A model generated the notes under the pieces. That model was not told the DNA's origin, did not search any database, and was given only the letters and a program-made list of their open reading frames with translations. Positions 1 through 64,000 of a DNA stretch of 64,000 bases are shown piece by piece; position 1 is the first letter of the stretch, and every line of letters begins with the position of its first letter. The stretch is from Microbacteriaceae bacterium 3FA27C10 (GTDB taxonomy: Bacteria > Actinomycetota > Actinomycetes > Actinomycetales > Microbacteriaceae): the NCBI GenBank assembly GCA_005502775.1, contig SCNI01000018.1, positions 1-64,000 on the forward strand, given 5' to 3'. The translations under genes were made by a program, and so were the position numbers.

Positions 1-156
1 ACCCCCCTCCCGCCCGACGCGCCGCCACCCTTCTGACCCCAGGACGAGAGCCGTGCCCGCACTCACGACCCCGGCGCGGCTGCCCTGTCGGTGAGGCCGA
101 GCGTGCCCGCTCGCCGAGCCTGTCCACGTGGCGTCGCCGAGCCTGTGCTCGGTGTC
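1..156. other. Window edge, no gene seen
   Basis: I see no convincing coding region, RNA or repeat here. The stretch lies downstream of the minus-strand marR gene and is GC-rich without a clear hairpin plus T-run. Short open frames crossing it look like GC-bias shadows. Confidence 0.5.
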
Positions 157-627
157 TCACTGCGAGTCGTCGGCGACCCAGCCCGGAGCGTCGGCCTGGA
201 TGGCGGCGTCGCCGACGAGGATCACGAGGTGCGCCTCGAGACTCGCGAGTTGCGCGGAGCCGATCTGGATCTCCCACCTCTTGCGTGCCGCCTCGAGCAC
301 GGCCTCTCCCTGTGCCATGACGTCGAAGCCCCGGGCCGTCACCTCGACTCGTTTGCGGCGCGCATCCTGGGGGTCGGGCGAGCTCACCACGTAGCCCCGC
401 TCGAGCAGGGCCGCGATCGTCTTGGCTGCCGCCTGCTTCGAAACGGAGGTGCGCCGCCCGAGATCCGATGCGCTGTCTGCTCCAGCGGCGATCGCACGGA
501 GCGCGAATTCATGAACGGGCTTGAACTCCGCGTGGCCGCGCGCCGCCAGTTCGGTGGTCGCTGTGTCCACGAGCGATCGGTAGGCGCCGAGGAAGAGGAG
601 GGCGAGATCGGCACCGGATCGGGACAT
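157..627 (-). CDS. MarR-family transcriptional regulator
   Basis: This 156-residue protein has the size and winged-helix pattern of MarR regulators. A recognition region around residues 50-80 (SASDLGRRTSVSKQAAAKTI) is followed by the wing segment SSPDPQDARRKRVEVTARG, which is typical of MarR repressors that bind small phenolic or lipophilic ligands. It is divergent from the alpha/beta hydrolase at 714, and two perfect 15-bp palindromes lie between them, so it probably represses that gene and itself. A -10-like TAAGCT ends 6 nt before its ATG, which suggests a leaderless transcript. The inducer is unknown; an epoxide or aromatic compound would fit the neighbour. Family assignment is firm, target assignment is inference from position. 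Confidence 0.85.
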   Translation of the reverse strand: MSRSGADLALLFLGAYRSLVDTATTELAARGHAEFKPVHEFALRAIAAGADSASDLGRRTSVSKQAAAKTIAALLERGYVVSSPDPQDARRKRVEVTARGFDVMAQGEAVLEAARKRWEIQIGSAQLASLEAHLVILVGDAAIQADAPGWVADDSQ

Positions 628-633
628 GGGTCA

Positions 634-661
634 AGCTTACGGCCGAGGTTGACATCGACAA
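634..661 (-). promoter_or_regulatory. Probable leaderless promoter of marR
   Basis: Read on the minus strand, TAAGCT (639-634) ends 6 nt before the ATG at 627. A -35-like TTGTCG (661-656) lies 16 bp upstream of it and overlaps the first operator palindrome (657-671). This would let MarR repress its own gene. Confidence 0.5.
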
Positions 662-677
662 CCATGTTGTCTACAGT
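649..677 (+). promoter_or_regulatory. Sigma70-type promoter of the hydrolase gene
   Basis: TTGACA (649-654), a perfect -35 element, is followed by exactly 17 bp and then TACAGT (672-677) as the -10. Transcription would begin near 684. The spacer contains the first MarR operator, and the second operator begins at about +1, so a bound repressor would block this promoter. Confidence 0.75.
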
Positions 678-696
678 GATGGACAACTTAGTTGTC
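657..696. promoter_or_regulatory. Two perfect 15-bp MarR operator palindromes
   Basis: GACAAC-CAT-GTTGTC (657-671) and GACAAC-TTA-GTTGTC (682-696) share identical 6-bp arms with 3-bp centres. Their centres are 25 bp apart. The first fills the spacer between -35 and -10 of the plus-strand promoter; the second covers its start site. Length, symmetry and position are typical of MarR dimer sites, and the adjacent marR gene is the obvious source of the protein. Confidence 0.8.
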
Positions 697-713
697 GATT
701 GAAGGAGTTCACT

Positions 714-1610
714 GTGACCATCGTCATGCCGGCCGGCGCCGCCCTCGCCGGCACAACGCATCATCGTGCCCACGTCAACGGCACCGATCTGCACTACGTC
801 AGTGCCGGAGACGAGGGCGCCCCGGTGCTCCTGGTCCACGGCTTCCCGGAGACCTGGTGGGCGTTCCGGCAGGTCATTCCCCGTCTCGCCACCCGTCATC
901 GCGTCTACGCTGTGGATCTTCGTGGTTTCGGTGACTCCGACGTCGCCGACGAGAACTTCTCTGCCGCGCAGGCCGCCAACGATCTCCACGCCCTGATCGA
1001 GCACCTGTCCCTGGGCCCGATGCACGTGGTGGGCCAGGATCTCAGTGGCGGCGTCGTGCACTGGCTCGCCGCCACGCATCCCGACGACGTCCTCAGCCTT
1101 GTCGCGATCGAGTCCGGTCTCGCAGGCTTCGGCGCTGAGCGGCTGGCCGATGTCACTCACGGAGGCGCCTGGTACATCGGCGCGCTGGCGGCGCCCGGCA
1201 TTGCCGGCCTGCTGTTCGAGAAGCAGGCTCGCGCTTTCATCGGGGACTACCTCTACCCGTTCTACGGCGTCTCCTCCGGCGCAGTCGCTCCGGAGGACGT
1301 CGCCGAGTTCGCGCGGAGCTACGGTAGGCCCGGCGGTTTCTCCGGTGCGGCGGGCCTCTACTGTGGAATGCTCGCCGACGGACCCGAGCTGCGTGCGCTG
1401 GCGCAGAGACTGCCCCTGCGGATGCCGGTGACGACCATCGGCTCCCGGGGTGGTGGGTTCACCGAGGCGGCTTTCCGCGCTGTCGCGGAGCGGGACGTGA
1501 CCGCTGTGCAGCTGGACGGAGTCGGCCACTACGTCGCGCAAGAAGCCCCGCAGCTGCTCGCGGAGACCCTCATCGAGGCGTTCGCCGGCCATCTCCGCGA
1601 ACGCGGGTAG
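714..1610 (+). CDS. Alpha/beta hydrolase, epoxide hydrolase-like
   Basis: The GTG at 714 is preferred over the upstream TTG at 699 because AAGGAG (702-707) sits 6 nt ahead of it, giving 298 residues. The oxyanion motif HGFPETWW (42-49) and the nucleophile elbow GQDLSGG, with Asp about 109 in the nucleophile position, match the epoxide hydrolase/haloalkane dehalogenase branch. The likely catalytic His is in GVGHYVAQEAP near the C-terminus. The elbow is unusual: His-Asp-Trp of classical epoxide hydrolases is replaced by Gln-Asp-Leu-Ser, so a serine one or two residues on could also matter. There is no signal peptide. Control by the divergent MarR protein is expected. A haloalkane dehalogenase or an esterase remain alternatives. 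Confidence 0.75.
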   Translation: MTIVMPAGAALAGTTHHRAHVNGTDLHYVSAGDEGAPVLLVHGFPETWWAFRQVIPRLATRHRVYAVDLRGFGDSDVADENFSAAQAANDLHALIEHLSLGPMHVVGQDLSGGVVHWLAATHPDDVLSLVAIESGLAGFGAERLADVTHGGAWYIGALAAPGIAGLLFEKQARAFIGDYLYPFYGVSSGAVAPEDVAEFARSYGRPGGFSGAAGLYCGMLADGPELRALAQRLPLRMPVTTIGSRGGGFTEAAFRAVAERDVTAVQLDGVGHYVAQEAPQLLAETLIEAFAGHLRERG

Positions 1611-1686
1611 CGCGCTTCGTCGAGAGACCTCTCGCGCTCGTTTCGGCCCAGGCCGTTTCGGCTGCGTCGAGATCGAGAGACGCATT

Positions 1687-1704
1687 TCGTGACGAACGTC
1701 ACGA
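1687..1704. promoter_or_regulatory. Perfect 18-bp inverted repeat upstream of paaX
   Basis: TCGTGACG-AA-CGTCACGA is an 8-2-8 perfect inverted repeat, 42 bp before the chosen paaX start. It is the right size for a dimeric repressor site and may serve PaaX autoregulation. A weaker alternative is a transcript hairpin, but there is no T-run. Confidence 0.55.
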
Positions 1705-1746
1705 GCCCGCCATGAGGCTCTGAGTCAAACTGGCATGATTATCAGG

Positions 1747-2670
1747 ATGACCGACGCAGAAGACCCGAAGAGCGGTGCCAAGGCCACGCGCTCGCGCACG
1801 ATCCTGGTGGGCTTTCTGGGGTCGATCGTGCGCAAGATGGGCAATTGGATGCCCATCGCCGGCGTCGTCGAACTGATGGGACAGTGCGGCCTCGACGAGT
1901 CCAGCGTGCGCACCGCCATCTTCCGGCTGAAGCAGCGCGGCTGGCTCGTTCCCGAAGCCCGCGCCCGGGTCAAGGGCTACCTGCTGAGCCCCGTGGCGCT
2001 CGAGGCGCTGGCCGCCGGCGACGAGATCGTGTGGCACGCGCGCCAGCCCGCCAACCTCGACGACGGCTGGTGCGTGGTGAACTTCTCCGTGCCGGAGTCC
2101 GCCCGTTCGCAACGTCACAAGCTCCGCTCGCACCTCGCCGGACTCGGCTTCGGCAACATCGGCTCCGGCGTGTGGATCGCCCCGGCGCGGATGCTCCGGG
2201 CCGCCACGCAGGCGATCGCCGAACTCGACCTCACGGAGCAGTCCGCGATCTTCGTGGGCGCCCACGCCGGCGGCCAGGAGATGTCGACCCTGCTCCGCAC
2301 CGGCTGGGACCTCGACGAGATCGACCGCCGCTACCGCGACTTCCTCGCTCTGCACAGCGCCCAGGCCGACGCCCTCGAGGCGTCCGGCGTTCTCGACGGC
2401 GAGCAGGCCTTCGTGCAGTACGTCACGGCCATCGACCACTGGCGCAAGCTCCCCTTCCGCGACCCGGGGCTCCCGCGGGCGGTGCTGCCGCCCGACTGGC
2501 CCGCCCCGGCCGCCGGAGCGCTCTTCGAGCGGCTCGTGGCCATGCTCGAAGGGCGCGCCCTCGCCCACGCTGCCGCTTTCTGGCCGCAACAGGATGCCGC
2601 AGCACCAGCACCAGCACCAGCACCAGCACCAGCACCAGCACCAGCGCCCGCCGCGCCGCCCGCCGGCTGA
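1747..2670 (+). CDS. paaX: PaaX-family transcriptional regulator
   Basis: The protein matches the PaaX family: an N-terminal winged helix (RTILVGFLGSIVRKMGNWMP, then SVRTAIFRLKQRGWL) followed by the PaaX middle domain and C-terminal domain. PaaX proteins repress phenylacetate-type catabolic genes and are released by aryl-CoA thioesters. Here the gene flanks a CoA-dependent aromatic cluster, so the natural inducer could be the CoA ester made by the ligase at 4557. I chose the ATG at 1747 (307 residues) over the ATG at 1735; neither has a clear ribosome site, and CATGAT at 1734-1739 could be a -10 for a leaderless 1747 start. The C-terminus is an (Ala-Pro)n tail encoded by a hexanucleotide repeat, absent from typical PaaX. 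The stop touches the stop of the convergent cupin gene. Confidence 0.82.
   Translation: MTDAEDPKSGAKATRSRTILVGFLGSIVRKMGNWMPIAGVVELMGQCGLDESSVRTAIFRLKQRGWLVPEARARVKGYLLSPVALEALAAGDEIVWHARQPANLDDGWCVVNFSVPESARSQRHKLRSHLAGLGFGNIGSGVWIAPARMLRAATQAIAELDLTEQSAIFVGAHAGGQEMSTLLRTGWDLDEIDRRYRDFLALHSAQADALEASGVLDGEQAFVQYVTAIDHWRKLPFRDPGLPRAVLPPDWPAPAAGALFERLVAMLEGRALAHAAAFWPQQDAAAPAPAPAPAPAPAPAPAAPPAG
2600..2641 (+). repeat. CAGCAC hexanucleotide tandem repeat, 7 units
   Basis: Seven perfect CAGCAC units (42 bp) followed by a degenerate eighth encode an Ala-Pro tail at the end of the PaaX-type regulator. Because the unit is 6 bp, slippage would lengthen or shorten the tail without breaking the frame. 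Confidence 0.9.
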
Positions 2671-3096
2671 TCAGACCCGCACGAACCCCTCGAGCGTCGA
2701 GTCGTCGACCTCGTCGAGGTTCACCACGATGTTCTCCGGCGTGCGAGCCGTGAGCCACACGAGCTCCTCGGTGGTCGACATGTTCGCCTCCACGTGCGGC
2801 ATGAACGGCGGCACGAACACCCAGTCGCCCTCGGTCATGTCGAGGAACTGCCGATAGCCCTCGCCGAAGTAGATCCGGCCGTGCCCGCGCAGCACGTAGC
2901 CCCCGGTCTCGGCCTCGCCGTGGTGGTGCGGAAGAGAGCGGTAGCCCGGCCGGTTCGTCACCTGACCGAACCAGAGCTTCGTCGCCGGCGTGTGCTGGAT
3001 GCTCACCCCGGAGATGCGCACCGCCCCGCCCGACTGCCCGGTCTGCCGGTCTTCCTCTCCCGCGCGGGTGACGACGGGAACATCTTCTGCGGCCAT
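2671..3096 (-). CDS. Single-domain cupin protein, possible ring-cleavage enzyme
   Basis: This 141-residue protein carries both cupin motifs. Motif 1 includes PHHHGEAE (His57-His59, Glu61/Glu63) and motif 2 is GDWVFVPPFMPHVEAN (residues 90-105, His101). The usual metal ligands are therefore present. It is the last gene of the RidA-FAH-cupin arm, 52 bp after the FAH gene. Gentisate 1,2-dioxygenases are about 350 residues with two cupin domains, so it is not one of those; single-domain cupins such as 3-hydroxyanthranilate dioxygenase are nearer in size. Cleavage of an aminophenolic or hydroxylated intermediate is inferred only from context; a non-catalytic or isomerase role is possible. Confidence 0.75.
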   Translation of the reverse strand: MAAEDVPVVTRAGEEDRQTGQSGGAVRISGVSIQHTPATKLWFGQVTNRPGYRSLPHHHGEAETGGYVLRGHGRIYFGEGYRQFLDMTEGDWVFVPPFMPHVEANMSTTEELVWLTARTPENIVVNLDEVDDSTLEGFVRV

Positions 3097-3148
3097 GGCT
3101 GCTCTGCTTTCTGGTCGGTGTTCGTGTTCAGGATGGAATGACGGTCGT

Positions 3149-3973
3149 TCAGGAAACGAGACGATTGCGCAGCGTCCCGATGCCGTCGACCTCGGTCTCG
3201 AGCAGGTCGCCCGGCGCGAGGAAGACCGGCGGGGTGCGCCCGGCGCCCACGCCGCCCGGGGTGCCGGTGAGCACGAGGTCCCCGGGCTGCAGCCGGGTGA
3301 AGGTCGAGATGTAGGCCAGCAGCGCCGGCACGGTGAACACGAGATCGGCGAGGGAGTCGTCCTGCATCGTGCGGCCGTTCACCCGGGTGCGGATGCGCGC
3401 CCCGGCGGCCGGATCGAACGCATCCGGCGTCACCATCGCCGGGCCGAGCGGCGTCGTGCGGTCGAAGGCCTTGCCCTGCTGCCACTGGCTGGTGCGGTTC
3501 TGCCAGTCGCGCATCGACACGTCGTTCGCCACCGCGTAGCCGGCCACGGCATCCGCGGCCTCGGCCTCACCGGCGCGCACGAGCTCGCTGCCCACGATCA
3601 CGGCGAGCTCGGCCTCCCAGTCGACGCGATCGGACACGGCCGGCAGCGGGATGTCGTCGTGCGCGCCCGTGAGGGTGTCGGCGAACTTGGTGAAGAGCGT
3701 CGGAAAGTCGGGCAGCGGCCGCCCCATCTCGAGGATGTGGTCGCGGTAGTTCAGCCCCGCGCAGAGGATCTTGCGCGGCTCGGTCACCACGGGGGCGAGG
3801 GTGACCTCGCCCGGGGCGAGCGGGCGTCCGTCGGCTGCTGCAGCGAGTTCGCGCCAATCGGGCCGGCGCAGCAGGGCGCCGACGTCGGGCGCGCCGAGCA
3901 GGAGGAAACCGGATGCGTCCTCCCGGGCCGCCGCGGAGCGCCCGTCGGCCGTGATGACGGTGGCGAGCCGCAT
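3149..3973 (-). CDS. Fumarylacetoacetate hydrolase-family protein
   Basis: The 274-residue protein shows the FAH C-terminal fold: KILCAGLNYRDHILEMG, then the metal site DWEAELAVIVG (Glu120, Glu122) and Asp151 in YAVANDVSMRDWQ, ending with GDLVLTGTPGGVGAGRTPP. Members hydrolyse a C-C bond next to a carbonyl in acylpyruvates such as fumarylpyruvate, or act as decarboxylases or hydratases. In this cluster a fumarylpyruvate/acylpyruvate hydrolase at the end of an aromatic pathway is the best reading. Its ATG directly abuts the RidA stop codon, so the two are translated from one message. The exact substrate cannot be read from sequence. Confidence 0.85.
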   Translation of the reverse strand: MRLATVITADGRSAAAREDASGFLLLGAPDVGALLRRPDWRELAAAADGRPLAPGEVTLAPVVTEPRKILCAGLNYRDHILEMGRPLPDFPTLFTKFADTLTGAHDDIPLPAVSDRVDWEAELAVIVGSELVRAGEAEAADAVAGYAVANDVSMRDWQNRTSQWQQGKAFDRTTPLGPAMVTPDAFDPAAGARIRTRVNGRTMQDDSLADLVFTVPALLAYISTFTRLQPGDLVLTGTPGGVGAGRTPPVFLAPGDLLETEVDGIGTLRNRLVS

Positions 3974-4438
3974 CTACGCGGCGCTCCCGCCGAGGACCGG
4001 CGGCTCAGAGCTGCCGGCCGCGCCCGCCGCGGTGCCCGCCGCCTCCGCGCCGATCACGGCCACCCCCTGGATCTCGATCAGCGCCTCCGCCTGCCACAGC
4101 CGGGTCACGCCGATGCCCGCCATGGCCGGGTAGTGGGTTCCCGCCATCTCGCGCCAGATGCGCCCGATCTCGCGGCCGTGACGCTGGTAGTCCTCGACGT
4201 CGGTGAGGTAGATGGTGACCGACACGAGGTCGCCCGGCGCGCCGCCCGCCTCGGCGAGCGTCACGAGCACGTTCGAGAAGGCCTGCGTGAACTGCTCGAC
4301 GATGCCGCCCGCGACGATGGCGCCGGTGCCGTCCATCGCGGTCTGGCCGCCGAGGTAGACGGTGCCGCCGGCCACGGTGCCGTGTGCGAATCCCGAGGGG
4401 GCGGCGAGGGAGGAGGGGTTCACGTTGTAGTGGGACAT
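3974..4438 (-). CDS. RidA/YjgF-family enamine/imine deaminase
   Basis: This 154-residue protein has the RidA core: GGTVYLGGQTAMD, the central segment SVTIYLTDVEDYQ, and the signature TRLWQAEALIEIQGVAV with Arg113 and Glu122 in the catalytic positions. RidA proteins hydrolyse reactive enamines and imines; catabolic relatives include 2-aminomuconate deaminase. It is the first gene of the minus-strand arm. The clustering with an aminobenzoyl-CoA-type hydroxylase suggests removal of the amino nitrogen from a ring-derived enamine, which is inference. The last 25 residues are a low-complexity Ala/Gly tail beyond the usual family length. A TATCGT -10 ends 6 nt before the ATG, so the transcript is probably leaderless. 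Confidence 0.82.
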   Translation of the reverse strand: MSHYNVNPSSLAAPSGFAHGTVAGGTVYLGGQTAMDGTGAIVAGGIVEQFTQAFSNVLVTLAEAGGAPGDLVSVTIYLTDVEDYQRHGREIGRIWREMAGTHYPAMAGIGVTRLWQAEALIEIQGVAVIGAEAAGTAAGAAGSSEPPVLGGSAA

Positions 4439-4444
4439 GCGCTC

Positions 4445-4499
4445 ACGATAGCGAGCGATCGGGCCGATTTACCAAGCTGTAACATTTCCGAAATTTTAC
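4445..4499. promoter_or_regulatory. Divergent control region with 21-bp near-palindrome
   Basis: Between the RidA and CoA-ligase arms lies GTAA-n-ATTTC-n-GAAAT-n-TTAC (4479-4499). Eighteen of its 20 non-central positions pair, and it is notably AT-rich. On the minus strand, TATCGT (4450-4445) is the -10 of the RidA gene, and the palindrome lies just upstream of its expected -35. One dimeric regulator bound here could govern both arms; the nearby PaaX protein is the first candidate, although the sequence differs from the inverted repeat upstream of paaX. Confidence 0.6.
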
Positions 4500-4556
4500 G
4501 ATCGTCACACTGTGGTTAGCTCTGATCACGAACCGATGACACGGAGGACGAACCCG

Positions 4557-5888
4557 ATGGCCACCTCGGACTTTTGGAACCCCAAGACCGAACTGCTCGA
4601 CCGCGAACAGCTCCGTGCCCTGCAGTTGACGAAGCTCCAGCGCCTCGTGGCCTGGGCCGACGCCCGCAGCCCGTTCTACAAGGCCTCCTTCGCCCGCGCC
4701 GGTTTCTCCCCCGAGCAGCTGAAGGGCTGGGCCGACATCGACCGCATCCCGTTCCTCACCCGTGACGAGTGGATGGCCTCGCAGGAGGCCGTGCCGCCGT
4801 TCGGCGAGTTGCCGGTGGCCGGCGCCGAGTCCGCCATCCGCCTGCACACCACGAGCGGCACCTCGGGCAAGACCCCGCTGCGCGCGCTCGACACCCGCCG
4901 CGACTGGAAGTGGTCGAGCGAGATGTGGTCGTACGCCCTCTGGGGCATGGGCGTGCGCCCGGCCGACATCGCCTACGTGGCCTTCGGCTACGGATCCTTC
5001 ATCGGCTTCTGGGGTCTGCACAACGGCCTCGAGAAGATCGGCGCCCTCACCATCCCGGGCGGAGCCCAGACGACCGCCGCCCGCGTGAAGCAGATCATGG
5101 ACTTCGGATGCACGGTCGTCGCTTCCACCCCCACTTACGCGCTGCGCCTGGCGCAGGAGGCCGAAGCCCTCGGCTACGACCTCAAGAACAGCCCCGTGCG
5201 CACCGTGGTGCTCTCGGGCGAGCCGGCGGGCTCCATCCCCGAGACGAAGGCCCTGATCGAGTCGCTCTGGGGAGCCAAGACCTACGACACCGCGGGCATG
5301 ACCGAGGTGTCCACCATCTTCATGTTCGAACCCGCCGACCAGCCGGGCGGCTGCCACATCATCGAGGACCACTTCATCGAGCAGGTCGTCGACCCCGAGA
5401 CGGGAGCCGAGCTGGCCTACGGCGAGGCCGGAGAGCGCGTGTGCACCTCGTTCGGCCGCAGCATCGTGCCGCTCATCCGCTACCGCACGGCCGACCTCGT
5501 GGTGAAGGTGCCGTCGACCTTCGCGTCGAACGGCCGCACCTGGGATCTCTACGAGGGCGGCATCATCGGCCGCGTCGACGACATGAAGCTCGTGCGCGGC
5601 ACCAACGTCTACCCGCGGGCCGTGGAAGGCATCGTGCGCAACTTCCCGGTGATCGAGGAGTTCCAGGTGCGCATCAGCCGGGAGGGCATCCGAGACGAGA
5701 TCACCCTGATCGTCGAGCCGGCCGCCTCGGTGACGGATGCCGACTGGGCGCGCCTCGAGGCGGCGCTCGGCAAGGAACTCGCCGACGGTCACGAGGGTCT
5801 GCGCTTCCTCATCGAGCGCGCACCCGCCGACTCCCTTCCGCGCTTCGAGCTCAAGGCGAAGCGACTCACCGACCTCCGCACCGCCTGA
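4557..5888 (+). CDS. PaaK-like aryl-CoA ligase
   Basis: The ATG at 4557 follows GGAGG (4543-4547) by 9 nt and gives 443 residues, the usual size of phenylacetate-CoA ligase family enzymes. The ATP-binding loop TTSGTSGKTPLRALD, the adenylation motif TYDTAGMTEVS and the late RYRTADLV motif are all present. The C-terminal domain includes VDDMKLVRGTNVYPRAVE. It should activate an aromatic acid through an acyl-adenylate to the CoA thioester. It leads an operon with the small protein at 5914 and the fused hydroxylase at 6152, so benzoate-type acids such as anthranilate or salicylate are likelier than phenylacetate. Phenylacetate cannot be excluded from sequence alone. Confidence 0.85.
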   Translation: MATSDFWNPKTELLDREQLRALQLTKLQRLVAWADARSPFYKASFARAGFSPEQLKGWADIDRIPFLTRDEWMASQEAVPPFGELPVAGAESAIRLHTTSGTSGKTPLRALDTRRDWKWSSEMWSYALWGMGVRPADIAYVAFGYGSFIGFWGLHNGLEKIGALTIPGGAQTTAARVKQIMDFGCTVVASTPTYALRLAQEAEALGYDLKNSPVRTVVLSGEPAGSIPETKALIESLWGAKTYDTAGMTEVSTIFMFEPADQPGGCHIIEDHFIEQVVDPETGAELAYGEAGERVCTSFGRSIVPLIRYRTADLVVKVPSTFASNGRTWDLYEGGIIGRVDDMKLVRGTNVYPRAVEGIVRNFPVIEEFQVRISREGIRDEITLIVEPAASVTDADWARLEAALGKELADGHEGLRFLIERAPADSLPRFELKAKRLTDLRTA

Positions 5889-5913
5889 TCGCCCGACGAG
5901 CAAGGAGCCCGCC

Positions 5914-6138
5914 ATGACCGCATCCAGCGCACCTGCTTTCCCCACCGACCTCCTGCACAACGAGTTCACCGCCGAGGAGCGGAAGATCCTCGCGGTCTAC
6001 GAGCAGCTGAAGGAGCTCGTGGCCGAGGACTTGCCGCCCACCGCCGCCGCCAACCTGCGCGACGCCCTCGCGAGCGTCTCCATCGTCGTCACCGGATTGG
6101 CGCTCGACTTCGAGCACCTCCTCGATCACGGAATCTGA
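5914..6138 (+). CDS. Small conserved-looking protein in the aromatic operon
   Basis: A 74-residue protein starting at ATG 5914, with AAGGAG (5902-5907) 6 nt upstream. It lies 25 bp after the ligase and 13 bp before the hydroxylase, in a clear operon. It reads as mostly helical (EERKILAVYEQLKELVAED, then NLRDALASVSIVVTGLALDFEHLLD) with no Cys, no signal peptide and no recognisable motif. I do not recognise the family. The coding bias and good ribosome site make it a real gene. A small accessory or stabilising subunit of one neighbour is plausible but unproven. Confidence 0.7.
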   Translation: MTASSAPAFPTDLLHNEFTAEERKILAVYEQLKELVAEDLPPTAAANLRDALASVSIVVTGLALDFEHLLDHGI

Positions 6139-6151
6139 GCCCCGTCCAGCC

Positions 6152-8434
6152 ATGAGAATCGCATGCATCGGCGGCGGCCCCGGAGGCCTCTACTCCGCCA
6201 TCCTCCTCAAGCTCGCCGATCCGGGCCACGAGGTCAGCGTCTTCGAGCGCAACGCCGCCGACGACACCTTCGGTTTCGGGGTGGTGTTCTCGCAGGAGAC
6301 CCTCGACAACCTCGCCACGGCCGATCCCGTCTCCTATGAGCGCATCGAGGCGCTCTGGCGCAAGTGGTCGGCGATGGACGTCGACTTCCTGGGCTTCCAG
6401 GAGCGCAGCGACGGGCATTCCTTCGCCGCGCTCGCGCGCAAGCAGCTGCTGCTCGTCCTGAGCGACCGGGCCCTCGAACTGGGCGTCGATCTGCGGCACC
6501 AGACCCTGGCGCCGCCGCTCGAGGAGCTGAAGGCCGCCTACGACGTCGTGATCGCCGGCGACGGCGTCAACAGCGCCGTGCGCGGCGCCCTCGCCGAGAC
6601 GCTCGGCACGACCGTGGAGGTGCGGCCGTTCAAGTACGCCTGGTTCGGCACCGACCGCCCGGTCGACTGCTTCACCTTCGTCTTCGTCGACACGCCCTAC
6701 GGCATGTTCTGGGCGCACATCTACCCCTACGACGACACGCACTCGACCTTCCTGGTGGAGACCGACCCCGAGACCTGGGAGCGCGCGGGCCTCGCGGAGT
6801 TCGCCGCCGACCCACGCCGGCCCGGGCAGAGCGACGAGCGCTCGATGGCGTTCTGCGAACGGATCTTCGCCGACTACCTCGGCGGACACCGGCTCGAGGG
6901 CAACAACTCCGGCTGGCTCAACTTCCGCGACGTGGCGAACGCCCGCTGGTTCGACGAGAACGTCGTCATCATCGGCGACGCCGCCCACACGGCGCACTTC
7001 TCGATCGGCTCCGGAACCAAACAGGCCCTGGAGGACGCCATCGCCCTCGCGGCCTCGCTCACCGCCGCCGACGACGTGCCGAGCGCGCTCGAGCGCTACG
7101 AGGCGGAGCGCCGGCCGGTGGCCGCCTCCCTCCGCCGTTCGGCGATGACGAGTCTGCGCTGGTTCGAGAGCATCCAGCGTTACAAGAGCCTCCCGCCGGC
7201 GCAGTTCGTGTTCCAACTGCTCACCCGCAGCCAGCGCATCACCTACGACAACCTGCGCCTGCGCGACCCGCTCTACGTGGCCCGCCTCGATGACTGGTTC
7301 CACGCCGACCAGATCGCGCGCGGCAACGACGCTCCGGCCGGCACCCCGCCGATGTTCTACCCGCTGACCCTGCGCGGGCTCGAGCTGAAGAACCGCGTGG
7401 CCGTCTCGCCGATGGCGCAGTACTCGGCCGTCGAGGGCCTGCCGACCACGTGGCACCTGGTGCACCTCGGCTCGCGGGCGATCGGCGGCGCCGGGCTGGT
7501 GTTCACCGAGATGACCTGCGTGTCGCCCGAAGGTCGCATCACCCCCGGCTGCCCCGGCATCTGGAGCGACGAGCAAGCGGATGCGTGGGCCGGCATCGTC
7601 GACTTCGTGCACCAGGAGACGAGCGCGAAGATCGCGCTGCAGATCGGCCACGCCGGCCGCAAGGGTGCCACGAAGCTCGGCTGGGAGGGCACCGACGTGC
7701 CGCTCGAGGAGGGGGAGTGGCAGATCGTCGCCCCGTCGCCCGTGCCCTACCGGGCCGACAGCCAGGTGCCGCACGAACTCAGCGGGGCGGAGATCGCCGA
7801 GATCGTCGAGCAGCACGTGGCGGCGGCACGCCGGGCCGAGTCGGCGGGCTTCGACCTTCTCGAGCTGCACTTCGGCCACGGCTACCTCGTGTCGAGCTTC
7901 CTCAGCCCGCTCGCCAACCGGCGCACCGACGCCTACGGCGGCCCGCTCGAGAACCGGGCCCGGCTCGCGGTCGAGATCTTCGCCGCCGTGCGGGCGGTGT
8001 GGCCGGCCCAGAAGCCGATCAGCGTGCGGCTGAGCGCCACCGAGTGGGTGGCGGGCGGCTTCGACGGGAACGACGCCGTGCAGGTCTCGACCTGGCTGAA
8101 GGAGCTCGGCGCCGACATCATCGACGTCTCGACGGGCCAGACGAGCACCGCGGCGCGACCCGAGTACGGCCGGCTCTACCAGACGCCGTTCAGCGACCAG
8201 ATCCGGCACGACGCCGGTGTGCCCACCATGACGGTGGGCGCGGTGTCGAGCATCGACGACATCAACACCATCCTCGTGGCCGGCCGGGCCGACCTCTGCC
8301 TGCTCGCGCGGCCGCACCTCATCGATCCGTACTGGACGATGAACGCGGCCATCGACCAGAGCTACGACGACCCGAGCACCCCCGCGCAGTACCTCACGGG
8401 GTTGCGCGCCCGCCGCCGGGTGCAGGTTCCGTGA
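6152..8434 (+). CDS. Fused aryl-CoA monooxygenase/OYE-type reductase
   Basis: The 760-residue protein fuses two enzymes. Residues 1-385 are a flavin monooxygenase: FAD motif CIGGGPGGLYSAILLK at 5-20 and the second motif NVVIIGDAAHTAHFS near 270-285. Residues about 398-755 are an Old-Yellow-Enzyme-type flavoprotein (LKNRVAVSPMAQYSA, then LQIGHAGRKG and HFGHGYLVSSFLSPLANRRTD). This architecture is that of 2-aminobenzoyl-CoA monooxygenase/reductase and of bifunctional salicylyl-CoA 5-hydroxylase/oxidoreductase. It should hydroxylate C5 of the CoA-activated ring, and the second domain may reduce the product. Unlike the iron-sulfur members of the OYE family, I see no clear four-cysteine cluster motif. 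Anthraniloyl-CoA and salicylyl-CoA are both possible substrates. Confidence 0.87.
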   Translation: MRIACIGGGPGGLYSAILLKLADPGHEVSVFERNAADDTFGFGVVFSQETLDNLATADPVSYERIEALWRKWSAMDVDFLGFQERSDGHSFAALARKQLLLVLSDRALELGVDLRHQTLAPPLEELKAAYDVVIAGDGVNSAVRGALAETLGTTVEVRPFKYAWFGTDRPVDCFTFVFVDTPYGMFWAHIYPYDDTHSTFLVETDPETWERAGLAEFAADPRRPGQSDERSMAFCERIFADYLGGHRLEGNNSGWLNFRDVANARWFDENVVIIGDAAHTAHFSIGSGTKQALEDAIALAASLTAADDVPSALERYEAERRPVAASLRRSAMTSLRWFESIQRYKSLPPAQFVFQLLTRSQRITYDNLRLRDPLYVARLDDWFHADQIARGNDAPAGTPPMFYPLTLRGLELKNRVAVSPMAQYSAVEGLPTTWHLVHLGSRAIGGAGLVFTEMTCVSPEGRITPGCPGIWSDEQADAWAGIVDFVHQETSAKIALQIGHAGRKGATKLGWEGTDVPLEEGEWQIVAPSPVPYRADSQVPHELSGAEIAEIVEQHVAAARRAESAGFDLLELHFGHGYLVSSFLSPLANRRTDAYGGPLENRARLAVEIFAAVRAVWPAQKPISVRLSATEWVAGGFDGNDAVQVSTWLKELGADIIDVSTGQTSTAARPEYGRLYQTPFSDQIRHDAGVPTMTVGAVSSIDDINTILVAGRADLCLLARPHLIDPYWTMNAAIDQSYDDPSTPAQYLTGLRARRRVQVP

Positions 8435-9411
8435 GCGGCGTGAGCGGGCGACGCGACCCGGATGCGCCGAGCGGCCCGGATGCTCCGGCCGGCCTGGATG
8501 CTCCGGCCGGCCTGGTCGCGCCCGGCACCGCCGAGCCCTTCCTGCGCTCGATCGCCGTGACGCCCCTGGGGCGCGACGAGTCGTCCGCCCGCTTCTGGGC
8601 TCAGCCGCAATACGTTCCCTGGCCCAAGGCCTACGGCGGCGACACCGTCGCCCAGGCGCTCGCAGCGGCGACGGCGACCGTCGACGCCGGGCGGAGCATC
8701 CACTCGTTCCACTCCTACTTCCTCCGGCCGGTCGACATCGGCAGGCCGGTGACCTACACGGTGCAGATCACCCGCGACGGCCGGGGCTTCTCCACGCGCA
8801 CGGTCGTCGGCGCCCAGTCGGGCAAGGAGGTGTTCAGCGGCATCGTGTCGTTCGCCGTTCCCGCCGGCATCGACGTCTTCGCCGAGCCGGTCGGGCGAGC
8901 GGTGCGCCCGGCGGCGGAGCTGCCGAGCGCCGAGGAGTTCCTGGCCCGCGAGGGCCGGCTGTCGGGCGCGGCGGCCGAGTACTGGGCCTGGGGGCGGAGT
9001 TTCGACATCCGTCACGACCCGGGCCCGGTGTACTTCGATGCCGAGTCCGGTCGCGAGCCCCGCCAGGCCCTCTGGATCAGGGCGTTCTCGCCCGTCCCCA
9101 CCGATCCGGTCACCCAGCAGCTGGCGCTGGCCTACGTCTGCGACTACACGATCCTCGAACCCCTGCTCCGCGCGCACGGTTTGGGCTGGCAGAGCGAGGG
9201 GGTCACCACCGCGAGTCTCGACCACTCGATGTGGTTCCACCGTCCCGTCGACCCCAACCAGTGGGTGCTCTACGTGCAGGACGCCGTGTCGGCGCAGGGC
9301 GGCCGGGGCCTGGCCCGCGGTCGTTTCTACACCGAGGGCGGTGTGCTCGTGGCGAGTGTGGCGCAGGAGGGAGTCATCCGCGCCCCCGGCTTCACGAGCG
9401 CGGCGCCCTGA
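8431..9411 (+). CDS. Acyl-CoA thioesterase II (TesB-like)
   Basis: The GTG at 8431 overlaps the hydroxylase stop (GTGA), giving 326 residues; a second in-frame GTG is at 8440. Double hot-dog TesB features are clear: FWAQPQYVPWPKAYGGDTVAQ, SIHSFHSYFLRPVD and ASLDHSMWFHRPVD, the last containing the expected catalytic Asp. It would release free acid from a CoA ester. Being coupled to the fused hydroxylase, it probably releases the 5-hydroxylated aromatic acid before ring cleavage, or rescues trapped CoA. The first 30 residues are an unusual Pro/Asp/Ala-rich leader containing a duplicated 18-bp unit; the true start could lie after it. Confidence 0.83.
   Translation: MSGVSGRRDPDAPSGPDAPAGLDAPAGLVAPGTAEPFLRSIAVTPLGRDESSARFWAQPQYVPWPKAYGGDTVAQALAAATATVDAGRSIHSFHSYFLRPVDIGRPVTYTVQITRDGRGFSTRTVVGAQSGKEVFSGIVSFAVPAGIDVFAEPVGRAVRPAAELPSAEEFLAREGRLSGAAAEYWAWGRSFDIRHDPGPVYFDAESGREPRQALWIRAFSPVPTDPVTQQLALAYVCDYTILEPLLRAHGLGWQSEGVTTASLDHSMWFHRPVDPNQWVLYVQDAVSAQGGRGLARGRFYTEGGVLVASVAQEGVIRAPGFTSAAP
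8478..8513 (+). repeat. Tandem 18-bp duplication in thioesterase N-terminus
   Basis: GGATGCTCCGGCCGGCCT is present twice in tandem (8478-8495 and 8496-8513). It encodes a repeated Leu/Pro-Asp-Ala-Pro-Ala-Gly segment of the low-complexity leader. Confidence 0.9.
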
Positions 9412-9444
9412 GTCGAGTCCGGCGCAGCAGTCGACGTCACAGTA

Positions 9445-9473
9445 TTCACAAATTTGTGAAATGAGCGTAGCGT
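9445..9473 (+). promoter_or_regulatory. Exporter promoter with 16-bp perfect palindrome
   Basis: TTCACAAATTTGTGAA (9445-9460) is a perfect 16-bp palindrome. Its left end doubles as a -35-like TTCACA, and 17 bp further is TAGCGT (9468-9473), a -10 that ends 7 nt before the ATG at 9481. A repressor on the palindrome would block the -35. The GbsR/MarR protein at 12141, in the same gene group, is the likely ligand-responsive repressor. Confidence 0.7.
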
Positions 9474-9480
9474 GCCGGTC

Positions 9481-10476
9481 ATGACCACAGCGTCGGTGAC
9501 CCCCGTGATCCAGGCCCAGGGCCTCGAGAAGCGATTCGGCCGCGTGCACGCGCTCGCGGGATTGGATCTCTCCGTCTCCGCGGGGGAGGTGCACGGCTTC
9601 CTCGGCCCGAACGGGGCGGGCAAGTCGACGGCCATCCGCATCCTGCTCGGACTCGCCCGGGCCACCGGCGGCACCGCGCGCGTCTTCGGCCGCGACCCGT
9701 GGGCCGACGCCGTCGCCCTGCACCGCCGCCTCGGCTACGTTCCCGGTGACGTCACGCTCTGGCCGAACCTCACCGGCGGCGAGGCCGTCGACCTGCTCAG
9801 CCGGCTGCGCGGCGGCACCGCCGACAAGGCGGCCTACGCGGCCCGCAAGAAGCGGCTCGTCGAAGCCTTCGACTTCGACCCCACCAAGAAGGGCCGGGCC
9901 TACTCCAAGGGCAACCGGCAGAAGGTGGCGCTGATCGCCGCCTTCGTCACGCCGGCCGAGCTGCTCATCCTCGACGAGCCCACGAGCGGCCTCGACCCGC
10001 TGATGGAGGCCGTGTTCGAGGGGGAGGTGCACCGCGCCGCCGGCGAGGGCAGCACGGTGCTGCTGTCGAGCCACATCCTCTCCGAGGTCGAGCAGCTCTG
10101 CGATCGCGTCACCATCATCCGCTCCGGCCGCACGGCCGAGACCGGCACGCTCGAGCAGTTGCGACACCTCACCCGAACTGAGATCGCCTTCGCCTCCGAG
10201 GGGATGAGCCCGGCGCGGCTCGCGGCGATCCCGGGCGCCCACGACCTCACCGTGACGGGCGGCCGGGTGAGGTTCACCGCCGACACCGACGGCCTGCCCG
10301 CGGTGCTCGGTGCTCTCGCAACGCTCGCGGTGCGCGGGCTCACGGTGGCGCCGCCCTCGCTCGAGGAGCTGTTCCTGCGCCACTACGGCGACCGGCCCGC
10401 GGAGGGCGCGAGCCCTGGTGCCGGCATCGGCACCGGAACAGACGCCGGCCACCGCCCGGGCGATGCGGCATCCTGA
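9481..10476 (+). CDS. ABC transporter ATP-binding protein
   Basis: A 331-residue ABC ATPase from the ATG at 9481; an upstream GTG at 9472 is less likely. Walker A is GPNGAGKST (42-50), Walker B is LLILDEPTSGLDP, and the signature is the variant YSKGNRQK seen in the drug/polyketide-export subfamily. The C-terminal hundred residues form the extra domain of DrrA-like proteins. It energises the permease that follows, whose ATG overlaps this stop (TGATG). There is no ribosome site, and the promoter spacing points to a leaderless start. Confidence 0.9.
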   Translation: MTTASVTPVIQAQGLEKRFGRVHALAGLDLSVSAGEVHGFLGPNGAGKSTAIRILLGLARATGGTARVFGRDPWADAVALHRRLGYVPGDVTLWPNLTGGEAVDLLSRLRGGTADKAAYAARKKRLVEAFDFDPTKKGRAYSKGNRQKVALIAAFVTPAELLILDEPTSGLDPLMEAVFEGEVHRAAGEGSTVLLSSHILSEVEQLCDRVTIIRSGRTAETGTLEQLRHLTRTEIAFASEGMSPARLAAIPGAHDLTVTGGRVRFTADTDGLPAVLGALATLAVRGLTVAPPSLEELFLRHYGDRPAEGASPGAGIGTGTDAGHRPGDAAS

Positions 10477-12089
10477 TGACGGCCCTGCGCATCCTGCTCG
10501 GCCAGCGTCTCCGGCGCGACCGCCTGCAGCTGCTGTTCTGGATCGGCGGCACTGCCCTCCTCGCCCTCTTCGCCGCCGTCGCCGTGGCGCAGAGCTACGG
10601 CGACCCCGTGGCGCGCGACCAGATCCTCGCGCTCGCGATCTCGAGCCCGGCCATCCTCGTGCTGCGTGGCCTGCCCCAGGGCGGGGGCCTGGCCGCCTTC
10701 GTGTTCTTCGAGATCTTCACCTACCTCGCTCTGCTCGCCGGCCTGATGAGCACCTTCCTCGCCGTGCGCCACACCCGCGGCGACGAGGAGTCGGGCCGCG
10801 CGGAGCTCGTGGAGGCCACGCCCGCCGCCCGCACGCTGCCGACCGTCGCCACGCTCGTGCACGGCATCGGGGCGAACCTCGTGCTGGGCCTCGCGACCGC
10901 CGCGGCGCTGGTGCTCGGCGGTCTCGAGCTCCGCGGCTCCTTCGTCACCGGTGCCGCGGTGGCCGCCACCGGCATCGCCTTCCTCGGGGTCGGCATGCTC
11001 TCCGCCCAGTTCCTGCGCACCTCCCGCGGTGCGAACGGGCTCTCGGTGGCCCTCGTCGGCCTCGCCTTCGTGCTCCGCGGTTTCGGCGACGCCCTCGGCA
11101 CCCCCACGGGCCCGCTCGAGATGACGAGCGCCTGGCCGAGCTGGCTCTCGCCGATCGGGTGGGGGCAGCAGACGAGCGCCTACACCAGCGACACCCTGAT
11201 CCCGCTGCTGCTCAGCCTCGGCCTCGCCGGGGTCTGCCTGGCCGCCGTGTTCGCCCTGCAGTCCCGCCGGGACAGCGGCGCGAGCCTCGTGGCCGAGCGG
11301 CACGGTCGAGCGGATGCGCGCCCCGCCCTCTCGAGCGCCTTCGGCCTGGCCTGGCGGCTGCAGTGGGGCACCATCCTCGCCTGGGCCGCCGGTGGGGCGG
11401 CCTTCGGCTACCTCGCCGGCACCCTCGCGAGCCTCGTGCAGCAGGCGGCCGGCTCCGATCCGGCCATCGTCGGCACCCTCGAGAGTGTGGCCGGCGCCGG
11501 CGGATCGCTCACGCAGACGCTCATCGGCGCGCTCTTCGCCTTCGTGGGCGCGCTGGCCGCCGCCTGTGCCACGCAGACCGTCGTCCGGATGCGCCAGGAG
11601 GAGGCCGCCGGAACCGCCGAACTGCTGCTCAGCACCCCGGTGTCCCGCGGGCGCTGGCTCGCCGGGTACCTCGTGCTCGGCGCGCTCGCCGTGCTGATCG
11701 TGCTCGCCGCGTCGGCGCTCGTGGCCGCGCTCGGCCTCCTGTCGGCGGGGGAGGACGCGGCCCGGATCGGCGACGCCTTCGCCGCCGCGGCGGCGCAGCT
11801 GCCGGCCGCGCTCGTGTATCTCGGCGTGACCGCACTGCTCTTCGTGCTCGTGCCGCGCGCGGCGATCGCCGCCGGCTGGTCGCTCGTGGCGCTCGGCATC
11901 GTGCTCGGGAATTTCGGCGGGCTGCTCGGCCTGCCGCAGTGGCTGCGCGACCTGTCGCCGTTCACGCACACGCCCGTCGTGGGCGGCAGTGCCGATGCGG
12001 GCGGGGTGCTCTGGCTGTCGGCGATCGCGGTGGTGGCGATCGGCGCATCCGTGGTGCTGCTGCGCCGTCGCGAGCTGGGCACCGCGTGA
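10476..12089 (+). CDS. ABC exporter permease, polyketide-exporter type
   Basis: This 537-residue integral membrane protein has about twelve hydrophobic segments in two similar halves (first near residues 20-40, second half beginning near FGLAWRLQWGTILAW at about 290). That is the layout of TnrB3-like putative polyketide antibiotic exporters in the ABC-2 superfamily. It is translationally coupled to the ATPase. With the GbsR-type regulator downstream it forms a typical actinobacterial drug or lipid efflux cassette. The substrate cannot be predicted. Confidence 0.85.
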   Translation: MTALRILLGQRLRRDRLQLLFWIGGTALLALFAAVAVAQSYGDPVARDQILALAISSPAILVLRGLPQGGGLAAFVFFEIFTYLALLAGLMSTFLAVRHTRGDEESGRAELVEATPAARTLPTVATLVHGIGANLVLGLATAAALVLGGLELRGSFVTGAAVAATGIAFLGVGMLSAQFLRTSRGANGLSVALVGLAFVLRGFGDALGTPTGPLEMTSAWPSWLSPIGWGQQTSAYTSDTLIPLLLSLGLAGVCLAAVFALQSRRDSGASLVAERHGRADARPALSSAFGLAWRLQWGTILAWAAGGAAFGYLAGTLASLVQQAAGSDPAIVGTLESVAGAGGSLTQTLIGALFAFVGALAAACATQTVVRMRQEEAAGTAELLLSTPVSRGRWLAGYLVLGALAVLIVLAASALVAALGLLSAGEDAARIGDAFAAAAAQLPAALVYLGVTALLFVLVPRAAIAAGWSLVALGIVLGNFGGLLGLPQWLRDLSPFTHTPVVGGSADAGGVLWLSAIAVVAIGASVVLLRRRELGTA

Positions 12090-12140
12090 GCCGGCGACGC
12101 GACCCGGCGCGTGAGCGGCGCGGGGTGAGAGGCTGAGGGA

Positions 12141-12602
12141 ATGGCACGAGACGAGGGATCGCTGCGAGCGGCGGTCGAGCAGTCGGCGGCGGTGCTGACC
12201 GCCGCCGGATTCCCGAAGATGCCCGCGCGCGTGCTCATGACCCTGCTCGTGACCGACGACGGCGGCCTCACCGCCGCCGCGCTGGCCGACACGCTCGGAG
12301 TGAGCGCGGCCGCCATCTCGGGGGCGGTGCGCTACCTGCAGACCTTCGGCGCCATCCGGCGCATCGCGCAGTCGGGCAGCCGCCGTGACCGCTACGAGCT
12401 GGTGGAGGACACCTGGTACACGGCCTCGCTCAAGACCAGCCCGATGTACGGCACGCTCGCGAGCCTCGCCGAGAACGCCGCCGCGGCCCTCGACGCCCCC
12501 GGCTCGCCCGCCGCCCTGCGCGTCGACGAGATGGCGCGGTTCTACCGGTTCCTCGATGCCCGCCTGCCTCAGCTCATGGCGGAGTGGGAGGCCGAGCGGT
12601 GA
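12141..12602 (+). CDS. GbsR/MarR-type transcriptional regulator
   Basis: The 153-residue protein has a winged helix near residues 30-80 (PARVLMTLLVTDDGGLTAAA, then LGVSAAAISGAVRYL) and a C-terminal helical dimerisation part, matching GbsR/MarR regulators that accompany ABC exporters. It lies 51 bp after the permease and probably controls the exporter through the 16-bp palindrome at 9445. A weak -10 (GAGGCT) ends 6 nt before the ATG, so it may also have its own leaderless transcript. Confidence 0.8.
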   Translation: MARDEGSLRAAVEQSAAVLTAAGFPKMPARVLMTLLVTDDGGLTAAALADTLGVSAAAISGAVRYLQTFGAIRRIAQSGSRRDRYELVEDTWYTASLKTSPMYGTLASLAENAAAALDAPGSPAALRVDEMARFYRFLDARLPQLMAEWEAER

Positions 12603-12645
12603 GCGCTCCGCACGGCACTCCCGTTCCCGAGGGCGCGGTGCGGCT

Positions 12646-14913
12646 GTGAGCGCGCTGAGCCGGATGCTGGGGCGCGTGCTCGGGCGGCCCGGCGCCGTCT
12701 CCTTCCGCCGCTTCGCCGCCCTGGCCGCCGCCGCCCGTCCGCTCGCCGAGTCGCAGCGCGCCCTCGGCGGCGACGCCCTGCGTGCGGCGGCCCAGGCGAT
12801 CGGCGAGACCCACGCGCGGGCCGGGACCCCGCCCGTCACGGCCGAGTATCTCGCTCTGGCCCGCGAGGCTGCAGCCCGCACCGTGCACCTCACCGCCTTC
12901 GACGAGCAGCTCGTCGCGGCGGCCGCGCTCATGGCCGGTCACGCGGTGGAGATGGACACGGGGGAGGGCAAGACCCTCTCCGGCGCTCTGGCCGCAGCCG
13001 GACTCGCGCTCGCAGGCCGCCAGGTGCACGTGCTCTCGGTCAACGACTACCTCGCCGCGCGCGACGCCGAATGGATGCGCCCGCTCTTCGAGAGTCTCGG
13101 CCTCTCGGTGGCGACGGTCGGCCAGGCGTCCACCACCGGGCAGCGCCGTGAGGCCTACCGGGCCGACGTGGTGTACCTGCCGGTCACCGAGCTCGGGTTC
13201 GACCTCCTGCGCGACCGCTTCGTGGAGCGGCCGGCCGACGCCGTGCATCCGGTGCTCGACGCGGTGATCGTCGACGAGGCCGACGCCGTCATGATCGACG
13301 AGGCCGCCGTGCCCCTCGTGCTGGCCGGCGACTCGCCGCAGGCCGCCCGCACCATGGAGCGCGCCACCGCGCTCGTGGCCGGTCTGCACGAGGGCGAACA
13401 CTTCGAGGTCGACGAGGAGCGCGCGAACGTCACGCTCACCGACGCCGGCCTCGACGCCCTCGAGGCGCTGCTCGGCGGCCTCAACCTCTACGGCGCCGAG
13501 GGGGTGCCGCTGCTGACCGAGCTGAACCTGGCCCTGCATGCCCGCGTGCTGGTGCAGCGCGACGTCGACTATCTCGTCGACGAGCGCGGCGCCATCCGGC
13601 TCATCGATGCCGGGCGCGGGCGGGTCGCCCGTCTCCAACGCTGGCCCGACGGGCTGCACGCGGCCGTCGAGGCCAAGGAGGGGCTGCCCGTCACGAGCGC
13701 GGGGGTGGTGCTCGACACCATCACCATCCACGATCTGCTGCGCGGCTACCAGACCCTGGCCGGCATGAGCGGAACGGTGGTGGCCGTGGCCGACGACCTG
13801 CTCGAGTTCTACCAGCTGCCGGCGGGGCGCGTGGAGCGGCGCGTGCCGAACCGGCGGATCGACGCGCCCGAGCGCATCCTGCTCTCGGCGGCCGAGAAGC
13901 AGCGCGAGGTCGTGGCCGAGGTGCGCCGGCTGCACGCCGAGGGGCGGCCCGTGCTCGTGGGCACGCAGAGCGTGGCGGAATCGGATGCGCTCGCCGGGGC
14001 CCTGCGTGCGACGGGCCTCGCCCCGGTGGTGCTGAACGCCCGGAACGACGCCGACGAGGCGGCGATCATCGGGGCGGCCGGCGCCTTCGGAGCGCTCACC
14101 ATCTCGACGCAGATGTCGGGCCGGGGCACTGACATCCGACTCGGCGGACCGGACGCCGCCGATCACGACCGGGTCGCGGCGCTCGGCGGCCTCGCCGTGG
14201 TGTCGACCGGGCGCTATCCCTCGGGCCGTCTCGACGCGCAGCTCCGCGGCCGGGCGGGCCGGCAGGGCGACCCTGGCAGCAGCGCCTCGTTCGTGAGCCT
14301 CGACGACGAGCTCGTGCGCACGGCGGCACCCCCGCACCTGCTCGCCCGGATCGAGCGCGCCGGATCCGCGTTGCCGGCCGCCGAGCGCAGCGAGATCATC
14401 GCCGACTGCCAGGCGGTGGCCGAGGGGATGCGGCTCGACCGGCACCGCTCGACCTGGGCCTACAACCGCGCGGTGGTGAAGCAGCGGCAGGCGGTGCTCG
14501 CCGTGCGCGAGCGGGTTCTCGGCCGGGAGCCGGCCGGACGCCGGGAGCAGCTCGAGCGGGCGATCGAACTGTTCGAGCTCGACGACGAGTGGCAGGCCCA
14601 CCTGGCGCTGCTCGGCGAGGTGCGCGACGGCATCCACCTGCGGGCGCTCGCCGGGCTGGTGCCGGTGGACGAGTTCCACCGCATCGCGCTCGAGGAGTTC
14701 GACGGCTTCTTTGAGCGGGTGGCCGCGCGCACGGCTTCGCTCGTCGCGGGTCTCACCGACGACGACCTGGAGGGCGGTCTCGCGGGGCTCGGCCTCATCC
14801 GGCCCTCCGCCACCTGGACCTACATGATGAGCGACAACCCGCTCGGCTCGCCCGGCGACCGGGCCGTGCGAGCGCTCGGCCAGCGCTGGCGGCGGGCGCT
14901 CAACCTCGAGTAG
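12646..14913 (+). CDS. secA2: Accessory preprotein translocase SecA2
   Basis: From the GTG at 12646 the product is 755 residues, shorter than housekeeping SecA (about 900) and close to SecA2. Walker A is TGEGKT (105-110), and the DEAD-like motif VDEADAVMIDEA follows near 209. The helicase II region carries ISTQMSGRGTDIRLGG and RGRAGRQGDPGSS. The C-terminal zinc-binding tail of SecA is missing. SecA2 drives export of a subset of proteins through SecYEG. The gene begins 43 bp after the GbsR gene, so read-through from the exporter operon is possible. The GTG lacks a strong ribosome site, so the start is the least certain part. Confidence 0.88.
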   Translation: MSALSRMLGRVLGRPGAVSFRRFAALAAAARPLAESQRALGGDALRAAAQAIGETHARAGTPPVTAEYLALAREAAARTVHLTAFDEQLVAAAALMAGHAVEMDTGEGKTLSGALAAAGLALAGRQVHVLSVNDYLAARDAEWMRPLFESLGLSVATVGQASTTGQRREAYRADVVYLPVTELGFDLLRDRFVERPADAVHPVLDAVIVDEADAVMIDEAAVPLVLAGDSPQAARTMERATALVAGLHEGEHFEVDEERANVTLTDAGLDALEALLGGLNLYGAEGVPLLTELNLALHARVLVQRDVDYLVDERGAIRLIDAGRGRVARLQRWPDGLHAAVEAKEGLPVTSAGVVLDTITIHDLLRGYQTLAGMSGTVVAVADDLLEFYQLPAGRVERRVPNRRIDAPERILLSAAEKQREVVAEVRRLHAEGRPVLVGTQSVAESDALAGALRATGLAPVVLNARNDADEAAIIGAAGAFGALTISTQMSGRGTDIRLGGPDAADHDRVAALGGLAVVSTGRYPSGRLDAQLRGRAGRQGDPGSSASFVSLDDELVRTAAPPHLLARIERAGSALPAAERSEIIADCQAVAEGMRLDRHRSTWAYNRAVVKQRQAVLAVRERVLGREPAGRREQLERAIELFELDDEWQAHLALLGEVRDGIHLRALAGLVPVDEFHRIALEEFDGFFERVAARTASLVAGLTDDDLEGGLAGLGLIRPSATWTYMMSDNPLGSPGDRAVRALGQRWRRALNLE

Positions 14914-14928
14914 GCCGGCTTAAACAGA

Positions 14929-14964
14929 GGATGCGGGGCCGGCCGAAGCCGGTCTCCCGCATCC
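14929..14964 (+). terminator. Hairpin terminator after secA2
   Basis: GGATGCGGG (14929-14937) pairs perfectly with CCCGCATCC (14956-14964). An inner CCGGC/GCCGG stem closes a CGAA tetraloop. There is no T-run, as is common in actinobacteria. It lies 16 bp after the secA2 stop. Confidence 0.7.
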
Positions 14965-15109
14965 ATCCCCCCGCCCCAGTCAGACGAGTAGTTGCAACCG
15001 GTCCCGATTCCGTTTGCAACTTGAGACTTCAATATCGCATACTCAACGCAAAATATCCAGACGACTTTGCACGAGCGTCGCGCAGCGTCACAACACACGG
15101 AGGTTCCCC

Positions 15110-15808
15110 ATGGGGAAGTCATTCTTGTACATCGGATCCGACAGCGCGACGAACGAGATCTACGTCGGCATCGGGGAGAGCACCACTCGTATCTACGAAC
15201 TGCACAATCCGGCCGCGCAGTCGCTTCTCGGGAGAGCGAGCACCGTGCTCTGGCAGACCGCCGAACCCTTTTCGACCGGGGAGGACGCGCGCCGGGCCGA
15301 AGCCGCCGCGATCAAAGTCGCCACGCTTCTCGGTCGCACGGTCGTCGACCTGAACGATCCGGCGGTCACGAACATCGCGTCGACGAAGACGAGCAGATAT
15401 CTGGTGCCCGCCGTCGTCCGGCGCCCGGGCGTGGTGTTCTACGAAGAACTGGAAAGAACGGCGATCGTGACCGTGACGCCGGACGATCTCGAAGACGGGC
15501 GAGGTGCGATTCACGGAGGCCGACGCAACGCCGAGCTCGCCGAGCGGGCGCGGCAGTGGTGGGATCTGGCGGCCTCGCGCGGCCGCGCGATCCAGCCGCG
15601 GCGACTCATCGCGAGGCTCAAGGGCGCCGGGGTGATCGTGGGCGATTGGGATCTCGACGAATCCGTGCCGAGCACAGGTGACTCGTTCAATCTTGTCGAT
15701 GCGGAGAACCTCGACCCGCGCGAGATCCGGGGAAAGCGTCTGGAGATGGGAGGCCGCAGGCTTTCCACAAAGGTCACATGGAGCCAGGACATTCGCGACC
15801 TGCTCTGA
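15110..15808 (+). CDS. GIY-YIG-like protein of unknown role
   Basis: A 232-residue protein starting at ATG 15110, with GGAGG (15099-15103) 6 nt upstream. The N-terminus FLYIG...EIYVGIGES followed by Arg27 and a helical Glu64 (ARRAEAAAIKVA) resembles the GIY-YIG nuclease core; the remainder (100-232) has no motif I recognise. The leader (about 14995-15100) is more AT-rich than the surroundings. The gene sits alone between secA2 and a tRNA cluster, a typical place for acquired genes. The nuclease assignment rests on a short motif. A small DUF with a chance GIY-like start is the alternative. Confidence 0.5.
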   Translation: MGKSFLYIGSDSATNEIYVGIGESTTRIYELHNPAAQSLLGRASTVLWQTAEPFSTGEDARRAEAAAIKVATLLGRTVVDLNDPAVTNIASTKTSRYLVPAVVRRPGVVFYEELERTAIVTVTPDDLEDGRGAIHGGRRNAELAERARQWWDLAASRGRAIQPRRLIARLKGAGVIVGDWDLDESVPSTGDSFNLVDAENLDPREIRGKRLEMGGRRLSTKVTWSQDIRDLL

Positions 15809-15842
15809 CAGTGGTCGTGAGCGATCGTCGTGCCCGGGAACG

Positions 15843-15881
15843 AAAAAAGCCCCCTCCCATGTAGAAGCTAGGGAGAGGGCT
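15843..15881 (-). terminator. Intrinsic terminator of the tRNA cluster
   Basis: Read on the minus strand, AGCCCTCTCCC (15881-15871) pairs with GGGAGGGGGCT (15858-15848) over 11 bp with one G-T pair. A run of T follows (15848-15843). It lies just beyond the 3' end of tRNA-Phe and ends the Glu-Asp-Phe transcript. Confidence 0.9.
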
Positions 15882-15884
15882 TCG

Positions 15885-15957
15885 TGGCTCCGACGGGCGT
15901 CGATCCCGTGACCTCACGATTTTCAGTCGTGCGCTCTACCAACTGAGCTACAGAGCC
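15885..15957 (-). tRNA. tRNA-Phe (GAA)
   Basis: The minus strand folds as a 73-nt tRNA: acceptor GGCTCTG/CGGAGCC, D-arm with AGCTCAGTTGGTAGAGC, and anticodon arm CACGA-CTGAAAA-TCGTG giving anticodon GAA. The T-arm includes GGGATCGACGCCC. The discriminator is A and CCA is not encoded. It is the last of three tRNA genes. Confidence 0.95.
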
Positions 15958-16033
15958 GAACCGGCGATGTCGCACCATCACTGGCACTGTGCCGCTTCCA
16001 GCGAAAAGCCCTCCGAATGGAGGGCTTCACGCC

Positions 16034-16110
16034 TGGCGACCCTGACGGGACTTGAACCCGCGACCTCCGCCGTGACAGGGCGGCACGCTAACCAACTGCG
16101 CTACAGGGCC
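16034..16110 (-). tRNA. tRNA-Asp (GTC)
   Basis: The minus strand gives acceptor GGCCCTG/CAGGGTC, anticodon arm CCGCC-CTGTCAC-GGCGG with anticodon GTC, and a T-arm with the GGTTCAAGTCCC core. The discriminator is G and the 3' CCA is encoded (16036-16034). Confidence 0.95.
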
Positions 16111-16189
16111 TTATGTTTTGTTGCTGTGTTCCTATTGTATGTGTTGCCCGCCTGGTGCTTTCGCCACAGTTCCGTGGCCCCAGCCTTCG

Positions 16190-16262
16190 TGACCCCAACG
16201 GGATTCGAACCCGTGCTACCGCCGTGAAAGGGCGGCGTCCTAGGCCACTAAACGATGGGGCC
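16190..16262 (-). tRNA. tRNA-Glu (TTC)
   Basis: The minus strand gives acceptor GGCCCCA/TGGGGTC, anticodon arm CCGCC-CTTTCAC-GGCGG with anticodon TTC, and T-arm CGGGTTCGAATCCCG. It is the first gene of the Glu-Asp-Phe cluster. CCA is not encoded. Confidence 0.95.
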
Positions 16263-16280
16263 GGCGGCGACAACTCATCG

Positions 16281-16310
16281 AGTATGCCACATCCCCTCCC
16301 TGGCCGCCAA
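16281..16310 (-). promoter_or_regulatory. Likely promoter of the tRNA cluster
   Basis: On the minus strand, TTGGCG (16310-16305) and CATACT (16286-16281) are separated by 18 bp. Transcription would begin near 16274, about 12 nt before tRNA-Glu. Confidence 0.5.
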
Positions 16311-16395
16311 TCGACGCTCGCGCACCCTCTACTTGGTCACCCGCGGGGGAATGTCCGTGCATTCGTATCGGCCCCGGGTTAGATTCGCGGGAGAC

Positions 16396-17658
16396 ATGAG
16401 CAGCCCGACCTCCCACGCCGCGCGCCCCCGCGCATGGCGCATCCGCGACGCGGTGGCGACCACGATCGCCGTCGCGACGCTCGTGGTGTCGATCGGCGTC
16501 GCCTCCGCACCCGCCGCGGCGGAGGACTACCCCACCTGGGACGACGTGAAGAACGCCCAGGCGGACGAGGCGGCGAAGAACGACGAGGTCGTGCGCATCC
16601 AGGGCCTCATCGACTCGATGAACTCCACGCTGGCGGCCGCTCAGCAGCTCGCCCTGCAGCGCGGTGACGAGTTCAATGCCGCGCAGGAGAAGTACGACAC
16701 CGCGAACTTCGTGCAGGCCGAGCTCGACGCGCAGGCCGCGGCGGCGGCGGCGACGGCCGAGGCGTCGAACCGGCAGGCCGGCCAGCTCGCCGCTCAGCTC
16801 GCCCGCGCCGGAGGCGGTGGCGGCAACCTCAGCATGAACCTGTTCGTGGGCGGCGAGAAGCTCTCGGCCGATCTGCTCTACCAGCTCAGCGCCATGAGCA
16901 AGCTCGCCGAGAAGACCTCGCGCATCTACGCTCTGGCGGAGCAGCACCGCAACACCGCCACGGCCCTCACCGCCCAGGCGACGGTCGCGCGCGATGCCCT
17001 GAAGGGGCTGGCCGACGAAGCCCAGCGACTCCGCGACGAGGCGGTCTCGGCTCAGGATGCCGCCGCAGCGGCCCTCGCCGAACAGCAGGACCACGAGGTC
17101 GAGCTCACCGCCCAGCTGCAGGTGCTGCAGCAGAACCGGGTGGCCACCGAGGCCGACTACCAGAAGGGCTTCGAGGCACGGGCGGCGGCAGCGCGCGCCG
17201 CAGCCGCGGCCGGCCTCCCCAGCCTGCCTCTCGTCGCGGCGAGCGGCTGGACGAGTCCCTTCCCCGGCGCATACTCCTCCGACGAGTACGGCATGCGGGT
17301 GAACCCGGTCGACGGCGGCTACCGTCTGCACTCCGGCATCGACCTCGTCTACAACGGCGGCACCTGCGGGGCCTACGTCTACGCGGCCGCCGAGGGCATC
17401 GTGAACTTCGCCGGCTGGAACGGCGGCTACGGCAACTTCATCCAGATCGACCACGGCGGCGGCATCGCCACCGCCTACGGTCACAACACGCGATTGCTCG
17501 TCGGCAACGGCGACTACGTGCAGGTGGGGCAGCCCATCTCGCTCGCGGGCACCACGGGCAACTCCACCGGTTGCCACCTGCACTTCGAGGTGCGGCAGAA
17601 CGGCACCGCCATCAATCCACGGCCGTTCATGGCCGCCCAGGGAATCGACTTCGGCTAG
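16396..17658 (+). CDS. Secreted M23 metallopeptidase with coiled coil (copy 1)
   Basis: The 420-residue product from ATG 16396 has a signal peptide ending near Ala42 (after SIGVASAPAAA). A long Ala/Gln/Glu-rich coiled coil (about 45-275) follows, then a C-terminal LytM/M23 domain. Zinc ligands are visible: HSGID (His312, Asp316) and HLH (His394, His396). Such proteins cleave peptidoglycan cross-bridges or, as NlpD/EnvC-like factors, activate amidases during division. The next gene is a close paralogue. A TTAGAT -10 at 16379-16384 suggests a very short leader. A lytic enzyme is likely because all zinc ligands are present. Confidence 0.88.
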   Translation: MSSPTSHAARPRAWRIRDAVATTIAVATLVVSIGVASAPAAAEDYPTWDDVKNAQADEAAKNDEVVRIQGLIDSMNSTLAAAQQLALQRGDEFNAAQEKYDTANFVQAELDAQAAAAAATAEASNRQAGQLAAQLARAGGGGGNLSMNLFVGGEKLSADLLYQLSAMSKLAEKTSRIYALAEQHRNTATALTAQATVARDALKGLADEAQRLRDEAVSAQDAAAAALAEQQDHEVELTAQLQVLQQNRVATEADYQKGFEARAAAARAAAAAGLPSLPLVAASGWTSPFPGAYSSDEYGMRVNPVDGGYRLHSGIDLVYNGGTCGAYVYAAAEGIVNFAGWNGGYGNFIQIDHGGGIATAYGHNTRLLVGNGDYVQVGQPISLAGTTGNSTGCHLHFEVRQNGTAINPRPFMAAQGIDFG

Positions 17659-17663
17659 GAACC

Positions 17664-18929
17664 ATGCAGACACGAACGACGACCGAACGCCCGCATCCCC
17701 TCTCCCGGTTCTTCGCGGGCCTGGCGCTGGCCGCCGGTATCGTGGCGGTCGACGTGCTGAGGGGTGTCGAACCGGCGTCCGCCGCCGACTACCCGAGCTG
17801 GGAGGACGTGATCGCCGCCCGCACGAGTGAGTCCACGAAGCAGGCCGAGGTGGAGCGCATCCAGGGGCTCATCGCCCAGCTGGAGTCGGAGGCGCAGGCC
17901 GCGCAGGAGCTGGCGATGCAGAAGGCCGACGAGTACTCGCTCGCGCAGGAGGCCTACGACACCGCGGTCTACCGCGCCGACGAGCTCGCGCGGCAGACCG
18001 ACGAGGCCCGGGTGCGCGCCGAGGAGTCCAACAAGCAGGCCGGGCTGCTGATCACCCAGTTCACGCGCGCCGGCGGAGCAGACCTCACCCTCAACCTCAT
18101 CGTGGCCGGCGAGGCCACCGACGACCTGCTCTACCAGCTCGGCGCGATGAGCCAGCTCACGCAGAAGACCGGCGCGCTCTACGAGCAGGCCACGCAGGAC
18201 CGCAACACCGCCGATGCCCTCGGAGCGCAGGCGCTCGTGGCCGAGGCCGAGCTCGAGGGGCTCAAGCTCGCGGCGGCGGCGGCGCTCGAACAGGCGAACC
18301 AGGCCCAGCAGCAGGCCGAGGCGGCCCTCGCTGAGCAGTCGGCGCAGGGGATCGTGCTCGAACAGCAGCTGGCCGCACTCACCTCGGCCACAGCGAAGAC
18401 GGTGGCCGAGTACGAGGCGGGTGTCGAGGAGCGGCGCAAGGCGGAGGAGGCCCGGCTCGCCGCCGAGGCCGCCGCGCGGGCCGCCGCCGCGGCGGAGGCT
18501 GCGGCATCCGGTCGCCCCGGCCCGTCGGTGAGCGGCTGGTCGAGCCCGCTCGCGAACCACGTCGTCAGCGACGAGTTCGGTCAGCGCTTCCACCCCATCG
18601 CGCTCGTCTGGCGTCTGCACGCGGGCATCGATCTCGTGGCCGGCGGCGGAACGTGCGGCAAGCCGGTGTACTCGGCGGCGGCCGGCACCGTCACGCAGGC
18701 CGGCTACAACGGCGGCCTCGGCTATTCGGTGACCATCAGCCACGGCGGCGGGCTCACCACCGTGTACGGCCACAACTCCTCGCTCAACGTGGGGCGTGGG
18801 CAGGCGGTCGGCGGTGGCGAGGTCATCGCCTTCGCCGGCACCACGGGCACGTCGACGGGCTGCCACGTGCACTTCGAGACCCGGGTCGACGGTTCGCCCG
18901 AGAACCCTCGCAACTACGTGGCCTTCTAG
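17664..18929 (+). CDS. Secreted M23 metallopeptidase with coiled coil (copy 2)
   Basis: The 421-residue paralogue starts 5 bp after copy 1, with AGGA just before the ATG. It has the same order: signal peptide (cleavage near ASAA, residue 44), the motif DYPSWEDV mirroring DYPTWDDV of copy 1, a coiled coil to about 285, and an M23 domain. Ligands are HAGID (His319, Asp323) and HVH (His401, His403). The shared architecture points to a local tandem duplication. Divergence is strongest in the coiled coil and in the loop before HxGID, which may reflect different partners. Both are probably on one transcript ending at the inverted repeat at 18942. Confidence 0.88.
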   Translation: MQTRTTTERPHPLSRFFAGLALAAGIVAVDVLRGVEPASAADYPSWEDVIAARTSESTKQAEVERIQGLIAQLESEAQAAQELAMQKADEYSLAQEAYDTAVYRADELARQTDEARVRAEESNKQAGLLITQFTRAGGADLTLNLIVAGEATDDLLYQLGAMSQLTQKTGALYEQATQDRNTADALGAQALVAEAELEGLKLAAAAALEQANQAQQQAEAALAEQSAQGIVLEQQLAALTSATAKTVAEYEAGVEERRKAEEARLAAEAAARAAAAAEAAASGRPGPSVSGWSSPLANHVVSDEFGQRFHPIALVWRLHAGIDLVAGGGTCGKPVYSAAAGTVTQAGYNGGLGYSVTISHGGGLTTVYGHNSSLNVGRGQAVGGGEVIAFAGTTGTSTGCHVHFETRVDGSPENPRNYVAF

Positions 18930-18941
18930 CCCTCAACGGCA

Positions 18942-19002
18942 ATCGACCAGTCGCATTGGGCCCCTATTCACGCGTCTTGGGGGCACATTGCGACTGGTCG
19001 AT
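18942..19002. terminator. Long inverted repeat, probable bidirectional terminator
   Basis: ATCGACCAGTCGCA (18942-18955) is perfectly repeated in inverse at 18989-19002. An inner GCCCC/GGGGC stem (18960-18964, 18980-18984) lies within the loop. It sits between the convergent M23 and ppa genes, 12 bp after one stop and 11 bp before the other, so it can end both transcripts. Confidence 0.7.
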
Positions 19003-19013
19003 GAGGTGTGGGG

Positions 19014-19508
19014 CTAGTGCGAGCCCTCTTCGGCGAGCTTCTTGAAGCCGGCCTCGACGATGGCCTCGGCCTCGGCCGCGTTACCCCAGCCCTCGATGTT
19101 CACGAACTTGCCGGGCTCGAGGTCCTTGTAGCGGGCGAAGAAGTGCTCGATCTCCTTGCGGGTCTGCTCCGGGACATCCTCGATGTCCTGGATGTGCGCC
19201 CAGCGCGGGTCCTTGAAGGGCACCACGACGACCTTGGCGTCGGAGCCGGCCTCGTCGCTCATGTTGAGCACGCCGACCGGGCGCACCTTGACACCCACGC
19301 CCGGGAAGGTGGGGTACTCGAGCAGCACGAGCGCGTCGACGGGGTCGCCGTCCAGACCCAGGGTGTTCTCGAAGAACCCGTAGTCGGTGGGGTAGACGAA
19401 GGTGGTGAACAGCACGCGGTCGAGGTAGACCCGGCCGGTCTCGTGGTCGACTTCGTACTTGTTGCGGCTTCCCTTGGGGATTTCGACGACGACATCGTAG
19501 GCGGCCAT
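19014..19508 (-). CDS. ppa: Inorganic pyrophosphatase
   Basis: The 164-residue product is a family I soluble pyrophosphatase, of bacterial length. The signature [19 protein letters not shown] holds the metal-binding Asp residues, and [17 protein letters not shown] and [16 protein letters not shown] are conserved. It hydrolyses pyrophosphate in the cytoplasm and drives biosynthetic reactions. It is divergent from tilS. GAGGAG lies about 10 nt before the ATG, and its -10 is shared with tilS through the palindrome TAACGTTA at 19565. Confidence 0.95.
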
Positions 19509-19564
19509 GTGCTCATGCTCCTCTGGTGTGTGCTGGCGCGCGGAATCCGCGCCGGAAACTGCAA

Positions 19565-19572
19565 TAACGTTA
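19565..19572. promoter_or_regulatory. Palindromic -10 shared by ppa and tilS promoters
   Basis: TAACGTTA reads as TAACGT on both strands. On the plus strand it ends 6 nt before the tilS ATG (leaderless). On the minus strand it would start ppa transcription near 19560. The two promoters would therefore compete for the same bases. Confidence 0.55.
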
Positions 19573-19576
19573 CTGG

Positions 19577-20812
19577 ATGAGCATGAACCAGCGCCGACCT
19601 CGGCTCACGCCCGCGATGGCCGATGTGCGCCGGGCCGTGCGCGAGTGCCTGGAGGCGTCGGGGCTCGCGAACGAGGCCACGGGGGTGCCGGCGGGAGCCG
19701 GGGCAGCCCTCGCGACTCGCGAGAACGACGACGTGAGCCTGCGCGAGCACCCGGGGGCCGACGTCCTGGTCGCCCTGAGCGGCGGCCCGGATTCCCTCGC
19801 ACTCGCCGCGGCGACCGCCTTCGAGGCGCCGCGGGCGGGCCTCCGCGCCGGTGCGATCATCGTCGACCACGGACTGCAGGACGGCTCGGATGCGGTGGCC
19901 GCCGAGGCGGCTCGGCAGGCGGGCGCTCTCGGCCTCGACCCCGTGCTCGTCACGCGCGTGCGGCCGGCCGAGGGCTCCTCCTCCGTCACCGGCGGCGTCG
20001 AGGCGGCCGCGCGCGACGCCCGCTACGCGGCGATCGACGATGCGCTCCGCACGACGGGCGCCCGGGCCGTGCTGCTCGGGCACACCCTCGACGACCAGGC
20101 CGAGACCGTGCTGCTCGGCCTCGCCCGCGGAGCCGGCGCGGCGTCGCTCGCGGGCATGGCGGCCGTCACCCGGCCACCGGACTCCGACGGGGATGCCCAT
20201 CACGAGTCACCCGCATCCGCAGCGCCCCTCGCCGCCGGAGGCACCCGTCCCTCCGCTGTCCCGCGTGGCGCTCGGCTGCGCCCCCTGCTCGGCATCCGCC
20301 GCTCCCAGACGGAGGCGTTCTGCGCCGATTCGGGGCTCGAGCCGTGGCACGATCCGCACAACGCCGACGAGCGGTTCACCCGCGTGCGGGCGCGGCGCGC
20401 CGTGCTTCCCGTGCTCGAGGCCGAGCTCGGGCCCGGCATCGCGGAGGCGCTCGCCCGCACGGCGGAGCAGCTCAGGGAGGACGACGACGCCCTGCACGCG
20501 ATGGCGATCGAGACCATCGAGGAGATCGTGGAGCCCGCCGAGGCCGGCATCGCGATCTCGGTGGCGGCGCTCGAGGCGAACCCGCCCGCGCTCCGTAACC
20601 GCATCATCCGCTACGTCGTCGACGCCGAGTTCGGGGTGTCGCTCTCGCGGGTGCAGACGCTCGCGGCGGTCGCGCTCGTGACCGGGTGGCACGGGCAGAA
20701 GGGCGTCGACCTGCCAGGGATTAGAGTGGTGCGGCAGGCGGGCCGGCTCGTCTTCAGCGCGGCGGCGGACGAAAGCCAGAACGAAGGGAACGACTCGCAT
20801 GGACATCACTGA
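19577..20812 (+). CDS. tilS: tRNA(Ile)-lysidine synthase
   Basis: The 411-residue protein has the N-type ATP pyrophosphatase loop [12 protein letters not shown] at about 67-78, then [15 protein letters not shown] and [21 protein letters not shown], all typical of TilS. It converts C34 of the AUA-reading tRNA-Ile to lysidine. An insertion of about 25 residues ([20 protein letters not shown]) after AAVTR is low-complexity. ATG 19577 is used because a -10 ends 6 nt upstream; ATG 19583 is possible. Its last 14 nt overlap hpt. Confidence 0.93.
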
Positions 20813-21350
20813 CGTGGCCGACGACATCACCGAGGTGCTGCTCACCGAGGAGCAGATCGCGGGAAAGATCGCCGAGCTCGCGCGGGCCATCGAGGCCGAC
20901 TACGCCGACGACGACCTGCTCATCGTGGGCGTGCTGAAGGGCGCCGTGATGGTGATGGCCGACCTCGCCCGGGAGCTGCGCATCCAGGTCAACATGGACT
21001 GGATGGCGGTGAGCTCCTACGGTTCGGGCACCCAGTCGAGCGGTGTCGTGCGCATCCTGAAAGACCTCGACACCGACCTCACCGGCCGCACGGTGCTGAT
21101 CGTGGAGGACATCATCGACTCGGGGCTCACCCTGTCGTGGCTGCTCGCCAACCTGCGCTCGCGGGGGGCGGAGTCGGTGGAGATCTGCGCGCTGCTGCGC
21201 AAGCCCGAGGCCGTGAAGGTGGAGATCGACGTGAAGTACGTGGGCTTCGACATCCCGAACGCCTTCGTGGTGGGTTATGGCCTCGACTACGCCGAGCGCT
21301 ACCGCAACCTGAAGTCGATCGGGGTGCTCGCCCCGCACGTCTACGCCTAG
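20799..21350 (+). CDS. hpt: Hypoxanthine phosphoribosyltransferase
   Basis: The 183-residue enzyme carries the PRPP-binding motif [17 protein letters not shown], the upstream [16 protein letters not shown], and the C-terminal [14 protein letters not shown] motif with the purine-stacking aromatic. It salvages hypoxanthine and guanine. It overlaps tilS by 14 nt, the usual actinobacterial arrangement. In relatives ftsH normally follows directly, but here a 4-kb minus-strand block intervenes. Its TAG stop shares the bases CTAG with the stop of the convergent META lipoprotein. Confidence 0.95.
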
Positions 21351-21718
21351 GGCGCCTTCGGAAGGGTGCCGATCTTCGCACCCGTCGCGTCGGAGACCAC
21401 GAGCTGGCCGCCCGTGACCTTCGCGGTGCTCGCGCCGCCGAGCCACGGCGTCGTGCCCGGGCAGGCCATGAGGGTCGAGGCCAGGGCGCCGAAGGTGGCC
21501 ACGCCGTTCGACGCGGTCCAGCTGCCGGTGAGCGAGTTGCAGCCGTCGGTGCCCGAGACCGTTCCGTCGGAGCCCAGGACGAGCGAGGGCTGGCCTGCCG
21601 CGCCGGCGTTGCCCCAGGTGCCCACGAAGGGGCTGGTGGGGGCGCTGCACCCGGAGAGCGCCGCGAGGAGCGCGATCGCGATCACGGCGGGGACGACTCT
21701 GAACCGGCTCTGCTTCAT
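21347..21718 (-). CDS. META-domain lipoprotein
   Basis: A 123-residue protein with a lipoprotein signal peptide (lipobox LSGC, Cys23) followed by a META-like domain: GTWGN.., then [17 protein letters not shown] and [15 protein letters not shown] domains occur in HslJ-type stress proteins and secreted lipoproteins of unknown function. A TAGACT -10 ends 6 nt before the ATG, so it is probably leaderless. It is convergent with hpt and follows the flavin monooxygenase by 9 bp, possibly as the last gene of that operon. Confidence 0.8.
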
Positions 21719-21727
21719 GACGCGAGT

Positions 21728-23290
21728 CTAGGCGGGTGGGGAGGCGACCGGTCGTGGCGGGTCGAAGACCGCCGGCGAGAAGTCGGCGTTGCGCGCGCGG
21801 AAGCTGTGGGCGAAGTCGGGCCAGAGCAGCGTGAGGCGGCCGTTGCGCGCATCGACGTACCAGCTGTTGCAGCCGCCCGTGAGCCAGACCGTGGACGCGC
21901 TGAGCTCGTCGACGGTGCGGGTGTACTCCTGCTCGGCCTCGGCGGTGACGCTCAGCACGAGGCCGTCATTGGCAGCGCTGTAGCGGAGCGCGCCCAGGAT
22001 GTAGTCGATCTGCGCCTCGATCATGTAGACCGCCGAGTTGTGCCCGAGACCGCCGTTCGGCCCGTTGACGACGAAGAGGTTCGGGAAGCCGGCCATCACG
22101 GTCGACGCGAACGCCGTCATCCCGCCCGCCCAGTGATCGGCGAGCAGCTGCCCGTCTCGTCCGCGCGTGAGTCGGGCGTAGGGCTGCTCGGCCGAGTGGA
22201 AGCCGGTCGCGAACACGAGGGCGTCGACCTCGTGCTCGCCGCCGTTGCGCGCCACGAGCGTGTTGCCGCGGATGCCCGCGAGCGCCGAGGGCTCGACCGT
22301 GACGTGGGGCTCGGCCACCGCCGGGTAGTAGTCGCTCGAGATGAGCACGCGCTTGCAGCCGATCTCGTAGTCGGGCGTGAGCTTGGCGCGCAGCCCGGGA
22401 TCGGACACTTGCGCTTCGAGGTGCGCGAGCGCGCGGGATCGGGCCGCGGCCGTCGCATCCGCATCCCCGGCCCTCTGCGCGAAGGCCTCCTCGGCCTTCC
22501 AGAACAGGCGCGAGCGCACCCGTTCGAGCTCCTCCGGGTCGCGCGCGAACAGCGAGCGTTCGGCGGCCGAGTAGACGCGCGTGTCGCGCGGGATGATGTA
22601 GGGCGCGCTCCGCTGCATCACCACGAGCTCCGAGGCGACGGCGGCGAGCTGCGGCACGATCTGGATGGCGGAGGCGCCCGAGCCGACCACCGCGATGCGC
22701 TTGCCGGCGAGCTCGGCCGTGTGATCCCAGCGCGCGGAGTGGAACATGGGGCCGTCGAAGCCCTCGATGCCGGGCACATCGGGGATGCGCGGCTCGGTGA
22801 GGCGCCCCGCCGCGAGCACCACGGCGTCGGCCGTGAAGGCGCCGCGCGTGGTGTCGAGTCGCCAGAGGGCGGCGTTCTCGTCCCAGTCGAGCCCGAACAC
22901 CTCGGTGTCGGTGAGCAGGTGGGGCAGCACGCCCTCCTCCCGCGCGGCCGTCTCGATGTAGCGGCGGATCTCGGCCCCCGGTGCGAAGACGCCCGACCAG
23001 TCGGGGTTGGGCCGGAACGAATAGCAGTAGAGGTGCGAGGGCACGTCGCAGGCCACCCCGGGGTAGCTGTTGTCACGCCAGGTTCCGCCGACGCCCGAGC
23101 CGCGCTCGAACACGAGGTACGACGACTCGCCCTGGCGTTGCAGCCGGATGCCGAGGCCCACTCCGGCGAATCCGGCGCCGATGACCGCGACGCGCACGTG
23201 GGCGACGGGGGGTGCCGGTGCCGTCCCGCGGGCTGAACGGGGAGCGGTGGCCGGGTCGGGAGCGGCGCCGGAGGCGGTGGGGTCGATCAC
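21728..23290 (-). CDS. Baeyer-Villiger-type flavin monooxygenase
   Basis: The 520-residue protein has an FAD motif VIGAGFAGVGLG (37-46), an NADPH motif VVGSGASAIQ (201-210) and the Baeyer-Villiger fingerprint FDGPMFHSARWDH (178-190), matching FxGxxxHxxxW. It should insert an oxygen next to a ketone, or oxidise S or N. The first 30 residues are a disordered Pro/Ala leader; the GTG start at 23290 overlaps the upstream hydrolase stop (GTGA), so the start is probably real. It is the third gene of a coupled trio with a CofH-like protein and an alpha/beta hydrolase. A ketone monooxygenase followed by an ester or lactone hydrolase would be a coherent pair. Confidence 0.87.
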   Translation of the reverse strand: MIDPTASGAAPDPATAPRSARGTAPAPPVAHVRVAVIGAGFAGVGLGIRLQRQGESSYLVFERGSGVGGTWRDNSYPGVACDVPSHLYCYSFRPNPDWSGVFAPGAEIRRYIETAAREEGVLPHLLTDTEVFGLDWDENAALWRLDTTRGAFTADAVVLAAGRLTEPRIPDVPGIEGFDGPMFHSARWDHTAELAGKRIAVVGSGASAIQIVPQLAAVASELVVMQRSAPYIIPRDTRVYSAAERSLFARDPEELERVRSRLFWKAEEAFAQRAGDADATAAARSRALAHLEAQVSDPGLRAKLTPDYEIGCKRVLISSDYYPAVAEPHVTVEPSALAGIRGNTLVARNGGEHEVDALVFATGFHSAEQPYARLTRGRDGQLLADHWAGGMTAFASTVMAGFPNLFVVNGPNGGLGHNSAVYMIEAQIDYILGALRYSAANDGLVLSVTAEAEQEYTRTVDELSASTVWLTGGCNSWYVDARNGRLTLLWPDFAHSFRARNADFSPAVFDPPRPVASPPA

Positions 23291-24057
23291 GGCCGGCTCC
23301 GCCCGAGGATCGCGCCGGCGGGGTGCCGCCGGGGCTCGGCGAGGAAGCCGTCGACGAGGCCGAGCACCTCGGCGGGGCGCTCGCGCAGCACGCCGTGGCC
23401 GCTCTCGACCTCGGTGTAGCGCGCATCCGGGATCGCGGCGAAGAGCAGCCGGGTCTCGCGGGCGGTGGCGATCTCGTCGTGGGCGCAGCCGATCACGAGG
23501 GTCGGCGCCGTGATGCGGGTCGCGAGGGTGGCGAGATCGACGGGCGCGGAGGCGCGGGAGGGGGTGGCGGCGAGGCGGACGAGGGCGGCCGAGCGCTCGT
23601 CGATGCGGGGCAGGGCCGCGGAGTCCCAGCCCTCGGCGCTGTACAGGGCGCTGCGCTGCACCTCGGCGAGGGCATCCGGGTCGCTGTGCGCGAGTCGCTG
23701 CCAGAGCGAGGCGAGGGCGATGAGCTTGGGCGAGGGGCTGAGCCAGCCGGCGATCAGCACGAGCGCCGAGACACGCTCCGGATGCTCCGCCGCGAACACC
23801 GCAGCGGCGACGGCCCCGACGGAGTAGCCGATCAGCGCGGGCGGGGTGGTGGTGGCGTTCGCCGCGGCACCGATCCGCGTCGTCAGCTCGGCCACCGTGG
23901 GCGTCGTGGGGAGATCGTCGAAGGACGCGGTGGTCACGGTGCGGCGGCGGCCGAGCATCGGCCCGAGGAAGGAGAAGTCCGCGGCATCACCGGAGAGCCC
24001 GGGCACGACCACGACGCGCGGGTCTCCGTCGGACTCGGTGCGCGCATCCGTCGTCAC
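23287..24057 (-). CDS. Alpha/beta hydrolase
   Basis: From the GTG at 24057, which overlaps the stop of the upstream CofH-like gene as GTGA, the product is 256 residues. The fold is visible in VVVVPGLSGDAADFSFLGPML, the nucleophile elbow GYSVGAVAA with Ser about 77, the Asp strand ITAPTLVIGCAHDEIA and the His in ESGHGVLRERP. It should hydrolyse an ester, lactone or similar bond. Coupling to the Baeyer-Villiger monooxygenase on its 3' side (4-bp overlap) suggests that it opens the ester or lactone that enzyme makes. The substrate is unknown. Confidence 0.82.
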   Translation of the reverse strand: MTTDARTESDGDPRVVVVPGLSGDAADFSFLGPMLGRRRTVTTASFDDLPTTPTVAELTTRIGAAANATTTPPALIGYSVGAVAAAVFAAEHPERVSALVLIAGWLSPSPKLIALASLWQRLAHSDPDALAEVQRSALYSAEGWDSAALPRIDERSAALVRLAATPSRASAPVDLATLATRITAPTLVIGCAHDEIATARETRLLFAAIPDARYTEVESGHGVLRERPAEVLGLVDGFLAEPRRHPAGAILGRSRP

Positions 24058-25241
24058 GGTCGGGCCGCCGGCGCTCGGTGGCTCGAGGGCGCTTCGGCGG
24101 CGCCGGCCGTGCGTGCCGCCGCGAGGCGCTCGGCGGAGGGCTCGCCGTAGACCGTGGTGCGCTGCCGTGCGGGGCGGCCGAGGGCGGCCGCGGTGCGCTC
24201 GATGTCGGCGATGCTCAGCGAGCGGCCGTACTCCACGCCGGCGGAGGGCAGCACCCGCCCGTCGTAGAGCGTGCCGCCGAGATCGTCGGCGCCGCTCTCG
24301 AGCATCACCGCGGAGTGGGCGAGGCCGAGCTTGGTCCACGGCACCTGCAGATGGTCGATGCGCCCGAGCAGGGCGAGCCGCGCCACGGCCGTGACCGCCC
24401 GGTGCTCGTCGAGCTCGGAGCGGGCGGTCACCAGCGGCTCGAGCTCGGGGAACGGCATGGGCACGAACTCGGTGAAGCCGCCCGTCTCCTCCTGCAGCCG
24501 TGCGAGGGTGCGCAGGTGCGCGACCCGGGCGGCCGGGCTCTCGCCCCGGCCGTAGAACATGATCGACGTCGAGCGGAAGCCGAGGCCGTGCGCCGCGCGC
24601 ACCACCTCGAGCCAGCGGTCGACCGGCAGGTCGCCGGGGGCGAGGCGTCGCCGCTGGGTCTCGTCGAGCAGCTTGACGCCCGTGCCCGGAACCGAGTCGA
24701 CCCCGGCCTCTCGCAGCGAGGCGAGGAACTCGGGCATCCCGAGCCCCGAACGGCGTGCGCCGTCGACGAGGTCGGCGGGCCGGAAGGCATGCAGGTGCAG
24801 CCCCGGCTGTCGGGCCTTCACCGCTCGGGCGATGTCGGCGTAGACGAACGGATGCGCGTCCGCCGTCGCCGCATCCGCCGTGCGCTCCCCGGCGGCCGGC
24901 ACGGTGCCCTGGACGCACAGCTCGGTGGCGCCGAGCTGCCAGGCGTCGTCGGCGATGTCGCCGATCGCAGCGAGGTCGAGTACGCGGGGCGCGCCGGCGT
25001 GCGGCCCGCTCGTCGGGGGCACGGATGCGCCGAAAAGATCGGAGGAGACGTTGCGGTTCACCACGAAGCGCACGGCCTCTCCGACGGCTTCGCGGCGGAG
25101 CGCATCCGCGAGCCCGGTGAGGGCGTCGAGCTCCTCGCCCTCGGCGAGGAGGAGAGCCGCGAGCTCGGCGTCGGTGAGCGAATCGGGCGTGACGGACGCC
25201 CGCGCGAGCGCGGTGCGCACAGCCGGAATCGAAGACGACAT
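24054..25241 (-). CDS. CofH-like protein lacking radical-SAM cysteines
   Basis: The 395-residue sequence follows the CofH half of FO synthase along most of its length: VRFVVNRN (58-64), DDAWQLGATELCVQG, VKARQPGLHLHAF, AGVDSVPGTGVKLLD, GFRSTSIMFYGRGESP, ETGGFTEFVPMPFPELEP and, near the end, GRPARQRTTVYGEPS. CofH joins the hydroxybenzyl and deazaflavin parts of coenzyme F420 by radical-SAM chemistry. Here the CxxxCxxC segment that should follow VVNRN is replaced by VSSDLFGASVPPTSG, and the protein has only one Cys (109), so it cannot hold the [4Fe-4S] cluster. It may be a repurposed binding or scaffold protein. It leads a trio with an alpha/beta hydrolase and a flavin monooxygenase. A TAGGCT -10 ends 7 nt before the ATG. 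Confidence 0.8.
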   Translation of the reverse strand: MSSSIPAVRTALARASVTPDSLTDAELAALLLAEGEELDALTGLADALRREAVGEAVRFVVNRNVSSDLFGASVPPTSGPHAGAPRVLDLAAIGDIADDAWQLGATELCVQGTVPAAGERTADAATADAHPFVYADIARAVKARQPGLHLHAFRPADLVDGARRSGLGMPEFLASLREAGVDSVPGTGVKLLDETQRRRLAPGDLPVDRWLEVVRAAHGLGFRSTSIMFYGRGESPAARVAHLRTLARLQEETGGFTEFVPMPFPELEPLVTARSELDEHRAVTAVARLALLGRIDHLQVPWTKLGLAHSAVMLESGADDLGGTLYDGRVLPSAGVEYGRSLSIADIERTAAALGRPARQRTTVYGEPSAERLAAARTAGAAEAPSSHRAPAARP

Positions 25242-25339
25242 CGAACCGAGCCTAACTCCGGCGAGACCACCCCGAGGGCGGCCCGGCGCTCACGTTACGC
25301 CCACGGGGAACATGGAGGCGGCGTCCAGTCCCCGACGGG

Positions 25340-25345
25340 TACCCT
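25340..25345 (+). promoter_or_regulatory. Probable ftsH -10 element
   Basis: TACCCT lies 56 nt before the ftsH ATG and would start transcription near 25352, leaving a 50-nt leader that contains GAAGAGA before the start codon. No convincing -35 is visible. Confidence 0.4.
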
Positions 25346-25401
25346 TGCACCACGACCTAAGCACTGTGCCGACCCCATCGGCACCATAGCGGTGAAGAGA
25401 C

Positions 25402-27414
<2,013 letters not shown>

Positions 27415-27423
27415 GCCCGCCCC

Positions 27424-28035
27424 GTGGCATCCGTCGACAAGGAGCGGATCGAGGCAGCGGTCGCCGAGATCCTCGCCGCCATCGGCGAGGATCCGGCGCG
27501 CGAGGGCCTTGCCCAGACGCCTCGCCGGGTCGCGGCGCTCTACGCCGAGCTGTTCGGCTCGGTGGGCGCCGACCCGGCGGCCGCGTTGGGCTCGACCTTC
27601 GGTGCCCCCGACGGCGGCGGCCACGCATCCGCTCAGCCCGTGCTGATGCGTGACATCACCTTCCGCTCGGTGTGCGAGCACCACCTCCTGCCCTTCGAAG
27701 GCGTGGTGCATGTGGCCTACGTGCCGGGCGCCGTCGTGGCCGGGCTCGGCTCGGTCGTCGCCGTGGTGGAGTCCGCCTCCTCGCGCCCGCAACTGCAGGA
27801 GCGCCTGACCGACGACATCGCCGAGGCGCTCGAACGCGGACTCGGAGCGAGCGGTGTGCTCGTGGTGGTCGATGCGAAGCACGGCTGCGTGAGCGCCCGC
27901 GGGCCGCGCCAGACCCGCAGCACCACACTCACGCTCGCCGCCCGCGGCTCGCTGGCCGAGCCGGCGGCGCGCGCCGAGACGATCGCCCTGATCGGCACGG
28001 ATGCCTCGCGTCGCGTGACGGGGGAGACCGCGTGA
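27424..28035 (+). CDS. folE: GTP cyclohydrolase I
   Basis: The 203-residue enzyme shows FRSVCEHHLLPFEGVVHVAY with the zinc Cys and His ligands, and the second zinc Cys in VVVDAKHGCVSARGPRQ. It makes dihydroneopterin triphosphate from GTP, the first step of folate synthesis. The GTG start lies 9 bp after ftsH without its own strong ribosome site, so it depends on coupling. The C-terminal 30 residues (AARGSLAEPAARAE...) extend beyond the conserved core. Confidence 0.95.
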   Translation: MASVDKERIEAAVAEILAAIGEDPAREGLAQTPRRVAALYAELFGSVGADPAAALGSTFGAPDGGGHASAQPVLMRDITFRSVCEHHLLPFEGVVHVAYVPGAVVAGLGSVVAVVESASSRPQLQERLTDDIAEALERGLGASGVLVVVDAKHGCVSARGPRQTRSTTLTLAARGSLAEPAARAETIALIGTDASRRVTGETA

Positions 28036-28841
28036 CGCAGATCCTCGGCATCCTCAACGTGACGCCGGACTCCTTCAGCGACGGGGGCCTGTGGCTCGAC
28101 CGCGAGGCCGCCGTGCGGCACGCGCTCGGCATGGTGGCCCGCGGAGCCGACATCATCGACGTGGGTGGCGAGTCCACCCGGCCGGGCGCCCAGCGCGTGG
28201 CGGTCTCGGAGGAGAAGCGCCGCGTGCTCCCCGTGGTGCGCGAGCTCGTCGACAAGGGCGTGACGGTGAGCGTCGACACGATGAACGCCGCGACCGCCGC
28301 CGCCGCGCTCGACGCGGGCGCCGCGATCGTGAACGACGTCTCGGGCGGCCTGGCCGATCCGGAGATGGACGACGTGGTGATCGAGTCCGGCGCCCGCTTC
28401 GTGGTGATGCACTGGCGCGCGCATCTCGGCAAGACGCACCCTCCGGCGCGCTACGACGACGTGGTGGCCGAGGTGGTGGGCGAGATCGAGTACCGGGTGG
28501 CCGAGCTCATCGTGAAGGGCGCGCATCCCGATCGCCTCATCGTCGACCCCGGGCTCGGCTTCTCGAAGAACGCCGACCACAACTGGACGGTGCTCGCACA
28601 CCTCGAGCGGCTCGCCGCCCTCGGCCTGCCGGTGCTCATCGGCGCGTCGCGCAAGCGCTTCCTCGGCGAACTCGTGCCCGGTGGGGCACAGTTGGGGGAG
28701 CGCGATCTCGCCTCGGCCGTGGTCGCGGCCCTCGCGGCTCACGAGGGCGTGTGGGGAGTGCGCGTGCACGACGTCTCGACCACTCGCACGGCGCTCGAGG
28801 TGGCGGCGGCGTGGAACCGTGGAAAGGATGGGCGACGATGA
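28032..28841 (+). CDS. folP: Dihydropteroate synthase
   Basis: From the GTG at 28032, overlapping the folE stop as GTGA, the product is 269 residues. The two pterin-binding signatures are intact: ILGILNVTPDSFSDGG at the start and DIIDVGGESTRPGAQRV. Later motifs are ASRKRFLGEL and the terminal GVWGVRVHDV. It condenses pterin pyrophosphate with p-aminobenzoate, the sulfonamide target step. Confidence 0.95.
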   Translation: MTQILGILNVTPDSFSDGGLWLDREAAVRHALGMVARGADIIDVGGESTRPGAQRVAVSEEKRRVLPVVRELVDKGVTVSVDTMNAATAAAALDAGAAIVNDVSGGLADPEMDDVVIESGARFVVMHWRAHLGKTHPPARYDDVVAEVVGEIEYRVAELIVKGAHPDRLIVDPGLGFSKNADHNWTVLAHLERLAALGLPVLIGASRKRFLGELVPGGAQLGERDLASAVVAALAAHEGVWGVRVHDVSTTRTALEVAAAWNRGKDGRR

Positions 28842-29221
28842 CCGACCCGATCGACAGACTCGACCTGCTCACCCTCACCGGGCTCGAGGTGTTCGCCCAC
28901 CACGGCGTCTTCGACTTCGAACGCCGGCAGGGACAGCGCTTCGTCGTCGACGTGGCCCTGCGTCTCGACACCCAGGGCGCGGCCGCCGGCGACGACCTCG
29001 CCCAGACGGTGCACTACGGCGAGCTGGCCGAGGAGATCGTGGCCGCGGTGGCGAGCGACCCCGTCGACCTGATCGAGACCCTGGCCGAGCGGGTGGCGGG
29101 GGTCGTGCTCGCGCATCCGCCGGTCGCCGTGGTGACCGTGGTCGTGCACAAGCCGGATGCGCCCATCACCGTGCCCTTCGCCGACGTCAGCATCACGATC
29201 ACCAGAACGGCCTCCGTATGA
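28838..29221 (+). CDS. folB: Dihydroneopterin aldolase
   Basis: The 127-residue protein starts at ATG 28838, overlapping the folP stop as ATGA. FolB features are LTGLEVFAHHGVFDFERRQGQRFVVDV, the central TVHYGELAEEIV and VVHKPDAPI near the end. It cleaves dihydroneopterin to hydroxymethyldihydropterin and glycolaldehyde. Confidence 0.94.
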   Translation: MTDPIDRLDLLTLTGLEVFAHHGVFDFERRQGQRFVVDVALRLDTQGAAAGDDLAQTVHYGELAEEIVAAVASDPVDLIETLAERVAGVVLAHPPVAVVTVVVHKPDAPITVPFADVSITITRTASV

Positions 29222-29763
29222 ACGCCCAGCCCGTCGACAGCGTCGACCGTCGCACCATCCACCTGCCCGCGGTGCTCGCCTTCGGCAGCAACCTCGGCGA
29301 CCGCGAGGCCACCATCCGGGCCGCCTTCGCCGATCTCGCGGCCACCCCGGGAATCGAGGTCACGGCCACCTCGCAGCTCTACGAGACGATCGCGGTGAAG
29401 CCCGAGGGCATCGACCCGGATGCGCCGGAATACCTCAACGCCGTCGCCACCATCCGCACCAGCCTGCTGCCCGAACAGCTGCTCGACGCGGTGAACCGCA
29501 TCGAGCACGAGCACGGCCGGGTGCGGGCCGAACGCTGGGGTGACCGCACGCTCGACATCGACATCGTGACCTTCGCCGACGTGACCCGCGACACGGCGCG
29601 GCTCGCGCTGCCGCATCCGCGTGCCGCCGAGCGCGACTTCGTGCTCGTTCCGTGGCTCGAGATCGATCCGGATGCCACGCTGCCCGGGCGCGGCCGGGCC
29701 GATGCCCTGCTCAGCGCCATACCGGGAAGCACCCTGCGGCCGTACGCGGGGGAGCGCCGATGA
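29218..29763 (+). CDS. folK: Hydroxymethyldihydropteridine pyrophosphokinase
   Basis: The 181-residue enzyme begins at ATG 29218, overlapping folB as ATGA. HPPK motifs are AFGSNLGDREATIRAAFADL, TSQLYETIAVKPEG, YLNAVATIRT, and the signature RWGDRTLDIDIVTF with its paired Asp residues. It transfers pyrophosphate from ATP to the pterin ahead of FolP. Confidence 0.95.
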   Translation: MNAQPVDSVDRRTIHLPAVLAFGSNLGDREATIRAAFADLAATPGIEVTATSQLYETIAVKPEGIDPDAPEYLNAVATIRTSLLPEQLLDAVNRIEHEHGRVRAERWGDRTLDIDIVTFADVTRDTARLALPHPRAAERDFVLVPWLEIDPDATLPGRGRADALLSAIPGSTLRPYAGERR

Positions 29764-30212
29764 GGCACACGCATCCGCTCACCGTGGTGATCTACGGTGT
29801 GGTCGGCATCGCCGCAGGCTTCGTGCTCGAGGTGGCGCTCGCCGCCGCCGGGATGCCCGTGCTCATTCCGCCGTACACGCTCACGATCACCCTCGTGGCG
29901 GCCGCCGTGATCGTGGTGGTGCTCGCCGTTCCGATCCGGCGCTCGATCCGGGGAACCTCGAAGGCGCGCATCAATCCTTTCCGGGCCATGCGCATCGTGC
30001 TGCTCGCAAAGGCCTCGACCCTGGTCGGCAGCCTCATCGCGGGCTTCGGCATCGGCGTGGTCGTCTTCCTCCTCACCCGGCCGGTGGTGGCCGACGTGGG
30101 CTCGGTCTGGCCGGGGATCGCCACCGCGCTCGCGGGCGTCGTGCTCCTGACGGCCGGACTCGTGGCGGAACGCCTGTGCACCTTGCCGCCGGATGAACCC
30201 GAGACGAAATGA
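29760..30212 (+). CDS. DUF3180-family membrane protein
   Basis: The 150-residue protein (ATG 29760, ATGA overlap with folK) has four hydrophobic segments near 8-30, 37-58, 80-105 and 115-140. It matches the DUF3180 proteins that routinely follow folK in actinobacteria. A conserved basic stretch RRSIRGTSKARINPFRAMRI lies between segments 2 and 3. Its function is unknown; the steady linkage may reflect only co-transcription. Confidence 0.82.
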   Translation: MRHTHPLTVVIYGVVGIAAGFVLEVALAAAGMPVLIPPYTLTITLVAAAVIVVVLAVPIRRSIRGTSKARINPFRAMRIVLLAKASTLVGSLIAGFGIGVVVFLLTRPVVADVGSVWPGIATALAGVVLLTAGLVAERLCTLPPDEPETK

Positions 30213-30219
30213 GAGTCGT

Positions 30220-30729
30220 GTGTCCGCACCCGACGACGGCGCTCCGCCGCCGCAGCGCCGCCTGAGCATCGGCGGCGACTGGCATCGCGTCAGCCCGAAG
30301 CTGCTCGGGGTGGAGATCGCGTCGGGCATCGTGGGCACGCTGGTGCTCTGCGCCGTCACGGTGCCGTTCATCGTGCTCGGCACCTGGTTCGGCTGGCCGG
30401 CGTTCGGCCTGGCCGTGCTGATCGGTGTCGTCACGCTCGCGCTCGCCCCCCGGCGGGTGCGCGCGATCGGCTACCAGCTGCGCGCCGACGACCTCGTGTT
30501 CCGGCGGGGCATCATGTTCCACCGGGTGGTGTCGGTGCCCTACGGGCGCATGCAGCTCATCGACATCAACCGCGGGCCGGTGGCCAGGGCCCTCGGGCTC
30601 GCCGAGCTCAAGTTCGTGACCGCCGCCGCCTCGACGGGGGTCTCGATCCCAGGGCTCGTCGAGGCGGAGGCGAACGCCCTGCGCGACGAGCTCGTGGCGC
30701 TCGCCGAGTCGCGCCGGGTGGGGTTGTGA
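30220..30729 (+). CDS. Bacterial PH-domain membrane protein (short)
   Basis: The 169-residue product from GTG 30220 has two membrane segments (about 35-60 and 62-80) and a bPH2-type domain (YQLRADDLVFRRGIMFHRVVSVPYGRMQLIDINRGPVARALGLAEL). It resembles YdbS-type proteins. The upstream ATG 30193 would overlap the preceding gene by 20 nt; the GTG with a GAGAG just upstream is preferred. It is coupled to the long PH-domain partner by GTGA. Confidence 0.8.
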   Translation: MSAPDDGAPPPQRRLSIGGDWHRVSPKLLGVEIASGIVGTLVLCAVTVPFIVLGTWFGWPAFGLAVLIGVVTLALAPRRVRAIGYQLRADDLVFRRGIMFHRVVSVPYGRMQLIDINRGPVARALGLAELKFVTAAASTGVSIPGLVEAEANALRDELVALAESRRVGL

Positions 30730-32336
30730 CCGCGCTCACCGACGGAGAGTGGCACCGGCTGCATCCGGCGACCCCGCTGCTGCGGGGCGGCATCATCCTC
30801 GTGGCCATCCTCGGCTTCGTGCTCGCGAACTTCCGGGAGCGGCTCGTGGACTGGGTGTTCGGGGCGCCCGACCTGCCCGGAGACCCGCTGCAGACGGCCT
30901 ACGAGCGCGGGCAGATCGGCATCCTCTCGCTGGTCGTGGTGGGCGGGCTCGTGCTCGGCATCGTGATCTTCTATGCCTCGTGGCGCACGCACAGCTTCCG
31001 GGTGGGCGACGACGTCGTCGAGGTGCGCAGCGGCATCCTGTTCCGCACCCACCGGCGGGCGCGGCTCGACCGCATCCAGGGCATCGCCATCAGCCGCCCG
31101 CTGTTCGCCCGCCTGTTCGGCGCGGCGAAGCTCGACATCAGCGTGGCCGGGCAGGACGCGAAGGTGCAGCTGGCCTACCTGCGCGGCGGCGACGCCGACC
31201 GGCTGAGGCAGGACGTGCTGATGCTCGCCTCGGGGGTGCGGGCCACGGATGCCGGCGGGCCCGCCACGGCAGGCGTCGCGCCGGAGGCGCCCTCCGAATC
31301 ATCCGCCTCGGCCGGCATCGTCGGCCAGCGCGTGCGCGAGCTCCTCGCCCCCGAGCGCGATCCGGACCTCGCGCCGCCGGAGTCGGTGGTGAGCATCCAT
31401 CCGCTGCGGCTCATCGCCTCGCTCGTGCTGAGCAGCTTCACGGTGGGGCTGCTGGTCGTGGGCGCGTTCATCATCGTCACCTCGCTGCTCGGCCGGCGCG
31501 AGTTCTTCCTGATCTTGATCCTGCCCGGCGTGCTGGGCGCCCTCGGCTACTACGCCAACCGCTTCACGAAGTCGCTGCGCTACAGCATCGCCGCCACCCC
31601 GGACGGCGTGCGCATCGGCTACGGGCTGCTCTCGACGAGCAACGACACCCTCCCGCCGGGCCGCATCCACGCCATCGAGGTGAGCCAGCCGTTGCTCTGG
31701 CGACCGGCTGGCTGGTGGATGATCCGCATCAACCGGGCGGGCGCCGCCGGCGAGGGCAGCGCGCAGGCGAGCACGACGATGCTGCCCGTCGGCACGGTCG
31801 AGCAGGTGCGCAAGGTGCTCGGGCTGCTGCTGCCGGGCTTCGCGAACGACGAGACCCGAGACCTCGTGCTGGCCGGGATGACGGCGCGATCGGGGTCGGG
31901 CTTCACCGACGCCCCCGCGCGCGCCTGGCCGCTCCGGCCGTTCTCCTGGTGGCGCACCGGCTTCGCCGAGGCGCCCGGCGCCGTGCTGCTGCGCTCCGGG
32001 TTCGTCTGGCGACACCTCTCGGTGATTCCGCTCGCGCGCGTACAGAGCCTGCGCATCTCGCAGGGGCCGGTGCGGCGCGTGCTCGGCCTCGTCGAACTGG
32101 GTGTGCACACGGTGTCAGGGCCGGTGCGGGCGAGCATCGACGTGGCCGACGGCGCGGTGGGCGCGGCAGCCTTCGAGCGGTGGACCCACGAGGTCGTGCT
32201 CGCGGAGGACGCCGACCGCAGTCATCGCTGGGCGTCGGGCGGCGCGGCTCCGGTCGGCGGGGCGCATCCCGGCGGCGGCCCGCAGACGCACGGCGGAGCG
32301 CATCCGGAGCCCGGCGTGGCAGGATCGAACGCGTGA
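30726..32336 (+). CDS. Bacterial PH-domain membrane protein (long)
   Basis: The 536-residue protein has paired membrane segments at about 17-37 and 60-80, a first PH-like domain (SFRVGDDVVEVRSGILFRTHRRARLDRIQGIAISRP), a second membrane pair near 215-265, and two further PH-like repeats. This is the YdbT layout. Together with the short partner it resembles the Bacillus YdbS/YdbT pair, implicated in that family in handling of antimicrobial peptides. The C-terminal 40 residues are His/Gly-rich. It overlaps its neighbours by 4 bp on both sides. Confidence 0.8.
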   Translation: MTALTDGEWHRLHPATPLLRGGIILVAILGFVLANFRERLVDWVFGAPDLPGDPLQTAYERGQIGILSLVVVGGLVLGIVIFYASWRTHSFRVGDDVVEVRSGILFRTHRRARLDRIQGIAISRPLFARLFGAAKLDISVAGQDAKVQLAYLRGGDADRLRQDVLMLASGVRATDAGGPATAGVAPEAPSESSASAGIVGQRVRELLAPERDPDLAPPESVVSIHPLRLIASLVLSSFTVGLLVVGAFIIVTSLLGRREFFLILILPGVLGALGYYANRFTKSLRYSIAATPDGVRIGYGLLSTSNDTLPPGRIHAIEVSQPLLWRPAGWWMIRINRAGAAGEGSAQASTTMLPVGTVEQVRKVLGLLLPGFANDETRDLVLAGMTARSGSGFTDAPARAWPLRPFSWWRTGFAEAPGAVLLRSGFVWRHLSVIPLARVQSLRISQGPVRRVLGLVELGVHTVSGPVRASIDVADGAVGAAAFERWTHEVVLAEDADRSHRWASGGAAPVGGAHPGGGPQTHGGAHPEPGVAGSNA

Positions 32337-33037
32337 AGCCCTCCGAACGCTCCGGCCGCCTCGGCGTCGGCATCGTCGGCGCCGGCCGTGTCGGCCCGGT
32401 GCTCGGCGCCGCCCTCGCGGGCGCCGGCCACGCCATCGTGGGCGTCGCCGCGATCTCGGAGGAGAGCCGCGAGCGGGCGGATGCGATGCTGCCGGGCGTG
32501 CCCATCCTCACCATCCCCGAACTCGTCGAACGCAGCGAACTCGTGGTGCTGGCCGTGCCCGCCTCGGAGCTGCCCTCGCTCATCGCCGGGCTCGCCGAGA
32601 CCTCGACCTGGCAGATGGGCCAGCTCGTGCTGCACACGGCTCCCGGCTTCGGGGTCGACGTGTTCGGCCCGGCCCGCGCATCCGGAATCATCCCGCTCGC
32701 CGTGCATCCGGCGATGTCGTTCACCGGGACGAGCGTCGACGTGGCGCGCCTGGCCGGAACCTACTTCGCCGTGACCGCGCCCACCGCCGTGCTGCCCATC
32801 GCCCAGGCGCTCGTGGTGGAGATGGGCGGCGAGCCGGTGGTGGTCGCCGAGGCCGACCGGGCCGCCTACGCGGAGGCCATCGAGACCGCCACCACCTTCT
32901 CGAGCGCCATCGTGGAGCAGGCCGCGGGGCTGCTCGCCGAGATCGGCGTCGAGGGGCCGGGGCGCGTGCTGGCGCCGCTCGTGCGCTCCTCGGTGGAGAA
33001 CGCGCTCGCGCGCGCGGGTGGTTCTGTTCCCGGGTAG
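32333..33037 (+). CDS. Rossmann-fold/DUF2520 protein
   Basis: From GTG 32333 (GTGA overlap) the product is 234 residues. The N-terminal dinucleotide fold GVGIVGAGRVGPVLGAALAGAGH is followed by a helical C-terminal DUF2520 domain (HPAMSFTGTSVDVARLAGTYFAV). The family is widespread next to panC in actinobacteria and resembles ketopantoate or pyrroline-carboxylate reductases. Its substrate is not established. A redox role near pantothenate synthesis is inferred from linkage. Confidence 0.82.
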   Translation: MKPSERSGRLGVGIVGAGRVGPVLGAALAGAGHAIVGVAAISEESRERADAMLPGVPILTIPELVERSELVVLAVPASELPSLIAGLAETSTWQMGQLVLHTAPGFGVDVFGPARASGIIPLAVHPAMSFTGTSVDVARLAGTYFAVTAPTAVLPIAQALVVEMGGEPVVVAEADRAAYAEAIETATTFSSAIVEQAAGLLAEIGVEGPGRVLAPLVRSSVENALARAGGSVPG

Positions 33038-33095
33038 CATCGAGTGGCCAGGCGCGCAGAGCGCGCCTGCAGCACGTTCGTTAGGAGTACCACCG

Positions 33096-34013
33096 GTGAC
33101 CGATCCCGTTCCGGATGCTCTCGACTCGCCGGTCCCGATCGTCGCCACCACGGTGACGGATGTGCGGCGCGAGATCGAGACCGCCGCCCGCCTCCACCGA
33201 GACGGCCTCGCCGCCGAGGGCCGTCGTGCGCGGGTGGCGCTGGTGCCCACGATGGGAGCCCTGCACGACGGGCATCTGGCGCTCGTGGAGCGTGCTGCTG
33301 AGCTCGCCGACGTCGTGGTGGTGTCGATCTTCGTGAACCCGCTGCAGTTCAACGACCCCGCCGACCTCGAGCGCTACCCGCGCGACCTCGAGGGCGACCT
33401 GGGCATCCTCACCGGCCGTGGCGCCGACATCGTGTTCGCCCCCGAGGTCGACGAGCTCTACCCGCGCGGCGAGACGTCGACCCGGGTGACCGCCGGCCGC
33501 GTCGGCTCGCTGTTCGAGGGGCGCAGCCGGCCCGGGCACTTCGACGGGGTGCTCACCGTCGTGGCGAAGCTCATCAACTCCGTCGGGCCCGACAGCATCC
33601 TGTTCGGCGAGAAGGACGCTCAGCAGGTGTTCCTCGTGAGCCGCATGGTCGAAGACCTGAACATGCCGGTCACGGTGGAGGTGGTCGACACCGTGCGCGA
33701 CCCCGACGGTCTCGCGCTCTCCAGCCGCAACCGCTTCCTCGACGCCAAGGAGCGGCGCGCGGCACTCACCCTCTCGCACCTGCTCGAGGCGGCCGAGTCG
33801 GCCTCCGACCGGGGCATCGACGCCGTGCTCGCGGCGGCCCAGTCCGCGGCGATGGGAGAGCCTCTCGTGGCCGTCGACTACCTCGCCGTCGTGCACCCCG
33901 ACACCTTCCTGCCGGTCGACGACGACTACACCGGCAAGGCGCGCGTGATCGTGGCGGCCCGCGTCGGCGACACCCGCCTCATCGACAACACCGCCATCTA
34001 CCTCGGCCGCTGA
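33096..34013 (+). CDS. panC: Pantothenate synthetase
   Basis: The GTG at 33096 follows AGGAG (33083-33087) by 8 nt, giving 305 residues. Motifs are VPTMGALHDGHLALVERA, FVNPLQFNDPADLERYPRDLEGD, RSRPGHFDGVLTVVAKL, GEKDAQQVFLV and SSRNRFLD. It joins pantoate and beta-alanine with ATP. A TAGCAT at 33034-33039 could be its own -10. No panD or panB is seen in the window. Confidence 0.95.
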   Translation: MTDPVPDALDSPVPIVATTVTDVRREIETAARLHRDGLAAEGRRARVALVPTMGALHDGHLALVERAAELADVVVVSIFVNPLQFNDPADLERYPRDLEGDLGILTGRGADIVFAPEVDELYPRGETSTRVTAGRVGSLFEGRSRPGHFDGVLTVVAKLINSVGPDSILFGEKDAQQVFLVSRMVEDLNMPVTVEVVDTVRDPDGLALSSRNRFLDAKERRAALTLSHLLEAAESASDRGIDAVLAAAQSAAMGEPLVAVDYLAVVHPDTFLPVDDDYTGKARVIVAARVGDTRLIDNTAIYLGR

Positions 34014-34068
34014 ACGCCCCTGCGGCAGCTTGCGACGCGGGCGTGGACCGCGGGCGGAGTTCGCGCGG

Positions 34069-34899
34069 TCAGCGGGCCGCGGCGTCGAGGACGAGGCGTT
34101 CGCCGGCGTAGACCAGCGAGTCGTCGACGATGCCCTCCGGACTGATGCGGCCCGCGCTCAGGTACACGATGACGGCGGGGTCCACGCCGAACCTCTCCGC
34201 GATGTTCGTGAGAGTGTCGCCGGGGACGACGTCGTAGAAGAGCGGAGTTCCGGCATCCGTCACGGAGACGGATCCGGACGCGCCCTGCCGTGCTCCGCCG
34301 TCGGTCAGGCGGGGGACGGACTGTTCGTGGGTCCAGCTGAGTGCGGCTATGCCGATCACGTCGCCGTAGCAGCCGTCGAAGCCCTCCGGAGGCACGGTCG
34401 TCACGGGCGCGTAGATCACCGCCTCGTCGAGGAAGCTCGGATCGTCGGAGGGGAGCTGATCGATGCGGCCCAAGGGGAACTCCTGCGCGACGTCCGGGGT
34501 GAACGACGGGAGGCCGAGGCCGTATCCGTCGGAGTTGAAGCAGCCGTATTGCGCCCCCGGCGTCGAGCGGAGGAGGCCTTGGAGTGGTCGGGGGTCGCTG
34601 GTGTCCAGTCGCGAGAACCGTGCGAACGCGTTGCGGGCGCCATCCGTGACGATCTCGATCGTGGCGATCGTGGCGCCCTCGGCGTCGAGCACGGGGCCGG
34701 ATGCGAGCACGGCGTCGGCCGGCACCGGTTGCGGCTGCCAGGCGGGTGCGGCGTCCGAAGCGGACGGAGGGCTGGATGCGAGAGGCGGGGATGCCGGTGC
34801 GATGGTGGGCGAGCACCCGGTCAGTCCCCATCCGAGCACCATGATCACGGCCGCGGCACACGCCGACCGCCGTCGTCGGGCGCGTTTCGTCGCCGTCAT
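34069..34899 (-). CDS. LysM-domain lipoprotein
   Basis: The 276-residue protein has a basic N-terminus and a lipobox WGLTGC (Cys28). A Pro/Ser/Ala-rich linker and an unrecognised domain (about 60-215) with two Cys ([19 protein letters not shown]) come next, and then a C-terminal LysM repeat [20 protein letters not shown]. LysM anchors proteins to peptidoglycan. It overlaps the upstream lipoprotein stop (TGATG), so the two are coupled and likely function together at the cell surface. Confidence 0.83.
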
Positions 34900-35408
34900 C
34901 AGCGGGAGAGGGTTCCGGTCAGGGTCCAGGTGGTGCCGGGGTCGGTGCGGATGTCGAGGACGTAGCTTTCCTGCGACCGCTCCATCTGCAGCGTCGAGTT
35001 CCCGGTCCCCGCACTGCAGTGGTCGCTGCCCATGTAGGAGCCGCTCGACTCGGGGAGCAGCTGCACCCAGAAGCCGCCCGCGCCCTCGCAGCGGAACGAC
35101 ATGGTGAAGGTGAGCCGGTCGCGGCCCTCGGCGAGCGGGTAGTACGGGTTCGGGATCTCGACCGTTCCCGGCCCGTCGCCTGTCGCCGAGACCTGCTGCG
35201 GCGTCGGAGTGGGCGAGTGGACATCGTCGGCCAGGCTGTCGGACGTCGGGGTGGAGGCCGCTGCCGTCGCAGCCGTAGCGCTTCCGTTCGCGGCCGGCGT
35301 GACGCATCCGCTCAGCAGCATGGCCACCAGCGTGCCCCCGCCGAGCAACGCGCCCGGCGCCCCACGCCGCGGCCTCGGCCGCCCACCTCTGTCGTACACC
35401 CCGGCCAT
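34899..35408 (-). CDS. Lipoprotein of unknown function
   Basis: The 169-residue protein has a signal peptide with lipobox LLSGC (Cys35). A Thr/Ser/Ala linker and a small beta-rich domain with two Cys ([14 protein letters not shown] and SDHCSAGTG) follow, which probably form a disulfide outside the cell. GGGGGAGG precedes the ATG by 5 nt. It is the first gene of a two-lipoprotein operon inserted between panC and lysS. I do not recognise the domain. Confidence 0.75.
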
Positions 35409-35471
35409 GCCGACCTCCCCCGTTCATGCCCCTCTGCGCCGACGATAGCCGAATGGGTTGGGACTCACATC

Positions 35472-35508
35472 CCCAAACCGGGTGAGTGCGTGCGCCCGGT
35501 AAACTGGG
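35472..35508 (+). promoter_or_regulatory. lysS promoter with nested inverted repeat
   Basis: TAAACT (35500-35505) is a plausible -10 for lysS. It is embedded in an inverted repeat formed by ACCGGG (35477-35482) with CCCGGT (35495-35500), and CCCA (35472-35475) with TGGG (35505-35508). The symmetry spans the -10 and spacer, so it may be an operator rather than a transcript hairpin. Confidence 0.4.
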
Positions 35509-35534
35509 CGGGACTTCAAGGAGACCCTCCCCGC

Positions 35535-37076
35535 ATGACCGACGCAGCCGCGCCCGCAAGCCACGCCCCCGAGCCCGCCGAGCAGACTCCCGAGGAGGCC
35601 GAAGCGGCCGCCCGCGAGGTCTCCGAGCAGAAGGCCGTGCGCCTGGCCAAGCGCGACAAGCTCAACGCCTCGGGCGCGGAGGCCTACCCGGTGTCGGTGC
35701 CCGTCACCACCACCATCCCCGCCGTGCGGGCGAAGTGGGGCCACCTCGCCGCCGACGAGGCGAGCGGCGAGACCGTGGGCATCGCCGGGCGCGTGGTGCA
35801 CCTGCGCAACACGGGCAAGCTCTGCTTCGTGTCGCTGCAGTCGGGCGACGGCACGCGAATCCAGGCCATGGTGTCCCTGGCCGCCGTCGGCGAGGAGTCG
35901 CTCGCCGAGTTCAAGGAGTTCGTCGATCTCGGCGACCACCTCTTCGTCACGGGCGAGGTCATCTCGAGCCGCCGCGGCGAGCTCAGTGTCATGGTGACGG
36001 GCTGGAAGATCGCGTCGAAGGCCATCCTGCCGCTGCCGAACCTGCACTCCGAGCTCTCCGAGGAGACCCGGATGCGCAGCCGCTACCTCGACCTCATCGT
36101 GCGCGAGCAGGCCCGCCAAGTGGTGCGCACCCGCGCCCAGGCCATGGCGGCGCTCCGCAGCACCTTCGCCGAGCGGCACTACCTCGAGGTCGAGACGCCG
36201 ATGCTGCAGACCATGCACGGCGGCGCCGCGGCCCGCCCGTTCTCGACCCACTCGAACGCCTTCGACACCGAGCTCTTCCTGCGCATCGCGCCCGAGCTCT
36301 TCCTCAAGCGTGCCGTCGTGGGCGGCATCGACCGGGTGTTCGAGATCAACCGCAACTTCCGCAACGAGGGGGCCGACTCCACGCACAGCCCCGAGTTCGC
36401 GATGCTCGAGGCCTACGAGGCCTACGGCGACTACACCTCGATCGCCGAGCTCACGCAGACCCTGATCCAGAACGCGGCGCTCGCCGTGTCGGGTTCGCAC
36501 GTCGTGACGTGGGCCGACGGCACCGAGTACGACCTCGGCGGCGAGTGGGACCGCATCAGCATGTACGGCTCGCTCTCCGAGGCCGCCGGCGTCGAGATCA
36601 CGCCCGAGACGAGCGTGGCGGAGCTGCAGGCGCTCGCCGACCGCGAGGGCGTCGAGGTGCACCTGCCCAATCACGGCAAGCTCGTCGAAGAGCTCTGGGA
36701 GCACTTCGTGAAGGGCGGTCTCGTGCGCCCCACCTTCGTGCTCGACTTCCCCGTCGAGACGAGCCCGCTCACCCGCGCGCACCGCAGCATCCCGGGCGTC
36801 GTGGAGAAGTGGGATCTCTACATCCGCGGCTTCGAGCTCGCCACCGGCTATTCCGAGCTCGTCGACCCCGTCATCCAGCGCGAGCGCTTCGTGGAGCAGG
36901 CCAAGCAGGCCGCGGCGGGCGACGACGAGGCCATGCGCCTCGACGAGGACTTCCTGCGCGCCCTCGAGTTCGGCATGCCCCCCTCGGGCGGCATGGGCAT
37001 GGGCATCGACCGTTTGCTGATGGCCCTCACGGGCCTCGGCATCCGCGAGACCATCCTGTTCCCGCTGGTGAAGTGA
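35535..37076 (+). CDS. lysS: Lysine--tRNA ligase (class II)
   Basis: The ATG at 35535 with AAGGAG (35518-35523) gives 513 residues. An anticodon-binding OB fold (about 70-180) precedes the class II core: motif 2 [20 protein letters not shown] and motif 3 [15 protein letters not shown]. The ATP and lysine pocket [14 protein letters not shown] is conserved. The first 40 residues are an Ala/Glu-rich extension. Two small membrane-protein genes and a cardiolipin synthase follow on the same strand. Confidence 0.95.
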
Positions 37077-37086
37077 GGGCACGACG

Positions 37087-37218
37087 ATGAGCGACGAGAA
37101 CAAGCCCGAGCGCGACCCCCGCAAACCCACCCCCACCCAGATCGTCATCTGGGTCGTCGTGGGCGGCGTCGGCCTCTACTTCCTCGGCAGCGGTCTGCTG
37201 GGAATCCTCAGCCACTGA
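37087..37218 (+). CDS. Small single-pass membrane protein (43 aa)
   Basis: The ATG at 37087, 10 bp after lysS, opens a 43-residue frame: a charged N-terminus ([18 protein letters not shown]) and one membrane helix ([20 protein letters not shown]). The N-terminus has the composition of actinobacterial small membrane proteins. There is no strong ribosome site, so it probably relies on coupling to lysS. Function unknown. Confidence 0.6.
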
Positions 37219-37268
37219 GCCGCCCCCGGGCGGCGGGACCGGGCGCCTGATGACGTATCGTTGAAGAG

Positions 37269-37436
37269 ATGAACGATTTCTGGCTCGCGATCGCAGCACT
37301 GGCCCCCACGGTTCTCGTCGGGCTCGTGTTCTGGTTCATCATGCGCGCCCTCATCCGGTCCGACAAGTCGGAGCGCAAGGCGCTCGCGAAGATCGAGGCC
37401 GAAGAGCGCGAGAAGCTCGGCCTCCCGACGCGGTAG
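37269..37436 (+). CDS. Small single-pass membrane protein (55 aa)
   Basis: The ATG at 37269 starts a 55-residue protein: an N-terminal membrane helix (FWLAIAALAPTVLVGLVFWFIM) followed by a highly charged helix (RSDKSERKALAKIEAEEREK). TATCGT (37256-37261) ends 7 nt upstream, suggesting a leaderless transcript, although GAAGAG could also act as a ribosome site. The layout matches the small lysyl-tRNA-synthetase-linked proteins seen in actinobacteria, of unknown role. Confidence 0.7.
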   Translation: MNDFWLAIAALAPTVLVGLVFWFIMRALIRSDKSERKALAKIEAEEREKLGLPTR

Positions 37437-37458
37437 CCGACTTCCGCTACGGTATGCG

Positions 37459-37475
37459 TGGGGGATCGAACCCCA
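37459..37475 (-). other. tRNA T-arm-like hairpin upstream of cls
   Basis: On the minus strand the 17 bases read TGGGG-TTCGATC-CCCCA. This is a 5-bp stem with a 7-nt loop identical in form to a tRNA T-arm. No anticodon or acceptor arm accompanies it, so it is not a tRNA gene. It lies just ahead of the cls ribosome site. Confidence 0.6.
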
Positions 37476-37499
37476 GACGCCTGCCGGGAGGAGACCACC

Positions 37500-38972
37500 G
37501 TGTCGAGTGCCGACATCGCGGCCATGGTCGCGCTGCTCCTCCTCCTGGTCGACCTCGGCATCCGCGTGTTCTCGGTGATCGTGGTGCCGCGCAACCGCCG
37601 CCCCTCCACCGGCATCGCCTGGCTCATGGCGATCTTCGTGCTCCCGTATGTCGGGTTCCTGCTCTTCCTGCTCATCGGCAGCTACAAGCTCCCGAAGTCG
37701 CGGCGCGACAAGCAGCACGCCATCAACGAGTTCATCATCGAGACCACCGAGGGCATCGAGCGCGTCAGCGATGCGAACCCCTGGCCGCCGTGGTTCAAGA
37801 ACGTGGTGGAGCTCAACCGCACTCTCGGCGCCATGCCGCTGGTCGGCGGCAACCAGGCGAGCCTCGTGGGCGACTACGACGAGGCCATCCGTCAGATGAC
37901 GGCCGCCATCGGCGAGGCGCAGCGCTACGTGCACGCCGAGTTCTACATCCTCTCGCTCGATGCGACCACCGCCGGCTTCTTCGACGCCCTCGAGGCGGCC
38001 GTGAAGCGCGGGGTCACGGTGCGGGTGCTGCTCGATCACATCGCCTCGGTGCGCGCGCCCGGCCACAAGAAGACGGTCAAACGCCTCAACGCCATGGGCG
38101 TGAAGTGGCACTTCATGCTCCCGGTGCAGCCCCTGCAGGGCAAGTGGCAGCGCCCCGACCTGCGCAACCACCGCAAGATCCTCGTGGTCGACGGCGAGGT
38201 CGCCTACATGGGCTCGCAGAACGTGGTCGACCGCAGCTACAACAAGAAGGGCAACCTCAAGCGCGGCCTGAAGTGGCAAGACCTGATGACGCGCCTCGAA
38301 GGTCCGATCGTGGCCGGCATCAACGCCATCTTCATCACCGACTGGTACAGCGAGTCGAACGAGCTGCTGCTGCGCGAGACCCGGGCCATCACCGACGACA
38401 TCATCGACGACGACGCCGATGCGCTCGACATGCAGGTGGTCCCCTCCGGCCCCGGATTCGAGGGGGAGAACAACCTGCGCCTGTTCCTCGCGCTGCTCTA
38501 CAACGCGCAGGAGCAGATCATCATCACGAGCCCCTACTTCGTGCCCGACGACGCCATGCTCTACGCCATCACCACCGCCACCCAGCGGGGCGTGAAGGTG
38601 GAGCTCTTCGTCTCGGAGATCGGCGACCAGGCCCTGGTCTACCACGCCCAGCGCTCCTACTACGAGGTGCTGCTGAAGGCGGGCGTGCGCATCTACATGT
38701 ACGAGTCGCCCTTCATCCTGCACTCGAAGCACTTCACCATCGACGACGAGGTGGCCGTGATCGGCTCGAGCAACATGGACATGCGCTCCTTCAGCCTCAA
38801 CATGGAGATCTCGCTGATGGTGCGCGGGCGCTCGTTCGTGGCCGAGATGCGCGCCGTCGAAGACGGCTACCGCGCGGTCAGCCGGGAGCTGACCCTCGAC
38901 GAGTGGCACAAGCAGCCGTTGCGCTCCACCATCCTCGACAACCTCGCGCGGCTCACCTCGGCCATCCAGTAG
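37500..38972 (+). CDS. cls: Cardiolipin synthase (phospholipase D family)
   Basis: From GTG 37500, with GGGAGGAG (37486-37493) 6 nt upstream, the product is 490 residues. Two N-terminal membrane segments (about 5-22 and 34-56) precede two HKD motifs: HRKILVVDGEVAYMGSQN near 224 and HSKHFTIDDEVAVIGSSN near 408. It makes cardiolipin or a related lipid from phosphatidylglycerol. The frame extends upstream to an ATG at 37458 but the ribosome site fixes the GTG. Confidence 0.93.
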   Translation: MSSADIAAMVALLLLLVDLGIRVFSVIVVPRNRRPSTGIAWLMAIFVLPYVGFLLFLLIGSYKLPKSRRDKQHAINEFIIETTEGIERVSDANPWPPWFKNVVELNRTLGAMPLVGGNQASLVGDYDEAIRQMTAAIGEAQRYVHAEFYILSLDATTAGFFDALEAAVKRGVTVRVLLDHIASVRAPGHKKTVKRLNAMGVKWHFMLPVQPLQGKWQRPDLRNHRKILVVDGEVAYMGSQNVVDRSYNKKGNLKRGLKWQDLMTRLEGPIVAGINAIFITDWYSESNELLLRETRAITDDIIDDDADALDMQVVPSGPGFEGENNLRLFLALLYNAQEQIIITSPYFVPDDAMLYAITTATQRGVKVELFVSEIGDQALVYHAQRSYYEVLLKAGVRIYMYESPFILHSKHFTIDDEVAVIGSSNMDMRSFSLNMEISLMVRGRSFVAEMRAVEDGYRAVSRELTLDEWHKQPLRSTILDNLARLTSAIQ

Positions 38973-38987
38973 GGACGGCCGCCGGGC

Positions 38988-40040
38988 TCAGGGGCGCGGC
39001 TTCAGCCGGACGCTGGGCAGTTCGGGCGCGGGCAGCGGGTCGCCGGCGTAGTGGTGGTCGGTGTCGCCGAAGCGGGGGCGTGCGTGGCGGGCGCGGCGAC
39101 CCGGCCGGGGCGCGGCATCGGGGGTCATCGGGGTGGGAGCATCCGTCGCCGGCTCGGCGCCCGACTCCTGCTGCCACTGCGCACGGTACTCGGCCACCTC
39201 GTCGTGGCTGCGTCCGACGAAGTTCCACCACATCAGCACCTGCTCGCCGAACGGTGCGCCGCCGATCAGCAGCAGGCGGGCGGCGCTCTGGCCGGTGGAG
39301 AGCTTGACGCTCGTGCGGCCGGGGCCGAGGTAGGCGAGCTCGGTGCGGATGGCGGCGCTGCCGTCGATCGTGACGGCCCCGGTGTCGACGAGCACGCCGT
39401 ACTCGAAGTCGGGCCGTAGCGGGATCTCTGTGCGCCCACCGGAGGAGAGCCGGATCTCGGCGGCGACGAGCGGCGTGAAGGTGGTGGCCCCGACGGCTGC
39501 TCCGCCGAGCTCGCCCACGAAGACGCGGATGTCGGCGGCCCCGAGTCGCAGCGGCACGGCGGCGTGCGTCTCGAAGAAGGGCTCGGTGCGGCGCGAGTGC
39601 TCCGGCAGAGCCACCCAGAGCTGCACGCCGTGGAGCGTGGTGGTGGCCTCGGTGGAGATCTCGGAGTGCGAGATGCCGCGCCCCGCCGTCATCAGGTTGA
39701 GCTCGCCCGGCCGCACGAAGGCATGGCTGCCCACGCTGTCGCGGTGCTCGATCTCGCCCTCGAAGAGCCAGCTGACGGTCTGCAGTCCGGTGTGCGGATG
39801 CGGGGGCACGACCATCCCGCCCGTCACCGACACGTCGCTGGGCCCGTAGTGGTCGACGAAGCACCAGGCCCCGATGAGGGTGCGCTGCTTGCTCGGAAGG
39901 GTGCGGTGCACGGTCATCGCGCGCGGGCCGCCGAGAGGGACCTCGCGCGCCGTGATGATCTCGGGATGCGGCGAGAGGGCGGCGGAAGCCGGTTCCGGCT
40001 CCGCCCACGTCTCTGCGGGCTGCGTCTCGAGGTTGCTCAC
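38988..40040 (-). CDS. Pirin-family protein
   Basis: The 350-residue bicupin has the pirin N-terminal signature VPPHPHTGLQTVSWLFEGEIEHRDSVGSH with the iron-binding His residues and an invariant Glu, then MTAGRGISHSE and the C-terminal pirin domain. Pirins act as quercetin dioxygenases or redox-sensing regulators. The last 60 residues (Pro/Arg-rich) extend past the usual fold. The start is GTG 40040; a TAGGAT -10 ends 6 nt before it, indicating a leaderless transcript. Confidence 0.88.
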   Translation of the reverse strand: MSNLETQPAETWAEPEPASAALSPHPEIITAREVPLGGPRAMTVHRTLPSKQRTLIGAWCFVDHYGPSDVSVTGGMVVPPHPHTGLQTVSWLFEGEIEHRDSVGSHAFVRPGELNLMTAGRGISHSEISTEATTTLHGVQLWVALPEHSRRTEPFFETHAAVPLRLGAADIRVFVGELGGAAVGATTFTPLVAAEIRLSSGGRTEIPLRPDFEYGVLVDTGAVTIDGSAAIRTELAYLGPGRTSVKLSTGQSAARLLLIGGAPFGEQVLMWWNFVGRSHDEVAEYRAQWQQESGAEPATDAPTPMTPDAAPRPGRRARHARPRFGDTDHHYAGDPLPAPELPSVRLKPRP

Positions 40041-40129
40041 ACCGGCATCCTATTGTCCGCGACCCCGCTAGAATCCATCGGAGGCGATCATCGGCTCGCC
40101 ATCGACACCGCACCATCCGGGGGGATTCC

Positions 40130-40552
40130 ATGTTCACGTCCGTGCTCGCAGAGACGTCGTCGTACTCGTACAGCTACCAGTTCGACCCGGTGTCGTCGCT
40201 GTTCAGCTTCGTGATCTGGGTGCTCATCGTCGTGGGCATGTGGCTGACCTTCCTCAAGGCCGGACGCCGCGGCTGGGCGGCGATCATCCCCTTCTACAAC
40301 ATCTACACGCTGTGCAAGGTGGCCGGGAAGCCGGGCTGGTGGTGGATCCTCTACATCATCCCGATCGTCAACATCGTCATCGGCATCATCGTGGCGCTCG
40401 GCGTGGCCCGCAACTTCGGCAAGGGCGGGGCGTTCGGCTTCTTCCTGCTGTTCTGGCCGCTGCCCTTCATCGGCTACCCGATCCTCGGCTTCGGCTCCGA
40501 CCAGTACCTCGGCGAGCGCCCCGCCGGCTCCGCGCCGGCCGTCACCATCTGA
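40130..40552 (+). CDS. DUF5684-type four-helix membrane protein
   Basis: The 140-residue protein has membrane segments near 22-42, 48-64, 68-92 and 100-118. The pattern FLKAGRRGWAAIIPFYNIYTLCKVAGKPGWWWILYIIP is characteristic of DUF5684 and related signal-peptidase-like families. GGGGGGA lies just upstream of the ATG. The function is unknown. It is divergent from the pirin gene and upstream of clpC, separated from it by two hairpins. Confidence 0.75.
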   Translation: MFTSVLAETSSYSYSYQFDPVSSLFSFVIWVLIVVGMWLTFLKAGRRGWAAIIPFYNIYTLCKVAGKPGWWWILYIIPIVNIVIGIIVALGVARNFGKGGAFGFFLLFWPLPFIGYPILGFGSDQYLGERPAGSAPAVTI

Positions 40553-40574
40553 TCCGTTCACGCCCACGGCGAAC

Positions 40575-40594
40575 AGGGGCTGTTCCAGGCCCCT
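40575..40594 (+). terminator. Short hairpin between DUF5684 gene and clpC
   Basis: AGGGGC (40575-40580) pairs with GCCCCT (40589-40594) around an 8-nt loop, 22 bp after the stop codon. There is no T-run. It may terminate the membrane-protein transcript. A clpC -10 (TAGTCT, 40603-40608) follows directly. Confidence 0.45.
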
Positions 40595-40617
40595 CGCCTG
40601 GTTAGTCTCTTCCTAAC

Positions 40618-40644
40618 GGTCGCCATCCTCCGGCCCTGGCGACC
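40618..40644 (+). promoter_or_regulatory. Inverted repeat in the clpC leader
   Basis: GGTCGCCA (40618-40625) is perfectly inverted as TGGCGACC (40637-40644), with 11 bp between. It lies downstream of the presumed start site and just before the ribosome site GGGAG. It could be a repressor or activator site for heat-shock control, or a leader hairpin that affects translation. Confidence 0.5.
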
Positions 40645-40656
40645 AGGGAGACAGAC

Positions 40657-43182
<2,526 letters not shown>

Positions 43183-43197
43183 GAGCACCCCACCACC

Positions 43198-43254
43198 AGA
43201 TCCGTCACTTTCGGCTCGAAAACCCCTCGGGGAAGAGCCGAAAGTGACGGATCT
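43198..43254 (+). terminator. Very long perfect hairpin after clpC
   Basis: Two 20-nt arms (43198-43217 and 43235-43254) are perfectly complementary; the first begins AGATCCGTCACTTT. The 17-nt loop holds a further CCCC-TC-GGGG stem. It begins 16 bp after the clpC stop and ends 16 bp before the next -10, so a terminator is the simplest role. The perfect 20-bp stem is far longer than termination needs. Confidence 0.75.
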
Positions 43255-43282
43255 GCGTCGTTAAGGCGAATACGCTGGGGCG

Positions 43283-43807
43283 ATGAGTTCGAGCAAGACG
43301 CAGCCCGTGGTGACCGTGCGGCGGGCGCGCACCAGTGATGTCCCGTGGATCCAGAGTCTCGTGGAACCCCTGGTGCAGCGACGAATCCTGCTCGGAAAAG
43401 ACGCCGTCGTGTTCTACGAGGCGGTGCAGGAGTTCCGCATCGCCGAAGACGAGAACGGCACCCCCCTCGGCTGCGGCGCCCTGCACGTGTTCTGGGAGGA
43501 CCTCGGCGAGGTGCGCACTCTCGCCGTGCACGAGGACTGGCTCGGCCAAGGGGTCGGCCGCGCCCTGCTCACGCAGATCGAGCAGGATGCGCTCGAGCTC
43601 GGTCTCTCCCGCCTGTTCTGCCTGACCTTCGAGGTGCCCTTCTTCGAGCGCAACGGCTACATCGCCTCCCCGCTCTCGCTCGTCGACCCCGAGGTCTATG
43701 CCGAGCTCGTGCGCTCGCCCGACGAAGGCGTGGCCGAGTTCCTCGACCTCGCGCGGGTGAAGCCGAATACGCTCGGGAACACGCGCATGCTGAAGCACCT
43801 GCGCTGA
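43283..43807 (+). CDS. GNAT acetyltransferase, N-acetylglutamate synthase-like
   Basis: The 174-residue protein has the GNAT acetyl-CoA motif VRTLAVHEDWLGQGVGRALL and the pattern of the short actinobacterial amino-acid N-acetyltransferases: RRARTSDVPWIQSLVEP and LTFEVPFFERNGY. That family acetylates glutamate for arginine synthesis. It is unlinked to arg genes here. TACGCT (43271-43276) ends 6 nt before the ATG, so it is probably leaderless. Assignment to the ArgA-like subfamily is probable, not certain. Confidence 0.8.
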   Translation: MSSSKTQPVVTVRRARTSDVPWIQSLVEPLVQRRILLGKDAVVFYEAVQEFRIAEDENGTPLGCGALHVFWEDLGEVRTLAVHEDWLGQGVGRALLTQIEQDALELGLSRLFCLTFEVPFFERNGYIASPLSLVDPEVYAELVRSPDEGVAEFLDLARVKPNTLGNTRMLKHLR

Positions 43808-43850
43808 GCGGGCCAGCGCCCGAACCACGATCCCTGAGACGGAGACCGGC

Positions 43851-44120
43851 ATGAGCCAAGACGAACCGGAGAAGCGCAGCTTCAACGAGCGCCTGCGCGC
43901 CCGCTACTTCGGCCGGCGGTCGCCCGAGGAGACTCCTGAGCAGGAGGAGGCGGCCGAGTCGTCGCTGCCCAAGTCGAACCAGATGGGCTTCTTCGGCCGC
44001 GTGCAGCGGCCCGGTGGCTTCGACACCCCGCCGGAGGAGCCCATCGAGTTCGAAGGACCGCTGCCCTGGGAGCTCGGCGGCGACGACGCCGACTCGGCAG
44101 CATCCTCGCCCCAGCGCTGA
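43851..44120 (+). CDS. Hypothetical protein (89 aa)
   Basis: The ATG at 43851 follows GGAGA by 5 nt. The product is hydrophilic and acidic, with no signal peptide or membrane segment. Short conserved-looking stretches (SFNERLRARYFGRRS and NQMGFFGRVQRPGGFDTPPE) suggest a disordered adaptor. I do not recognise it. It follows the acetyltransferase by 43 bp and may be co-transcribed. Confidence 0.6.
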   Translation: MSQDEPEKRSFNERLRARYFGRRSPEETPEQEEAAESSLPKSNQMGFFGRVQRPGGFDTPPEEPIEFEGPLPWELGGDDADSAASSPQR

Positions 44121-44199
44121 GCACTCCGCTGGCCGCGTCGTTGCCGGCCGCCCGAGAGCGGGCGTTGAAGTGGCGCGGCGGTGCGACTCGCCGACGGGT

Positions 44200-44619
44200 T
44201 CAGGATGCGCGAGCCGCGCACTCCACGCACAGAGCGGCGGCGGGCCGCACCTCCAGGCGCCCCGGCGCGATCGGGCGGCCGCACGAGAGGCACACCCCGT
44301 AGCGACCCTGCTCGAGGCGTTCGAAGGCCGCATCGGCGTCGGCCAGGCGCGCCACAGCGGCGATCTCGAGCCCGCGCAGCTGCGACCATTCGCTCGAGAG
44401 AGTGGGACCTTCGGGGTCGTGCTCGTCGTCGTCGGGGGAGGCTTCGCGCACCGTGCGGAGCGCCTCCATCGCCTGCGCGAGCGCGGTGAGCTGTTCGGCC
44501 GCCTCATCGCGCTCGCGCTGGAGGCGGGCCTGCACACCGGAGGCGTTGCCGCCCGGGGTACCGGGCAGCGGCAGCCGGGAGTCGCTCGCGCTCGGGCCGG
44601 TCATCGCGTCATCGGTCAT
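44200..44619 (-). CDS. TraR/DksA-type zinc-finger protein
   Basis: The 139-residue protein has an N-terminal coiled coil (VQARLQRERDEAAEQLTALAQAMEAL) and a C-terminal four-cysteine zinc finger YGVCLSCGRPIAPGRLEVRPAAALCVECA. This is the DksA/TraR architecture: a coiled coil that can enter the RNA polymerase secondary channel. The helical hairpin tip lacks an obvious DxxDxA motif (DDDEHDPEGP is nearest), so a DksA-like regulatory effect is uncertain. The small acidic gene at 44656 lies directly upstream. Confidence 0.85.
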   Translation of the reverse strand: MTDDAMTGPSASDSRLPLPGTPGGNASGVQARLQRERDEAAEQLTALAQAMEALRTVREASPDDDEHDPEGPTLSSEWSQLRGLEIAAVARLADADAAFERLEQGRYGVCLSCGRPIAPGRLEVRPAAALCVECAARAS

Positions 44620-44655
44620 CGGTGTGCGCGGGGCGCCGCAAGGAGGAGGCGTCGT

Positions 44656-44826
44656 TCAACCGGCGGGCGCGGGCCCGTCGGTGGGGGAGGCCTCGCCGAT
44701 GAACTCCTTGAACTCGTCTTCGACCTGCTTGTCGAACGAGTCCTGCTCCTCGTCTTCGTCGACCTCCGGGTGCTGGTTGTTGTGTTCGAACGACTCGGGC
44801 TCGAGGGGATCCGTGAATGTGCTCAT
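44656..44826 (-). CDS. Small acidic protein (56 aa)
   Basis: The frame from ATG 44826 encodes a very acidic 56-residue protein (PEVDEDEEQDSFDKQVEDEFKEF) with no Cys or membrane segment. TATTCT (44839-44834) ends 7 nt before the ATG, supporting a leaderless gene divergent from the NUDIX hydrolase. It is 36 bp upstream of the zinc-finger gene and may be in the same transcript. Function unknown. Confidence 0.6.
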   Translation of the reverse strand: MSTFTDPLEPESFEHNNQHPEVDEDEEQDSFDKQVEDEFKEFIGEASPTDGPAPAG

Positions 44827-44934
44827 GGCCCGCAGAATACTCCCCGCGGCCGACATCCACGAAGCTGCAGAGCGCCCCGCACCCGAGCGGTGGGCCGAAA
44901 CATGCCGAACACATGGGGGAGTTATCATCCTCAG

Positions 44935-45441
44935 GTGTCTCCCGTCTCGCCGTATCAGGTCTGTGTCGCGTTCCTCACGCGCCTCGGCGCCGACGGCCGC
45001 ACCGAGGTGCTGCTCGGACGCAAGAAGACCGGTCTCGGCTCCGGCAACATCGTGGGCCTCGGCGGCAAGATCGAACCGGGCGAGACCGCGCTCGAGGCGA
45101 TCGTGCGCGAGATCGAGGAGGAGTCGAGCCTCGTCGTCGCCCCCGCCGACCTGACCGAGATGGGCCTCGTGAAGTTCGCGTTCCCGTACCGCGAGAACTG
45201 GAGCCAGGACTCGACGGTGTTCGTGGCCTCCCGCTGGAGCGGCGAACCGCAGGAGTCGGACGAGGTGTCGCCCGACTGGTATCCGCTCGACGAACTGCCG
45301 CTCGACGCGATGTGGGACGACGCGAAGCACTGGCTCCCGGCCGTGCTCGCGGGCGAACCCGTGCTCGGCGACTTCGTCTTCGGCGAGGACTGCGCCACCG
45401 TCAGCGACTTCGAGCTGCACGACCCGCCTGCCCGCCGCTGA
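44935..45441 (+). CDS. NUDIX hydrolase, 8-oxo-dGTP diphosphatase-like
   Basis: From GTG 44935 the product is 168 residues; ATG 44902 is an in-frame alternative. TATCAT (44923-44928) ends 6 nt before the GTG, favouring a leaderless GTG start. The NUDIX box GGKIEPGETALEAIVREIEEES is complete. The layout (VLLGRKKTGLGSGNIVGLGGKIEPGE, then WSGEPQESDEVSPDWYPLDELP) resembles MutT/MTH1-type enzymes that remove oxidised purine nucleotides. Confidence 0.87.
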   Translation: MSPVSPYQVCVAFLTRLGADGRTEVLLGRKKTGLGSGNIVGLGGKIEPGETALEAIVREIEEESSLVVAPADLTEMGLVKFAFPYRENWSQDSTVFVASRWSGEPQESDEVSPDWYPLDELPLDAMWDDAKHWLPAVLAGEPVLGDFVFGEDCATVSDFELHDPPARR

Positions 45442-45570
45442 GCCGCCGCCCGCCCGGCTCCCGCTCACACTCCCGGCGAGCTCCGGGTGGACGCCACCGC
45501 CCCGCGGGGCGATACTGAGGGCAGCGCGCGCCTCGCGCATCCCACGATCGACGACGATTGGCGGTGACCC

Positions 45571-46836
45571 ATGTCGAGTCCCTGGCTGGCGCACCCCTTC
45601 GAGCTCATCACGGGCCGCCCGCGCCGTGTGGTCGACGAGTCGTGGGCCCGGGCCCGCGACCACGCCATCGATCCCGAGCGGCTGCCCGGCCTCGAGGTGT
45701 CCGAGGACGAGCTGCGCGACTGGCGGCTCGGGCATCCGCTCGCCCCGGTGCTGCCGGTGATCCGCAAGCTGCTCGTGCGCGACGCCGAGGGCTCGGGGCT
45801 GCTCGTGGCGGTCGGCGACGAGATGGGCCGCCTGCTCTGGGTCGAGGGCGACAGCGCCTCGAAGCGGCGGGCCGAGCAGATGCGCTTCGTCGAGGGCGCC
45901 GGATGGTCGGAGCAGCGGGTGGGCACCTCGGCCCCGGGCACGGCGCTCGAGCTCGACCACGGCATCCAGATCCACGACGTCGAGCACTTCAACCGGCTCG
46001 TGCACGGCTGGAGCTGCACGGCCGTCCCCGTGCACGACCCCGAGACCCGGCGCATCCTGGGCGTCATCGACATCACCGGCGACGCGCGCGCGGTCGACCC
46101 GCACACACTGCCGCTGATCGAGGCCACGGCCGCGGCCGCGGAGGCCGAGCTGATGGTGCTGCGGCTGCAGGCGCAGCGGGATGCGGGCACGCGCCCGGCG
46201 ACGCGCACGCCCGGGATGCGCATCACCGGTTTCGCCCACGCCCGGCCCCGAGTGTCGATGCACGTGCTCGGGCGGGAGACGGGCGAGCTCACCGGCCCCG
46301 CCGGTCACCTGGAGCTGAGCGCGAGGCACTCCGACATCGTGACGCTGCTCGCCTGGCACCGCGAGGGACTCTCGGCGGCTCGGCTCGCCGAGGAGGTCTA
46401 CGGGGAGGACTCCGCGTCGGTCACGCTCCGCGCGGAGATCGTGCGGCTGCGGCGGCTGCTGCGGGCGAGCGGGGTGGGATTCGACATCGAGTCGCGGCCC
46501 TACCGCCTGTCGGCGCCGGTCGAACTCGACGCCCACCACGTGGTGTCGCTGCTCGACCGCGGCGCGCACCGGGTGGCGCTCGCCGCCTACCGCGGACGTT
46601 TGCTGCCGGCCTCCGACGCCCCCGGCATCGCCGAGCTGCGCGCCGTGCTGCAGGTTCGGCTGCGCGAGGCGATCCTGAGCGATGCCGCCGTCGACGTGCT
46701 GCTCGACTACGCCGCCACCGAGGACGGGTCCGACGACGCCGAGGTGTGGACGGCGGCGCTGCGGCTGCTGCCCGCTCGCTCGCCGCGGCGGGCCGGCGTG
46801 GTGCTGCAGCTGGAGCGACTCGCGCGCGAGGCCTGA
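45571..46836 (+). CDS. GAF-domain transcriptional regulator
   Basis: The 421-residue protein has an N-terminal region and GAF-like sensor (about 70-205; LLVAVGDEMGRLLWVEGD, then VHGWSCTAVPVHDPETRRILGVIDITG). A C-terminal winged helix of the OmpR/AfsR type (LSARHSDIVTLLAWHREGLSAARLAEEVYG, then LRAEIVRLRRLL) and a helical tail follow. It lacks the sigma54 AAA module. In actinobacteria such regulators are often linked to the aldehyde dehydrogenase/DUF779 pair, which lies 2.4 kb downstream, so that pair is its probable target. Confidence 0.8.
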   Translation: MSSPWLAHPFELITGRPRRVVDESWARARDHAIDPERLPGLEVSEDELRDWRLGHPLAPVLPVIRKLLVRDAEGSGLLVAVGDEMGRLLWVEGDSASKRRAEQMRFVEGAGWSEQRVGTSAPGTALELDHGIQIHDVEHFNRLVHGWSCTAVPVHDPETRRILGVIDITGDARAVDPHTLPLIEATAAAAEAELMVLRLQAQRDAGTRPATRTPGMRITGFAHARPRVSMHVLGRETGELTGPAGHLELSARHSDIVTLLAWHREGLSAARLAEEVYGEDSASVTLRAEIVRLRRLLRASGVGFDIESRPYRLSAPVELDAHHVVSLLDRGAHRVALAAYRGRLLPASDAPGIAELRAVLQVRLREAILSDAAVDVLLDYAATEDGSDDAEVWTAALRLLPARSPRRAGVVLQLERLAREA

Positions 46837-46911
46837 CCCTCGGCGGACGATCGGCACGGCTCCGGCGACGATCGGTCGGATGGCGTGACCGCGCCGGGCG
46901 TTGCACCTCAC

Positions 46912-48153
46912 ATGACTGACACAGAGACCTTCCCCGCGACCGGGGCGACACCCGCGGTCGGCCGGGCATCCGGACCAGGCGCATCCGGAACCGGCACGCG
47001 CCCCGAGGAGCGCGCATCCTGGGCCGGTGTCGTCTCGCTCGGGCTCGGCGTGTTCGCCATCGTCATGGCCGAGTTCCTGCCGGCGAGCCTGCTCTCGCGC
47101 ATCGCCGGCGAGCTGGGCGTGAGCGAGGGCCTGGCCGGACAGTCCGTGAGCGTCACCGCGGTGGTGGCCGCGATCGCCGGCATCACGCTGCCCGTGCTGC
47201 TGCCGCGTCTCGACCGCCGGCACGTGATGCTGGGCCTCACCGCCCTGGCCGTGCTCTCCGACCTGCTCGTGGCCTTCGCGCCGAACTACCGCGTGCTGCT
47301 GGCCGCCCGCGTGCTCCTCGGCGTCGCCCTCGGCGGGTTCTGGGCGCTCGCCATCGCCATGACGGCCCGGCTGGTGCCCGCGCGGCGACTGGGTCTCGCC
47401 ATGACCGTGGTCAACATGGGCGTCTCCTTCGCCACGGTGGCGGCGATCCCGCTGGGCACCTGGCTCGGCGAGGTCTGGGGGTGGCGCACCGTGTTCGCGC
47501 TCGCGGCCGGGGTCGGCGTGGCCGCGTTCGCGGTGCAGGCCGCGGTGCTGCCGTCGGTGGCGCCCACCGGTGCGCCGGGCTTCGGCCCGCTGCTCGCCAC
47601 GCTGCGCTCGCGCCTCATCATCCTGGGTCTGGTCGCGACGGCTCTCGTTGCGGCGGGCCACTTCACCGGCTTCACCTACATCCGGCCCGCGGCCGAGGCG
47701 ATCGGCGGCGTCGCGCCGTCCGGCCTCGCGCTGCTGCTGCTCGTCTACGGGATCGCCGCGTTCGCGGGCAACCTGGCGGCCGGCCCGGTTGCCGACCGGC
47801 GGATGCGCGTGGCCGTTCTGCTGTTCCCGCTAGTGCTCGGCGCGGCCATGCTGCTCTTCGCCGCGGCGGGAACGACGACCGCAGGGCTGCTCGCCGCCGT
47901 GGCGCTCTGGGGCTTCGGCTTCGGCGGGATGCCCACCACGCTGATGACCTGGATGGCTCGCGCCGAGCCGGGGCGCCTGGAGAGCGTGGGCGGGCTGCAG
48001 GCGGCCACCTTCCAGGTGGCGATCGCCCTGGGCGCGGTCGTGGGCGGCCTGCTCGTCGACGGCGTGGGCGTGCAGACCGCGGTGCTCGCCGGCGGTGTCT
48101 CGGTGCTCGCAGGCGCGGTGCTCCTCAGCAGCCTCCGCCTCCGCCGCGCCTGA
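46912..48153 (+). CDS. MFS transporter, DHA1-type efflux
   Basis: The 413-residue protein from ATG 46912 has twelve hydrophobic segments. The DHA1 signature LLAARVLLGVALGGFWALAIAMTARLVP (motif C region) and the motif A remnant LPRLDRRHVMLGL are present. It resembles arabinose/chloramphenicol-type exporters. An upstream GTG at 46885 would add nine residues. It lies between the GAF regulator and the convergent AraC regulator; the substrate is unknown. Confidence 0.85.
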   Translation: MTDTETFPATGATPAVGRASGPGASGTGTRPEERASWAGVVSLGLGVFAIVMAEFLPASLLSRIAGELGVSEGLAGQSVSVTAVVAAIAGITLPVLLPRLDRRHVMLGLTALAVLSDLLVAFAPNYRVLLAARVLLGVALGGFWALAIAMTARLVPARRLGLAMTVVNMGVSFATVAAIPLGTWLGEVWGWRTVFALAAGVGVAAFAVQAAVLPSVAPTGAPGFGPLLATLRSRLIILGLVATALVAAGHFTGFTYIRPAAEAIGGVAPSGLALLLLVYGIAAFAGNLAAGPVADRRMRVAVLLFPLVLGAAMLLFAAAGTTTAGLLAAVALWGFGFGGMPTTLMTWMARAEPGRLESVGGLQAATFQVAIALGAVVGGLLVDGVGVQTAVLAGGVSVLAGAVLLSSLRLRRA

Positions 48154-48211
48154 GCGGCGGCCTCGCTCGCTCACGTGGCCCAGCGCGTGCGTGGCGCTCA
48201 GTGCGTGGCGC

Positions 48212-49093
48212 TCAGCGCGCGGCGCGGCGCCAGGCGCTCGGAGACGCTCCCGCGTGGCGGCGGAAGGCGCGGCTGAAGGCCTCGTCGGAGCGGTAGCCCA
48301 GCAGGGCCGCGGTCTGGCCCACGCTGTAGCCGCCGCCGCCGCCGCCCTCGCGGCCACCGCCGGCGAGCAGCACCTTCGCCCGCTCCATCCGCACCCGGGC
48401 GAGGTAACCGAGCGGGGGCTCGCCGACCGTGCGCCGGAACTGCTCGGAGAAGGCCGAGCGGGAGGAACGGGCCAGCCGGGCGAGCTCGGCGACGGTCCAC
48501 GGCGCCCCGGGCTCGGCGTGGATGGCCTCCACGGCGCGAGCGATGTGCGGGTCGCGGAGGGTCAGGTTCCACTCGGGGTCGGCAGGGTTGCAGGTGGTCT
48601 CGACCCAGCGCCGGATGACGGCCGCGGCGAGAACCGCCGCGAGCCCGTGCTGCACGGTGGCCGAGCCCGGGCGCGCGGCCAGCTGCTCCGCCCGGAGCGC
48701 CGTCAGCACGCCGGCCACCACCGGGTCGGTGTCGGCGGCCGAGCAGGACATCAGGAGTGCGGGAAGTGCTCCGGCCAGGAGCGTGCCGAACGGGCCACCG
48801 TCGATCCGCAGCCGTGCCGTGGTGAGCAGGACGTCGCCGATCGCCGTGATCGCGTGCTCGCCGCCGTGCGGCAGCACCACGAGATCGCCGGCGCGCACGA
48901 TCGAGCACTCGCCCGAGGCTGTGATGCAGGCGTCGCCCGAGTCGAGCAGGTGCAGGGCGATCTCGTGGCCGTCGAAGGCCCGCTGCCGGCCGGCCGGGAG
49001 GGCCGTGCTGCCGACCGTCGTGGCGGTCAGCCGCAGGCTCGCCAGGAACCCGGAGATCGGATGCGCATCCGCGGTTCCCGAGACGATCCTCAT
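48212..49093 (-). CDS. AraC-family regulator with cupin sensor
   Basis: From ATG 49093, with GAGGAG 5 nt upstream, the product is 293 residues. The N-terminal half is a cupin-type AraC ligand domain ([14 protein letters not shown], then [14 protein letters not shown]). The C-terminal half holds the double helix-turn-helix ([33 protein letters not shown] and [25 protein letters not shown]). A Gly-rich insertion ([13 protein letters not shown]) splits the two DNA-binding helices. It is divergent from the aldehyde dehydrogenase, with phased direct repeats between them. Confidence 0.87.
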
Positions 49094-49153
49094 GCAACTC
49101 CTCAAGCGGCGCAGGCTCGCCGGCATTCCCCGGGCCGGTACCGTGGCGCCGTG

Positions 49154-49207
49154 CGAACCGGCCGCAACCGGATGCAACCTCGCCCGGCGTAGCGTCGTGC
49201 GCAACCG
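49154..49207 (+). promoter_or_regulatory. 10-bp-phased direct repeats before aldehyde dehydrogenase
   Basis: CGAACCG (49154), GCAACCG (49164) and GCAACCT (49174) recur at exactly 10-bp steps, and GCAACCG appears again at 49201. TAGCGT (49190-49195) is a good -10, and the three phased copies cover its -35 region and upstream. Direct repeats on one DNA face are typical of AraC-family activator sites. Confidence 0.6.
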
Positions 49208-49232
49208 ACACCGTCGTCGACAAGGAGCAGCA

Positions 49233-50810
49233 ATGACCATCATCGATCGCGACACCGAACAGCAGCAGGCGGCCCCCGCCGCCGCGCCGAGCGTCTACGC
49301 CAACCCCGGAACCGCCGGCGCGGTCATGTCGTTCAAACCGCGCTACGACAACTACATCGGCGGCGAGTACGTGCCGCCGGCCAACGGACAGTACTTCCAG
49401 AACCCCACCCCCATCACCGGCCAGATCTTCACCGAGGTCGCCCGGGGCACCGCCGCCGACGTCGACCGTGCGGTCGAAGCCGGCTGGAAGGCCTTCGAGA
49501 CCTGGGGCAAGACGAGCGTCGCCGAGCGCGCCGTCATCCTGAACAAGATCGCCGACCGGATGGAGGCGAACCTGGAGCTGCTCGCCGTGGCCGAGACCTG
49601 GGAGAACGGCAAGCCGGTTCGCGAGACCCTCGCCGCCGACATCCCGCTCGCCATCGATCACTTCCGCTACTTCGCCGGCTGCATCCGCGCGCAGGAGGGC
49701 GGTATCAGCGAGCTCGACAACGACACCGTGGCCTACCACTTCCACGAGCCGCTGGGTGTGGTCGGGCAGATCATCCCCTGGAACTTCCCCATCCTGATGG
49801 CCGTCTGGAAGCTCGCCCCGGCGCTCGCCGCCGGCAACTGCATCGTGCTGAAGCCGGCCGAGCAGACCCCGGCCTCGATCCACGTCTGGCTCCAGCTGAT
49901 CGAAGACCTGCTGCCCGCCGGTGTGCTCAACATCGTGAACGGCTTCGGCATCGAAGCGGGGGCGCCGCTCGCCTCGCATCCGAAGATCCGCAAGATCGCG
50001 TTCACCGGCGAGACCACGACCGGCCGCCTGATCATGCAGTACGCGAGCGAGAACCTCATCCCGGTGACCCTCGAACTCGGCGGCAAGAGCCCGAACGTGT
50101 TCTTCGCCGACGTGGCCGATGAGAAGGACTCGTTCTACGACAAGGCTCTCGAGGGCTTCACCTTCTTCGCACTCAACCAGGGCGAGGTCTGCACCTGCCC
50201 GTCGCGGGCGCTCGTGCAGCGCTCGATCTACGACGGCTTCGTGGCCGACGGCCTCGAGCGCGTGAAGAAGGTCAAGCAGGGCAACCCGCTCGACGTGTCG
50301 ACGATGATCGGGGCGCAGGCTTCGAACGACCAGCTGGAGAAGATCCTCAGCTACATGGACATCGGCAAGCAGGAGGGCGCGAAGCTCCTCATCGGCGGCG
50401 AGCGGGCCGACCTCGGCGGTGAGCTCTCCGGCGGCTTCTACGTGCAGCCGACGGTGTTCGAGGGGCAGAACTCGATGCGCATCTTCCAGGAGGAGATCTT
50501 CGGTCCGGTGCTCGCGCTCACGAGCTTCGACGACTACGACGACGCCATCTCCCTCGCCAACGACACCCTGTACGGTCTGGGCGCCGGCGTGTGGTCGCGC
50601 AGCGGTTCGCAGCTCTACCGGGCGGGCCGGGCCATCCAGGCCGGGCGCGTGTGGTCGAACACCTATCACCAGTACCCGGCGCACGCGGCCTTCGGCGGCT
50701 ACAAGCAGTCCGGTATCGGCCGCGAGAACCACCGGATGATGCTCGACCACTACCAGCAGACGAAGAACCTGCTGGTGTCCTACGCCGACGGGCCCATGGG
50801 ATTCTTCTGA
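49233..50810 (+). CDS. NAD-dependent aldehyde dehydrogenase
   Basis: The ATG at 49233 follows AAGGAG by 5 nt, giving 525 residues. The ALDH fold is clear: [27 protein letters not shown], the general base in LELGGKSPN near 280, and the catalytic Cys in [11 protein letters not shown] near 319. The EVCTCPSR variant and the adjoining DUF779 gene place it with the AldB/ExaC acetaldehyde-type enzymes used in alcohol or aldehyde oxidation. The N-terminal 25 residues are a Gln/Ala leader. Confidence 0.93.
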
Positions 50811-51235
50811 TGAGCGAGTCCCCGGCCGAGGGCGCCCCCGCGCTCTCCCGGGTGGATGTGACGGGTGCCGCAGCGGACATGCTGCGGCACCTGGCCGCCA
50901 CCTACGGCCAGCTGATGTTCCACCAGTCGGGCGGCTGCTGCGACGGCTCGTCGCCGATGTGCTATCCGGTCGGCATGTTCCGGGTGGGCGCCTCCGACAT
51001 CCTGATCGGCACGCTGCACGTCGACGGCATGTACCCCGTCGAGGTCTACATGTCGCGTTCGCAGTTCGAGTACTGGAAGTACACCTTCCTCACCATCGAC
51101 CTGGTCGACGGCCGCGGGAGCGGATTCTCGATCGAGGCGCCGGAGGGCAAGCGGTTCATGATCCGCTCGCGCCTGCTCGATGACAGCGAACTCGAAGCAT
51201 TCGGACTCGCGACTCACGGCGGTGTGACCGCGTAG
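50810..51235 (+). CDS. DUF779 protein
   Basis: The 141-residue protein overlaps the aldehyde dehydrogenase stop (TGATG). The DUF779 core FHQSGGCCDGSSPMCYPVGMFRVG is Cys/His-rich, and SRSQFEYWKYTFLTIDLV follows. The family is almost always encoded beside ALDH genes. It may bind metal or serve as an assembly or redox partner, but this is not established. Confidence 0.88.
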   Translation: MSESPAEGAPALSRVDVTGAAADMLRHLAATYGQLMFHQSGGCCDGSSPMCYPVGMFRVGASDILIGTLHVDGMYPVEVYMSRSQFEYWKYTFLTIDLVDGRGSGFSIEAPEGKRFMIRSRLLDDSELEAFGLATHGGVTA

Positions 51236-51263
51236 TCGGGCATCCGGTCGTTACCCTGAGGGC

Positions 51264-51938
51264 ATGTCGACGATCAGGCATCCGGTCGGGCCTCAGCCCA
51301 AGAAGGTCTACTGGCGCCGTCGGCTGGTCGTTCTTCTCGTGCTCGTGGCGATCATCGCCATCGTCGTGCTGATCGTGGTGCGGCCGGGTTCCGGCGCGGC
51401 CGACCCGAACGCGGCCACCACCCCGGCGCCGAGCGACTCGGCGACGGATGCTGCCGCGCCTCCCGCAGACCCGGCCGCCACTTCGACGCCCGGCACCGTC
51501 GACACCTCCTCGACCACCCCGCCCGGCACCGTGGCCGACTGTGCCGGCGGCAACATCTCGGTGGTACCGGTCACCGACGCCACCACCTACGCCGCCGGCG
51601 TGATGCCGCAGCTCTCGTTCAGCATCACCAACACGGGCTCGGAGCCCTGCAAGATCAACGCGGGAACCTCCCAGCAGATCTACACCATCACGAGCGGCAC
51701 CGAGACCTACTGGGTCTCCACCGACTGCCAGACGAACCCCTCCGACACCGAGGCCGTGCTCGAACCGGGCGTGGCCGTCACCTCGACGCCGTTCACCTGG
51801 AACCGCACGCGCTCCTCCACGTCGACCTGCGCGTCCACCGACCTGCCGCAGGTGCCGGCCGGTGGCGCCTCCTACCACCTCAACGTGCGCGTGGCCGGCA
51901 TCGATTCCACGAACTCGCAGCAGTTCATCCTGAGCTGA
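51264..51938 (+). CDS. Membrane-anchored extracytoplasmic protein
   Basis: The 224-residue protein has a basic start and one membrane helix (LVVLLVLVAIIAIVVLIVV, about 21-40). A Thr/Pro/Ala linker (about 45-90) and an outer domain (92-224) with four Cys (ADCAGG, SEPCKIN, TDCQTN, STCAST) follow, probably two disulfides. The domain QLSFSITNTGSEPCKIN resembles DUF4232-like beta-sandwiches. TACCCT ends 6 nt before the ATG, so it is probably leaderless. Role unknown. Confidence 0.72.
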   Translation: MSTIRHPVGPQPKKVYWRRRLVVLLVLVAIIAIVVLIVVRPGSGAADPNAATTPAPSDSATDAAAPPADPAATSTPGTVDTSSTTPPGTVADCAGGNISVVPVTDATTYAAGVMPQLSFSITNTGSEPCKINAGTSQQIYTITSGTETYWVSTDCQTNPSDTEAVLEPGVAVTSTPFTWNRTRSSTSTCASTDLPQVPAGGASYHLNVRVAGIDSTNSQQFILS

Positions 51939-51984
51939 CGCGCATCGTCTGCTGGCGTTCACCCCGTCGCGCTACCATTCGGGC

Positions 51985-53580
51985 GTGACCGCTCCCACGC
52001 GCGACCCGCGCGAGACCCGCGCGACGAACCGGCGCCCGCGCTCCAGCGATTCCTCCCTCGACGTGGAGGTGACCGGGGGCACCGTGCGGGGCCGGATGCG
52101 CCGCCGCCTCGAGACCTGGCGCGGCATCCCGTACGCCGCCCCGCCCATCGGTTCGCTGCGGTTCCGTGCCCCGCAGCCCGTGCTGCCCTGGGAGGGCGTG
52201 CGCGACGCCGCCGAGTTCGGGCCCATCTCGATGCAGTCGCGCGACGGCAACTTCATCGGCGCCTCCCGCTCCACGCCGATGTCGGAGGACTGCCTCACCA
52301 TCAACGTCATCCGGCCCGCGAGCCCCGCGGTGCGCCTGCCCGTCATGGTGTTCGTGCACGGGGGCGCCTACAGCGTGGGCTCCTCGGCCGAGTATCCGCG
52401 CAACGGCGAGACCCTCGTGCGCGAGGGCGACGTGGTCTATGTGAGCTTCAACTACCGACTGGGGCCGCTCGGCTACCTCGACTTCACCCGCTACTCCACG
52501 CCCGAGCGACCGCTCGAGTCGAACCTGGGCCTGCGCGACCAGGTGGCCGCCCTCGAATGGGTGCGCGACAACATCGCGGCCTTCGGCGGCGACCCGGGCA
52601 ACGTCACCCTGTTCGGCGAGTCGGCCGGTGCCAACGCCGTCACGACGCTCATGACCACCCCTGCCGCCACCGGCCTCTTCGCACGCGCCATCGCCCAGAG
52701 CTCACCGCCGAACGCCATCTACCTGCCCGAGATGGCGGCGCTCTGGGCCGGGGAGTTCGTGGAACTCCTCACCGAGTCCATCGACACCGACGGCGTGGAA
52801 TCCACCTCCGACGACATCGCCGGTCGCGTGCTCGCCGACGCCGCGGCGAGTGAGCTCGTCGAGGCGTGCGTCGCACTCACGCTGCGCACTCCGGATGCCC
52901 ACCCCGGCACGATCGTGCTCTCCCCGGTGATCGACGGCGACTTCCTGCCCGAACGCCCGCTCGACGCCTTCAAGGAGGGGCGGGCGCATCCGGTTCCCCT
53001 CCTCATCGGCACGAACGACCGCGAGGGTTCCCTCTTCACGGGCCGCCTCGACATCCTCGCCACCACGCCGAAGCGCATCCGCGCCATCTTCGCCCGCACC
53101 AAGAAGGGCGCGCGCAAGGCCATCAAGGCCGAGTACCCGGGGCTGCCCGCCAAGCGCCCCGCGGCCGACTTCGGCGGCGACTACGCCTTCTGGTACCCCA
53201 CGGTCAAGGTGGCCGAGCGGCACTCCCGCTACCAACCCGTGCACTTCTACCGCTTCGACATCGCGCCGCGGCTCGTGCGCCTCGCCGGCTTCGACGCGAC
53301 GCACGGGCTCGAGCTCTACGCCATCTTCGACCGGATGCACAGCTGGTTCGGCCGCACCATGACCTCCCTCGGCGGCCGCCGAGCGTTCCTCGCCACGAGC
53401 CGGCGGATGCGCGCCCACTGGCTCTCGTTCGCGCGCGACGGCCGCGTCGACGACGAGGCCTGGCCGCCCTACGACGAGACCGACCGCGCCACCCTGATCT
53501 TCGACACCACCGACCGGGTCGAGAACGACCCGCGGGCGTCCCGCCGGCTCGCCTGGCAGGCTTTCGTACCCCACGTCTGA
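51985..53580 (+). CDS. Type B carboxylesterase
   Basis: The 531-residue protein has the type B carboxylesterase layout: WRGIPYAAPPIGSLRFRAPQ, SEDCLTINVIRP, the oxyanion FVHGGAYSVGSS and the nucleophile elbow GNVTLFGESAGANAV (Ser about 213). The likely acid and His are in the second half (ATHGLELYAIF). No signal peptide is visible, so it is cytoplasmic. TACCAT ends 6 nt before the GTG, a leaderless start. It could hydrolyse p-nitrobenzyl or xenobiotic esters. Confidence 0.88.
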   Translation: MTAPTRDPRETRATNRRPRSSDSSLDVEVTGGTVRGRMRRRLETWRGIPYAAPPIGSLRFRAPQPVLPWEGVRDAAEFGPISMQSRDGNFIGASRSTPMSEDCLTINVIRPASPAVRLPVMVFVHGGAYSVGSSAEYPRNGETLVREGDVVYVSFNYRLGPLGYLDFTRYSTPERPLESNLGLRDQVAALEWVRDNIAAFGGDPGNVTLFGESAGANAVTTLMTTPAATGLFARAIAQSSPPNAIYLPEMAALWAGEFVELLTESIDTDGVESTSDDIAGRVLADAAASELVEACVALTLRTPDAHPGTIVLSPVIDGDFLPERPLDAFKEGRAHPVPLLIGTNDREGSLFTGRLDILATTPKRIRAIFARTKKGARKAIKAEYPGLPAKRPAADFGGDYAFWYPTVKVAERHSRYQPVHFYRFDIAPRLVRLAGFDATHGLELYAIFDRMHSWFGRTMTSLGGRRAFLATSRRMRAHWLSFARDGRVDDEAWPPYDETDRATLIFDTTDRVENDPRASRRLAWQAFVPHV

Positions 53581-53666
53581 GCGGCTCCGCGCGAGACCGA
53601 CGCGCGTGCAATAGCGTGGGGGGCACCATCCATTCCGAGGACGAGACGGACGAGGAGGTGGCGGCC

Positions 53667-55328
53667 GTGCCCGAACCGGCGATCACGCCTGCCGCGGAGG
53701 CCGACCCCGCGCACTGGGTGGCCGAGCACGCCGCCGCGCTCGAGGCGGCGGCGCTCGCCGGTCCCGGCGCGGGCGCACGAGCCGCGACGGAGGCGGTGCG
53801 CGACGGCGGCGGCCGGCTGCTCGAGGCCGCCACCTACTGGGCTTCGGTTCAGGATGCGCGACCCGCGGCCGACCCCGACGAGACGGTGGCCGCTCTCCGC
53901 CGGTACGCCCGACGGGTGCTCGAGCTCGTGCCGGAGCACGAGTGGCAGCGCCGCACCGAGGAGGAGCGCCTGCTGCTGCTCGACCTGGCTGACATCGCCT
54001 CAGGTCCGCGCGTCGGCGTTCTCGGTCCCTCGCTGGCCCGCCACCGCGCCGAGCGTGCCGCTGCGGGCGATGCCGCCGGCGCGGCGCCCGATGCCGACGC
54101 CACGCCCGGCACCGACGGCACGCCGGGAGGTGAGACCGCTGTCGACCCCGGTGAGCTCCCGCACGAAAGTCTCCCGCATCGCGTGCTGGCTGCGCTGCGG
54201 CACCCGTTCGGTGGTCAGCCTGACGTGCTTCCGCGCACGGTGATCGCTTATCCGTACTACCCGAACAATCCGTTCCAGTCGATCGTCTACGGCGACCTCG
54301 GGCCCGACTTCACACTCGTGGCACCCGGCACCGTGGCAGATTTGTTCGCCGAGCTGGCCGTCACCGCCGAGCTTGCGGCGAGCGACGGAGCGGCCGCCAG
54401 CGGCGGGAACGGCGCGACCGAGCGCATCCTGCATCTCAACTGGACCGCCCCGATCGTGCAGTACGCCGCCGAGACGGCGGAGGAGGCCGAGGCCGCCGTT
54501 GACGCCTTCCTCGCCGCCCTCGACGACTTCATCGCGCGCGGAGGCACCCTCGTCTGGACGGTGCACAACACCCTGCCGCACGAGCTGCGCTTCCGCGAGG
54601 CCGAGCTGCGCCTCTCGCGCGGCATCGTGCAGCGCGCCGCCCTCGTGATCACTCTCAACCCGCAGACGAGCGCCCTCGTGGCCGGCGACTACCCGCTGCC
54701 GGAGGCGAAGACGGTGGTGCAGCCGCACCCGAGCTACCGTGGACTCTTCGCCGACACGGTCGATCGCGACGAGGCCCGCCGGATGCTCGGCATCGCCCCC
54801 GGTGCCGAGGTGCTGCTGCTCTTCGGCACGATCCGCCCCTACAAGGGTGTCGAGCGCGTGCTCGACGACGTGGTGCGGGCCTACGCCCGCCGGCCGGACC
54901 TGGTGCTGCTCGTGGCGGGCGAGATCGGCCCCGGTTTCACCGACGACGAGCTGCGCGCCCTGTTCGACTTCGAGGGCGTGAAACCGTTCCTGCGCTACGT
55001 GCCCTCCGACGACACGCAGTACTGGTTCCGCTCCGCCGACGCCGTGCTGCTGCCCTACCGGGCCGCGTTGAACCCGAGCCTGGTGTATCTCGCGGCGACC
55101 TTCGGTGTGCCGGTGCTGCTGTCGGCCCTGCCCTCGCTCGGATATCTGTTCGAGGAGCCATGGGTGCATCCAGTCGACTTCGAGGAGCCCGTCGACCTCG
55201 TGGCCGCCCTCGACGGCATCGCGGCGGAGGGCCCGGAGGCAAGGGCCGCCGCGCGCGACTTCGCCGCCCGTGCCGCCCCTGCTCTCGCGGCTGCCCGCTT
55301 CGCTGACGCCCTTCGCGCCCTTCCCTGA
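53667..55328 (+). CDS. Glycosyltransferase with N-terminal extension
   Basis: The GTG at 53667 follows GGAGG (53653-53657) by 9 nt, giving 553 residues. The first 190 residues are an Ala/Glu/Asp-rich extension without motif. Residues about 190-550 resemble a GT-B enzyme: VIAYPYYPNNPFQSIVY, TLVWTVHNTLPHE, LLFGTIRPYKGVERVLDDVV, RYVPSDDTQYWFRSADAVLLPYR and the late Glu region. The GumK/GT4-like pattern suggests transfer of a sugar to an exopolysaccharide or lipid acceptor. The gene is solitary. Confidence 0.8.
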   Translation: MPEPAITPAAEADPAHWVAEHAAALEAAALAGPGAGARAATEAVRDGGGRLLEAATYWASVQDARPAADPDETVAALRRYARRVLELVPEHEWQRRTEEERLLLLDLADIASGPRVGVLGPSLARHRAERAAAGDAAGAAPDADATPGTDGTPGGETAVDPGELPHESLPHRVLAALRHPFGGQPDVLPRTVIAYPYYPNNPFQSIVYGDLGPDFTLVAPGTVADLFAELAVTAELAASDGAAASGGNGATERILHLNWTAPIVQYAAETAEEAEAAVDAFLAALDDFIARGGTLVWTVHNTLPHELRFREAELRLSRGIVQRAALVITLNPQTSALVAGDYPLPEAKTVVQPHPSYRGLFADTVDRDEARRMLGIAPGAEVLLLFGTIRPYKGVERVLDDVVRAYARRPDLVLLVAGEIGPGFTDDELRALFDFEGVKPFLRYVPSDDTQYWFRSADAVLLPYRAALNPSLVYLAATFGVPVLLSALPSLGYLFEEPWVHPVDFEEPVDLVAALDGIAAEGPEARAAARDFAARAAPALAAARFADALRALP

Positions 55329-55423
55329 GCCCGTGAGGACGGCCCCATCCCCCGAGCCGTCACAAGCACGTCAATCCAAGCCGCTTTCGACGTATTCTCG
55401 ACGGCTCGCGTGAGGGGTGCGAT

Positions 55424-56746
55424 CTAGCCGAAGGCCCGGCCGAGCGCTCGCACCAGCTGCTGCACCTCGTCGTCGATGATGCGCGTGAAGCCCAGCCGGC
55501 GCGCCTCGGATGCACGAACCCGGCTCGACGAGACCGGCCGCACCTCGCCCGCGAGGCTGATCTCGCCGAACGCCGCCAGGTCGTGCGGCAGCGGGCGGTC
55601 GTTCGCGGCGGAGGCGAGCGCCAGCGCGATGGCCAGGTCGGCCCCGGGTTCGGTGAGTTTCACGCCGCCGACGGTGGACACGTAGACGTCCTGCTCGCTG
55701 AGCTTGATGCGGGCCCGTCGTTCGAGCACGGCGAGGATCATCGCCACCCGGGAGGAGTCGACCCCGTTGGTGACCCGGCGCGGGTTGGGCGAGGGTGTCG
55801 AGACCACGAGCGCCTGCACCTCCACCGGGAGCGCGCGCCGGCCCTCGAGCGCGACGGTCACGCAGGTGCCCGACACCGCGTCCGACCCCCGGGAGAGGAA
55901 CAGCCCGCTGGGGTCGGGCACCTCGGCGATGCCGTCGGCCGTCATCTCGAAGCAGCCCACCTCGTCGGTCGGCCCGAAGCGGTTCTTGAGCGCGCGCACG
56001 AAGCGCAGCGAGGTCTGCCGGTCGCCCTCGAACTGGCACACCACGTCGACGAGGTGCTCGAGCACCCGGGGCCCGGCGATGGAGCCGTCTTTCGTGACGT
56101 GACCCACGAGCAGCACGGGCAGCGAACGCTCCTTGGCCACGCGGATGAGCGAGGAGGCCACCTCGCGCACCTGAGTGGGGGAACCGGCGGCGCTGTCCAG
56201 CGACGACGAGGAGACCGTCTGCACGGAGTCGACGATGACGAGATGCGGCTGAACCGCGTCGATCTGCCCGAGCACGGTCGCGAGATCGGTCTCGGCCGCG
56301 AGCATGAGGGTGGGGGAGAGGGAGTGCGTGCGCTCGGCGCGGAGCTTCACCTGCGACACCGACTCCTCGGCCGAGACGTAGAGCACGCGCAGGTGCTCCT
56401 CCGCGGCCTTCGCGGCCACTTCGAGCAGCAGCGTCGACTTGCCGACGCCGGGCTCGCCCGAGAGCAGGATGGCGGCGCCCGGCACGAGCCCGCCGCCGAG
56501 CACGCGGTCGAACTCCCCGATGCCCGTGGCCCAGTGCGAGGCCACGTCGGAGGAGATCTCGGTGATCGGCCGGGCGATGCGCGCCGCGTCGAGGACGGTC
56601 GCCTTCACCGCGCGGCTGATGCCCTCGTTCTCGGCCGCCGAGACCACGGTGCCCCACGACTGGCACTCGCCGCAGCGGCCCACCCACTTCGCCGTCTGCC
56701 AGCCGCACTCGGTGCAGCGGTACGCGGTGAAGGATCTGGTGGCCAT
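55424..56746 (-). CDS. radA: DNA repair protein RadA
   Basis: From ATG 56746 the product is 440 residues; a further in-frame ATG at 56776 would add ten. The C4 zinc finger YRCTECGWQTAKWVGRCGECQSW, Walker A GEPGVGKST, the KNRFG motif in RALKNRFGPTDEVG and the C-terminal Lon-like domain are all present. RadA processes recombination intermediates. TACGCT (56759-56754) ends 7 nt before ATG 56746, supporting that start and a leaderless message. A GAAC-N4-GTTC palindrome lies upstream. Confidence 0.95.
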   Translation of the reverse strand: MATRSFTAYRCTECGWQTAKWVGRCGECQSWGTVVSAAENEGISRAVKATVLDAARIARPITEISSDVASHWATGIGEFDRVLGGGLVPGAAILLSGEPGVGKSTLLLEVAAKAAEEHLRVLYVSAEESVSQVKLRAERTHSLSPTLMLAAETDLATVLGQIDAVQPHLVIVDSVQTVSSSSLDSAAGSPTQVREVASSLIRVAKERSLPVLLVGHVTKDGSIAGPRVLEHLVDVVCQFEGDRQTSLRFVRALKNRFGPTDEVGCFEMTADGIAEVPDPSGLFLSRGSDAVSGTCVTVALEGRRALPVEVQALVVSTPSPNPRRVTNGVDSSRVAMILAVLERRARIKLSEQDVYVSTVGGVKLTEPGADLAIALALASAANDRPLPHDLAAFGEISLAGEVRPVSSSRVRASEARRLGFTRIIDDEVQQLVRALGRAFG

Positions 56747-56797
56747 GGGATTCAGCGTAGAGCCGGCCGCCGACATCCGTTCGTCGCGCGCCCGAGC

Positions 56798-56821
56798 TGT
56801 GCAGAACCGGGGTTCTGCACA
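56798..56821. promoter_or_regulatory. Perfect 24-bp hairpin between cydB and radA
   Basis: TGTGCAGAAC-CGGG-GTTCTGCACA is a perfect 10-bp stem with a 4-nt loop. It can act as part of the cydAB terminator. It also contains the GAAC-N4-GTTC core of actinobacterial LexA sites and lies about 50 bp upstream of radA, so a regulatory role is possible. Confidence 0.55.
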
Positions 56822-56825
56822 AGGG

Positions 56826-56860
56826 CCGGCCGGACGCGCACTCCCCGCACGTCCGGCCGG
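56826..56860 (-). terminator. Terminator hairpin after cydB
   Basis: CCGGCCGGACG (56826-56836) is perfectly complementary to CGTCCGGCCGG (56850-56860) with a 13-nt loop. It begins 3 bp after the cydB stop on the minus strand. A second perfect hairpin follows it. There is no T-run. Confidence 0.75.
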
Positions 56861-56863
56861 GGT

Positions 56864-57871
56864 CTAGTGCACCGGTGCGGCGTCGATGTGCGCCCGGGTG
56901 ACGCGCTTGCGGAACACCCAGTACGTCCAGCCTTGGTAGACCAGCACGAGCGGGATCGCGCAGAGGGCCACCCAGCTCATCACCGTGAGCGTGTAGGGCG
57001 TGCTCGACGCGTTGGCGATGGTGAGCGAGTTGGCGGGGTCGTTCGACGCCGGCATCACGTTCGGGAAGAGCGCCATGAACAGGCTCAGCACGGCGAGGCC
57101 GATGGTTGCGGCGGTGAGCCCGAAGGCGAGCCGGTCGGCTCCGCGCACCGTCGAGAGCACCGAGGCGATCAGCACCACCGCGGCCAGGGCGGCGAGGATC
57201 CAGGATGCGACGCCGCCGAAGGCGAGGTTCGTCCAGACCAGGAACACCGCGGCCACCACGATGGTGAGCACGCCCGCCCGGATGGCCAGCCTGCGTGCCC
57301 TCTCGCGCAGCTCGCCCTCGGTCTTCAGGGCCACGAAGACGACTCCGTGGGTGAAGAAGAGCAGCAGGGTGGTGAGACCGCCCAGCAGGCCGTAGGGGTT
57401 GAGCAGGTCGAAGAGGGTGCCCGTGTAGTTGTGGCCCGCATCCAGCGGCACGCCCTGCACGATGTTCGCGAAGGCCACGCCCCAGAGCAGTGCGGGCACG
57501 GCCGAGCCGACCACGATCATCCCGTCGAACCAGGCCTTCCAGCGCGAACTCGAGCCCTGGTGGCGGTACTCGAACGAGACGCCGCGCACGATGAGGGCCA
57601 GCAGGATGAGCAGCAGCGCCAGGTAGAAGCCGCTGAACAGGGTGGCGTACCACTCGGGGAAGGCGGCGAAGAGGGCGGCGCCGGCCACGATCACCCAGGT
57701 CTCGTTGAGATCCCAGACCGGGCCGATGGTGTTGATGAGCACGCGGCGGTCGGTGTCGTCCTTGCCGAGGAAGGGCAAGGACATGCCGACGCCGAAGTCG
57801 AATCCGTCGAGCACGAAGTAGCCGACGAAGAAGAAGCCGACGATGAAGAACCAGAGAGTGGGAAGATCCAT
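56864..57871 (-). CDS. cydB: Cytochrome bd oxidase subunit II
   Basis: The 335-residue protein has about nine membrane segments and the CydB start LPTLWFFIVGFFFVGYFVLDGFDFGVGM, then GPVWDLNETWVIVAGAALFAAFP. With CydA it forms the quinol oxidase used at low oxygen. It follows cydA by 9 bp. The cydDC assembly genes, often adjacent, are not present here. Confidence 0.95.
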   Translation of the reverse strand: MDLPTLWFFIVGFFFVGYFVLDGFDFGVGMSLPFLGKDDTDRRVLINTIGPVWDLNETWVIVAGAALFAAFPEWYATLFSGFYLALLLILLALIVRGVSFEYRHQGSSSRWKAWFDGMIVVGSAVPALLWGVAFANIVQGVPLDAGHNYTGTLFDLLNPYGLLGGLTTLLLFFTHGVVFVALKTEGELRERARRLAIRAGVLTIVVAAVFLVWTNLAFGGVASWILAALAAVVLIASVLSTVRGADRLAFGLTAATIGLAVLSLFMALFPNVMPASNDPANSLTIANASSTPYTLTVMSWVALCAIPLVLVYQGWTYWVFRKRVTRAHIDAAPVH

Positions 57872-57880
57872 CGGAGTCTC

Positions 57881-59305
57881 CTAGTAGACCGTGGTGGTGA
57901 CGACGGGGCGGCTTGCGGTGTCATCCGGGGCATCGAGCTCGATCGGCTCCGGCCCCTTCTGGGCGGTGCGCTTGATGAGGCCGAACTCCACCACGGCGAG
58001 GGCGCCGTAGACGGCGGTGAAGGCGATGAGCGAGATGAGCACCTCGGTGCCGGTGACCCCCGGCGAGACCGCGTCCTGCGTCTTGAGCAGGCTGAACACG
58101 ATCCAGGGCTGCCGGCCCATCTCGGTGAAGATCCAGCCCACGATCATCGCGGCCAGCGGCAGCGGGAACGTCCAGATCGCCACCCGGTAGAGCCAGCGGC
58201 GCTTCGGTTCGCGGCCCTTGCGGGTGATCCAGAGGCCGGCGGCCGACATGAGGATCGACACGAGGCCGAGACCGATCATCCAGCGGAAGGCCCAATAGGT
58301 GATCCAGATGGTGGGCGTGTAGTCGCCGGGCCCGTAGAGCTGCACGTACTGGGCCTGCAGCTCGTTGATGCCCTCCACCGTTCCGGTGAAGGTGTGCGTC
58401 GAGAGGAACGAGAGCAGGTAGGGGATGCGGATGCTGAACAGCTCGTTCACCCCGTCGGGTGTGCCGAGCGTGAAGATCGAGAACGAGGCATCCGCCCCGG
58501 TCGACGTGTGGTACAGCGCCTCCGCCGCCGCCATCTTCATGGGCTGCGTCTGTACCATGGCGAGCCCGAGCTGGTCACCGGTGAGGATGGTCAGGATGCC
58601 GGCGCCCACCATCGTCCACATGCTGAACTTCAGCAGCGGGCGCATCGTCTCGAGGTGCTGGTTGCGGTACAGGTGGTAGCAGGCCACCGCGATGAGGAGC
58701 CCCGCACTCACCATGAAGCAGGCGGCGATGGTGTGCGGGAACGCGGCGAGCGCCACCTTGTTCGTGACGACCGCCCAGATGTCGGTGAGCTCGGCCCGCC
58801 CCTTGGCGGCGTTGATCTCGTAGCCCACCGGGTTCTGCATGAACGCGTTCGCCGCGATGATGAAGAACGCCGAGAGCACCGTGGCGACGGCGGTGAGCCA
58901 GATGGTGGCCAGGTGCAGCTTCTTCGGCAGCTTGTCCCAGCCGAAGATCCACAGGCCGATGAAGGTGGCCTCGAGGAAGAAGGCGAGCAGGCCCTCCATC
59001 GCCAGAGGAGCGCCGAAGACGTCGCCGACGAAGCGCGAGTAGTCCGACCAGTTCATGCCGAACTGGAACTCCTGCACGATGCCGGTGACGACGCCCATGG
59101 CGAAGTTGATCAGGAAGAGCTTGCCCACGAAGCGCGTGATCTGCAGATACTTCGCCTTGCCGGTGCGCACCCACGCCGTCTGGAAGATGGCGGTCGTGGT
59201 GGCCATGCCGATCGTGAGCGGCACGAAGAGGAAGTGGTAGATGGTCGTGAGACCGAATTGCCACCGCGAGAGCAGGAGTGGATCGAGGAAATCGTTCACG
59301 AGCAC
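57881..59305 (-). CDS. cydA: Cytochrome bd oxidase subunit I
   Basis: The 474-residue protein has the CydA core: a haem b595 ligand His24 in SRWQFGLTTIYHFLFVP, EFQFGMNWSDYSRFVGDVFGAPLAMEGL, and GRQPW in FTEMGRQPWIV. Nine membrane segments and a short Q-loop are expected. The GTG at 59305 is listed; a second GTG at 59299 is possible, and both share the ribosome site GGGAG. A DosR-box-like palindrome lies 30 bp upstream of the start, so control by the adjacent two-component system is likely. Confidence 0.95.
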   Translation of the reverse strand: MLVNDFLDPLLLSRWQFGLTTIYHFLFVPLTIGMATTTAIFQTAWVRTGKAKYLQITRFVGKLFLINFAMGVVTGIVQEFQFGMNWSDYSRFVGDVFGAPLAMEGLLAFFLEATFIGLWIFGWDKLPKKLHLATIWLTAVATVLSAFFIIAANAFMQNPVGYEINAAKGRAELTDIWAVVTNKVALAAFPHTIAACFMVSAGLLIAVACYHLYRNQHLETMRPLLKFSMWTMVGAGILTILTGDQLGLAMVQTQPMKMAAAEALYHTSTGADASFSIFTLGTPDGVNELFSIRIPYLLSFLSTHTFTGTVEGINELQAQYVQLYGPGDYTPTIWITYWAFRWMIGLGLVSILMSAAGLWITRKGREPKRRWLYRVAIWTFPLPLAAMIVGWIFTEMGRQPWIVFSLLKTQDAVSPGVTGTEVLISLIAFTAVYGALAVVEFGLIKRTAQKGPEPIELDAPDDTASRPVVTTTVY

Positions 59306-59335
59306 GATGCTCCCGTGCGGCGGGAGCGCTCGACA

Positions 59336-59349
59336 GGGCCTAAGGTCCC
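59336..59349 (-). promoter_or_regulatory. DosR/DevR-box-like palindrome upstream of cydA
   Basis: On the minus strand the site reads GGGACCTTAGGCCC. It matches 12 of 14 positions of the DosR core GGGACTWWAGTCCC and fits GGGnCnnnnGnCCC fully. It is 30 bp before the cydA start, and the next gene encodes a DosR-like regulator. A variant of the same sequence recurs at 62576. Confidence 0.65.
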
Positions 59350-59383
59350 GTGAACTGTTGCGCGCCCCGCCGCCGACCCGGAG

Positions 59384-60046
59384 CTAGCTCGGGCGGCGGT
59401 GCTCGAGCTCGAACACGGCGGCCTGCGTGCGGCGCTCGAGGCCGAGCTTCGACAGCAGCGAGGAGACGTAGTTCTTCACGGTCTTCTCGGCGAGCGAGAG
59501 CTGCTCGCCGATCTGCCGGTTCGTCATCCCGTCGGCGATGAGCGCGAGGATCTGCCGTTCGCGAAGGCCGAGCGACGCGAACCGGGGGTCGGTCTCGCCG
59601 GAACGGGCGCGCATCCGCTCGGCCACCCGGCGGGTGAGCGCCGGGTCCATCAGCGAACGGCCGGAGGCGACCGCGCGCACCGAGTCGGCCAGCCGCGTGC
59701 CGCGCACGTCTTTCAGCACGTAGCCGGATGCGCCGGCCATGACCGCGGCGAGCAGCGCGTCGTCGTCATCGTAGGCGGTGAGCATCAAGCAGCGCAGTCG
59801 GGCGGGTGTGCGGGGGCCGGCGGCGCCGGGGCGCGAGAGCAGCTGCCGGCAGAGGTCGATGCCGCTGCCGTCGGGCAGGCGCACGTCGAGCAGGGCGACG
59901 TCGGGGGCGGTGGCCTGGATGCGCCCGAGCGCCTCGCCCGCGGAGGCCGCCTCACCCACCACCTCGATGTCGGGTTCGGCGCCGAGCAGCTCGGCGACGC
60001 CGCGACGCACGATCTCGTGGTCGTCCACCAGGAACAGCCGGATCAT
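59384..60046 (-). CDS. DosR/DevR-like response regulator
   Basis: The 220-residue protein has a receiver domain (phosphoacceptor Asp54 in DVALLDVRLPDGSG, Lys in SGYVLKDVRG) and a LuxR-type helix-turn-helix. The DNA-binding part GMTNRQIGEQLSLAEKTVKN plus KLGLERRTQAAVF is very close to what I know of mycobacterial DosR, including the recognition helix. It should bind GGGACnnnnGTCCC-type boxes under hypoxia or redox signals. Its ATG overlaps the kinase stop by 4 bp (ATGA). A hairpin at about 59368-59398 overlaps its 3' end and may separate it from cydA. Confidence 0.9.
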   Translation of the reverse strand: MIRLFLVDDHEIVRRGVAELLGAEPDIEVVGEAASAGEALGRIQATAPDVALLDVRLPDGSGIDLCRQLLSRPGAAGPRTPARLRCLMLTAYDDDDALLAAVMAGASGYVLKDVRGTRLADSVRAVASGRSLMDPALTRRVAERMRARSGETDPRFASLGLRERQILALIADGMTNRQIGEQLSLAEKTVKNYVSSLLSKLGLERRTQAAVFELEHRRPS

Positions 60047-62103
60047 CGGGACTCCTCGTCGTCGAATTCGGGGAAGGGAACGCTCCAGCGCACCGAGGTG
60101 CGGCCGGGCGTCGAGTCGACGGTGAGCGAACCCTCCCGGCGCACCGCCCGCTGCTCGAGGTTGCGCAGGCCGCTGCGCCGGCCGCCGTTCTCTCCGGCCG
60201 GCAGCAGGCCGATGCCGTCGTCGGACACCGTCACCACCACCCGCCCGTCGGCGGCCGTCACGTCGAGCGAAACGCGGGTGGCCGACGCGTGCTTCACCAC
60301 GTTCGTGACGCACTCGCGCACCACCGCGGCGACGTCGTCGGCGAGGCCGCCCGTCACCACGAGATCGACCGGCCCGGTGAAGCTCACGGCCGGCCGGCGC
60401 ACCAGTGCGGCGGAGGCCTGATCGGTGAGGTCGAGCAGGCGCCGGCGCGTAGTCGGCTGTTCTTCGCTGCCGGAGGACTCGAGGGCGAAGATGACGGTGC
60501 GGATCTGAGCGATGCTGTCGTCGATCTGGGCCACCGCGGTGGAGACGGCGTCGGCTGCGGCCTCGGTGTCGGGTTCCTCGCCGGCGCCGAGCCGCCGCAC
60601 GAGGGCCTGAAGCTGCATCCCGGTGCCGAAGAGCTGCTGCACGACGTGGTCGTGCAGGTCGCGCGAGATGCGGCTGCGGTCCTCGACCAGCAGCATCCGC
60701 TGGTGGTCTTCTCGGGCCTGCGCCACCTCGAACGCGAGGCCCGCGCGGCCGGCGAGGTCGTCGGCGATCTCCTGCTCGGCGGCGGTGAATCGCCGTGCTC
60801 CGGGCGCACGGGCGATCACGATCACGCCCCAGGTGGTTCCGGATGCGCTGAGCGGCACCGCGAGCAGTGGCCCGCTCCGGCGGTCGTCGCGGAGCGCCAT
60901 CGGGTCGGGCGACTCGGCGGCGAAGGTCGTCTGCTCGTCGGCGGGCGCGTAGACGGCGTCGCCGGGCAGCGCGTGACGATGCGTGGCGCCAGGCTGGCGG
61001 GCGGTGCCCGGTTGCGGGGAGGCGTCGCCTCGCTGGTCCGTGTCGGGCTGCGGCGTGTGGCCGGCACTTCGGCTGTCCTCGTCTCCGATCGCTGCGGCAT
61101 GCCGTCCGAACAGCAGCGGCCCGGCCGCGCGCGAGACACCGTGGGCGAGCACCTCGGCGGCGGCCGTTCCGCTGGCGCCCAGCTCGCCGCCCGCGTCTGC
61201 GCTGCTCCCGGCGGGACCGTTCGCTGTGGTGCCGCCCCCGTGCGAGCCGGCTCCGGACGCGCCCTCACGGTCGGCCGGCTCGGCGCTCGCCGCCACCTGC
61301 AACAGCTCCGGGTCGGGCGTCGGCAGCACCACCGTCACCCGGCCGGCGCCGGCAAGCCGGAGAACCTGCGCGGTGAGCGCCTCGAGGCCCGCGTCACGTC
61401 CGGCGGACAGGATGACCGAGGAGATCTCGGCGGAGGCCGTCATCCAGCTTTCGCGCATGCGCGCCTCCGCGAACAGGCGGGCGTTCTCGACGGCCGAGCC
61501 GGCGGTGGCGGCGAGGGCGGAGACGAGCTGCTCGTCCTCGGCGGAGAAGGTACCACCACGCTGGTTGGTGAGGTAGAGGTTGCCGAACACGGTGTCGCGC
61601 ACGCGGATCGGCACGCCGAGGAAGCTGTCCATCTCGGGATGCCCGGCCGGGAAGCCCGAGGAGCGCCCGTCGGCCGAGAGGTGCGTGAGACGGATGGGAT
61701 GGGGGTCGGCGATGAGCGCGCCGAGCAGGCCGTGCCCCTCGGGGAGCTCGCCGATGGTGGCCTTCTGCTGCGGCGTCATCCCGACGTAGATGAACTCCTC
61801 GAGCCCGCCGCCGTGCGGCGCGATCACACCGATGGCGCCGTACTCGGCGTCGACCAGCTCCACCGCCGCGTCGACGATGCGCTGCAACACCACGGGCAGG
61901 TCGAGCTCCTCGGCCACCACCTGGGTGGCGCGCAGCAGGGCGCGCAGGCGGCCTTGCGTGGTCATGACGTCACCGGCCCGCTCGACGAGCTCGCGCAGCG
62001 CCCGGTCGAGTTCGGAGCGCGGGCCGTCGGGGAACGAGAGCGGATCGGTGTCGGGCAACGGATCCTCCTCGGGCAACGGATCCTCCTCGGGCGGCGCGGG
62101 CAC
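60043..62103 (-). CDS. DosS/DevS-like GAF-GAF sensor histidine kinase
   Basis: The 686-residue protein has a disordered acidic leader, GAF-A (about 65-200; the HPEMDSFLGVPIRVRD stretch matches the region of DosS that carries its haem ligand), GAF-B interrupted by a 120-residue low-complexity insertion (about 275-395), and a HisKA_3 kinase core. The phosphoacceptor is in RDLHDHVVQQLFGTG near 480, and the ATP lid DDGIGLLP and GGRRSGLRNLEQRA follow. DosS senses O2, NO and CO or redox state through haem. The GTG at 62103 lacks a good ribosome site, so the start is uncertain. The insertion in GAF-B is unusual. Confidence 0.88.
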   Translation of the reverse strand: MPAPPEEDPLPEEDPLPDTDPLSFPDGPRSELDRALRELVERAGDVMTTQGRLRALLRATQVVAEELDLPVVLQRIVDAAVELVDAEYGAIGVIAPHGGGLEEFIYVGMTPQQKATIGELPEGHGLLGALIADPHPIRLTHLSADGRSSGFPAGHPEMDSFLGVPIRVRDTVFGNLYLTNQRGGTFSAEDEQLVSALAATAGSAVENARLFAEARMRESWMTASAEISSVILSAGRDAGLEALTAQVLRLAGAGRVTVVLPTPDPELLQVAASAEPADREGASGAGSHGGGTTANGPAGSSADAGGELGASGTAAAEVLAHGVSRAAGPLLFGRHAAAIGDEDSRSAGHTPQPDTDQRGDASPQPGTARQPGATHRHALPGDAVYAPADEQTTFAAESPDPMALRDDRRSGPLLAVPLSASGTTWGVIVIARAPGARRFTAAEQEIADDLAGRAGLAFEVAQAREDHQRMLLVEDRSRISRDLHDHVVQQLFGTGMQLQALVRRLGAGEEPDTEAAADAVSTAVAQIDDSIAQIRTVIFALESSGSEEQPTTRRRLLDLTDQASAALVRRPAVSFTGPVDLVVTGGLADDVAAVVRECVTNVVKHASATRVSLDVTAADGRVVVTVSDDGIGLLPAGENGGRRSGLRNLEQRAVRREGSLTVDSTPGRTSVRWSVPFPEFDDEESR
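62053..62088 (-). repeat. Tandem 18-bp repeat in kinase N-terminus
   Basis: GGGCAACGGATCCTCCTC (plus strand) occurs twice in tandem (62053-62070, 62071-62088). It encodes a repeated Glu-Glu-Asp-Pro-Leu-Pro unit in the disordered leader of the kinase. Copy number could change without shifting the frame. Confidence 0.9.
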
Positions 62104-62126
62104 GTCGCGTGCGCGTCACCTCAACT

Positions 62127-62540
62127 CTAGCCACGCCGTACCTGGGCGGGGCTGAGGAGGCCGAGCTGCAGCAGCACCAGCGCGAGCTGCAGGAGCCCGG
62201 TGGCGAAGTAGAGGGTCTGCAAGAAGGAGTAGCCGGGGAGGAGGGCCACTTCGACGTGGATCCAGATGACGATGCCGAAGCCGGCGACGGCCGAGGCCAC
62301 GAGCGCGAGGCGATGACGACGCCACTGCAGCACGAGAGCGAGGAGCTGGGTGCCGCCCACCACGACCAGCAGCACGAGGCCCGGAACGAGGTAGGAGTCG
62401 AAGGCTGTGCCGTCGAGCCACGAGACGGGCGCGCCCATGCCGTTCGTGGCGATCAGCCCGATGCCTCCTCCGATCGCGGAGAGCGCGTTGAAGGCGGCGA
62501 CGACGAGGAGCGCGACACTGCTGGAGGGGCGAGTGCTCAT
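62127..62540 (-). CDS. Four-helix membrane protein
   Basis: The 137-residue protein has four hydrophobic segments near 8-32, 50-72, 78-98 and 106-130 and few charged residues. The family is not recognised. TAACGT (62552-62547) ends 6 nt before the ATG, a leaderless start. A DosR-box-like site lies just upstream of the expected -35. It therefore looks like a member of the local hypoxia/redox regulon. Confidence 0.72.
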   Translation of the reverse strand: MSTRPSSSVALLVVAAFNALSAIGGGIGLIATNGMGAPVSWLDGTAFDSYLVPGLVLLVVVGGTQLLALVLQWRRHRLALVASAVAGFGIVIWIHVEVALLPGYSFLQTLYFATGLLQLALVLLQLGLLSPAQVRRG

Positions 62541-62575
62541 GCTCCGACGTTAGGCATGCCGGAGGCCCGGCCTCA

Positions 62576-62589
62576 GGGCCGAAGGTCCC
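62576..62589 (-). promoter_or_regulatory. Second DosR-box-like palindrome
   Basis: On the minus strand the site reads GGGACCTTCGGCCC, one base different from the site upstream of cydA, and fits GGGnCnnnnGnCCC. It lies 35 bp before the membrane-protein ATG, just upstream of its expected -35 (62575-62570), a classical activator position. Confidence 0.6.
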
Positions 62590-62607
62590 GCCGAACGAGC
62601 GCCGGGA

Positions 62608-63384
62608 TCAGGCTTCGGGGTCGACCGGCCCGTGGTCGGCCTTGCCCTTGGCGGCCAGGATGGCGGCGCGCTCGGCGAGGCGGCGGCGCACCTGGGCCTG
62701 CGCCTCCTCCACGAAGGCGGGGTCCAGCGGCAGGCTCGCGGCGTGCGGGTCGCCGTGGTACTTCTCGATGTAGGCGTCGAGGGCGGGCCCCGACTCCCAC
62801 GAGGTGATGAGGCAGTAACGGGGCTCGGGCCCCTTCTGCCACACGGCGTGCCAGAAGCGCTGGGTGTCGACGATGAGCTGCGCCCCGGCCGGCAGCGCGA
62901 TGCGCACCTCGGTCTCGGGGTCGAAGCGGTCTTCCCGCAGGATGATGCAGGAGTCCTTGTCGTCGGAGAGGTTGAAGAAACCGCGCACGATCCAGCCCGT
63001 GCCGTCGGGGTTCAGGCGGTTGTTGTCGTCCTGATGCAGGTTGTAGAGCGCCTCGGCGTAGTCGTTGGGCTGCAGCTCGATCACGCGGCAGCGGCCGATG
63101 TTCGCGCCGGGCTCCTCGGCCCGGGCCTTGAGGTGCGGCGCCTTGGAGACGTTCGCCTCCACCCACACGCCGTCCTTGTCGGTGCGCGGCGGGGTGTGGT
63201 TCCAGAATCCGTTGCACTCCATCTCGCCGAACGCGCTCGCGAGCGGGGCGAATCGCGTGTCGCCCGACGACTTCCAGTCGACGTACTCGAGGTCGAGCCA
63301 CTCCTTCGGGTCGGACTCCTGGTCGTACCGGTCGAGGACGACGTAGCCGGTCTCCTCGAAGGCCTGGGAACGGATGTAGCTCAT
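62608..63384 (-). CDS. HxD...H double-stranded beta-helix protein, 2OG-oxygenase-like
   Basis: The 258-residue protein has HQD (His117, Asp119) in EALYNLHQDDNNRLN, a distal His179 in DTQRFWHAVWQ and Arg189 ten residues later. This is the facial triad plus 2-oxoglutarate-binding Arg pattern of Fe(II)/2OG oxygenases. GWIVRGFFNLSDDKDSCIIL provides core strands. I do not recognise the family or substrate. GAAAGG lies before the ATG. An iron-box-like sequence 52 bp upstream suggests iron-responsive expression. It could be a siderophore- or metabolite-modifying enzyme, or a non-catalytic relative. Confidence 0.65.
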   Translation of the reverse strand: MSYIRSQAFEETGYVVLDRYDQESDPKEWLDLEYVDWKSSGDTRFAPLASAFGEMECNGFWNHTPPRTDKDGVWVEANVSKAPHLKARAEEPGANIGRCRVIELQPNDYAEALYNLHQDDNNRLNPDGTGWIVRGFFNLSDDKDSCIILREDRFDPETEVRIALPAGAQLIVDTQRFWHAVWQKGPEPRYCLITSWESGPALDAYIEKYHGDPHAASLPLDPAFVEEAQAQVRRRLAERAAILAAKGKADHGPVDPEA

Positions 63385-63435
63385 CGCGAAATGAACCCTT
63401 TCGGTCAGAAGGCAAGCGCGTTTTCCATGCCCTAC

Positions 63436-63450
63436 TTAGGCAAGGCTAAC
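63436..63450 (-). promoter_or_regulatory. DtxR/IdeR iron-box-like site
   Basis: Read on the minus strand, TTAGCCTTGCCTAA matches 12 of 14 bases of TTAGSCTAACCTAA, the core of the DtxR/IdeR consensus. Over the full 19-bp consensus 13 positions match. It lies upstream of the minus-strand gene starting at 63384. Confidence 0.6.
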
Positions 63451-63473
63451 ACGCGGGCATTCGCCGATCGCTA

Positions 63474-63487
63474 GGGTCTTTGGTCCT
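63474..63487 (+). promoter_or_regulatory. Weak third DosR-box-like site
   Basis: GGGTCTTTGGTCCT matches 11 of 14 positions of the DosR core and breaks the last C of GGGnCnnnnGnCCC. It lies 19 bp before the ATG at 63507. It is weaker than the two sites on the other strand and could be chance. Confidence 0.35.
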
Positions 63488-63506
63488 CAGGGAGGACAAT
63501 GCGACC

Positions 63507-63917
63507 ATGACCTCCGGAACCCCTGCCGAGCCCTGGGAGCTGAAGACGCCTCCCGGCTCCTCCGCCTACACGATGCACCGCGACGACACCGTCGACCCGC
63601 CCATCCTGGTCTGCCAGGTCGGCTCCACGAAACTCACCTACCAGGCGCGCGCCATCGACGAGCTGCACGCCTGGCTGAAGACGCAGACCGAGAACGACGG
63701 ATGGGTGCCGCTCGGCGCCGCCGACGAGCAGAAGCCCGCCCCGGCCGGTTCGGTGGAGGCCTGGGGGCGCTCCGAGGACAACCCGGTCGGCGGCTGGTAC
63801 GGCCTGCGCAAGGGCTACCGCGGCCGTTTCGGCATGTACCTGCCGCCGCTGCTCGAAGAGCTCGGCCTCGCCGAACTCACCCACGACGCCCGCAACAACC
63901 GGATGCGCGCCCTCTGA
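63507..63917 (+). CDS. Hypothetical protein (136 aa)
   Basis: The ATG at 63507 follows GGAGG (63491-63495) by 11 nt. The product is soluble, without signal peptide or Cys pairs beyond one CQVGS. It has a hydrophilic N-terminus, a central strand-helix part (LTYQARAIDELHAWLKTQ) and a C-terminal GWYGLRKGYRGRFGMYLPPLLEELGLAEL. The family is not recognised. It is divergent from the iron-box gene and has a weak DosR-like site in its leader. Confidence 0.65.
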   Translation: MTSGTPAEPWELKTPPGSSAYTMHRDDTVDPPILVCQVGSTKLTYQARAIDELHAWLKTQTENDGWVPLGAADEQKPAPAGSVEAWGRSEDNPVGGWYGLRKGYRGRFGMYLPPLLEELGLAELTHDARNNRMRAL

Positions 63918-63975
63918 GCGGGAGGCCTCGAGCGGGTGCGGCATCCGCTGGTAACCCGTCCGGGTGACATCGGCG

Positions 63976-63981
63976 TAAAAT
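63976..63981 (+). promoter_or_regulatory. Promoter-like -10 at window end
   Basis: TAAAAT, five of six to consensus, lies near the right edge with no -35 I can support. It probably serves a gene beyond the window. Confidence 0.35.
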
Positions 63982-64000
63982 AGGGGCACTGGACCCTCGA

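Follow-up and report, generated by a model that had tools for sequence, protein, structure and literature searches.

A Cys-less CofH homolog linked to a Baeyer-Villiger-type monooxygenase is a candidate oxygen-dependent replacement for the radical-SAM CofH step of F420 biosynthesis

A CofH domain of the FbiC type without its iron-sulfur cluster cysteines (psi-CofH) and a type I Baeyer-Villiger-type flavin monooxygenase (BVMO), with an alpha/beta hydrolase as an accessory, probably constitute an O2-dependent replacement of the radical-SAM CofH step in F420 biosynthesis. This reading was reached by comparative sequence analysis and draws on the loss of the radical motifs of psi-CofH with retention of fold and selection, the constant linkage to the BVMO, the F420 pathway around it, the intact CofG, and the mutual exclusion of psi-CofH and canonical CofH. 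In the canonical pathway, tyrosine is the source of a 4-hydroxybenzyl radical that CofH transfers to 5-amino-6-ribitylaminouracil, after which FO is made by CofG (PMC8498797). The window, i.e., the whole stretch of 64,000 nucleotides that was analysed, contains the following features:

24054..25241, minus strand: psi-CofH, a CofH domain of the FbiC type without cluster Cys, present as a stand-alone gene; 395 aa, ATG start (25241 to 24054); from profile matches and alignment
25002..25049, minus strand: variable loop, approximately residues 65-80 of psi-CofH, which replaces the CxxxCxxC cluster loop; from alignment
24915..24917, minus strand: codon of C109, the sole Cys of the window psi-CofH; from alignment with canonical CofH
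23287..24057, minus strand: accessory alpha/beta hydrolase of 256 aa with a GYSVG elbow; overlaps the stop of psi-cofH by GTGA
21728..23290, minus strand: type I BVMO of 520 aa, the core partner of psi-CofH; overlaps the stop of the hydrolase gene by GTGA

The first-pass annotation had placed a CofH-like gene at the coordinates of the first of these features, which is correct, and the strand is minus. It had described the homology as almost full length, and the profile matches agree: the window psi-CofH matches NCBIfam NF006687 (FbiC) with 334 bits over profile positions 477-847, the CofH half, and TIGR03551 (CofH) with 274.7 bits. The latter score is lower than the equivalog cut-off of 374.1, the protein is also under the FbiC equivalog cut-off, and the Pfam Radical_SAM match begins only at residue 82. 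In canonical congeners the cluster loop is CYTGCRFC, whereas the window protein has the unrelated stretch VVNRNVSSDLFGASVPPTSGPHAG in the alignment. As had been noticed from the sequence, the CxxxCxxC segment is replaced and a single Cys is left: the three cluster Cys residues are gone and C109 (TELCVQG) remains. By alignment, C109 is conserved in canonical CofH as well, and it is not a cluster ligand. A good promoter had also been proposed, but no sigma-70-like site was found in positions 25150-25500, in a scan that is a weak test for actinobacteria.

A single contig-wide scan with one sequence returned six loci, and wider sampling was done by genome profile searches. Within the window's family, Microbacteriaceae, 400 genomes were searched with the A2 profile, built from 14 psi-CofH sequences. 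A CofH match was found in 92 of them, one match each, and the 92 loci comprise 66 Cys-less forms, 25 canonical forms and one fragment. Loci from other families and named records (Salinibacterium, Tsukamurella) were added, those outside the family being among the matches listed, to give a total of at least 79 psi loci and at least 55 canonical loci. Salinibacterium xinjiangense is an example of a psi carrier in culture. The fragment (locus L146, genome G218) is a truncated piece of cofH that falls in the canonical clade of the CofH tree; it was moved out of the psi count, and so is not a psi exception without a BVMO.

None of the 74 aligned psi rows, which come from different genomes, has a Cys in the cluster loop, and the loop varies in length from 5 to 27 residues. 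A sequencing error, the escape allowed for in the first-pass annotation, is thereby excluded, and the same loss in 79 loci rules out a one-off event. In the CofH tree, the psi sequences form one clade of 74 rows, and the named loci L048, L049, and L053 group with the window, in line with its assignment to the Microbacteriaceae. According to this tree psi-CofH arose once, so that the BVMO linkages do not represent separate origins. Fusion to CofG is the rule for psi-CofH domains; in three loci from other families (L039, L040, and L148), psi-cofH is a separate gene with an unfused cofG nearby, so that the system does not depend on the fusion. A psi-CofH/BVMO locus in Tsukamurella sp. 8F (L050) lies outside the Microbacteriaceae, and its nearest relative in the CofH tree is from genome G151 of that family, a position that suggests horizontal transfer.

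Other motifs have also diverged. The GGIHP column, invariant in canonical CofH, is variable in psi-CofH and reads CVQGTVPA in the window; the Glu of PGTAAEI is lost, being mostly Arg or Lys instead, and the SR of ISRMAG is lost. In radical-SAM folds, the GGIHP (GGE-type) motif and the PGTAAEI Glu are probable SAM contacts. Residues common to psi and canonical CofH are N62, R63, N64, E107, C109, Q111, H151, P185, G186, and T187, and further along W210, H218, H242, E258, Q299, W302, D320, R361, and Y365. Four psi-specific residues are nearly invariant: R154 (Ser in canonical CofH), E234, G328, and P332. The retention of the fold and of N62, R63, N64, E107, and H151 would be compatible with a psi-CofH that still performs radical chemistry, using different ligands to bind an iron-sulfur cluster. 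We consider this very improbable, since no conserved replacement ligand for the cluster is present in the Cys-less, length-variable loop across the 74 psi rows, and the GGIHP motif and the PGTAAEI Glu have been lost too.

Psi-CofH is under purifying selection, with dN/dS of 0.12-0.35 in 15 pairs; the mean sequence difference between rows is approximately 49%, and the frame is intact in nearly all loci. The AlphaFold2 model of the window protein (pLDDT 81.7) has MqnE as its top structural match (TM 0.71-0.75), and profiles and predicted structure together identify it as a full-length homolog with the CofH/MqnE fold. Lost catalytic motifs and a freely variable cluster loop could be seen as signs of a dying gene in organisms where FO synthesis is no longer needed, but this is hardly credible: decay is ruled out by the dN/dS values, the frames have stayed intact at about 50% mean divergence, and both the core residues and the psi-specific residues are conserved. 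In psi-CofH the radical machinery is gone, and the fold and selection are retained. The first-pass description of a repurposed pseudo-radical-SAM protein is right as to pseudo-radical-SAM, given the loss of the cluster Cys, GGIHP, and the conserved Glu from a retained fold; "repurposed" calls for revision, as the evidence keeps psi-CofH in F420 biosynthesis, within a CofG, psi-CofH, and BVMO system that occurs in many genomes.

That description of a CofH-like gene had overlooked the adjoining hydrolase and BVMO genes and the large clade. The gene order in the window is psi-CofH, then the alpha/beta hydrolase, then the BVMO, and consecutive genes overlap by 4 bases at each junction, an arrangement indicative of a single operon with translational coupling. 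The BVMO fingerprint FxGxxxHxxxW[PD] is located between two GxGxxG motifs, and its F, G, H, and W are conserved in 72-73 of the 73 rows; the final position varies, with D in 36 rows. R314 and D82, corresponding to the catalytic Arg and Asp whose roles are described in PMC4966971, are found in 73/73 rows, and both nucleotide-binding motifs are retained in the operon BVMOs, whose closest solved relatives include phenylacetone monooxygenase. Roughly one psi locus in three has the hydrolase; in most it is missing or degenerate, which rules it out as a core part of the system. In three loci of one genus (L071, L074, and L085, genus g95), a shortened hydrolase remnant without the GxSxG elbow lies between psi-cofH and the BVMO gene, and the hydrolase there seems dispensable or decaying. 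A second neighbour family (f1) was discarded, as it corresponds to the BVMO gene read in an antisense frame.

A same-strand BVMO gene lies downstream of psi-cofH in 78 of the 79 psi loci, and the contig of the 79th stops 61 bp past psi-cofH. At canonical CofH loci there is none (0/55), with at least 3 kb visible in 50 of these. The raw Fisher value for the psi/BVMO linkage is 9e-37 for a trait with a single origin on the CofH tree; the weight of the linkage is in the keeping of the pair over large divergence and in rearranged loci (L039, L040, and the window), not in the p-value. In the window, CofG is unlinked, yet the BVMO stays with psi-cofH. BVMO orthologs of at least 765 bits are restricted to psi genomes, the next homologs scoring 681 and 570, and pairwise distances of psi-CofH and BVMO are correlated (r 0.81; 0 of 2000 permutations as high). 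These data bear on the view that psi-CofH serves CofG in a structural or regulatory role, with the CofH reaction done by an unrelated, unrecognised enzyme encoded elsewhere and the BVMO a mere neighbour. Pseudoenzymes are often allosteric partners, and psi-CofH is mostly fused to CofG, which speaks for such a role. Against it, all complete psi loci have the BVMO gene after psi-cofH and no canonical cofH is followed by it, the window operon has kept the two together with cofG on another contig, and a search covering the CofH family found no second member of that family in psi genomes. We therefore think a role as CofG partner rather unlikely.

The O2-dependent replacement of the CofH step accords with the genomic context. 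FbiA is present in 74 of 75 psi genomes checked, the exception being G237 (95% complete, 6% contamination), and FbiB and F420H2-reductases are each present in 11/11 psi genomes. Psi-CofH thus co-occurs with CofG, FbiA, and FbiB, as an F420 biosynthesis gene does. Psi and canonical CofH never occur in the same genome, and both types are found within the window's genus. Several relatives (G021, G030, G035, G037, G044, G046, and G049, also G040 and G053, and the less complete G024) have FbiA, FbiB, and F420H2-reductase genes, and profile searches of these genomes gave no FbiC, CofG or CofH matches; judged by gene content, they may import FO or use another FO synthase.

Such relatives lend some weight to another possibility, namely that CofG, psi-CofH, and BVMO make a modified deazaflavin or other metabolite instead of FO, and that any F420 derives from imported FO via FbiA and FbiB: they indicate that FO import or another source may exist, and the psi-specific R154, G328, and P332 could mean a new substrate. 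A modified product is nevertheless rather unlikely, because psi and canonical CofH swap one for one in F420-type genomes, including within one genus, and because the CofG that accompanies psi-CofH in the window genome is of canonical type and sits at the native fbiC site.

The first-pass annotation had asked for a check for a true fbiC elsewhere in the window genome, and there is none. An FbiC profile matches only two places, CofG and psi-CofH. The intact CofG (C28:5811-7043) has CRDRCHYC, and the genome also encodes FbiA (C28:9922-10881), FbiB (C88:2813-3412), and four F420H2-dependent reductase family members. The gene order at the lone-CofG locus (L030) is f4 f5 f6 f7, cofG, f8 ... fbiA f10 f12 f16, and the mirror order surrounds the full canonical fbiC of a congener in L032. 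From this shared order, the native fbiC locus has lost its CofH half, and psi-CofH and the BVMO are on another contig.

The CofG of the window genome groups with canonical CofG (support 84/96 and 86/95). A placement with the CofG of the closest relatives of psi-CofH was rejected (AU p 5e-5), but a placement with canonical CofG was not (p 0.07); the window psi-CofH is firmly within the psi group of those relatives in the CofH tree (100/98). Since CofG falls with canonical rows and psi-CofH with the psi group, the window genome looks like a natural domain swap, in which a canonical-type CofG is combined with a psi-CofH/hydrolase/BVMO operon of other ancestry. The psi-CofH/BVMO module thus appears to feed an ordinary CofG, and the swap would imply the ordinary CofG substrate. 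In the CofG tree, psi and canonical forms are not cleanly separated (a 35-row set with support 96/97 consists of 19 canonical rows, 15 psi rows, and that of the window genome), a pattern consistent with the two systems sharing one CofG substrate. The CofG cysteines are kept in psi loci except in one broken frame and one fragment; the former is the cofG of L108 (G323), which we set aside as a CofG without Cys because its frame is broken.

How the replacement would operate can be proposed at two levels. Somewhat short of an even chance, we suggest that the dead radical-SAM protein is kept for its substrate pocket and that the BVMO gives a p-quinone methide equivalent, so that polar chemistry replaces radical C-C bond formation and CofG stays. 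The exact donor chemistry, from BVMO through a 4-hydroxybenzyl ester to p-quinone methide, is put forward more tentatively still. The BVMO would act on a 4-hydroxyphenyl ketone or aldehyde derived from tyrosine, for which 4-hydroxyphenylpyruvate is a guess, and insert an oxygen between its carbonyl and benzylic carbons; the resulting 4-hydroxybenzyl ester would expel the carboxylate to yield p-quinone methide. Psi-CofH would hold 5-amino-6-ribitylaminouracil, whose nucleophilic C5 would add to the p-quinone methide. This addition would give, without a radical step, the adduct that CofH normally makes, 5-amino-5-(4-hydroxybenzyl)-6-ribitylimino-dihydrouracil; on chemical reasoning, the polar addition would entail no net redox change. 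Ordinary CofG would then close the ring to FO, and the accessory hydrolase would suit ester handling.

We found nothing relevant in the open-access literature on a Cys-less FbiC, a CofH with a Baeyer-Villiger enzyme, or an alternative FO route. A 2021 review of F420 states that the mechanism of FO synthesis is universal among all studied producers and involves two radical-SAM domains (PMC8498797). In contrast, 66 of the 92 sampled CofH-bearing Microbacteriaceae genomes are without one of those domains. If the proposal is true, there would be an aerobic route to the deazaflavin core and an unusual new use of a radical-SAM fold; with CofG the sole remaining radical-SAM enzyme, the enzyme set could ease aerobic F420 production, and annotation of psi genes as FbiC/CofH would mask a different mechanism.

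Among known systems, psi-CofH resembles FbiC/CofH (EC 2.5.1.147, the radical-SAM 5-amino-6-(D-ribitylamino)uracil--L-tyrosine 4-hydroxyphenyl transferase) in its full CofH-length sequence, usual CofG fusion, F420 genome context, and many core residues. It differs in having no cluster Cys and no GGIHP, in its replaced SAM-side residues and sub-cut-off scores, and in being always beside a BVMO. MqnE aminofutalosine synthase (PDB 6XIG, 6XI9), of a sister radical-SAM family, is the closest solved fold to the psi-CofH model; unlike psi-CofH, with which it shares 24% identity, MqnE is an active radical-SAM enzyme, of menaquinone synthesis. The operon BVMO shares the fingerprint, the Asp/Arg pair, and the nucleotide-binding motifs with type I BVMOs such as cyclohexanone and phenylacetone monooxygenases, but forms its own orthologous group tied to psi-CofH. 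In thiamine biosynthesis, the O2-using flavoenzyme ThiO takes the place of the radical-SAM tyrosine lyase ThiH, a precedent for such an exchange; ThiO replaces ThiH outright, whereas the psi system retains the inactivated radical-SAM protein.
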